IMG/VR virus record: IMGVR_UViG_3300027833_000158
Span: 1 to 31,104 of that record
DNA from: a virus
DNA: 31,104 bases
Reading direction: 5' to 3' (one strand)
The notes below the pieces were generated by a model, which worked only from the letters and a program-made list of their open reading frames with translations, was not told the DNA's origin and did not search any database. Positions within the stretch are counted from its first letter, which is position 1; each line of letters begins with the position of its first letter. This document shows positions 1 to 31,104 of the stretch, one piece after another. A program made the position numbers and the translations under genes.

Positions 1-163
1 CCTGTAGTGCAAGGTACATACCAACAAAGGTTTTACCAGTACCCGCAGAACCACAGAGAACCAGATGGTCTCCGTCTTTGAATGCTTCGTATGCAATTTG
101 TTGATTAGATGTTATTGCATCGTATGTATGTAAATGGTCTATCTTGAGACGCTTCATTGTCAT
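1..163 (-). CDS. phoH: PhoH-family ATPase, N-terminal part (gene continues past the left edge)
   Basis: The first 54 residues are present and the rest lies outside the window. A Walker A loop GSAGTGKT follows a short N-terminal stretch (ITSNQQIAYEAF, then LVLCGSAGTGKT), the usual order in PhoH-like P-loop ATPases. PhoH is very common in marine T4-like phages; its role there is unsettled, with proposals in phosphate stress and RNA metabolism. The ATG overlaps the TGA of the upstream gene as ATGA, which suggests translational coupling. A second in-frame ATG lies two codons downstream at 157. Family assignment is fairly secure from the P-loop and its context, but the ATPase core beyond Walker A cannot be seen. 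Confidence 0.82.
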   Translation of the reverse strand, partial: MTMKRLKIDHLHTYDAITSNQQIAYEAFKDGDHLVLCGSAGTGKTFVGMYLALQ

Positions 164-396
164 GTCTTGATATTACTCCCTCTACCCGCACCTTTCTGAA
201 TATTTGACAAGTGATTCTTCCAATCACTACTTGTTTTGTTAACAACATTACCAGTTGTAGATACTATGGCAGGAGCACCAATTTCTTGACTCCACTCATC
301 TCCTAGTTCTTTCAACTTTTCTTCAAGAGAAACGTAAGAACACATCATTGTTTGTGTTCTCTTAGTTTTTTTATTTACGATTGTATATAGAGGCAT
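160..396 (-). CDS. small FmdB-like phage protein (78 aa), metal site not visible
   Basis: I start this at the ATG at 396 (MPLYTIVNKKTKR...) because it overlaps the stop of panD as TAATG; an upstream in-frame ATG at 435 would lie inside panD. The MPxY start, a central Glu/Leu-rich helix and an APAIVS segment followed by a G/S-rich tail resemble small FmdB-like regulatory-type proteins that marine phages often carry. The CxxC zinc ribbon of true FmdB proteins is absent: only one cysteine is visible. It sits between panD and phoH in a tightly overlapping run. Function unknown; the family resemblance is moderate. Confidence 0.6.
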   Translation of the reverse strand: MPLYTIVNKKTKRTQTMMCSYVSLEEKLKELGDEWSQEIGAPAIVSTTGNVVNKTSSDWKNHLSNIQKGAGRGSNIKT

Positions 397-722
397 TATA
401 AATCCTTTGGGATAAGTATTTTTGGGGTTAACCATTTCGCTTTTAACGGGGACATTAAAGAATACGCCATGATGATTAATTCGTCACCTTCTACGGCAAG
501 TCTTGCACCCGCACCATTGACACCTATCTCTGCAACAGAACCTTCAATTGCATAGGTTGTCCATCGTCCACCTGTACTTAGGTTGACAACATCTACTTGT
601 TCGTTGGGGAGTATACCGACTTTTTTCATCCAGTTGCGGTCAATTTTGATTGAACCTTCATAATGTAAGTCACATTGCGTGACTGTAGCACCGTGGATTT
701 TGGATTTTAGCATTGTTATCAT
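396..722 (-). CDS. panD: aspartate 1-decarboxylase (PanD), pyruvoyl-dependent
   Basis: PanD converts L-aspartate to beta-alanine, the precursor of pantothenate, CoA and the acyl-carrier-protein prosthetic group. The protein has 108 aa against about 126 in E. coli, and is collinear with it. The N-terminus MLKSKIHGATVT, the self-cleavage site HYEGS (Gly23-Ser24, where Ser becomes the pyruvoyl group), Arg53 and Tyr57 in GGRWTTYAI, and Asn69 in VNGAGA all match the family's catalytic positions. The enzyme therefore looks intact, with only a shorter C-terminal tail. The start at 722 or the internal ATG at 713 are both possible; neither has a strong ribosome site. The gene lies just upstream of phoH and is not flanked by panB or panC. 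I see no such gene elsewhere in the window. Confidence 0.93.
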   Translation of the reverse strand: MITMLKSKIHGATVTQCDLHYEGSIKIDRNWMKKVGILPNEQVDVVNLSTGGRWTTYAIEGSVAEIGVNGAGARLAVEGDELIIMAYSLMSPLKAKWLTPKILIPKDL

Positions 723-745
723 AATAATAATTCCATTGACGTTGA

Positions 746-762
746 GGGTGCATTACGCACCC
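746..762 (-). other. small GC-rich hairpin between orf58 and panD
   Basis: A 6-bp inverted repeat (GGGTGC / GCACCC) with a 5-nt loop follows the stop of the small gene at 790 and precedes panD. No U-run follows it on the minus strand, so it is at best a weak or factor-dependent terminator, or an mRNA stability element. Confidence 0.35.
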
Positions 763-789
763 CCCACGAGATTTAACCACCTACCTTTT

Positions 790-966
790 TTATGCTAGAA
801 TTTGAGTGTCCAAATTTTCGTACTCGGTAATAGTCTGATTTAAGAATGATTTTTTAATCGATAACTTATGAGCAAGGTTGTCTCTTCCCTTCTTCTTGAG
901 ACGGTGGATGTAGTTATCAAGTTCTCGACTATCATTCTTTAAACGTTCTATTTGGTTTCTTGGCAT
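790..966 (-). CDS. small basic helical protein (58 aa), unknown
   Basis: This short gene begins MPRNQIERLKNDSRELDN and is rich in Lys, Arg, Asn and Leu, consistent with a charged helical or coiled-coil protein. An AAGGAG ribosome site sits at ideal spacing before the ATG, which is the main reason to call it. It fills the otherwise empty stretch between panD and the 140-aa protein at 1021. No family is recognised and no cysteines or catalytic motifs are visible. Confidence 0.7.
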   Translation of the reverse strand: MPRNQIERLKNDSRELDNYIHRLKKKGRDNLAHKLSIKKSFLNQTITEYENLDTQILA

Positions 967-1020
967 ATTTGCTCCTTACGGGTTGTTGTTGTGAGTTTAG
1001 CGTAACAACATAACAAAGTA

Positions 1021-1443
1021 CTAAGACAATAGGTTCGGGAATGCCTCCTCTACTATCTTTTTCGTCAATCCTTTAACAGGTGGTTTCTTTGCCACCATAT
1101 CCAATACGATTAGGGCATCCTCTGCATGGATACTCTCTAATAGTTGAATGAATCTTGTTTCTCGTTTGATTTTACCCATTGCGGATGACCTTGCACCTTC
1201 CACATAGTCACCGAACTGTTTGTGCAGTTTTCTCAGTGATGATGGTACAGACTCAGGTCTGTTTGGGGAGTAAGGTGGTTTTCCTTCGGGTAAGACGAAC
1301 TTTAGTCGGGGGTCGAATGCACCACGGACTACGTCTTTAACGGCAGGGTACAATGTCCCTTGTTCTTTTAGGAAAGCTACTTTGTCTTTCCGTTGTTTGA
1401 GTTTCGTGAAATCTTCAAAGATTTCGAATACTTCTTTCTGCAT
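1021..1443 (-). CDS. conserved T4-like phage protein of unknown function (140 aa)
   Basis: The sequence has a helical N-terminus, then FDPRLKFVLPEGKPPYSPN, a charged middle, and KIKRETRFIQLLESIHAEDA with a C-terminal helix ending EEAFPNLL. This order (FDPxxKFxLPEG...; IKRExxFIQLLExxH) is one I associate with a conserved protein of marine T4-like phages, possibly DUF6433; the number is from memory and uncertain. It is probably soluble, with no signal or membrane segment. An AGAGGA site precedes the ATG, and an AT-rich block shared with the next gene upstream lies just before that. Biochemical role unknown. Confidence 0.75.
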   Translation of the reverse strand: MQKEVFEIFEDFTKLKQRKDKVAFLKEQGTLYPAVKDVVRGAFDPRLKFVLPEGKPPYSPNRPESVPSSLRKLHKQFGDYVEGARSSAMGKIKRETRFIQLLESIHAEDALIVLDMVAKKPPVKGLTKKIVEEAFPNLLS

Positions 1444-1451
1444 ATTTTCCT

Positions 1452-1467
1452 CTTAATATTATATATA
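1452..1467 (-). promoter_or_regulatory. AT-rich upstream block, copy 1
   Basis: On the minus strand this reads TATATATAATATTAAG and lies directly before the ribosome site of the 140-aa gene. The same 16 bases occur before the next gene upstream (1675-1690). It contains a TATAAT-like core but no recognisable -35 at 17 bp. It could be a middle-type promoter, a degenerate late box or a transcript-processing site. Confidence 0.35.
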
Positions 1468-1480
1468 TGAAAAAGATTCT

Positions 1481-1663
1481 CTAGATGTTATAATATTTAC
1501 AAAATTCTTTCAACATTTGTTCATATTCAACGACTAGATATGTCGCAGCAGCGACACCTTCTTCATTACCAGTTTCTTGTGAAGCCACAAGTAGCTTTTC
1601 CGCACCCGCAATCATTCCTTTGATTCCAGTTGCTTTTTGTTCAATTTCTTCACGTGTAATCAT
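1481..1663 (-). CDS. small acidic protein (60 aa), unknown
   Basis: The protein starts MITREEIEQKATGIKGMIAG and is predicted mostly helical, with a C-terminal KEFCKYYNI. AAGGAAA gives a fair ribosome site before the ATG. No domain is recognised. It lies in a run of small genes under the sigma-70 promoters at 2313 and 2605, so it is probably expressed early, when T4-like phages make many small host-takeover proteins. That timing is inferred from position only. Confidence 0.7.
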   Translation of the reverse strand: MITREEIEQKATGIKGMIAGAEKLLVASQETGNEEGVAAATYLVVEYEQMLKEFCKYYNI

Positions 1664-1674
1664 GAAATTGTTTC

Positions 1675-1690
1675 CTTAATATTATATATA
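1675..1690 (-). promoter_or_regulatory. AT-rich upstream block, copy 2
   Basis: Exact second copy of TATATATAATATTAAG, directly upstream of the ribosome site of the 60-aa gene and just after the stop of the 51-aa gene. See copy 1 at 1452-1467. Confidence 0.35.
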
Positions 1691-1696
1691 ACTCAT

Positions 1697-1852
1697 TTAA
1701 AATTGTTCCATCCACGCAGAGACGATGTCTCTTGATTCATATTTGACCAAACCAAACGTTTCTTGTAGTACCTTTGCGGCACCAAACATGTTGATTTCAC
1801 CAGACTCTCTCAAGTCATCTAAAAATTCAAAGTATTCTTCTAACATTCCCAT
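1697..1852 (-). CDS. small conserved phage protein (51 aa)
   Basis: It starts MGMLEEYFEFLDDLRESG, continues INMFGAAKVLQETFGL and ends SAWMEQF. Small proteins of this pattern (acidic helix, FGAxxxLQExF, C-terminal W-M-xx-F) are familiar from marine T4-like phages, but no function is known. The ribosome site AAGGAAAAG overlaps the stop codon of the gene at 1862, so translation is probably coupled. A second in-frame ATG is two codons in. Confidence 0.72.
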   Translation of the reverse strand: MGMLEEYFEFLDDLRESGEINMFGAAKVLQETFGLVKYESRDIVSAWMEQF

Positions 1853-1861
1853 ATCTTTTCC

Positions 1862-2281
1862 TTATGCAAATAATCTAACGTCAATGTAGTGACTTCTGTG
1901 AAAGTAGTCAGTCATTGCATCACTTTCATCGAAAAAGTCAGGCCCTTCCATCGCAGACTTTAGTTCCTGTAAGAACTTAACTCCAGTAGGACAGTAGTTT
2001 TCTTCCAACCAGTGAAGGTTCACATCGTGACCCCACTTCGCAGACTCTTCTAGAACAGTCGCAGGGTTGAACTTATAACCGTAAAACTCCCTCTTCTGTA
2101 CTTTTTGAGGGGTCATCTGTTCTGCACAGTATCCCTCTAAAACTTGTCTTGCACCCTTCACTTTCGCAACGAGAGTACTATGATGTCTGACACCTAAACT
2201 CACTTTAAATCCATACTTTTTACAGACTTTCTTGATTTCAACAGCAAGGGTTTTCTTTTCTTCTTGAGATACATACGCCAT
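1862..2281 (-). CDS. LPD29-like conserved phage protein (139 aa)
   Basis: Conserved-looking features are the start MAYVSQEEKKTL, the KKYGFKVSLGVRHHSTLVAKV segment, and a C-terminal DESDAMTDYFHRSHYIDVRL block. This resembles a small domain of tailed phages and mobile elements (LPD29-type, large polyvalent protein associated). Its role is unknown. It is the first gene after the sigma-70 promoter at 2313-2341, with an AAAGGAAAG site before the ATG, so early expression is likely. The His pair in the RHHST segment is notable but not enough to claim a metal site. Confidence 0.75.
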   Translation of the reverse strand: MAYVSQEEKKTLAVEIKKVCKKYGFKVSLGVRHHSTLVAKVKGARQVLEGYCAEQMTPQKVQKREFYGYKFNPATVLEESAKWGHDVNLHWLEENYCPTGVKFLQELKSAMEGPDFFDESDAMTDYFHRSHYIDVRLFA

Positions 2282-2312
2282 AATTTCTTTCCTTTCTTTA
2301 GTTTATGTTATT

Positions 2313-2341
2313 ATTATAACAAGGTTTACAGGGTTTGTCAA
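2313..2341 (-). promoter_or_regulatory. sigma-70 promoter, TTGACA-17-TATAAT
   Basis: Perfect consensus -35 (2336-2341) and -10 (2313-2318) with a 17-bp spacer beginning AACCCTGTAAACC. It is preceded by an A-rich run and drives the 139-aa gene. It shares the -35 plus AACCCTG context with the promoters at 2605, 26789 and 30411. Confidence 0.92.
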
Positions 2342-2349
2342 GCCTTTTT

Positions 2350-2574
2350 TCAATAAAGTTTAACATTTAATTCGTCAGTCAGAATGACAGAAACTCTTTC
2401 TCTGTCCAGACTGTCACCGCCACCCCAAGTGACTGAATCAGTCAACCTTGACATATAAGTCATAATTGCAGTCTCGATTTGTTGGACGGTTGCGTAGTCA
2501 GACTTGGCATAGATACCACCTTGACCATAGAAACTATTGACATAGTCACCGAATTCTTGAAGTTCTTTAAACAT
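2350..2574 (-). CDS. small conserved phage protein (74 aa)
   Basis: The protein starts MFKELQEFGDYVNSFYGQGG and ends with SLDRERVSVILTDEL. The N-terminal F-x-x-x-FYGxxGIYA pattern and the SxDRExV helix near the end resemble a small family seen in T4-like marine phages; no activity is known. A good AAAGGGAAAG ribosome site precedes the ATG, and a consensus sigma-70 promoter lies about 30 bp upstream, so it is an early gene. No membrane segment or metal motif is visible. Confidence 0.75.
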   Translation of the reverse strand: MFKELQEFGDYVNSFYGQGGIYAKSDYATVQQIETAIMTYMSRLTDSVTWGGGDSLDRERVSVILTDELNVKLY

Positions 2575-2604
2575 TTTCTTTCCCTTTTCTCATTTTATAT
2601 ACTT

Positions 2605-2633
2605 ATTATAACAACAAGAGCAGGGTTTGTCAA
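2605..2633 (-). promoter_or_regulatory. sigma-70 promoter, TTGACA-17-TATAAT
   Basis: Perfect -35 (2628-2633) and -10 (2605-2610), 17-bp spacer. It is almost identical over more than 40 bp to the promoter at 30411-30439, differing at only a few positions, so the two look like copies of one promoter cassette. It lies immediately after the stop of the SGNH hydrolase gene. Confidence 0.93.
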
Positions 2634-2640
2634 GCTTTTT

Positions 2641-3453
2641 TTAAAGTTTTTTTACGATAGGATAGAGATAATCTGCGTAGTCTGTGTGTGCTTGTTCGTC
2701 TGGATGACCGTATTTCTTCATGGGTCTGTCTTCCATTATAGTCTTTAGACATGTATCACCTTCAACTAACCCTAGTTTACACTCTGGTCTCAATGAGTCT
2801 AAGGAGTCTTCTGCCCAGTTTGCCCATTGTTTGAGTTGATTACTGGAATTGAACCGTGACATTCTTATTTTTTTAATATATCGGAACACTTCTTGTCGAA
2901 TTTCTTGATGAAATATACCTTGTATAATCTTAATTCCCATACCGTCACACATATGTTGCAATGCAATCATTTGAGGTAATAGGTGAGTGAATCCAGTTAA
3001 CAAACCCGTACCATAGGCACTGATTGCGTTTTCCGTTCTTTCAAATGAGGTTAATTCATTAAAGGTATGATGTCTTGACCATTCATATGCAACATCCTTA
3101 CTCATAGAGAGTTCAAGGTCTTCGAATCGATTCTCGTGCCATTGGGTCATGGATAGTTTAGTATAAACCTTTAATTTGTTTCTATCGTGATTTGGTATTT
3201 CTAATAGTTGTTCTTTTCTTAGAGGGTCAGACCACAAGACAAAGATGTGACTAGGATTTAGATGGAGATTACTCATAATGTCACGAAATATCTTATAGTT
3301 ACAATTACCACATGCAGCTATATTAATATATTCTAAATCTAACTTCTTTGATAATATACTACCAAACACTAAGTCTTGGTGAGTTGGTGGATTGTTTCGA
3401 GAACCGACTAATTCGTCTCCCCAAGCAAAACTACACCCTGCGACTAGTAACAT
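2641..3453 (-). CDS. SGNH/GDSL-like hydrolase (270 aa)
   Basis: The N-terminus LLVAGCSFAWGDEL carries the Ser nucleophile block of SGNH hydrolases (Ser8). AACGNCN (residues 47-52) fits the Gly/Asn oxyanion blocks, and GHPDEQAH near the C-terminus (His250, Asp252, His256) supplies candidate catalytic Asp and His. These enzymes cleave or transfer acyl or acetyl esters on lipids, glycans or thioesters; the substrate here is unknown. The gene overlaps the end of the ANL adenylating-enzyme gene by 23 bp, and AGGA before the ATG supports this start. The pairing suggests work on the same acyl substrate. No signal peptide is seen, so it is probably cytoplasmic. Alternative: a glycan O-acetyl-modifying enzyme. 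Confidence 0.75.
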   Translation of the reverse strand: MLLVAGCSFAWGDELVGSRNNPPTHQDLVFGSILSKKLDLEYINIAACGNCNYKIFRDIMSNLHLNPSHIFVLWSDPLRKEQLLEIPNHDRNKLKVYTKLSMTQWHENRFEDLELSMSKDVAYEWSRHHTFNELTSFERTENAISAYGTGLLTGFTHLLPQMIALQHMCDGMGIKIIQGIFHQEIRQEVFRYIKKIRMSRFNSSNQLKQWANWAEDSLDSLRPECKLGLVEGDTCLKTIMEDRPMKKYGHPDEQAHTDYADYLYPIVKKL

Positions 3454-4666
3454 CTAAGTATCCTCTCAATTGTTCAAAGTCAATTTTAGTATCGTGGGAA
3501 AATGGAGTCAAATCAAATCCTTCTGGTACACCCATCTCTTTTAGGCATATTGGACGGTCACTTTTTAGAATGTATTCTCCGTCAAATAACTCTAACCTAT
3601 CGTCCATATACCTTGGTGCATCCCACATGGGGTGTTCTACCTTCATACGTCCATTCTCAAGGGTTGTCTCGTAAAAGTCATCACATAGTACTCCTAATGA
3701 ATTAGGAATATAAAATGTGTCTTTGTCTACACGGTTTATTAAAAGAGGGATTGCGGTATCAATACTACCGTAATGTGACTGAAAACAAACATTGTATTCT
3801 CTTGCAAGGTCAACAAAATCTGCATCCATTAAGAATCCACACATATTGATATTAACGGTTCTTATGAACGGCCCTGCAAACGTCTCTAAGAAATCAAAGA
3901 GTACGTTCTTATTAGGCATCATTATATTAGATGGGGGATTATCACGTAAATCTTTAAGACCCTTTAGATAATTACTGTCTTCTTCATGTGTCCCATCATG
4001 ACCCAGTGCAAAAGAACTGTGTGAGTATGCATTCATAAGTGCGGGTAGTAGGTGGGTCAATAATGCGGATGCATGGTGTAGGTTTCTCGAATGGATAACC
4101 TTTGCATCGTGTCCAAACCAAAACACATTTATATTTCGTTTAGCAATCGCCATAGTTTCTTTGTGTGAAAACGTTACAGGTCTAGACGCTTTGGTTGTTC
4201 CACTTGTAGAACTTATTAGGAATGTGTCAGTCGGTAGTACATTTTCACCAATTATATCATTCGTGTTATATCCATCATGTATGTCAATTCCTCTTCCACC
4301 ATATAGTTTTATCATCTCATCGTGAAGACCATCATAAACAAGGTGGGTGGGTTCGTTGGAATCAAAGATGTGCCACTTACTTGGGCCATGGAGTGCTAAT
4401 TTAGTAAACGGGAGAGTTTCTCTTGTTGCAGGACTGTTGAGGATAATTAATGGCAGTCCCAATTCTGCACATGCAAATATGGCAGCGACATGACGTATAT
4501 TAACTACCATAATATTGATAGTTACGGGGTCACCTTTTTTTGCACCTATCTCTAACAACAGGTTTTTAATCTTGTTTATTTCTCTACATATGACATCTTT
4601 TCCAACATCATCAAAGATAAATCCTCGACCATGAGAAATTGCATCACGACTTAATATGTTTTGCAT
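3431..4666 (-). CDS. AMP-binding (ANL superfamily) adenylating enzyme lacking the C-terminal lid (411 aa)
   Basis: The phosphate-binding A3 motif is clear (SSTSGTTKAS, followed by VTFSH), the A5-type HYGSIDTAIP follows, and DDRLELFDGEYILKSDR corresponds to the A7/A8 region. ANL enzymes activate a carboxylate with ATP, usually to make acyl-CoA or acyl-ACP or to load a carrier. At 411 aa the protein is about 100 residues short: only about 35 residues remain after the A8 hinge, so the C-terminal domain with the A10 lysine is missing. It may adenylate poorly, act with a partner, or have a changed role. It is embedded between a GIY-YIG-like gene and an SGNH hydrolase, both overlapping. A degenerate paralogue lies at 12230-13231. 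Confidence 0.82.
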   Translation of the reverse strand: MQNILSRDAISHGRGFIFDDVGKDVICREINKIKNLLLEIGAKKGDPVTINIMVVNIRHVAAIFACAELGLPLIILNSPATRETLPFTKLALHGPSKWHIFDSNEPTHLVYDGLHDEMIKLYGGRGIDIHDGYNTNDIIGENVLPTDTFLISSTSGTTKASRPVTFSHKETMAIAKRNINVFWFGHDAKVIHSRNLHHASALLTHLLPALMNAYSHSSFALGHDGTHEEDSNYLKGLKDLRDNPPSNIMMPNKNVLFDFLETFAGPFIRTVNINMCGFLMDADFVDLAREYNVCFQSHYGSIDTAIPLLINRVDKDTFYIPNSLGVLCDDFYETTLENGRMKVEHPMWDAPRYMDDRLELFDGEYILKSDRPICLKEMGVPEGFDLTPFSHDTKIDFEQLRGYLDVTSRRV

Positions 4667-5048
4667 GTATCTTACAACCTATAAATTCATTATAGTACTC
4701 ATCACTCAACAAAACATCATATTCAAATTGTAGTTTCGCTTCGTAGTATGAACACTCACCTTTTGTACGGCAGAGTCTTAGAACGTCTCTACGGAAGTCC
4801 TGACCCCCTTCATACAGTGTTTTTACCTTCTCAGACGAACCATAGTACGTCCGCCAGTCCGATTGGACTCTCGTTCGTTTGCGTCTTTTCCTTGTTTTTG
4901 TGACAGGGAGTATCTTGGGTTTCCAGAAGAATTTCTTACCAATATACTTTTTACCAGTACTTAACTCAGTTAGACAGTAGACGAATCCTTGGTATTGTTC
5001 CAAGAATTCATCTTCGGGTTCAAACTCATTATCTTCGTATATCCACAT
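4644..5048 (-). CDS. GIY-YIG-like putative endonuclease of marine T4-like phages (134 aa)
   Basis: I start at the ATG at 5048 (MWIYEDNEFEPEDEF), because an upstream in-frame ATG at 5093 lies inside the zinc-ribbon gene. GFVYCLTELSTGKKYIGKK matches the two-strand GIY-YIG core (GFVY ... KKYIG). A basic stretch (KTRKRRKRTR) follows, then DWRTYYGSS, the helix with GECSYYEAKLQFE (candidate catalytic Glu) and a C-terminal EFIG. Proteins of this pattern are often labelled Seg-like or homing endonuclease in phages, but they are conserved free-standing genes and may be DNA-processing enzymes. The end overlaps the ANL gene by 23 bp. Confidence 0.8.
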   Translation of the reverse strand: MWIYEDNEFEPEDEFLEQYQGFVYCLTELSTGKKYIGKKFFWKPKILPVTKTRKRRKRTRVQSDWRTYYGSSEKVKTLYEGGQDFRRDVLRLCRTKGECSYYEAKLQFEYDVLLSDEYYNEFIGCKIHAKHIKS

Positions 5049-5062
5049 ACGGATATATATAA

Positions 5063-5185
5063 CTATTCTATGGATACCCCACACATAGGACAATAATGAG
5101 GTTCTTCCTCACTGTCTTTGACTAGGACTTCGACCTCAGTTTCACAAAGAGAACATTCTAAAAGATATGTTTCGTCTTCTTCCAC
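5063..5185 (-). CDS. 40-residue zinc-ribbon protein (GTG start)
   Basis: A GTG start overlaps the TAG stop of nrdB (TAGTG). The product starts MEEDETYLLECSLCETEVEV and ends HYCPMCGVSIE: two CxxC pairs (Cys11/Cys14 and Cys32/Cys35) separated by an acidic loop, a classic rubredoxin-like or zinc-ribbon knuckle. Such small ribbons can bind Zn or Fe and act in protein or nucleic-acid contacts. Its place directly after nrdB, with coupled translation, hints at a link to the reductase or its redox supply, but that is inference. Confidence 0.72.
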   Translation of the reverse strand: MEEDETYLLECSLCETEVEVLVKDSEEEPHYCPMCGVSIE

Positions 5186-6183
5186 TAGGCAACACTTGTC
5201 GCATTGCCATCCAACCCGCAACTCTCTGGTTCTTCTGTCCAACCCCAGTCACCTTCCATTCCATTAACGGAATATTCAGTAACTCGTTTCTCGAAGAAGT
5301 TATCGTGGGATGCACCATTTAATACCCAGTCTAACCAAGGTAGTGGATTATCCTTTACTCCAAACTTAGGTTTCATACCTAGTTGTAGTAATCTACGGTC
5401 TGCAATGTGACGGATGTATTGTTTAACATCTGCCTCAGATAGACCTTCTATATCACCAGACTTATATGCAAGTGTAATGAATCGGTCTTCTAACTTAACG
5501 GCATTACGTGCCATCTGATAGATTTTAGACTTCAACTCATCGTTTACAATACGTGGATGTTCGGATGTGAACTCACGGAATAACTTTGCGTTACCCTGTA
5601 CGTGAATAGTCTCATCTCTGATAGACCACTCAACAATTGTTCCCATACCCTTCATCTTACCAAAACGTTGGAAGTTCAACAACATTACAAATGATGCGAA
5701 CAATGACATACCTTCATTGAATACAGATTGTGCAAGTACAAGTGCAAGACCCGTTTGGGTATTAATATCACCCTCTTTCATGAAGTCAATCTTATCTGCC
5801 ATCTCCTTGTATTCCATGAACGCAGAATGTTCTTCGTCTGGTAATCCCAGAGTATCATTCAACAATGCGTATGCACGTTGGTGTACACCTTCACGGTTTG
5901 CAAATGAAGACAACATGTTGCGGACTTCGTTGTTCTTAAACTTAGGAATCAATAACTCGTGGTAGTTTTCTCCTACCTGTACGTCACTCTGTGTGAACAG
6001 ACGTAGTACTTGTGTAATGAATTCCTTTTCTTCGACAGATAATTTGGTTCTCCAGTCTTGGATGTCTTCGGATAGTTCCGCTTCATCTTCGACCCAATGA
6101 ACCTCTTCATGTTTCTTTGTTAATTCCACCGCCCAAGGGTAGAGGAAAGGTTTATACGTTTTACTAAATTCTAATAATGCCAT
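5185..6183 (-). CDS. nrdB: class I ribonucleotide reductase, small (beta) subunit
   Basis: The beta subunit holds the di-iron/tyrosyl radical that starts reduction of ribonucleotides to deoxyribonucleotides. The ligand pattern is complete: Asp67, Glu98-x-x-His101, Glu157, Glu191 and His194, with the radical tyrosine at Tyr105 (spacing E-H-Y as in E. coli Glu115-His118-Tyr122). At 332 aa it is slightly shorter than the E. coli protein. A GAGGGA site in the end of nrdA precedes the ATG, and the two genes are 3 bp apart, so they are co-translated. In T4-like phages this pair supplies dNTPs for phage replication. Confidence 0.96.
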   Translation of the reverse strand: MALLEFSKTYKPFLYPWAVELTKKHEEVHWVEDEAELSEDIQDWRTKLSVEEKEFITQVLRLFTQSDVQVGENYHELLIPKFKNNEVRNMLSSFANREGVHQRAYALLNDTLGLPDEEHSAFMEYKEMADKIDFMKEGDINTQTGLALVLAQSVFNEGMSLFASFVMLLNFQRFGKMKGMGTIVEWSIRDETIHVQGNAKLFREFTSEHPRIVNDELKSKIYQMARNAVKLEDRFITLAYKSGDIEGLSEADVKQYIRHIADRRLLQLGMKPKFGVKDNPLPWLDWVLNGASHDNFFEKRVTEYSVNGMEGDWGWTEEPESCGLDGNATSVA

Positions 6184-6186
6184 TTA

Positions 6187-8175
6187 TTATCCCTCGCAAG
6201 CACGACATTCATCGTCTTCGTTTGTTTCTACTGGTTTATTTAAGTGTTCCATTAAGTCTTCATACCCACCGACATATTCACCTTCGATGTATATTTGCGG
6301 AACAGTCTTCACTTTTCTTCCTGTTACTTCTGCCGCTGTTTTACCTATTTCTTTGAGGTCAATTTTATCAAATGGTATTCCTCTTAGTTTCAGTTCTTCC
6401 ATTGCCATTGAACAGAAAGGACAATCTGATTTGCTGTAGACTATACTACGCATGTCACCAGACAGTGCAACACGTTCCACTTTCTCAGATACATTTTCTG
6501 CTCTTTGTTTTGACTCAGTTCTTAGGTAGTATAGACCCTTGAGTCCTTCACTCCACGCTTTAAGGTGGACTTTATTTACATAAGACTTTTCACAACCACT
6601 AGGGAAGAACAGATTTACTGACTGACCTTGACAAATATACTCTTGACGTTCTGCCGCATGAGTAACAATCCACTCTTGGTCAAGTTCAGCCGCAGTCCTA
6701 AAGATTGACTTCTCTCCTTCTGTGAGGAATGGAAGATGTTGAACAGACCCTTTTTTAGTTATAATAGATGTCCAGATAGATTTGTTGTTCTCACCCTTCT
6801 CATCTAATAATCTACCAAGATATTTGTTTTTAACTAAGAAAGAACCCGCACGTGTTCTGTGTGTATATGCGTTTGCCTTTAACGGTTCAATGGATGGACT
6901 TGTTGCTAAGATTACACCAGATGATGCATTCGGGGCAATAGCAAGTAAGTGAGAGTTTCTACGTCCAGAATCTTCTCCATCTGGATATGAACCACGTTCT
7001 GTTGCAAGTAATTCTGTTTCTAGTACTGCTTCTGATTTAATGTGTGCGAATACTGTACGGTTAATTTCTCGTGCAGCTTCAGACTCCCATGCAACTCCGT
7101 GTCTTTGTAAGAGGGAATGGAATCCCATTGCTCCAATACCAATACTTCGTTCTCTTTCAGCAGAGTATTTTGCTCGTGTAATTGTATCGGGGGCGTGTTC
7201 AATGAAGTACTGCAAGACATTGTCAAGCATCCTAGTAATATCACGAACAATTGTTGTGTCTTTCCAGTCATCATAATACTCCAAATTTAGAGAAGACAAA
7301 CAACATACCGCAGTCCTATCTTCATTTGTTGGTAAGTGAATTTCGTTACATAGGTTTGACCCATGAATCTTCAGACCCCTGTCTTTCAGAGGTTGAGGTA
7401 AGTCCGCATTTGCGGTATCAATGAAGTTCAAGTATGGTTCACCAGTACGGAAACGAATCTCTATTAGACGTTCCCATAACTTACGTGCATCTATACTTTC
7501 TTTTACTGTACCGTCTTTGGGGTCACGGAGGTCAAACGTATCATTTGACATTACCGCATTCATGAATTCATCGGAGATATTGATTGCATTGTGTAGGTTC
7601 AATGCTTTACGTTGTACGTCACCTGTAGGTATACGCATGTTCATAAACTCTATAATATCGGGATGCGATATATCCATATACGCAGCATAAGAACCTTTAC
7701 GGGTCTTACCCTGTCTATACGCAATCATATCTGCATCAACAGTATGTAAGAATGGAATCGGGCCAGGCGCTATGTCTGATACAGTTCTTACATCTGACCA
7801 ATGACCACCTACACCACCACCGTAGACAGACAACCATCTCAACTCAGATGAGTGACCGATTAATCCTTCAAGGGTATCTGGAACATAGGTTAAGAAACAA
7901 GAGATAGGCATCCCTTTATTTTTCTTAGATTCTCCGTTGGGTGCATTCGATAGCACAGGAGAGGCGAACATAAACCATTTATTACTTACGTAGTCATAGA
8001 GACGTTGGGCGAGTTCATCGTCCATCTCTTCTCTATACTTTGACCAAGCTTCTGCTGCTCGTCTGAATCCTTCTTGAGGACTCTTTTCATAATCACGTAA
8101 GTAAAAATCTTTTAACATTCCCACTGCATATTCTTCTAGTAGGGCATCTTTCTTTTTATCAATTTTGACGGGCAT
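6187..8175 (-). CDS. nrdA: class I ribonucleotide reductase, large (alpha) subunit with embedded glutaredoxin
   Basis: The catalytic barrel carries Cys93 (ISCF), NLCNEI (Asn274, Cys276, Glu278) and a redox cysteine in VCCLSS (Cys291/292); the radical-transfer tyrosines are Tyr549-Tyr550 (GLYYLR). The barrel is followed by a glutaredoxin domain (about 575-648) with CPFC (585-588), TVPQ and GGYED, and then by a C-terminal CRAC pair (657/660), the usual swinging reductant tail of NrdA. The glutaredoxin thus sits between barrel and tail, so one polypeptide may be reduced without a separate redoxin. There is no N-terminal ATP-cone, which suggests loss of dATP overall feedback. It is transcribed from the promoter at 8248. 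Confidence 0.95.
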   Translation of the reverse strand: MPVKIDKKKDALLEEYAVGMLKDFYLRDYEKSPQEGFRRAAEAWSKYREEMDDELAQRLYDYVSNKWFMFASPVLSNAPNGESKKNKGMPISCFLTYVPDTLEGLIGHSSELRWLSVYGGGVGGHWSDVRTVSDIAPGPIPFLHTVDADMIAYRQGKTRKGSYAAYMDISHPDIIEFMNMRIPTGDVQRKALNLHNAINISDEFMNAVMSNDTFDLRDPKDGTVKESIDARKLWERLIEIRFRTGEPYLNFIDTANADLPQPLKDRGLKIHGSNLCNEIHLPTNEDRTAVCCLSSLNLEYYDDWKDTTIVRDITRMLDNVLQYFIEHAPDTITRAKYSAERERSIGIGAMGFHSLLQRHGVAWESEAAREINRTVFAHIKSEAVLETELLATERGSYPDGEDSGRRNSHLLAIAPNASSGVILATSPSIEPLKANAYTHRTRAGSFLVKNKYLGRLLDEKGENNKSIWTSIITKKGSVQHLPFLTEGEKSIFRTAAELDQEWIVTHAAERQEYICQGQSVNLFFPSGCEKSYVNKVHLKAWSEGLKGLYYLRTESKQRAENVSEKVERVALSGDMRSIVYSKSDCPFCSMAMEELKLRGIPFDKIDLKEIGKTAAEVTGRKVKTVPQIYIEGEYVGGYEDLMEHLNKPVETNEDDECRACEG

Positions 8176-8201
8176 TTTACTTTTCCATAGAGTATAGTTT
8201 T

Positions 8202-8230
8202 TCAGGGGGTAATAATATATATACCCCTGA
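8202..8230 (-). other. 5' stem-loop in the nrdA leader
   Basis: An inverted repeat TCAGGGG(G)TA / TACCCCTGA with a 10-nt A/T loop and one bulge lies between the promoter and nrdA, starting about 10 nt into the predicted transcript. On the minus strand it is followed by A-rich, not U-rich, sequence, so it is not an intrinsic terminator. A leader-stabilising or regulatory hairpin fits better. Confidence 0.6.
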
Positions 8231-8247
8231 GTATTTTCAGTTAATGT

Positions 8248-8276
8248 ATTATACCCAATTAAGGGTTAAATGTCAA
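8248..8276 (-). promoter_or_regulatory. sigma-70 promoter of the nrdA-nrdB transcript
   Basis: Perfect TTGACA (8271-8276) and TATAAT (8248-8253), 17-bp spacer. The spacer differs from those of the other promoters in the window. It lies between the holin-like gene (late side) and nrdA (early side), marking the switch of transcription class. Confidence 0.92.
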
Positions 8277-8289
8277 GACTTATTTTTAT

Positions 8290-8748
8290 TTATTTTCGTG
8301 CTTTGTCTATTGCACGAGAACCGAACCAGAATGAGATGATAGCGGCAAAAATTGCCTTGGTGTCACCGTCCCATAATAGTCCAAGAGAGTCTGCAAGTGG
8401 GAGTCCACTATTCAGGGCTTCTCTTAGAAGGGTAATCTCAATTGCACAAAACAGTCCAAAGAAACAGTATGTGATTACAGGACGTACAGACTTCTGTAGA
8501 CCCGCAATAATACCAGTACCTTGGTTAATTGAGATGTCATGTTGAATCAATCTGTCATGTTCTTTATCATCTGCTTGAATCTCGTATGTACGGACTTCAT
8601 GGTCAAACCCTGCTGCTCGCAGTTCTGCCATCTTCTCCATCTTTTCGAGTTCGAACTTGTTGTTTGACTTTTGTTTAAAGTGGTCTGTGATTGCGGGAAC
8701 AACTGAACCCCCGAAACCTAGCACACTACCTAATAATCCACTTAGCAT
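8290..8748 (-). CDS. three-segment holin-like membrane protein (152 aa)
   Basis: There is a hydrophobic N-terminus (about 1-20), a charged helical middle (30-80), and two membrane segments (about 90-110, VRPVITYCFFGLFCA; and 132-147, AIFAAIISFWFGSRAI), ending in basic residues. The VRP-x-x-TY...FFG and IISFWFGSRAI blocks resemble the three-TM holin family of phages and gene-transfer agents. A holin would open the inner membrane at lysis; no endolysin is seen nearby, so the role is tentative. The start overlaps the stop of the preceding 53-aa gene (TAATG), and the late box at 9508 lies upstream. Confidence 0.75.
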   Translation of the reverse strand: MLSGLLGSVLGFGGSVVPAITDHFKQKSNNKFELEKMEKMAELRAAGFDHEVRTYEIQADDKEHDRLIQHDISINQGTGIIAGLQKSVRPVITYCFFGLFCAIEITLLREALNSGLPLADSLGLLWDGDTKAIFAAIISFWFGSRAIDKARK

Positions 8749-8909
8749 TATTTACTCCAACGTTGTCTCATTTCTTTAAACCTATCAACGACTACAGGTT
8801 TCTTCTTCTTCTTCTTTTTCAAATAGACAGGGACAGTCTCACTATCATCGCCAGCGCCAGCAACGGCAGTGGTTGTCATGTCTTCTTGAAAATCTTTAAA
8901 CTTTTTCAT
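8748..8909 (-). CDS. small protein with capsid-targeting-like start and poly-Lys tract (53 aa)
   Basis: It begins MKKFKDFQED, close to the MKTYQEFIAE start of T4 internal proteins, followed by an Ala/Gly/Asp linker and a run of seven lysines (31-37) before a C-terminal RFKEMRQRWSK. Both ends overlap neighbours: ATGA with the 198-aa gene and TAATG with the holin-like gene. The basic tract suggests nucleic-acid contact, and packaging in the head is inferred from the N-terminus. Confidence 0.72.
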   Translation of the reverse strand: MKKFKDFQEDMTTTAVAGAGDDSETVPVYLKKKKKKKPVVVDRFKEMRQRWSK

Positions 8910-9502
8910 CGGGTAATCTCCCCAGTTGTGAAATACACATAACTCCTTGAGGCAAGGTGTATTCCTTTGTAGATATCAATACCTAGAATCTCATCAACAG
9001 GCATTGCGTCTTCGTCTACTCGTATTTTATCGTCTTTGTGAACAACTTCTTCACACATAGCGTTCATGGTATCATGTTTGATTCGGTAAATTCCTGGCGA
9101 CAGTTGTTTATCTTCTATGACGAACCACTGAGAATCCTCTGCAAGACAGTCAAGAATATCAATCCCCGTCTCTTCGTGAATCTGCATAATACGATAATCA
9201 GTCAATTGACCATGTTCTTTTATGAGTGCAAGTGCAGCACCATAACGTGCGACCACGGATGAACCGCCAGGCGCTTTCGCCATAATCTTTTTGAGGTTAA
9301 ATACAAGTCGGTGAAATGGTGTGTAATGAGAACGATATGCTTCACGGTCATCCGTACTGTTCGTATTGAATTCCTTTCGTTTCTTACCATCGATATCAAT
9401 GATACCCTTCTTGTATGCATCGGTCTTCTCAATCGGAGTGACCAACAGTTTCAAGAACCGAATCGTGTATACTAAGTCTGCTGCTGTTTTTAATAATCCC
9501 AT
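8906..9502 (-). CDS. conserved marine-phage protein (198 aa), unknown
   Basis: The N-terminus MGLLKTAADLVYTIRFLKLLVTP is amphipathic and weakly hydrophobic. It is followed by a charged segment, FHRLVFNLKKIM and APGGSSVVARYGAALALIKEHG; an acidic C-terminal half follows. The pattern is one I associate with a conserved protein of marine T4-like phages, with no assigned function. No ribosome site precedes the ATG; a TATAAATA late box sits only 6 bp upstream, so the transcript may be leaderless. It overlaps the next gene as ATGA. It could be a virion or assembly protein. Confidence 0.72.
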   Translation of the reverse strand: MGLLKTAADLVYTIRFLKLLVTPIEKTDAYKKGIIDIDGKKRKEFNTNSTDDREAYRSHYTPFHRLVFNLKKIMAKAPGGSSVVARYGAALALIKEHGQLTDYRIMQIHEETGIDILDCLAEDSQWFVIEDKQLSPGIYRIKHDTMNAMCEEVVHKDDKIRVDEDAMPVDEILGIDIYKGIHLASRSYVYFTTGEITR

Positions 9503-9507
9503 AGTTC

Positions 9508-9515
9508 TATTTATA
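9508..9515 (-). promoter_or_regulatory. T4-type late promoter box TATAAATA
   Basis: Exact T4 late -10 consensus in the 30-bp gap between the asparagine-synthetase-like gene and the 198-aa gene. The expected start of transcription would fall at or next to the ATG at 9502. Confidence 0.65.
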
Positions 9516-9532
9516 CTCGAAAATTCTTTTAC

Positions 9533-10933
9533 TTATATGTTTTGTGAGATATCTCTTAAAACAGTTGCACGATAAATGTTGTAAAAGATACCTTCGTACA
9601 CTGCATATAACTGGTCTTTGTGTGGTGTCTCACACTCAAAGTTAAACTTGGACAGTATCTTTCTCTGTATAGGCGAGTCCATAGAGTCACCCAATAGGAA
9701 ACTCTTAGGTGTCTTAAAGACCTCATGATATATCCTTCTATCATTATATAGAGATGCAGTAAGTACATCGTTGTTGGTGCTGATAGAACGAGTGTATAAT
9801 TTTGGTGTCAGAAGTTTTAACATGTTGTACTCTGCATTCTCCCAGTCAATCTCTGGTTTAATCCACTCTTCGAACCATTCGTCTAGATAGGTCTGTGTAG
9901 TCTTATGTGTACCCAGTGTATAGGTTGCACCATAATGATGCGTCTTCTCATCTATATTATTCTGAATCGCAGCTTCTATATGTCGTTCACCCTTGTATTC
10001 TACCATCAACATGTGTAGATGTGGAATCAAATCACGGAAGAACATCTCATCTCCGTTGACTCCGTACATAACAATGTCTGGTTTGACTTCACAATCAGCA
10101 ACCTGTTTCATTGTAGGTAGAATGGATGCCCATCTGGTAGACCCATCTTTTAGATACTGTAGTGTATTTTCGATTGCTTTGTTGGTATCAAAGGTTTCAA
10201 ATGACACATTAGGAAACTTTGCTGCTTGAATTTTTTTATATTCTAACCCATCCTCTCCTGCATGACAAGGTAACATTGTATAACAATATTGTGGGTCACG
10301 GTAGAAGTACTGTGATTGAACTGCGGAGTCGATTCCCTCACTCAGAGAGATAAACCTGTTCTTATAACGAGACCTAATTAGATTGGCGTGTTGGGTCATA
10401 CATTTGTGTATGTAATCTGCAAGTGCATCGGGGTTAGTCCAGAACTCTTCTTTCAATGCCGTCTTACAATCACCTACGTAATCATAGGATGGAATGAATG
10501 AGTTAATATGGTCAAAGAATGTTGTGTTCTCTTCCGCACTGAACTCACGTGACTGTGGGTCTTTCTGACCATACTCCAAGTAGCCACTGGTGATATCATC
10601 TTTACTACATGTCATGAACGGTAGATAGTTACTAATCTCTGTACCGTACTTACGTGCGAGGAATATCTTATGGTTTTGGAAGTAGTCAACCGATATTTCA
10701 AACTTGTCTTTGGTCAGTTTGATTGCAAAGAAGTTTCCGTTCTCCACATCGAAACTCCAACGTTCACATGCATCTTCGATGTCACCTTCAATAAGGTAAC
10801 CAGAATATATAACAATGTAGTCTGACCCTTCCCACACATTTACCAGTTCGTCATGGTAATAAGACCATTGACCATATTGTGTGTAGTTATGTTTCTTGAA
10901 CTTCGTATTGTCCTTACAAATAAAGAATCTCAT
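9533..10933 (-). CDS. asparagine-synthetase-like PP-loop protein without the amidotransferase cysteine (466 aa)
   Basis: The C-terminal half carries the synthetase PP-loop SLSEGIDSAV (Ser198-Ser203) and VNGDEMFF (292-299), matching the ATP-binding SGGxDS and GxGxDE motifs of asparagine synthetases. The N-terminal 110 residues look like a worn class II amidotransferase fold (IYSGYLIEG, FFAIKLTKD, FLARKYG) but begin MRFF, so the essential Cys of the glutaminase site is missing. It may use free ammonia, or form an amide or lactam on another substrate. The gene is coupled (ATGA) to two YkgJ-type cysteine-cluster genes upstream, suggesting a three-gene module. Function inferred; substrate unknown. 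Confidence 0.8.
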   Translation of the reverse strand: MRFFICKDNTKFKKHNYTQYGQWSYYHDELVNVWEGSDYIVIYSGYLIEGDIEDACERWSFDVENGNFFAIKLTKDKFEISVDYFQNHKIFLARKYGTEISNYLPFMTCSKDDITSGYLEYGQKDPQSREFSAEENTTFFDHINSFIPSYDYVGDCKTALKEEFWTNPDALADYIHKCMTQHANLIRSRYKNRFISLSEGIDSAVQSQYFYRDPQYCYTMLPCHAGEDGLEYKKIQAAKFPNVSFETFDTNKAIENTLQYLKDGSTRWASILPTMKQVADCEVKPDIVMYGVNGDEMFFRDLIPHLHMLMVEYKGERHIEAAIQNNIDEKTHHYGATYTLGTHKTTQTYLDEWFEEWIKPEIDWENAEYNMLKLLTPKLYTRSISTNNDVLTASLYNDRRIYHEVFKTPKSFLLGDSMDSPIQRKILSKFNFECETPHKDQLYAVYEGIFYNIYRATVLRDISQNI

Positions 10934-11388
10934 CGTAGTCTTAGTGTTCCCTGTTTGGTATGTAACTCTACTCGTAGTTGTCTACCTTCACTTACAAGTA
11001 TCTCTTCAACTAGGTCATCTAGTTTTTGCTTGTTGTTATTGTATTGAATCTCTGGTGGTAATGTCTTATCCATTGACAAGATACCCACTATACCATCCCA
11101 CTTCTGTATGTGTGCAACAAAACCAAAGTCCTTTGGTCTATATTTATCTTCTAAGTCATGTTCTACATATGAACAAAAGAACTCATCACATATCCTTGGT
11201 TTATCTTCTTGGATAGAACAACCTGTGTCGCATAGTTTATTACAGGTACTCCATGCACCGTAATTTACACCATAGAACTCTGCTTCATCATATCTGTCTG
11301 CACTCTTCCATAGACCAGTATACCCCATGATTTCACAACAGACAGTACAGTCACCACACTTGGATTCTGTAGGAACAATATTAGACAA
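10930..11388 (-). CDS. YkgJ-type Zn/Fe-chelating cysteine-cluster protein, copy 1 (152 aa)
   Basis: Cysteine pattern: CGDCTVCC near residue 11, then CNKLCDTGCSIQ and RICDEFFC. This CxxCxxCC...C...C arrangement is that of the YkgJ/UPF0153 family, thought to bind a metal or an Fe-S cluster. A TTG start at 11388 overlaps the stop of its paralogue by 8 bp, and there is no ATG before the first cysteine cluster. It overlaps the asparagine-synthetase-like gene as ATGA. Sequence and order show a tandem duplication with the gene at 11381. Confidence 0.82.
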   Translation of the reverse strand: MSNIVPTESKCGDCTVCCEIMGYTGLWKSADRYDEAEFYGVNYGAWSTCNKLCDTGCSIQEDKPRICDEFFCSYVEHDLEDKYRPKDFGFVAHIQKWDGIVGILSMDKTLPPEIQYNNNKQKLDDLVEEILVSEGRQLRVELHTKQGTLRLR

Positions 11389-11836
11389 AAAACGTCTCCG
11401 AACCAGATGCGGTTGCTATGTTAATAGCGTATACTGGAACTGCCCATACTTCTTCTGCTGTTGTTTTCATAACATGAATATTTTCATAGTTGTTTGTCCA
11501 AAATTCTTCGGGAGTTACACCAGTCTTACCAGACTCATTGGGGACGATATTTAAAAAATGTCCTTTCTGGTCATATCGTAGATTAGTAACAAACCCTATT
11601 GTATCAGGAAGATACTCTTCAGGTAGGTCAGACTCCACATAAAGACATTCGAAGTCATTACATGACTGTGGTCTTGTACTGTATATTGTACATCTATTGT
11701 TATCACAAAGTTTGTTACATCTGTCCCATTCGTATTGAATGTCTAAGTCAATTAGTTTTATTTGATTGTCATCTATCCACCCAAAGGATTTACAACAGGA
11801 ATGACAGTCACCACATCGGTCAATTTGTTGTTCCAT
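11381..11836 (-). CDS. YkgJ-type Zn/Fe-chelating cysteine-cluster protein, copy 2 (151 aa)
   Basis: Same layout as its neighbour: CGDCHSCC (from residue 8), CNKLCDNNRC, then SCNDFECLYVESDLPEEYLPD, where the neighbour has FFCSYVEHDLEDKYRPKD. The two are clear paralogues but diverged, which suggests two substrates or a heterodimer. Relatives include predicted Fe-S or metal-dependent modifying proteins; no activity is established for phage members. The run continues directly into copy 1 and the PP-loop protein, so all three are probably translated together. Confidence 0.82.
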   Translation of the reverse strand: MEQQIDRCGDCHSCCKSFGWIDDNQIKLIDLDIQYEWDRCNKLCDNNRCTIYSTRPQSCNDFECLYVESDLPEEYLPDTIGFVTNLRYDQKGHFLNIVPNESGKTGVTPEEFWTNNYENIHVMKTTAEEVWAVPVYAINIATASGSETFFV

Positions 11837-11843
11837 GACTACC

Positions 11844-12212
11844 CTATTCTTGTGCTATTTTTCTTAGTGCCTCAACTACGTTAACGTCCATTTCAATATT
11901 AGTATATTCAGTATTCTTAATTGCCTTGAGGAATATTAAGAACGGCTTTAGGACACCCCAGTGTTCGAGTTCTATTTTGAGTTCTAAGATATTAAGACCC
12001 GCTTCAAAACCAAACACATTGAATATTACAATAAGATGATTGAGTATGAGTCGTTCGGATAAAATGTCTGTATCACGATACCTATTAAGTAATCGTTTGA
12101 TGTATTTAAATTTCTTTAAATCTTCAAAGAATTCTTCGGAATCAATACAGCGTGGGTTATGATAATGCTGAGCAGCATATATCGTAAGATTCTCTTTTGT
12201 AAGTTTCATCAT
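11844..12212 (-). CDS. conserved marine T4-like phage protein (122 aa)
   Basis: I take the paired ATGs at 12212/12209 (MMKLTKENLTIYAAQHYHNP) as the start, because an upstream in-frame ATG at 12266 runs back into the preceding gene. Conserved-looking features are EEFFEDLKKFKYIKRLLNRY, SERLILNHLIVIFNVFG and EHWGVLKPFL, ending VNVVEALRKIA. This resembles a widespread helical protein of cyanophages (possibly DUF7207, from memory) with no known role. It is soluble and rich in Leu, Ile and charged residues. No ribosome site is evident before the start. Confidence 0.75.
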   Translation of the reverse strand: MMKLTKENLTIYAAQHYHNPRCIDSEEFFEDLKKFKYIKRLLNRYRDTDILSERLILNHLIVIFNVFGFEAGLNILELKIELEHWGVLKPFLIFLKAIKNTEYTNIEMDVNVVEALRKIAQE

Positions 12213-12229
12213 GTAGGTATGTATATAAA

Positions 12230-13231
12230 TTATATCAGAAACTTGACATCCAATTTTGATTCCCACTCTTTATGTTTATCGGTAATCTCATCATGAAGTA
12301 TAATTTCTAAGGTCTTGTTAAAGTTTTGTCCAGATTTTGCCCTATAATCAAGAAACTTCCACAATGTATCGTCTGAGGGTGCCATTATAATGTCAATTCC
12401 AAATACATCAATAACTCTATGTCCAAATACCAAGGTATACTCAAACAATTTTTCTGCACTTATCTTATCGTTTGTAATAAAGAATCCACCATAGTCTTCG
12501 TCAGGAATCTGAAAATCAACGAGTTTACTACTTTGCATCAATGCGGGTAGTATCAATCTTTCTAGTGCGTTATCATGATGTATGTTCTTTGTTAATCCAA
12601 CAACCTTGTTTTCAAAAGATATGTGTTGACTTTCGACCTTATCTAAGATATACTCATGAGTCTTAAACTCTATTGGGGGAACACTTAACCAGTCTCCACC
12701 CGCAAAATAGGATGTTGCATTATCGGTTGATTCTATATGATGTTCTTTGAAATGTACCAAAGGACTTGCGAATTCATAGTCACCCATATAATAGTTTGGT
12801 ATATGCATTTCGTTAATCAACTTCTGAAATGAACTTCCGAAAATATCTCTTTTGGTCGCCCCTATCTTACCACCTAGTATAGGGTCATCTCTATCGTTGA
12901 CCATACCATCAAGTATCCATTCTCCGTCTATTGTACTATAGTCTTCCAACAATGTCAAGAGATGTTCGAAACGTTCTGGGTCAAACTCAGGGCCACAAAA
13001 GAAAGGTTCACTCATTATCTTTATTGTAATACCAAGTTCAAAACATGCGAATATGAACGCAAGGGATTTTACATCGTTGTTGGTACATCCAATAGTTATA
13101 TGCATACCCTGTTTAAAACGTGACAAGAGGTAACTCTTTGCTAAGTCAATTCTTACAAAGAAGTCTTCTCGTTTTATTCTATGTGGGTATAATATAAAGT
13201 CGGAGTGAATTAAATTTCTATTTAACACCAT
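12230..13231 (-). CDS. degenerate ANL adenylating-enzyme paralogue (333 aa)
   Basis: It aligns end to end with the first three quarters of the ANL protein at 3431-4666. Examples are IFACFELGI with IFACAELGL, NIHHDNALERLILPALM with NLHHASALLTHLLPALM, and PIEFKTHE with PVTFSHKE. The A3 ATP-phosphate loop (SSTSGTTKAS in the other copy) is replaced by SYFAGGDWLS, and the protein stops before the A5 site, so it should not adenylate anything. A pseudoenzyme partner, substrate-binding subunit or decaying duplicate are the options. It overlaps the desaturase gene by 14 bp. The intact reading frame, with no stops, argues that it is still under selection. Confidence 0.75.
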   Translation of the reverse strand: MVLNRNLIHSDFILYPHRIKREDFFVRIDLAKSYLLSRFKQGMHITIGCTNNDVKSLAFIFACFELGITIKIMSEPFFCGPEFDPERFEHLLTLLEDYSTIDGEWILDGMVNDRDDPILGGKIGATKRDIFGSSFQKLINEMHIPNYYMGDYEFASPLVHFKEHHIESTDNATSYFAGGDWLSVPPIEFKTHEYILDKVESQHISFENKVVGLTKNIHHDNALERLILPALMQSSKLVDFQIPDEDYGGFFITNDKISAEKLFEYTLVFGHRVIDVFGIDIIMAPSDDTLWKFLDYRAKSGQNFNKTLEIILHDEITDKHKEWESKLDVKFLI

Positions 13232-13958
13232 TGTGTTTGAACCACTTGATTAATAATAAATAAGGTAAATCGACTTTACCAAGTCTCGCATTCATGGGTT
13301 TGTCATGATGTTTAAGATGATAAATTTCAGGGGAATAAATGAGTCCAAGGAAATGTCCTTTCCACCCATTCTGGGGAATCCATCTGATATGACCAACATA
13401 CAACAAGAACACTTGGTGTACAATCATGGTAACATATACAAATGCCCATTCAACAAATCCAAACATTGCACTAAAGAGACCAATAGTAATTGCTGCCCAT
13501 AACCAAAAGTATTTTAGTTGTGCAACATACAGGGGGTCTCTCAGTATGTCTCTGACATACATAAAGTTTGGTTTAGTAAGATAGATATTCAGATTGTGTT
13601 GAAGAGAATACTGAGGCCCGTGTGGGTCACCTTCTTCTTCTGAATGATAATGGTGTTGCCTATGGGTTGCAACCCAAGGGATGACTGCACCTAATCCAAG
13701 ACCAGTAGAGATAAACGTTAAAGGATATCTCAACCAGTTTGGACATTTCCATGTAGGATGTGCGATTGCACGATGATAGAATGCAGAACTGAGTACTAAC
13801 ATTATGACAGTTCCTACAGGATACCACCATAACAATGACCAGTTCTGATTGATTGCTAAATCATATCCAACCACCGCAACACATAAGTAGAACAGACCTA
13901 TAATTCCGTATCCACTGTTTCCTACGATGTATTCGTTCGCTTTTTTTAGCAGATTCAT
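13218..13958 (-). CDS. fatty-acid desaturase, histidine-box type (246 aa)
   Basis: The three di-iron histidine boxes of membrane desaturases are present: HRAIAH (62-67), HRQHH (99-103) and HLKHH (214-218). Four hydrophobic segments surround them (about 17-33, 42-60, 77-95 and 152-190, the last long enough to cross twice). The length and box spacing fit the acyl-CoA / acyl-lipid delta-9-type group, though it is at the short end. It would introduce double bonds into fatty acyl chains, with electrons from a host ferredoxin or cytochrome b5. It overlaps the degenerate ANL gene, tying the two together. Confidence 0.9.
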   Translation of the reverse strand: MNLLKKANEYIVGNSGYGIIGLFYLCVAVVGYDLAINQNWSLLWWYPVGTVIMLVLSSAFYHRAIAHPTWKCPNWLRYPLTFISTGLGLGAVIPWVATHRQHHYHSEEEGDPHGPQYSLQHNLNIYLTKPNFMYVRDILRDPLYVAQLKYFWLWAAITIGLFSAMFGFVEWAFVYVTMIVHQVFLLYVGHIRWIPQNGWKGHFLGLIYSPEIYHLKHHDKPMNARLGKVDLPYLLLIKWFKHNGVK

Positions 13959-13964
13959 ACGAGT

Positions 13965-14312
13965 CTACTTGTCTAGTACGTCAGATATTTGCTCTATAAG
14001 AGTTTCTTTGTGTAACCTACGGTCTAGTTCAATACCGTGTTGGCGACCAAGTGCTTCTAACTGAACCTTAGTCATCTCTTCTAGAGACTTACCACCAATA
14101 GGTGCTTCAGTCAATACTTGAGGTGTCTTAACAAAATCATTCTTTGGGGGTGCTTCAGTCAATACTTTGGGTGGTACTGGTTGTCCGTGAAATACTGCGA
14201 TTTGTTCTGGAGAAAATCCACCAGATGAATACAATTCACCTGTAGTAGGGTCTTCCCAACCATTTGCAGTTGGAACTGCGTTTTCGCACCATGCGGGAGC
14301 TTTAATTGTCAT
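13965..14312 (-). CDS. virion-type protein with VLTEAP repeats and C-terminal HeH/SAP-like helix pair (115 aa)
   Basis: It begins MTIKAPAWCENAVPTANGW, continues with a G/S-rich segment, and has two copies of VLTEAP (from residues 50 and 66), encoded by an exact 19-bp repeat. The C-terminal LEEMTKVQLEALGRQHGIEL...HKETLIEQI is a helix-extended-helix pair like the HeH/SAP tails of many phage head and tail proteins. Placed next to the small virion-like protein at 14330, it is likely structural. AAGAAGG precedes the ATG. Confidence 0.68.
   Translation of the reverse strand: MTIKAPAWCENAVPTANGWEDPTTGELYSSGGFSPEQIAVFHGQPVPPKVLTEAPPKNDFVKTPQVLTEAPIGGKSLEEMTKVQLEALGRQHGIELDRRLHKETLIEQISDVLDK
14101..14167 (-). 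repeat. two exact 19-bp direct repeats inside the 115-aa gene
   Basis: GGTGCTTCAGTCAATACTT occurs at 14101-14119 and 14149-14167, 48 bp apart and therefore in frame. It encodes the duplicated VLTEAP stretch. The exactness points to a recent duplication or slippage. Confidence 0.85.
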
Positions 14313-14329
14313 AATAATTACCTTCTTGT

Positions 14330-14590
14330 TTAATATGAAAATCCGACTGCGACACCAAGTACTTCGGCATTTGCAGCGAATATTTTATCAGTGGGAGATT
14401 TACGTAATGTTATCTCCGCTTTTGCGTTTAAGGAGATAGTACCTATATCAGTACCATCTGCCTTTTCTAACGTAATTAGACGAATTGTAGTACCACTATT
14501 AAATAGTCTTACTGCACTTGCGTCACCGAAAGTTGATGCTGCACCAGTGGTTGTACCACATGCAGCTTGAGTACCTTGTAATACAATCAT
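14330..14590 (-). CDS. small beta-rich virion-type protein (86 aa)
   Basis: Gly/Thr/Ala-rich start (MIVLQGTQAACGTTTGAAST), then VRLFNSGTTIRLITLEK, IGTISLNAKAEITLRK and SPTDKIFAANAEVLGVAVGF. This looks like a small all-beta domain with a C-terminal KxPTDxIFA motif, found among structural proteins of marine T4-like phages. A GAGGAG site lies in the end of the upstream gene, and its stop overlaps the ATG as TAATG. Role in the particle not known. Confidence 0.72.
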   Translation of the reverse strand: MIVLQGTQAACGTTTGAASTFGDASAVRLFNSGTTIRLITLEKADGTDIGTISLNAKAEITLRKSPTDKIFAANAEVLGVAVGFSY

Positions 14591-15786
14591 TAGGAAACTC
14601 CTCTGTTCTTAGCCATTCTTTGTAAGAACGCTTTTGCCTCAGTAGTTCTGGCATCATGTGGATTCTTTTCTTTCTTTTCAGGGAAAGGATTTTTACCCGC
14701 AAGTTGTGCCCTTGCCATATCAACTAGTGATACAGAACCTTCTTGAGTTGATGTGTCAACTACTACAGCACCTTCTTTGATTTGAGTAGACTTAACAACG
14801 TTCTTGTCACCTACTGCATTGTCTTGAGGACGTTTACCAGATGATGCTTTAGTTGCATCTTCGGCAGACTTAGATTTTGCTTTTGCATCCTCTATACCGT
14901 TTTCAATTTTCTTGTCAGATTTACCCTTATGAGCAGAAGTGAATTCCTTTTCCTTTGAAGACTGTGTAGAGTCAATCTCTTCACCATTATCAGTAGCACC
15001 TTTAACACTTTTCTTTGCAGCAGATTCCCACATCATGTGTAGGTCTGTGATTGCGTCAGCTAGTCCTTTGATTTCTTCGTTAGTAGTACTTTCACCAATC
15101 TTAGAGATTTCCGCAGTCTTGGCATTAGATGCAACTTTCTTCTTGTCATCTTTCTTACCAACTACTTTAGGAACGTCTTTCTTATCTTCGTCTTCGTCAT
15201 CGGACTCTTCTTCACCTTTGTCTTCAGAATCTTTTACTTTATCTTCGTCACCGTCTTTCTTCTTGGCGAATGGATTCTTTTTCTTAGGTTCGTCTTCGTC
15301 TTCAACTTCTTCTTTTGTAGTTACAGAATACTTCTTACCCGAAACAACAAAGGTTTTATCACCGTTTTGTTTTGCAGCATTAAGTGCTTTAGTAAATGCG
15401 TTACCTTCTTCTTTTGCTTTGGCGTTCTTTGCGGGTTTCTTACCACCATCAATCGCATCGTCAGTTGCGGCACGTCTCTTGTGTAGATATTCGTCAGATG
15501 AATCAACGTCACCATCGTTATCGATGTCTTTATCTTTACGGTTTTTGAATTTCTTGTCGTTTGCTTTGTCATCGACAGGGTCAAGTTTCTTCTCTGCGAG
15601 TTGCCAACCTTTTTTCAGGTATTCCTTCTCTTTTGACTTATCGATTACGATTGTCTTACCACCCTTAGAGACCATAGAGTCTTTCTTAGGGTCTTTCATT
15701 TGACGTGCTTCGTCAATTTCTACGCTTTCACCAAGAATGACTTGTCTGTAGGCATCCGATAGTGATTTCATATCTTTAGTTCTCAT
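14590..15786 (-). CDS. long charged protein with EF-hand-like loop, virion/core type (398 aa)
   Basis: Very rich in Lys, Asp, Glu and Ser with little hydrophobic core after the first 70 residues, so probably extended or disordered. MKSLSDAYRQVILGES (from residue 6) is the kind of N-terminus seen on packaged or scaffold proteins of marine T4-like phages. DIDNDGDVDSSDE (87-99) is an EF-hand/dockerin-type calcium loop with Asp at positions 1, 3, 5, 9 and 12. AGGAG before the first ATG supports the start at 15786. Alternative roles: prohead core component or injected protein. No enzyme motif seen. Confidence 0.68.
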   Translation of the reverse strand: MRTKDMKSLSDAYRQVILGESVEIDEARQMKDPKKDSMVSKGGKTIVIDKSKEKEYLKKGWQLAEKKLDPVDDKANDKKFKNRKDKDIDNDGDVDSSDEYLHKRRAATDDAIDGGKKPAKNAKAKEEGNAFTKALNAAKQNGDKTFVVSGKKYSVTTKEEVEDEDEPKKKNPFAKKKDGDEDKVKDSEDKGEEESDDEDEDKKDVPKVVGKKDDKKKVASNAKTAEISKIGESTTNEEIKGLADAITDLHMMWESAAKKSVKGATDNGEEIDSTQSSKEKEFTSAHKGKSDKKIENGIEDAKAKSKSAEDATKASSGKRPQDNAVGDKNVVKSTQIKEGAVVVDTSTQEGSVSLVDMARAQLAGKNPFPEKKEKNPHDARTTEAKAFLQRMAKNRGVS

Positions 15787-15795
15787 GTTGTTCTC

Positions 15796-16110
15796 CTACA
15801 TCCAAAAGAATTTTATTGCACTGGCGATTATCGCAGCACTTATTAAATAAACTACTTTGTTAATGATTGCAACTGTATGTGCATTGGCATCAACCTTTTT
15901 TTCTATTTCGTCTAACTTGTTTGAGAATCTATTCATACGCTCGAAGTTATTGTTGTTATTGATTTCTACTGACATCATTTTCTCTTCGACACGTGCGAGG
16001 GCAATCAACGCTTCTGCAAGTTTGTCTATCTTGTTTTCTATACGGTCAAATCTTGCCATAGAATCTGATTCTATACGTGCAAGTTTGGTCGCTTGTGTTT
16101 CTGCTCTCAT
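15796..16110 (-). CDS. coiled-coil protein with C-terminal membrane anchor (104 aa)
   Basis: About 80 residues of heptad-type helix (ARIESDSMARFDRIENKIDK..., then FERMNRFSNKLDEIEKKVD) precede one membrane segment (about 83-101, IINKVVYLISAAIIASAI). The arrangement is like XhlA-type lysis accessory proteins or membrane tethers of phages. It follows a TATAAATA box at 16142, about 30 bp before the ATG, so late expression is likely. A lysis or assembly role is inferred. Confidence 0.72.
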   Translation of the reverse strand: MRAETQATKLARIESDSMARFDRIENKIDKLAEALIALARVEEKMMSVEINNNNNFERMNRFSNKLDEIEKKVDANAHTVAIINKVVYLISAAIIASAIKFFWM

Positions 16111-16127
16111 CTATTCGTTCCCATTAA

Positions 16128-16814
16128 TCAAGTTATAGTGTTATTTATAAGAGTTTGATTTCTAACTCTATAACTTTCTATCTTATTTTGCCAGTTACTT
16201 GGTACTTTCATACCTAGATATTCACTGACTCTTTTTAATTCTTTCTTAGTATCTTCCTTGTTATTGAAAAATAACTCACAAGGGTCAACTAACAAAAAGT
16301 CTTCTTCCGTGGGTATTGTATCCATCCACATCTCAAACATCTCTGCTTGTGATTCCCATGGTCTATTCCAAAACTGTTCATGAGCAAGAATTCCGTCTTG
16401 AATCATGTTCATACCCGCTTCACGGTCTTCCTCTCTTACCAACTTACACTTTGCGAGTGTCTGTGTATAGTCTAGACTTCTTCTAGTCTTTGAGAGAAAT
16501 ACAATAGTCTTCGTCTCTTCCCAGTCGTTCCAACAATAGTCTGTCCAGAACTCTTGGTTGATTGGAAAACCATACCCATGGTCTAATCTAACATTCCATA
16601 GGTCTTTGTTCCATTCTGGTTTCTGAACTTCTCTGGGATTCCCTCTAGTCACTTCTATTTCATGTGACTGGTAATCTTCCCTTTTCAAAAACCATCTTTC
16701 TGTATCGGGGTTTTGTTCTACTGGTTTAGATGCAATCTCTTTTAGTTCTTGCAACAACCCACCAAAAAACTCTCCACCACCGCCACCACGATAAATTACA
16801 TTAAGTACTTTCAT
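16128..16814 (-). CDS. putative P-loop / sulfotransferase-like protein (228 aa)
   Basis: The N-terminus MKVLNVIYRGGGGGEFFGGLL is a glycine-rich loop after a beta strand, as in the PAPS- or NTP-binding start of sulfotransferase-like proteins. EEDFLLVDPCELFFNNKEDTK (mid C-terminal) and KRVSEYLGM resemble the LxxDPxxLF...FLG tail of that family. The fit is suggestive only: the 3'-phosphate motif is not certain. The end overlaps the late promoter box at 16142. It could modify a host or phage glycan or protein, or be an unrelated P-loop NTPase. Confidence 0.6.
   Translation of the reverse strand: MKVLNVIYRGGGGGEFFGGLLQELKEIASKPVEQNPDTERWFLKREDYQSHEIEVTRGNPREVQKPEWNKDLWNVRLDHGYGFPINQEFWTDYCWNDWEETKTIVFLSKTRRSLDYTQTLAKCKLVREEDREAGMNMIQDGILAHEQFWNRPWESQAEMFEMWMDTIPTEEDFLLVDPCELFFNNKEDTKKELKRVSEYLGMKVPSNWQNKIESYRVRNQTLINNTIT
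16142..16149 (-). promoter_or_regulatory. T4-type late promoter box TATAAATA
   Basis: Exact consensus, embedded in the last codons of the 228-aa gene and about 30 bp before the ATG of the coiled-coil gene, a normal late-promoter distance. Confidence 0.75.
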
Positions 16815-17070
16815 ATATTCTAATCACCAAATCACCTGTGCCTTTAACAACTCGGTGATATTCCATCTTCTGTATACTGTAACTATGTCCTTCTAACAAG
16901 TCAAGTGGTACTTCGTTATCCTTCTGTAAACACCATCCATGACCTTCCAGTACATGTACACTTCTATCTTTTAAATCTCTGTGCCAGATTAAATCTTCTT
17001 CTTTGACATTTTCCCTAAAAACCCTTATCTTACCATTACTACACTTCAACTCAGTATAAGGTTTTACCAA
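16801..17070 (-). CDS. small cupin-like protein (89 aa)
   Basis: HVLEGHGWCLQKDNEVPLDLLEGHSYSIQKMEYHRVVKGTG reads like one cupin half: G-x-G-W, an L-x-x-G-x turn, and H-R-V at the end. Small cupin-like proteins are common in marine phages, but most lack an assigned role. Only scattered histidines are visible, so a metal-centred active site is not claimed. It overlaps both neighbours by a few bases and so belongs to the same late run. Confidence 0.65.
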   Translation of the reverse strand: MVKPYTELKCSNGKIRVFRENVKEEDLIWHRDLKDRSVHVLEGHGWCLQKDNEVPLDLLEGHSYSIQKMEYHRVVKGTGDLVIRIYEST

Positions 17071-17804
17071 AAGAAATTTCCTCCACCACTCAATCCTAAT
17101 TGTTTAGCATATCTAGGCAATCTACATGCCCAGTATCCCGCTTTTGTTTTGTCTGTCTTATTTGCACAATCATGTCTTGCGGCAAATGACTTACGTGCCT
17201 TCGGGTCATTCAACTTGACTTTGAGTCCAGTGGTGTCACCCCAAGATACTTTTTTGATATTACCAGAAGAGGGGTCTTTGACATACACATAGTATTTCTT
17301 TGGCCCACCCGCTTTTGGTTTGTTTAGTTCTGGTTGTTTCTCCTCTTCGAAGATACAATCTAGTGCAACATTCTCATTATTAAAACGTGCGAATTTACCA
17401 AGGTCACCTTCCATGATTTCCACTTCGTGTGGTTCAATCATTACGTTACCTTTTTCCCACTCTTCTCGAATGTCTCTCCAGTATTTAAAATACGCTTCTG
17501 AACCTACTCTGTAAAGATTACTCTCTACTAATCCAGATTCTTGTCCACATTTACAGTGGTCTCCGAATGTCTTCATTTCTGTCCTCAATCTAGGTTCTCT
17601 TCTGTTATACTTTTGTGATACAATAGAGAGATTAGATTTGTCATTATTTAATGGGTCATTGTCCTTATGATGAACATCTTTCTCATCTGTAAGTTCTTTT
17701 CTTCCCTTTAACATTTTACGAGCGGCATTACGTGCAGCACGTCTTTTCTTTTGGTCAGGGCGAGAATGATAATTCTCATATTCCTTTTTATAATTTCTAG
17801 GCAT
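17064..17804 (-). CDS. HNH-type protein with C-terminal phage domain (246 aa)
   Basis: Residues about 40-72 carry DVHHKDNDPLNNDKSNLSIVS followed by QKYNRREPR, the HNH nuclease core (His-His ... Asn ... Asn-Leu). A central Cys pair (HCKCG) and a C-terminal domain with KKYYVYVKDPSSG, KSFAARHDC and YWACRLPRYAKQLGLSGGG follow. The C-terminal block resembles one found on many T4-like marine phage proteins, often at the end of structural or packaged proteins. A nuclease joined to such a tail could act on DNA during packaging or after injection, or be a homing-type endonuclease. Function not established. Confidence 0.72.
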   Translation of the reverse strand: MPRNYKKEYENYHSRPDQKKRRAARNAARKMLKGRKELTDEKDVHHKDNDPLNNDKSNLSIVSQKYNRREPRLRTEMKTFGDHCKCGQESGLVESNLYRVGSEAYFKYWRDIREEWEKGNVMIEPHEVEIMEGDLGKFARFNNENVALDCIFEEEKQPELNKPKAGGPKKYYVYVKDPSSGNIKKVSWGDTTGLKVKLNDPKARKSFAARHDCANKTDKTKAGYWACRLPRYAKQLGLSGGGNFFW

Positions 17805-17805
17805 A

Positions 17806-18060
17806 TTATTTAATCGGCACTAGTGCCACTCTACCCTTTTGTTGTTTGGTCTTATCTAATTTATATCTTACAAACTTTGCAATACCATTCACAAAGTCCA
17901 TTTTGTTATGACGAATGTTATTTTGCATTTTCTTTTTTAAGTCTCCTAGAACTATATCTAGGGCGTGGTCATCTCCAGTAACTAACATACTCTTTTCTTC
18001 AAGTTCATGAAGACGTTTTTCTTCTTCATAGATTGTGGAGAATGTACTGAACTTTTTCAT
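17806..18060 (-). CDS. small protein with capsid-targeting-like start (84 aa)
   Basis: The N-terminus MKKFSTFSTIYEEEKRLHEL fits the aromatic-then-acidic pattern of the packaged-protein set described in the findings. After it come a helical, basic middle (LKKKMQNNIRHNK) and a KTKQQKGRVALVPIK tail. No domain is recognised. The start directly abuts the stop of the upstream 69-aa gene with no gap. Confidence 0.68.
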   Translation of the reverse strand: MKKFSTFSTIYEEEKRLHELEEKSMLVTGDDHALDIVLGDLKKKMQNNIRHNKMDFVNGIAKFVRYKLDKTKQQKGRVALVPIK

Positions 18061-18270
18061 CTAACCAAACTTAGCTGCGAATTTTTTTAATGGAAGGGTA
18101 TCAAATGCACCAAATTCATCTTCAACTCTATACGCTAATTTACCACCCATAATTACTGGTTTTGCACTATACAATTTACCATCTTTCGCTCTTATATTCG
18201 ATACTTCAGACCCATATAAAGAGAGTCCTTTCATCTTCTTTGCTTCCATGAATGTTGCTAAATCTTTCAT
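18061..18270 (-). CDS. small protein with capsid-targeting-like start (69 aa)
   Basis: It begins MKDLATFMEAKKMKGLSLYG; the aliphatic/aromatic pattern ending in Glu9 matches the shared start motif. The rest (IRAKDGKLYSAKPVIMGGKLAYRVEDEFG) looks like a small beta-barrel-like domain with hydrophobic alternation. ATGA overlap with the 400-aa gene upstream. Function unknown. Confidence 0.7.
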   Translation of the reverse strand: MKDLATFMEAKKMKGLSLYGSEVSNIRAKDGKLYSAKPVIMGGKLAYRVEDEFGAFDTLPLKKFAAKFG

Positions 18271-19469
18271 TTGCCTAACCTCTTTAAAAGTGCTTGAATA
18301 CTTCTCAAGTCTTTTGATATTACTTTCTGGAACTTTTGTTTGTCAGATGGTTTCTTCAGTATGTCAAACAACTTGGCAATTTTCTTTGCATCGTCTTGTG
18401 AAATCTTACCTTTCTTACCACCTTCAAACTCAATCGCTCCACCTTTAGGTAGGTCAGATGCTTTACGGATTTGCATTAGTACATTCTTAGATGCAGCTTT
18501 ACGGTCATCGTCATTCGCTTCAATGTCATCATCCGCAGAGTCTTTTCCTTGTTTAGGCATATCTTTCATTGCATCACGTCTTGCACGGAAGTTTTCCATG
18601 AACAAAGTTACTTCAAGAAGTTTCTTTGCTTTTGTACGGTCATGCCACTTGAAGGTATACTTCTTAGTGTTACCACGTTCCATTGCTTGAACTACATATC
18701 CAGTAGGAGTAATCTTAATGATTTTACCTTGTAACTTATCACCACGTTCTGTCTCGTAGAAATCGATTTCTGTACCAACTTTGATTGAACCCTTAGTCTC
18801 AGTACCCATACCTTTACGTGCAAGAGTTCTGTAATTCTCATGTAAAAGGTCTAGTGCTTCTTCGTGTATGTCATCTGTATACCCTTCCTCAATGTTTTTT
18901 ACTAACCAATCATCGAAATCATCTGGGTCATCACCGATATTATCGTTGTCCATTGCAAATTTCATTAATTCTTTTTCTACATTAGACGGTAAATCTTTGT
19001 TACGCTTATTGAATGCATCAATATGACGTTTGTGTTTCTTTTTGAGTTGTGCAAGATTTGCTTCTTCAAGTTCAACAGACTCTTTAATGCCGTTTTTCTT
19101 TCTCCATATAAGAACAGTTTGTGCATCATTGATTTGGTCAGCGTAGTTTCCTTTACCCTGTGTGTTTTTCTTATTGGAAGGATTTGCTTTCATTGCATCC
19201 TTTGAATCTTTTTGGATGTATTCCAATGATGCTTTTGGTAAATCCCAAAAACGAACATTTTCTATGTTTGAACCACCTCGTGGTTTACCATCACCCATAC
19301 TCCACTTTACGGCTTCATCAAGTTCAGGTTTCTCGTGAGTGTAACCCTTCTTCTTCAGACGTTCATGGTCTTCAGGTTTCTCTGCCTTCTCTTCTGCACC
19401 CGTCTCAGGATGATACATCATATGCGGTTCGAAGTCTTTCCCTTCAAGTAATTGTTTTATTGTTTTCAT
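18267..19469 (-). CDS. large charged capsid-targeted-type protein (400 aa)
   Basis: Begins MKTIKQLLEGKDFEPHMMYH, with LLE at 7-9 giving an (I/L)xE site. There are long Lys/Asp/Glu-rich stretches, a small beta-barrel-like segment (KVGTEIDFYETERGDKL, then IIKITPTGYVVQAM) and a C-terminal helical region ending in a basic tail. Composition fits a flexible core, scaffold or injected protein. It starts at TAATG over the stop of the DUF5824-like gene. No enzyme motif visible. Confidence 0.72.
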   Translation of the reverse strand: MKTIKQLLEGKDFEPHMMYHPETGAEEKAEKPEDHERLKKKGYTHEKPELDEAVKWSMGDGKPRGGSNIENVRFWDLPKASLEYIQKDSKDAMKANPSNKKNTQGKGNYADQINDAQTVLIWRKKNGIKESVELEEANLAQLKKKHKRHIDAFNKRNKDLPSNVEKELMKFAMDNDNIGDDPDDFDDWLVKNIEEGYTDDIHEEALDLLHENYRTLARKGMGTETKGSIKVGTEIDFYETERGDKLQGKIIKITPTGYVVQAMERGNTKKYTFKWHDRTKAKKLLEVTLFMENFRARRDAMKDMPKQGKDSADDDIEANDDDRKAASKNVLMQIRKASDLPKGGAIEFEGGKKGKISQDDAKKIAKLFDILKKPSDKQKFQKVISKDLRSIQALLKRLGK

Positions 19470-19696
19470 TACACTAAATCCTTATCGTGGTTCAGACCAC
19501 CTTTTTTCTTTTTTACTATGAACGCATTAACTCGTGCGTATCCCCATTGTTGTGGTGTAGTGCCTGGCCTATGACCAGTCTTCCATGCGGCAACTCCACG
19601 ATTATAAACCTTTCTTAATGTATCAACAGAGATACCAGACTTTTTGGACTTATCTGCTAATGCACCTTCTTCTATATGTTGACAAAATTTATTCAT
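19469..19696 (-). CDS. DUF5824-like small phage protein (75 aa)
   Basis: MNKFCQHIEEGALADKSKKS is followed by GISVDTLRKVYNRGVAAWKTGHRPGTTPQQWGYARVNAFI, the block I associate with DUF5824 (GIS-x-x-x-LxxVYxRGxAAWxTGHRPG...WAxARVN). The domain is widespread in T4-like phages and is likely a structural or packaged accessory; it also occurs joined to larger proteins. It overlaps the nucleotidyltransferase gene as ATGA. Confidence 0.8.
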   Translation of the reverse strand: MNKFCQHIEEGALADKSKKSGISVDTLRKVYNRGVAAWKTGHRPGTTPQQWGYARVNAFIVKKKKGGLNHDKDLV

Positions 19697-21363
19697 TTAG
19701 TCTCCAAGTTTTTTGCTTTAGCTCTGGCAAGTCTTGCACGGTCAAGAAGTCCATCATGTTTCTTCTTGTCTCGTTCCTTCTCTGATTTGATTCTTTCTTT
19801 TGCATTTGCAACTGCATCTTCTTCCATCGGAGTATCTTTCTTGTACTTCTTCAGTAACTTATCAGTACCCTCTTCTCCTGCACCACATGTTTCCTCATAT
19901 TTGAGTTCTGGGTCAGGGGATTTAAATGCTTTCTTACGCATTATTGTTTTGTTAACAACTTCGAACTCACCGTTCTTCCAGTTAATAACTACAGGTAGGT
20001 TCAGGTCAGACTGCATATCCTTGAGGATTGCTTCTCTGTTACCCATCTTTTTAATCTTTTTACCTTTGTTCTGTGCCATTTTCTTGAATAGACGTTGTAA
20101 CTCTGCAATAGTAATTGCGGGTTTGTTACGTTTGTCATTCATACGGTCAGCAAAATGACGTGTAAATTCGATGTCAACATCAAACTTGTTCAGTAGTCGG
20201 TCAGCAAATTTCTCAAGGTCTTGGAGTTCTTTCTGGGAAACATCTTCTTTGACGCAGTCAGGGACAACCTTACCACCTTTCTTCTTCACACCTACTGCTT
20301 TGTACCCATCCCAACAGTCTTCATCATACATATCTTTGAATGCTTTGGTGTACTTGGATGGTTTAGTCTTTGCGGTCTTATCGCCAGGCGCTGGCTTATA
20401 TGCAGATTCATCATCGTCTGCTTTCTTACCATGTTTCTTGAAGTGTGCATCACGCTTATCTTTGGTAGACTTTTCTAGTCCCTTGTGATACTTAGCGGGT
20501 TGAGTACCCTTTTTGTCTTTGATGTCAGGGTCTTGTGCAGATTTCTTTTCTATTAATTCTACTGCATCCAACCACTTACGCATCTTTCTGTCACCACATT
20601 CTACGATGACATAGTTTGCTCCAAGGACTGTAATGATACCGACCTCTTCGCTTTCTTTAACAACAACAGTATCACCAAGTTCAAATAACATACCCTTAAC
20701 GAACTTTTCTCTTGTTTCTGAAAGATGACCCATTTCAATATGACGTTTGAAAGATGTCTCTTCCTTGAGACCTAACCCTTTCCTTACATCATTGAACAAC
20801 TTACGTGTATCACGGTCAGACATTCCAGATGGAACACCTTGAGTAAACGCTTGATAATCATTGTCCTTTGCGTTCGCACGTTGTTTAGATGCGGACATTC
20901 CTTCCACACCTTCTGCGTCTGGGTCTCTCCTTCCCGCAGATACAACATTGATTGATTCAAAGTTATAGAACCCATGACGTGCTTTCTTACCGTTGTATTT
21001 GTTCAATAATACGTCAAACTCACGGAGACGGTCTTCACCGACCACCATGGTTATTTTCTTGTATCCTGCATCGTACAATTTAGTAGAGATGTCGAATACA
21101 TTCTTCACACCCTTGTCAACCATAATGTTACGACCATGTTTTGGTAACATCTTACGTAGGTGTTTTACCTTGTCAGAATATGATAGTGGGTCTTTTGGGC
21201 CAGTTGATTGGGACACATAGACTTTATAGTCCGCACCCTTTGCTTTTTTTGCAATAGTATCTAATACTTTACCGTGACCGATAGTAGGTGGATTCATTCT
21301 ACCAAATGTAAAATAAACTTCCTTTGCCTCTTCGACTAGGTATGATTTAAAATCTTTAATCAC
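19693..21363 (-). CDS. HxGH nucleotidyltransferase (NMN adenylyltransferase/cytidylyltransferase-like) with capsid-targeting-like start (556 aa)
   Basis: I choose the GTG at 21363 (MIKDFKSYLVEEAKEV) over an in-frame ATG at 21396: an AGAGGA site sits at the right distance and the resulting N-terminus matches the shared packaged-protein motif. VYFTFGRMNPPTIGH (16-30) is the HxGH-type nucleotide-binding loop, VVGEDRLREF and EGMSASKQR (a KMSKS/ISSTxxR-like element) follow, all within the first 190 residues. The remaining 360 residues are Lys/Asp-rich, with a cysteine-flanked segment (DEDCWDGYKAVG) and a C-terminal basic helix. Such enzymes transfer AMP or CMP to NMN, phospho-alcohols or similar. 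Substrate not readable. Confidence 0.82.
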   Translation of the reverse strand: MIKDFKSYLVEEAKEVYFTFGRMNPPTIGHGKVLDTIAKKAKGADYKVYVSQSTGPKDPLSYSDKVKHLRKMLPKHGRNIMVDKGVKNVFDISTKLYDAGYKKITMVVGEDRLREFDVLLNKYNGKKARHGFYNFESINVVSAGRRDPDAEGVEGMSASKQRANAKDNDYQAFTQGVPSGMSDRDTRKLFNDVRKGLGLKEETSFKRHIEMGHLSETREKFVKGMLFELGDTVVVKESEEVGIITVLGANYVIVECGDRKMRKWLDAVELIEKKSAQDPDIKDKKGTQPAKYHKGLEKSTKDKRDAHFKKHGKKADDDESAYKPAPGDKTAKTKPSKYTKAFKDMYDEDCWDGYKAVGVKKKGGKVVPDCVKEDVSQKELQDLEKFADRLLNKFDVDIEFTRHFADRMNDKRNKPAITIAELQRLFKKMAQNKGKKIKKMGNREAILKDMQSDLNLPVVINWKNGEFEVVNKTIMRKKAFKSPDPELKYEETCGAGEEGTDKLLKKYKKDTPMEEDAVANAKERIKSEKERDKKKHDGLLDRARLARAKAKNLETK

Positions 21364-21739
21364 TTTTTTTAGTTCCTCTCTTCCTTTCCAATTCACCTTT
21401 ACGAACGGCAGGAAGTAATTTCTTTGCGAGTTTTTGTATCTTAGGTTTCATCTTATCTAGGCGTTTCTCAATTGACGCTCTACGACCCATAGATAAGTCG
21501 CCCTTGTCGGCACCCTTAGTGATTTTCTTGAGGAAGGTATTACGTGCTTGTTTCATTGCACGTTTCTTTATTGTGTCCATAGACGCAACTTTACGGGCAG
21601 CACGTTTGCGACCCATAGCAATTTTTGCTTTATTTTTCTTGAGCGAACGTGCCAGTTTCATACGTTGTTGCATGTTCAACGCTTCGTCTGGTTGCTCTAG
21701 AATTTTTAAGAATTCTTTTAGTCCTATTGGTTTGGACAT
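21356..21739 (-). CDS. highly basic DNA-binding-type protein with capsid-targeting-like start (127 aa)
   Basis: GLKEFLKILEQ near the N-terminus gives the (I/L)xE motif. The remainder is nearly all Lys, Arg and Ala helices (MKLARSLKKNKAKIAMGRKRAARK and similar), with repeats of KRA/KKA. It is probably a packaged, histone-like DNA-binding protein, and similar proteins accompany this cluster in marine T4-like phages. AGAGGT precedes the ATG. The last 8 bases overlap the GTG start of the nucleotidyltransferase. Confidence 0.78.
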   Translation of the reverse strand: MSKPIGLKEFLKILEQPDEALNMQQRMKLARSLKKNKAKIAMGRKRAARKVASMDTIKKRAMKQARNTFLKKITKGADKGDLSMGRRASIEKRLDKMKPKIQKLAKKLLPAVRKGELERKRGTKKSD

Positions 21740-21742
21740 AGT

Positions 21743-22966
21743 TTACCTCTTTGGTTTATCCCATCCCTTCAGTATATCTGGACTGAAGTTATTATATGAA
21801 AATTCTAAACGGTCAACCAACTTGACCGCATCACCACCTAGTTTGTCAATAGCAACAAATCCCTCTGCACCAGTCTTGACCTTATAACCAGTCTTTGTCT
21901 GAACAAAGGTGTCATATGAACTTATGCTATTTAGTTTATTTATAAGTTTCAGTTTTGCAAGCACAATACTTTTTTGTAAATCGAACATTGCAACCAGATT
22001 ACTCTTATTCTTCGGTGAAAAGAACTTCATAAACTCTTCTAACTTCTTAAATTGTACCATCTTACCCTTTTCGGTACTACGTTTGTCTGCTTCTTTTTTA
22101 AATTTCTCACCTAACCACTTAATTAAACCTGTTACATGTTTGTTAGTGTTACCAATTATCTGTTGATTTCTCACAAATGTATTATTGTACTGTTCAATTA
22201 GGGTTGCAAGGTCTTTATTATTTTCTAACTCACGTAGTGTAGAACCAGATATCTTATTAAATATCTTACCTGCATTGGACAAAAGTTTGGTTACCTCTGC
22301 GGTTTCTTTCTTACTCATAGTCGCACCAGACACGTCACGCAACATTGCGTCCTGTGACCAGACATTCTTAGAGGTCTTGAACTTGGATACATTAACACCA
22401 TATGATGCTTTCATCGATTCAAAGTCTTTACCTGTGTAGGTAGTATGCCATACAATACCGATTTGTGCCTTACGGACTGCATCCGCTTGGTCATAGGGTA
22501 CTGCATAGATGATTGTATTCGGGTGAAAGGTTGTATACTTCTGACCATCGATAGTATCCGTACTAACGTCTGGTTTTGAAAACAAGAAGTCACCTTGAAT
22601 AACACCTTTAATACCAAGTTCTGGTAGATGTTTCAATGCGAGTTTCATCTTGTCTGCAAGGTCACCCGACATTTCTGCATCAATCTCTTGGGCAGACTTA
22701 TAGATTTTAGGATTCTTTGCAAAGATACCTTTCTTCGCAACAAAGAAGTTTCCATCACTAGGGTCTTGACCACAGAAAATTGCGGGAGCACCGTCCCACT
22801 TAGTTGATAGTTTAGCGTCATTCTGACCCGCCAACATATCACGCAGTTCACGTAATGCATTGATTGCTTGTCGTGTACCATTCACACCACCATAGAGAAC
22901 CTTGTCCTCAATATGAGTCATGTGGGTGTTCTTCTGTTCTGTTATGTAGTTATTAAAATTATCCAC
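21743..22966 (-). CDS. KxDG ligase-like nucleotidyltransferase with capsid-targeting-like start (407 aa)
   Basis: A GTG start (MDNFNNYITEQ; ITE at 8-10) overlaps the upstream stop by 8 bp, as in the HxGH gene. STKWDGAP (Lys56-Trp-Asp58-Gly59) is motif I of covalent nucleotidyltransferases, where the Lys becomes adenylylated. VIQGDFLFS (122-130) matches motif III, EGFVAID (368-374) motif IV, and AVKLVDRLEF motif V. This is the DNA/RNA ligase fold, possibly DUF6267. Motif spacing is wide, with a helical insert (about 200-350), so the substrate may be unusual. It may seal nicked nucleic acid or adenylate a target after entry. Not a standard T4 ligase. Confidence 0.78.
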   Translation of the reverse strand: MDNFNNYITEQKNTHMTHIEDKVLYGGVNGTRQAINALRELRDMLAGQNDAKLSTKWDGAPAIFCGQDPSDGNFFVAKKGIFAKNPKIYKSAQEIDAEMSGDLADKMKLALKHLPELGIKGVIQGDFLFSKPDVSTDTIDGQKYTTFHPNTIIYAVPYDQADAVRKAQIGIVWHTTYTGKDFESMKASYGVNVSKFKTSKNVWSQDAMLRDVSGATMSKKETAEVTKLLSNAGKIFNKISGSTLRELENNKDLATLIEQYNNTFVRNQQIIGNTNKHVTGLIKWLGEKFKKEADKRSTEKGKMVQFKKLEEFMKFFSPKNKSNLVAMFDLQKSIVLAKLKLINKLNSISSYDTFVQTKTGYKVKTGAEGFVAIDKLGGDAVKLVDRLEFSYNNFSPDILKGWDKPKR

Positions 22967-23276
22967 GTGTTACCACCATACCTATTTTCTTAATGTCTTC
23001 TTCCCACATCTCTCTATCTAACGTTAATGAACTTCTTCTCCAATTTGAGATGTATGGTCTACCAGTTCGAACCTTGGGAAAGTATTCGAAGTATCTTAAA
23101 TCCATTTTACTATACTCTGGTAGAGATACTCCAATGGTTTGTACAATTTTTCCTTTATAGTAAAGTTCCACTATTACATTCTCGAAGTATTCCTTCTTGC
23201 CATACACTACTTTGAAGTCCGACTTCTTAGGATTATCTATTTTTGTCCGTTCTGCTATAAAGTCTTTAAACTTCAT
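22959..23276 (-). CDS. small protein with capsid-targeting-like start (105 aa)
   Basis: Begins MKFKDFIAERTKIDNPKK; IAE at 7-9 is close to the T4 internal-protein leader MKTYQEFIAE. After it, a beta-rich segment (DFKVVYGKKEYFENVIVEL and VQTIGVSLPEYSK) and a basic C-terminus follow. It starts at TAATG over the end of the 428-aa gene. Mature function unknown. Confidence 0.78.
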   Translation of the reverse strand: MKFKDFIAERTKIDNPKKSDFKVVYGKKEYFENVIVELYYKGKIVQTIGVSLPEYSKMDLRYFEYFPKVRTGRPYISNWRRSSLTLDREMWEEDIKKIGMVVTRG

Positions 23277-24562
23277 TAGGATACCTTCAAGTGAACAGCA
23301 GAGTTCTTTGTTTGTGACTTTGCAATACGAACCAAATAGTCAAGTACTTGTTGTTCCCGACCTTTGATTGCAGTAAATAGTTCCAATACCATGTACTTAG
23401 ATACGTGCCACTCAAAGTCTTTCTTCTGTAGATTTGCCATGAGAGTTTCTTTACTGTCCTTCTCACTAGTCATTGAATAGTTCTTCCAGAAGTTATCATA
23501 GAACATATCGGGTTTGTTCTTCAACATCTGTTCAATGACCTTCTTTTGAGTAAGTGGTCTACCAACCGCATTCTTCATTGCATCACTGATACCACCATAG
23601 GATACCTTACCATGTTTTGCTTTCTTACCAACAATCTCACACTGGAATGTTGGGAATGTTCTGAACTGAATCTGGAATCCACCAGACCCCAACAGGTATC
23701 CGTCCTTTGCACCATAGAAGTTCTTCTTACCAAAGGTTTGTTTGGTGAACTGAGGTGGAACAAACGGTTTACGGAAATTTACTTGTGACAACTTAGGTTT
23801 CTTCCCAATCTTCTTGAGTGATATACCCATTATATCACGAGCGGCATATGCTTTCAAGAGTTCATTGTTAAGTTCTGAGAAACTTTCTGCATCATGAATG
23901 TTGTATTTGTTTTCTGCACCACGAGCGACTGCCCATATATCTGCGGGAGTCCACTTGTTTACATTACTGAATAGTTTTTCTTCACGATTGAGTTTCTTGA
24001 ATGTGTCTTCAAGTTTAGATACCCACTGTGAACCACGATGCCATGTGTACTGTTTCTTCTTCAATACCTTATGGAGAATCCTAGCACCATTGATAGACGA
24101 TGCAATCCACTGGTCATCACCCAATAGAATCTCAGACATCTTTGCATCAACTTGAGTCTTTCCATATGCCCATTCAAGGTTATCAGGGGAGAAGTTTGTT
24201 TTGGGGTCTAACCATAATAATTGTGCATAGACGCATTGTGCAGATTCAGTTGCACGGGTGTTATCCGAACCACCCCCAGAACCTCTTCCACCACCAAACT
24301 CTGCGGTCTTTGAGAGTAGACCAAACGCAATCTCTGTACCATCAATTGTCTTGAGTTTTGGTAAACCTTTTTTGTTACCTGTACGTACTGCCTTTTCAAT
24401 TGCGGGGTCATACTGTAAAACAATCGAATCACCCTTAGTGGTCTCGAATGGTTCACCCGCTTTGTATTTTGTAATGAATAGGTCAGCACGATACGCCCTA
24501 TCAGGACGTACTATTTCCCCAAAGGTTAAGGAAGTTTCGTTGAGTTGACTAAACTGTAGCAT
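23276..24562 (-). CDS. conserved phage protein with glycine-rich loop, first gene of the late cluster (428 aa)
   Basis: MLQFSQLNETSLTFGEIV is a weaker version of the leader motif. Features: TAEFGGGRGSGGGSDNT (about 97-110, a glycine-rich loop, followed by ATESAQCVYAQ), ILHKVLKKKQYTWHRGSQW, and a basic middle. The K-x-x-x-FGG-glycine-loop followed by Glu resembles loops seen in some nucleases, but this is a weak resemblance. It follows two TATAAATA boxes and is probably the first gene of the late transcript. No firm function. Confidence 0.72.
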   Translation of the reverse strand: MLQFSQLNETSLTFGEIVRPDRAYRADLFITKYKAGEPFETTKGDSIVLQYDPAIEKAVRTGNKKGLPKLKTIDGTEIAFGLLSKTAEFGGGRGSGGGSDNTRATESAQCVYAQLLWLDPKTNFSPDNLEWAYGKTQVDAKMSEILLGDDQWIASSINGARILHKVLKKKQYTWHRGSQWVSKLEDTFKKLNREEKLFSNVNKWTPADIWAVARGAENKYNIHDAESFSELNNELLKAYAARDIMGISLKKIGKKPKLSQVNFRKPFVPPQFTKQTFGKKNFYGAKDGYLLGSGGFQIQFRTFPTFQCEIVGKKAKHGKVSYGGISDAMKNAVGRPLTQKKVIEQMLKNKPDMFYDNFWKNYSMTSEKDSKETLMANLQKKDFEWHVSKYMVLELFTAIKGREQQVLDYLVRIAKSQTKNSAVHLKVS

Positions 24563-24585
24563 CGATATCCCATAAGTTATAAAGT

Positions 24586-24593
24586 TATTTATA
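24586..24593 (-). promoter_or_regulatory. T4-type late promoter box TATAAATA (proximal)
   Basis: Exact consensus about 24 bp before the ATG of the 428-aa gene, in the gap after the nuclease gene. Second box at 24598. Confidence 0.82.
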
Positions 24594-24597
24594 ACAC

Positions 24598-24605
24598 TAT
24601 TTATA
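24598..24605 (-). promoter_or_regulatory. T4-type late promoter box TATAAATA (distal)
   Basis: Second exact box, 12 bp further upstream; it contains the TAA stop of the nuclease gene. Two adjacent boxes suggest alternative starts or a strengthened late promoter. Confidence 0.72.
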
Positions 24606-25290
24606 ACAAAACTGAAGTCGAATTTTCCTCATTGTACTGTTTTATAGTGTTTTTTAATGTATTAATCCAGTTATCACGGTGTTCAATAAACACTTGAGGT
24701 TCACTGTTATCAACAGAGATGATGGTAACCAATTGAGTAATCGGCATACCTGTACGTTCTTCCCACATGACGGCATAACCCGCTTCTTGCATGAAGTAGT
24801 TCTTGACCCATTCTAGTTTCTTGGGTTTCATAGATGTCTTGTAATCGATGATGGATAGTTTACCATCAAAGATACCCACACAGTCAACACGACCCGCAAC
24901 ACCAAGATGATTGGAGTAGAGAGGTGCCTCTTGTGCATGGACTTTAGTCAGACGTTCATCTAGGATAGGTTTCAACTGATTGAATGATTCAATGATATCA
25001 GGAGTATAACCTTCTTTGTAACTAGGGTCATTGTCTACATACTTCTCACATATTTCGTGAACACGTGTACCACGACCAGACGCACGAGTAGAGACACGAT
25101 TTGCCTCTTCAACACCCACACGTTTACGCCACTTCGCAATAGAATCACGAGACAGAATTGACAGTACTGTAGTAATAGATGGTAGGTTGATTCCTTCGGG
25201 TGTTTTGTATTGTCTCCCCGATTCACTTGTGACCGTATCCATTTCAGTCAGTTCAATTTGTTCGTGTATAAAATTCATATTATTATCCAA
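24601..25290 (-). CDS. PD-(D/E)XK nuclease, RecB/Cas4-like (229 aa)
   Basis: The core reads GVAGRVDCVG (130-139; Asp136) then LSIIDYKTS (145-153; Asp149, Lys151), with TRVHEICEKY (75-84; His78) and a Glu at 121, the RecB-family nuclease pattern. These enzymes process DNA ends; in T4-like marine phages they are placed with recombination genes. The start is TTG at 25290, with an in-frame ATG four codons later at 25278 as alternative. It overlaps the small membrane-protein gene by 8 bp. Next to the late boxes it closes the early block. Confidence 0.85.
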   Translation of the reverse strand: MDNNMNFIHEQIELTEMDTVTSESGRQYKTPEGINLPSITTVLSILSRDSIAKWRKRVGVEEANRVSTRASGRGTRVHEICEKYVDNDPSYKEGYTPDIIESFNQLKPILDERLTKVHAQEAPLYSNHLGVAGRVDCVGIFDGKLSIIDYKTSMKPKKLEWVKNYFMQEAGYAVMWEERTGMPITQLVTIISVDNSEPQVFIEHRDNWINTLKNTIKQYNEENSTSVLL

Positions 25291-25711
25291 TTTGTATTAT
25301 TAAGTTTATTAAGTTTCTTACCAGTAGTAGTAGACCAACACTATTAACAACAATCAATGCACGGTCTTTCCACAATATCGAAACCCATAACCAGAGTATA
25401 ACACCTCCGATACTAATTGTCAAGTCATATAACTGCAATCCTTCGATACCACGCATTGACATACCCATGAGTAACATTGAAGATGCAACCCATTTGACAT
25501 ACCAGTCTAGTGTTTGTTTTGGTGTTGCAGATTTGAACCATCGATTACTATAAGTCAATTCCTCTACAGTCGGTACTGATTCAATCTTTTCTGTTATTTT
25601 TATATTTGACTCATCAATACTTGCATTCACAAACTCTGATTTGTAGGTCTTATGTGCTTCCTTCATCATTGCTTCGATTTTGTCAGCTTGGTCTTTTGAT
25701 TTATTCGCCAC
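25283..25711 (-). CDS. small membrane protein (142 aa), three hydrophobic segments
   Basis: A charged N-terminal half (1-65) is followed by three hydrophobic segments (about 73-88, 95-113 and 118-139). The sequence LDWYVKWVASSMLLMGMSMRGIEG resembles a small membrane protein family in marine phages. No signal peptide or metal motif. Possible roles are membrane remodelling or lysis timing; none is supported further. It overlaps both neighbours by about 8-11 bp. Confidence 0.72.
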   Translation of the reverse strand: MANKSKDQADKIEAMMKEAHKTYKSEFVNASIDESNIKITEKIESVPTVEELTYSNRWFKSATPKQTLDWYVKWVASSMLLMGMSMRGIEGLQLYDLTISIGGVILWLWVSILWKDRALIVVNSVGLLLLVRNLINLIIQIG

Positions 25712-26291
25712 GTACTTTCTCCATTCGTCTTACTGACGCAACCCAGTTCTCGTAACTCATTGGTTTACGAGGTTCACCGCAGGCCAGTTTCTTTTTCTTA
25801 AATTCTTCCTTGAGAATCTTCTTCTCTTTTGCACCCATAAATGCACCAACCAGACTCAGGACGCATTGACGGAACGAACGTCCGTGGTGCATATGTCCGA
25901 GACAGTGTGCAAGTTCATGTAACAGTACATACTTGTTCATCCCAGTAGTAGGACAAAGTGTAACGGTAGTACCGTTAGTGTATCCAGACATTGTCTTACT
26001 TCTACGTGACATACCAACTACTTGGGGTTGACCACTAAAGATTTTACCAACATCTTCTTCGACAGATTTCTTCCACAATTTAATCCACGTCTTACTCTTG
26101 TAGAGTTTATTTGCGAAATTCTGTGCATCTGTGAGGTTTTTGAAATCAGGAATCTCTGCACGAGATTGGAATGCCCACTCTGATTTGTAGGTCTTTAGTC
26201 TCTCAGTATCACGAGAATACTTCGCACCACGATTCTGTTTTGCCTTGTGTTTCAACAAGTAGGTTTCGTAACGCATTTTCAATTGTTCCAT
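25701..26291 (-). CDS. metzincin-motif zinc metallopeptidase-like protein (196 aa)
   Basis: HELAHCLGHMH (125-135 from the start chosen here) is an exact HExxHxxGxxH zinc site. It is followed by HGRSFRQC; a C-terminal Lys-rich tail follows. I use the ATG at 26291 because it overlaps the preceding stop (TAATG), rather than an in-frame ATG at 26312. The upstream half is basic and helical (KHKAKQNRGAKYS). Possible roles include host protein cleavage or maturation of a phage protein; nothing indicates secretion. The neighbour upstream is a second HExxH protein. Confidence 0.82.
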   Translation of the reverse strand: MEQLKMRYETYLLKHKAKQNRGAKYSRDTERLKTYKSEWAFQSRAEIPDFKNLTDAQNFANKLYKSKTWIKLWKKSVEEDVGKIFSGQPQVVGMSRRSKTMSGYTNGTTVTLCPTTGMNKYVLLHELAHCLGHMHHGRSFRQCVLSLVGAFMGAKEKKILKEEFKKKKLACGEPRKPMSYENWVASVRRMEKVRGE

Positions 26292-26758
26292 TATATAACT
26301 CCCTTTTCCCAAATTTCTTCACAGAGAGTTTCTTGCATCTTGAATGCTTCCTTCTCCCAAGGTTGACGGGCATATGCAGTACCGTAACCATACACAGTTC
26401 TTTTCCAACGAATCTTACGACTCTGTGCTTTCTTGTCGTAGTAGTCAACCATCTCTTTACGTGCATACTGTTTGACGTGAACCATCTCGTGACAAACACA
26501 AGTGATTAAGTTTTTGAGACTCAGATTCTTTTCAACCTCAAGGTCAAACAATCGGTCATCTTGTTGCATACACCAACCTTCAACACCCTCAGACTTCAGA
26601 CTCTTCAGAGTAATCAGGACTTCGAGTTTACGCATCCTTGGCATCATTTTAGCAACACAGTAATCTGCAACCTTTTGAACTATTTCACGTTGGTATTTGT
26701 TACCACCAACGATTCCAACGAAGACTTCTTCTGGTTGAACATAGTTTCCCATCGCCAT
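26291..26758 (-). CDS. second HExxH metallopeptidase-like protein (155 aa)
   Basis: CHEMVHVKQYA carries HExxH, and WEKEAF further on offers the third ligand Glu, as in gluzincin/SprT-like proteins. The ATG at 26758 (MAMGNYVQPEE) has an AAGGA site at proper spacing; an ATG two codons upstream at 26764 overlaps the site itself. It is the first gene after the sigma-70 promoter at 26789, so it is expressed early. It differs from its neighbour in both motif context and length, so this is not a simple duplication. Confidence 0.8.
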   Translation of the reverse strand: MAMGNYVQPEEVFVGIVGGNKYQREIVQKVADYCVAKMMPRMRKLEVLITLKSLKSEGVEGWCMQQDDRLFDLEVEKNLSLKNLITCVCHEMVHVKQYARKEMVDYYDKKAQSRKIRWKRTVYGYGTAYARQPWEKEAFKMQETLCEEIWEKGVI

Positions 26759-26788
26759 AATCATTTCCTTTTCTCAGTTTACATGTAC

Positions 26789-26817
26789 ATTATACCAAAC
26801 TGAACAGGGTTTGTCAA
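26789..26817 (-). promoter_or_regulatory. sigma-70 promoter, TTGACA-17-TATAAT
   Basis: Perfect hexamers at 26812-26817 and 26789-26794, 17-bp spacer starting AACCCTG, like the promoters at 2313, 2605 and 30411. It drives the metallopeptidase-like pair and the genes behind it. Confidence 0.92.
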
Positions 26818-26838
26818 CTTATTTTGAAAATAAGATTC

Positions 26839-28005
26839 CTATAGAAAACAATGACTTACAGAATATTTGGAATTATTTTCAATTTCATCGATGAAATCTT
26901 GGGGTATTTCACGGTCAATGATGATAATTCCGATACATCCTGTAGGTGACCTGTCTCTAAACTGACGGGATAGTCTATGTTTCCCTGCAATGATGTCTAA
27001 TCCACAGGGGATATTGACCCCATACTTCTCATGTAAATGAAAGGGATATGGGACATCTTGAGATTCTGGTTGTACAATCACCTTCTGAACTTCACCATAT
27101 GAGTCCCCGATTATCTCAGGTTTCCCATGCATTGATTCCAACCATTCGTCCCCAGTAATGAAGTAGGGCATACTGTTTGACTGTTCTGGTCTGACGTTTA
27201 TCTCACAGAAGTACCACTCGTCATCCTTGATAAGACCAGTAATCTGACCAATATAGTCACCACCCAGTGTCACCACCCAGTCCAGAATAGTCTTCGCATT
27301 CTCTAGTGTCATGTCACGATGTTTGTCAGACAGTTTGTCGTATCCCGCAAAACGAGTCCAGTGAGTAAACCCACCCGCCATCTTTGCAGTGTCTTCACCC
27401 ATCACTTGTTGATGATGGTAGATAGACCACTTACCACCAGAGACTACAAACTCGACATTAGTCTCAATGTTATCCGAGATGTATTCCTCAATATAGTAAT
27501 CTGGTTGATTGTTGATAACCCACTGACGATGCTTTTCGGTAAGAACAATTGATGCACTGTCGCCAGCTACACCACTTGTCTCTATTGGTTTAACAACACA
27601 AGGTATTTGAAGTTCGGATAGTAACTTTGGAAGTTTAACTCCGAGTTTTTCGATGTGTCCTCTAGTCCAGTGTTTGCGACATTCTAACCATGCAGACTCT
27701 TCACTGAGTCCAATATAGTCTAGTTCCCGTCTCCATTTTGGTGGGACAGGGTACATAGGCCAAGAATTGATAATAGTATCGATACCATTATCTTCTACAA
27801 ATTTACGTGCAACACTTTCACGTTCGGTAACATCGGGGTTATCTAGTAAAGTGATACCCAGTGATTTGTAATATTCTTTTGGGACTCTATGGGGGTGCTT
27901 AGGCATACCGTTGGTCACAAAGACTTTGTGTCCAGACTCAGCTAGTATTCTAAGATTGTGGAAATTGCATAGACCGTAATCTATGCATAGAATCCTACGT
28001 TTCAT
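26839..28005 (-). CDS. ATP-grasp ligase of unknown substrate (388 aa)
   Basis: The N-terminus RILCIDYGLCNFHNLRIL is a Rossmann-like start. The ATP-grasp core shows CVVKPIETSGVAGDSASIVL (136-155; ATP-binding Lys139), YIEEYI (171-176) and YFCEINVRPEQ (265-275; Mg-binding Glu268 and Asn270). The family joins a carboxylate to an amine or thiol using ATP; members make purine intermediates, cyanophycin, amino-acid amides and similar. PurD- or carbamoyl-phosphate-synthase-like order, but the substrate pocket is not assignable. It starts at TAATG over the preceding small gene. A peptide-tagging or nucleotide-precursor role are equal options. Confidence 0.85.
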   Translation of the reverse strand: MKRRILCIDYGLCNFHNLRILAESGHKVFVTNGMPKHPHRVPKEYYKSLGITLLDNPDVTERESVARKFVEDNGIDTIINSWPMYPVPPKWRRELDYIGLSEESAWLECRKHWTRGHIEKLGVKLPKLLSELQIPCVVKPIETSGVAGDSASIVLTEKHRQWVINNQPDYYIEEYISDNIETNVEFVVSGGKWSIYHHQQVMGEDTAKMAGGFTHWTRFAGYDKLSDKHRDMTLENAKTILDWVVTLGGDYIGQITGLIKDDEWYFCEINVRPEQSNSMPYFITGDEWLESMHGKPEIIGDSYGEVQKVIVQPESQDVPYPFHLHEKYGVNIPCGLDIIAGKHRLSRQFRDRSPTGCIGIIIIDREIPQDFIDEIENNSKYSVSHCFL

Positions 28006-28295
28006 TAGACGATAAGTCCACTCGTGTTTTTAATATATGCTTTACGCAAGTCATCGTTAACTTTAGTGACAAAACAAATACTTGAATGGAATATATCAAC
28101 AGACTTAACATCTGCCTCACCAGTTACACAAATACCATGTGCAAATCCTAAACCTTGTTCGTTACTTACGACCATTCGTGGGTCTTCAATTGTAACTGTT
28201 TGTGCAGTCTTTTGAATTGCGGCATACTTACCAACATATTCTCCACTGTTACACATTACTGCAACAACATCATTTGTATCAAAACCTTCTACCAT
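28005..28295 (-). CDS. small beta-rich protein (96 aa), unknown
   Basis: MVEGFDTNDVVAVMCNSGEY begins a small all-beta protein (VGKYAAIQKTAQTVTIED, then CFVTKV and a C-terminal NTSGLIV). The strand pattern recalls Sm-like or small-barrel domains, without proof. AGGAG precedes the ATG, right behind the terminator at 28310. It is coupled by TAATG to the ATP-grasp gene. Confidence 0.72.
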   Translation of the reverse strand: MVEGFDTNDVVAVMCNSGEYVGKYAAIQKTAQTVTIEDPRMVVSNEQGLGFAHGICVTGEADVKSVDIFHSSICFVTKVNDDLRKAYIKNTSGLIV

Positions 28296-28309
28296 TTTTT
28301 TCTCCTATG

Positions 28310-28338
28310 AAAAATAGGTAGGGGATTTCTCCCCTACC
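28310..28338 (-). terminator. intrinsic terminator after the DUF932-like gene
   Basis: A 9-bp stem GGTAGGGGA / TCCCCTACC with a GAAA tetraloop on the minus strand, followed by TATTTTT. It follows the stop of the DUF932-like gene and precedes the ribosome site of the 96-aa gene, so downstream genes depend on readthrough. The clearest terminator in the window. Confidence 0.9.
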
Positions 28339-28356
28339 CGATTATATATCAGTTAA

Positions 28357-29325
28357 TTAAGATGCGAGTGCGAACTCTACTGCTTTCTCAACTGCTTTCA
28401 CCTTCCTAGTTTGATTCGCACCAAACCATGCAGAAGTCAATCTTGAATCTGCTTCCCTTCCCATCTTGTGGTCAGTTAGGTAGGTCACACTATTAAGTGC
28501 AGACCACCATGAACCTTCACCAAACTTAGCGCCAGGTTGTGTCTCCAAGAATGAAAACGCTTTCTGTGCATTGTTAGTCAAGTCATTGTAGTCCTTAACG
28601 TTCACTTCCTGTTTACCTTGATAGGTTCTTGGGAAGATTTCGTTGTAGTACTGAATCAATGAGTTCATGTTGAACTTCTTGGACGCAAGGAACTCACAAG
28701 TCTCTTTGTACTGTGCGAATTTCTCGTGTGCAATACCCATTGTCTGTTTTACTGACTCAGGATTAAATGCAGTTCTGTGGTTAAGTGATACAGAGTTTGC
28801 AACATTCTGACCCAAAGACATGGACAATGTGTTGTTACATACTACTCTGATTGGAGTGAATCTAACATCAATTGCTTTACCATACTTGTGTGGGTTTGAG
28901 AACAAGAGATATGAATCGACTTGGTCACCACCAAGGATATCGAATGATTCCTTGACTTTCGCAAGTGCCCATACCATTTGACCACCTTTCAGTGAACCCG
29001 CAGTATGCATTTCCATATCACCCGCAAGACAATACTCTGAGAAGAACTCAAATGCCTCACTGTTTTGGACTGGATTCCAGTTGTCACCAACTACATCCAA
29101 CACCTTATTGTCCGAAGACCTTACCAGTGCTTTTTTACCTTCAATTTCTACACCACTTGCAGTGGTCATAGTCTCTTTTTCGACAGACCAATCAAGTCCT
29201 GCCTGTTGCATTATTTGAGACGGTGCAAGGTCACTCGCAACTTTAGTACCCAGACCGTGCCACGGGAGTTCACCCGCATATGCCATCTGTGCTTGACCAT
29301 CTATTATTTCTACTTCATGACTCAT
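28357..29325 (-). CDS. DUF932-like phage/plasmid protein (322 aa)
   Basis: The order AYAGELPWHGLGTKV near the N-terminus, then SSDNKVLDVVGDNWNPVQN, MVWALAKV, LLFSNPHKYGKAID, RVVCNNTLSMSL and HEKFAQYKETCEFL, matches the DUF932 family (phage/plasmid-like protein, TIGR03299-type). The family is widespread on mobile DNA; function unproven, possibly DNA-linked. Length fits the family. The ATG is overlapped by the preceding stop (TAATG), and a strong terminator follows. Confidence 0.88.
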   Translation of the reverse strand: MSHEVEIIDGQAQMAYAGELPWHGLGTKVASDLAPSQIMQQAGLDWSVEKETMTTASGVEIEGKKALVRSSDNKVLDVVGDNWNPVQNSEAFEFFSEYCLAGDMEMHTAGSLKGGQMVWALAKVKESFDILGGDQVDSYLLFSNPHKYGKAIDVRFTPIRVVCNNTLSMSLGQNVANSVSLNHRTAFNPESVKQTMGIAHEKFAQYKETCEFLASKKFNMNSLIQYYNEIFPRTYQGKQEVNVKDYNDLTNNAQKAFSFLETQPGAKFGEGSWWSALNSVTYLTDHKMGREADSRLTSAWFGANQTRKVKAVEKAVEFALAS

Positions 29326-29579
29326 TACGCCACCTCCAACATAGTTAATGGAACAGAGTATCTACCTTCAGGCAACATAACAATCGCCTTCTTGATATTT
29401 ACTTTGATTACTTCACCAAGAGTCTTCTTGGTCTTCTGAACAACGTAGACTTTACTACCGACTGTAATCGATGATTTTGCCTTTGTTGCGATTACATCCT
29501 TTGCGAATGCAATTACCTCATTCAATTCCGTTGTGGAATCTAGGTTGAGGAGTTCCTGTTTTAGTGTCATACTAATCAT
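29325..29579 (-). CDS. small KOW-like protein (84 aa)
   Basis: A helical N-terminus (MTLKQELLNLDSTTELNEVI) leads to a beta domain: VGSKVYVVQKTKKTLGEVIKV, then KAIVMLPEGRYSVPLTMLEV. The V-G-x-x-V...K-x-G-x-V...xVxxxGRxYxVPLxMLE pattern recalls KOW or small SH3-like barrels and a small protein of T4-like marine phages. AAAGGAAA before the ATG; an in-frame ATG two codons later is possible. It is the first gene after the promoter at 29618. Confidence 0.76.
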   Translation of the reverse strand: MISMTLKQELLNLDSTTELNEVIAFAKDVIATKAKSSITVGSKVYVVQKTKKTLGEVIKVNIKKAIVMLPEGRYSVPLTMLEVA

Positions 29580-29617
29580 AATATATTTCCTTTCAATATT
29601 TTGTTTATTAAGTACTT

Positions 29618-29646
29618 ATTATAACAACAAGTACATGAATTGTCAA
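29618..29646 (-). promoter_or_regulatory. sigma-70 promoter, TTGACA-17-TATAAT
   Basis: Perfect hexamers (29641-29646 and 29618-29623) and 17-bp spacer, here with a different spacer start (ATTCATG). The -35 contains the TGA stop of the 40-aa gene. Transcription runs into the KOW-like and DUF932-like genes. Confidence 0.92.
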
Positions 29647-29765
29647 GCTTTATTTTGCTTATTTTGAAAAAAAGTTTCTAATTCCTTCTTTTCTTTCTTC
29701 GTAGGTTTGAAGTGCGGGTTCAAGAAGTACTCCTGTAACAGAGTACCTTTTTTATAACCCTTCAT
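29643..29765 (-). CDS. short Lys-rich protein (40 aa)
   Basis: Begins MKGYKKGTLLQEYFLNPHFK and ends in a Lys/Glu-rich helix (KKEKKELETFFQNK). Its ATG overlaps the stop of the 117-aa gene as ATGA, and its own TGA lies in the next promoter's -35, so the coding space is fully used. Coding is inferred from the coupling and codon pattern; no function. Confidence 0.62.
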   Translation of the reverse strand: MKGYKKGTLLQEYFLNPHFKPTKKEKKELETFFQNKQNKA

Positions 29766-30115
29766 CCTTCCACCCTATCGTGAACTGCAACCGCACCGTA
29801 GAACGTACCACCGAGTAGTTGGTCACAAAGTCTTGAGAACCTTGAGTCTGAACAACCCGCATAGTTCCCACCGAACATAGTCCACTTTCCTTTCTTGGAA
29901 ACTGGAATCAATCTTAGAATTTTTCTACCACCGATTGGTTCTGCAACCACGAGTTCTGCGGCAGGATAGTCCTCACACGGTTCAAATGGCCCTTCTGCGT
30001 TTACCACACAAAAACCTTTTGCATAACTAGACTCACCACCGTTGGTGCAGTCGTTATCTCCAAGGAAGAAATCATCGTCCCTTGATTGTTTGTAAATACT
30101 TACGTGAATTCCCAT
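29762..30115 (-). CDS. small phage protein (117 aa), unknown
   Basis: Starts MGIHVSIYKQSRDDDFFLGD and has a Gly/Cys/acid-rich central part (NDCTNGGESSYAKGFCVVN), then ELVVAEPIGGRKILRLIP and NYAGCSDSRFSRL. It is probably a compact beta protein, four or five cysteines without a CxxC pattern. A perfect AGGAGG site precedes the ATG, giving a strong start call. No family is recognised with confidence. Early expression is inferred from the promoter at 30411. Confidence 0.76.
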   Translation of the reverse strand: MGIHVSIYKQSRDDDFFLGDNDCTNGGESSYAKGFCVVNAEGPFEPCEDYPAAELVVAEPIGGRKILRLIPVSKKGKWTMFGGNYAGCSDSRFSRLCDQLLGGTFYGAVAVHDRVEG

Positions 30116-30125
30116 AATAATCCTC

Positions 30126-30380
30126 CTAGTGGAAAGTCTTCTTTACACCGTCAACAACGATGTAATCAATTTCAATTTGACCAATAATTTCAGTACCAGT
30201 TCTCTCAAGAACTGCATTGCACATTAAGTCCCATAATTCATTGACATTCCCTTGGACTTCTTCAGTTCCACTTGAACCCAATGCAAGTTGCATCTCTTTG
30301 TAGTTCAAAGGGAGTATAACAGGGGTATCAGTCGCAAGGTGCGTCCCGATTATTCCGTTTATCATTTTTTCTTCAATCAT
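30126..30380 (-). CDS. small phage protein (84 aa), unknown
   Basis: I start at the ATG at 30380 (MIEEKMINGIIGTHLATDTP), which has AAAGGAAAAG at good spacing; longer in-frame forms would run through the sigma-70 promoter just upstream. Features: VILPLNYKEMQLALGSSGTEEVQG, an acidic middle, and a C-terminal GQIEIDYIVVDGVKKTFH. Nothing identifies a function. First gene after the promoter at 30411. Confidence 0.75.
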   Translation of the reverse strand: MIEEKMINGIIGTHLATDTPVILPLNYKEMQLALGSSGTEEVQGNVNELWDLMCNAVLERTGTEIIGQIEIDYIVVDGVKKTFH

Positions 30381-30410
30381 TTCTTTTCCTTTCTTATTTA
30401 ACATACACTT

Positions 30411-30439
30411 ATTATAACAACAATAGCAGGGTTTGTCAA
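30411..30439 (-). promoter_or_regulatory. sigma-70 promoter, TTGACA-17-TATAAT
   Basis: Perfect hexamers (30434-30439 and 30411-30416), 17-bp spacer AACCCTGCTATTGTTGT. It is nearly identical to the promoter at 2605, and its -35 overlaps the TGA stop of the 81-aa gene. Confidence 0.93.
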
Positions 30440-30681
30440 GCCTTTTTTGGAAATAATTTGAAAAAGATTTTGTCAACTTCTTGTGCAGTCAGATAATTGG
30501 ATACGATGATACGTTCCCAACCGTCTTTGCAGACCCAGTCATCCTTGTTACCAAACTTGTCCAACTCAGGATTGTAGAAGTATTCATTGACATCGGTTTC
30601 CATTACCGCCATGTCATGAGTTATATTCCACAGTCCACCTATATGGGTAGGGATTACTTCAATACCATTTTCATTAATCAT
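30436..30681 (-). CDS. small phage protein (81 aa), unknown
   Basis: MINENGIEVIPTHIGGLWNI starts a small acidic protein with ETDVNEYFYNPELDKFGNKDD and a helical C-terminus ending KIFFKLFPKKA. No domain recognised. The ATG overlaps the upstream stop as ATGA. The stop lies in the next promoter. Confidence 0.74.
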   Translation of the reverse strand: MINENGIEVIPTHIGGLWNITHDMAVMETDVNEYFYNPELDKFGNKDDWVCKDGWERIIVSNYLTAQEVDKIFFKLFPKKA

Positions 30682-30956
30682 ACAACATACTCCACTTTCT
30701 TTTTAAGAAACCATTTTTCGATGACGGGGTTACCGTATCCATCTTCGCCAGTCACAACGTAAGCAACAGTCTTTTTGACTTTGGCATAACGATACTGAAA
30801 GTCTAGACCGCCAACCCATACGAGGTGGGGAAAACAACACCAATCCTTACACCCTTCTTTTCTATCGGGGTTCTCTGAGTAGTGGAAGTAGTTACCAAAC
30901 TCTTTCTCAGTGAACTCACCTAATACGGGTTCAACATTCATTGGGGCAAGTGCCAT
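30678..30956 (-). CDS. small Cys/aromatic-rich phage protein (92 aa), unknown
   Basis: MALAPMNVEPVLGEFTEKEF leads into NYFHYSENPDRKEGCKDWCCFPHLVWVGG, a stretch with three cysteines and many aromatics, then KKTVAYVVTGEDGYGNPVIEKWFLKKK. It looks like a compact domain, perhaps metal-binding through C-x-x-CC; that is a guess. AAGAGAGAAGAG precedes the ATG. Coupled as ATGA to the 81-aa gene. Confidence 0.74.
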   Translation of the reverse strand: MALAPMNVEPVLGEFTEKEFGNYFHYSENPDRKEGCKDWCCFPHLVWVGGLDFQYRYAKVKKTVAYVVTGEDGYGNPVIEKWFLKKKVEYVV

Positions 30957-30970
30957 ATCTCTTCTCTCTT

Positions 30971-31104
30971 TTAATCGTTATAAGCGGGAGCAATAGCAAG
31001 AAGACCTGTCTTGCTCTTAGGAACTTTCATAAGTTGAATCGCTAACTGTTTTGCACCATAAAGGTCACAAGCTTCAGTCTTCTTTATTTCAACTCTCTTA
31101 TTGT
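30971..31104 (-). CDS. C-terminal 44 residues of a phage protein (start beyond the right edge)
   Basis: The reading frame NKRVEIKKTEACDLYGAKQL, then AIQLMKVPKSKTGLLAIAPAYND and a stop. The first codon is outside the window. No family is recognised; the basic and helical character fits other small early genes here. It precedes the 92-aa gene by 14 bp, so it is probably in the same transcript. Confidence 0.65.
   Translation of the reverse strand, partial: NKRVEIKKTEACDLYGAKQLAIQLMKVPKSKTGLLAIAPAYND

Follow-up and report, generated by a model that had tools for sequence, protein, structure and literature searches.

In marine T4-like phages, an adenylate-forming-type protein (ANL) is accompanied by a short paralogue (pANL) that has lost its catalytic motifs, evolves under purifying selection and is exchanged between genomes. 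We put at about one half the probability that these phages have an adenylating system of two genes, in which pANL serves as the non-catalytic subunit, open to exchange, and would contact ANL. The window, that is the whole stretch of DNA analysed, comprises 31,104 nucleotides of the IMG/VR virus record IMGVR_UViG_3300027833_000158 and belongs to a marine T4-like phage. The closest annotated relative of its NrdA, at 76% identity, comes from phage C48C1 (Kyanoviridae, OQ984149). In contrast to this likeness, a tblastn search of 50,697 phage records gave no match to ANL or pANL; plasmids likewise gave no match and cellular genome contigs no relative of either protein, which speaks against a cellular origin. 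The following features of the window are discussed here:

2641-3453, minus strand: SGNH-like/DUF6071-type gene, overlapping the 3′ end of the ANL gene by 23 nt and present in many, not all, lineages
3431-4666, minus strand: ANL (P0002), adenylate-forming-type protein of 411 aa (Pfam AMP-binding, E 2e-7)
12230-13231, minus strand: pANL (P0001), short ANL paralogue of 333 aa without P-loop, assigned by its open reading frame, hhalign, motif loss and dN/dS
13218-13231, minus strand: 14-nt overlap between pANL and desaturase genes, where the pANL start codons hold the upstream stop TAG
13218-13958, minus strand: DesA/acyl-CoA-desaturase-like membrane desaturase (NCBIfam DesA family, E 2.2e-6)

The window also encodes a ribonucleotide reductase large subunit with a C-terminal glutaredoxin domain (6187-8175, minus strand; Pfam Glutaredoxin E 9.3e-13, residues 579-635), as well as two adjacent, related CxxCxxCC-type proteins (10930-11836, minus strand; PHROG 9155, E 5e-9 and 3e-6), beside which lies a protein of 466 aa that matches no family and contains SEGIDS, a degenerate motif resembling a PP-loop.

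The ANL superfamily (PF00501) comprises acyl-CoA ligases, NRPS adenylation domains and luciferase, and both phage proteins align to its N-terminal domain. By BLASTP, the window's pANL and ANL share a single 37-residue segment (38% identity, E 1e-5), and pANL alone has no match to Pfam AMP-binding, yet 13 of the 18 pANL family members match PF00501 directly (best E 3.5e-6). Profile alignment with hhalign gave P = 5.5e-12 for 3 pANL versus 7 ANL sequences and E 2.9e-27 across 280 columns for 18 versus 22, while the best of 30 column-shuffled control profiles reached E 0.05, so that chance similarity is ruled out. The result holds when the window's own pANL type is removed (E 2.2e-26) and when it is used alone (7.9e-15). 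On these comparisons the kinship is confirmed as remote yet clear, in agreement with the first-pass annotation, which had called the relatedness clear and had named a missing alignment as what would speak against it.

The motifs that the same annotation had quoted (FACxELGx, HHxxALxxxLLPALM and a loop reading FAGGDWLS) are all present in the sequence, pANL containing both FACFELG and HHDNALERLILPALM. At the position of the ANL P-loop, SSTSGTTKASRP, it reads TSYFAGGDWLS, so that the A3 consensus (S/T)SG(S/T)TGxPK is replaced by FAGGDWLS, and an intact A3 loop is found in none of the pANL types. The match between pANL and ANL ends at the strand preceding A5, hence the earlier statement that the A5 region is gone is accurate; the protein stops before A5 (YGxTE) and A7 (the TGD-like Asp), and the C-terminal domain with the A8 hinge and A10 Lys is absent. 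No pANL type has A5, A7 or the C-terminal region, in contrast to the superfamily at large, and the best conserved part is the A4 HH region. Judged by these alignments, the window's pANL corresponds to an ANL N-terminal domain from its start to about residue 295, with the ATP-binding loop lost and the chain truncated before A5. Some types retain traces of the loop (L054 has GTSGQL and L152 SGSGFG), a hint that a functional ANL was the ancestor.

The ANL copy looks active, with the P-loop SSTSGTTKASRP, an A4 HH, A5 (YGSIDT) and A7 (YMDD); the TSGTT-like loop is invariant in 22 homologues, and the Asp residues of A5/A7 are invariant or nearly so. It differs from the usual superfamily member in its A5, where the non-canonical YGSIDT replaces YGxTE, and in its length, since at 411 aa it ends near the expected hinge and has no usual C-terminal domain with the A10 Lys, because of which ANL may depend on assistance to be fully active. 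NCBIfam acyl-CoA ligases match 22/22 ANL family members, albeit weakly, and among solved chains the ANL profile comes nearest to gramicidin/tyrocidine adenylation domains and to acetyl-CoA synthetases. Another possible carboxylate-activating enzyme of the same phage is an ATP-grasp-like protein (26839-28005, minus strand; Pfam ATP-grasp_3 E 0.0014, PylC E 0.0021).

The pANL reading frame runs from an ATG through 333 codons with zero internal stops, and, as had been noted before, it is still open and overlaps the desaturase gene, by 14 nt. Its relatives in L004 and L007, at 75% and 73% identity, have open frames too, and dN/dS (NG86) between them and the window's copy is 0.15-0.22, near the value for ANL (0.18-0.22), whereas constraint is stronger on the adjoining desaturase (0.05-0.09). 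The frame is intact in all complete pANL copies seen; pANL is under purifying selection and is not decaying. The relaxed selection with stop codons that the first-pass annotation had named as refuting is thus not observed in related phages, and its view that the protein looks like a pseudoenzyme is supported by the missing P-loop, A5, A7 and C-terminal region together with this selection.

When IMG/VR was scanned with both families, 57 ANL-bearing contigs were found, 40 of which carry a short P-loop-less pANL (305-372 aa), and all 40 pANL-bearing contigs carry ANL; many of these contigs are near-duplicates, so that the well-separated pANL types number about eight. Being based on a motif of pANL itself, the pANL scan is independent of ANL, and the pANL profile alone recovered 36 of the 40. 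Among the 17 ANL contigs lacking pANL, 11 end before its expected place and 6 fall in one clade, in which a second ANL copy, of 472 aa, is encoded 5-6 kb away on the 3 longer contigs. This copy has a decayed loop, HTSGYSGDDYKF, but keeps A5- and A8-like segments; in L146 (16335-17753, minus strand), where these read IFGETDG and IIGRQ and no Pfam match is obtained, it is a possible intermediate toward pANL. As the DUF6071/SGNH-like gene beside ANL is missing from several lineages, pANL is the more constant companion of ANL. The pairing with the active copy that had been proposed earlier hence has strong support from the genetic linkage (40/40 contigs, usually within one operon), from which we infer a physical pairing. 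The other role that it had suggested, presenting an acyl substrate, is putative, as is the acyl nature of the substrate. A role in anti-phage defence was considered and dropped, there being no PADLOC match.

The position of pANL within this linkage varies. It usually lies in the ANL operon, either after the DUF6071 gene, directly after ANL with a 14-nt overlap, or directly before ANL, while the window's lineage has it behind the desaturase, at 8.5 kb from ANL. DUF6071 is assigned through the L068 homologue of the gene at 2641-3453 (Pfam, E 4.4e-7), and the SGNH label is based on a GCSF-type N-terminus, with no family match behind it. The desaturase has three histidine boxes (HRAIAH, HRQHH and HLKHH) and resembles acyl-CoA desaturase 4ymk (E 0.012), but it partners only pANLs of the window's type, in the sub-lineage of the window, L004 and L007. 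The nearest other relative, the 372-aa pANL of L152, sits on the same tree branch as the window's pANL (support 98/97) and directly overlaps ANL, and the L152 record contains no desaturase; the desaturase site is therefore probably secondary. The description of pANL as kept next to a desaturase is consequently correct locally and fails as a defining feature, and a desaturase-specific role is weakened, other pANL types having no adjoining desaturase. For the same phage pairs, dS of the desaturase is 0.24-0.43 versus 0.55-0.82 for the overlapping pANL, so that the desaturase is far more conserved even synonymously, as if the recent histories of the two genes differed. An upstream overlap of exactly 14 nt is found at 12 of 21 pANL starts, with the desaturase, the DUF6071/SGNH-like gene or ANL upstream, the upstream stop being contained in the codons for a conserved N-terminal (L/I)xR of pANL; such a shared junction would ease cassette exchange. 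In L022 (5937-7448) and L054 (3988-5448), pANL carries a fused Methyltransf_24-like domain as its C-terminal part (182 aa, E 6.6e-5), and a PhyH-type oxygenase comes next (E 1.2e-10). In L024 and L046, deletions of about 1.1 kb, with breakpoints that differ between the two, have removed the methyltransferase and oxygenase and left pANL in place.

Partners have been exchanged between phages, as near-identical ANLs go with very different pANLs: P17727 (phage of L004/L016) and L025 share 91% identity in ANL and 27% in pANL, P22907 (phage of L007/L058) and L055 share 91% and 28%, and L046 and L048 share 93% and 30%. The reverse case is seen for L045 and L048, with 72% identity in ANL and 96% in pANL. 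The conflict between the two trees is confirmed by AU tests, in which a common ANL/pANL grouping was rejected in 6 of 7 comparisons (p 0.002 to 1e-50).

In the reading we prefer, ANL would activate a carboxylate with ATP, and pANL would complete or activate ANL, or set which acid or acceptor it uses; the tailoring genes would be optional, namely the DUF6071/SGNH-like gene, the desaturase with the window's pANL type, and the methyltransferase and PhyH-type oxygenase with another type. A non-catalytic partner fits best because pANL, with its dead active site, is under purifying selection and constantly linked to a paralogue that looks active, and this linkage persists although the position of pANL changes between lineages. 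Since pANL types vary and swap along with different tailoring genes, a role in ANL specificity is suggested. A more specific version, in which dead ANL subunits replace one another and so re-target a single conserved ANL, being cassette-swapped with matching tailoring enzymes (desaturase, or methyltransferase and oxygenase), is offered tentatively, and we would not expect it to hold in full. Several points weigh against a subunit. That pANL reassorts freely with distant ANL alleles could point to the lack of a tight binary interface, 8.5 kb separate the two genes in the window's lineage, and the phages are all related and broadly syntenic, so that co-occurrence partly reflects shared ancestry. 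Moreover, the activity of ANL itself is putative, given its missing C-terminal domain. AlphaFold2 models of the window's two proteins, built on shallow alignments, have a pLDDT of about 39 and are too poor to inform on the fold or on an interface.

Such tolerance of partner swapping would also be expected if pANL were an independent binding protein of the same pathway, with the substrate pocket of ANL (A4 region) retained. Rather than forming a complex with ANL, it would then bind the acid or the acyl product and make it available to tailoring enzymes, for instance the desaturase or the fused methyltransferase. The conservation of the A4 HH region above all others is consistent with this, as are the methyltransferase fusions and the desaturase overlap in the window. 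However, most pANL types have no tailoring gene and stand alongside ANL and the DUF6071 gene only, and L024 and L046 kept pANL after losing the methyltransferase and oxygenase, hence we regard an independent binder as unlikely, if worth serious attention. It is quite improbable that pANL is alive with changed chemistry, its altered loop binding another nucleotide or the protein performing a different acyl or adenylyl transfer. The loop replacement is constant within a type (GGDWLSVPP in all pANLs of the window's type, KFWxxxENPF in the L025/L069 types), and purifying selection is strong, but the loops are unlike between types, with no common new motif, and the segments from A5 onward are absent throughout. 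The loss of every ATP-site motif and an evolution faster than that of ANL could also be those of a decaying duplicate without function; dN/dS and the open frames rule out a pseudogene, and the retention of pANL through rearrangements and adjacent deletions further argues against decay, so that hardly any weight is left for it.

Dead paralogue partners as such are already known. In Trypanosoma, AdoMetDC is activated by heterodimerisation with its dead paralogue, prozyme (PMC5201418), and the likeness to the phage pair lies in an active enzyme being kept with a catalytically dead paralogue. Fold and chemistry are unrelated to those of ANL and pANL, however, and pANL is truncated, varies far more than the enzyme does and has been exchanged from genome to genome, its pairing with ANL being putative. 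A literature search, outside which most subscription papers fell, returned no phage ANL pair or ANL-superfamily pseudoenzyme partner, and no dead paralogue that is exchanged between viral genomes while the enzyme stays; the phage ANL case is thus one for which we found no report. If pANL sets the specificity of ANL, these phages would provide a natural swap experiment, in which a truncated ANL domain redirects an adenylating enzyme, and one would expect marine T4-like phages to make an acyl-type modification that is as yet undescribed.
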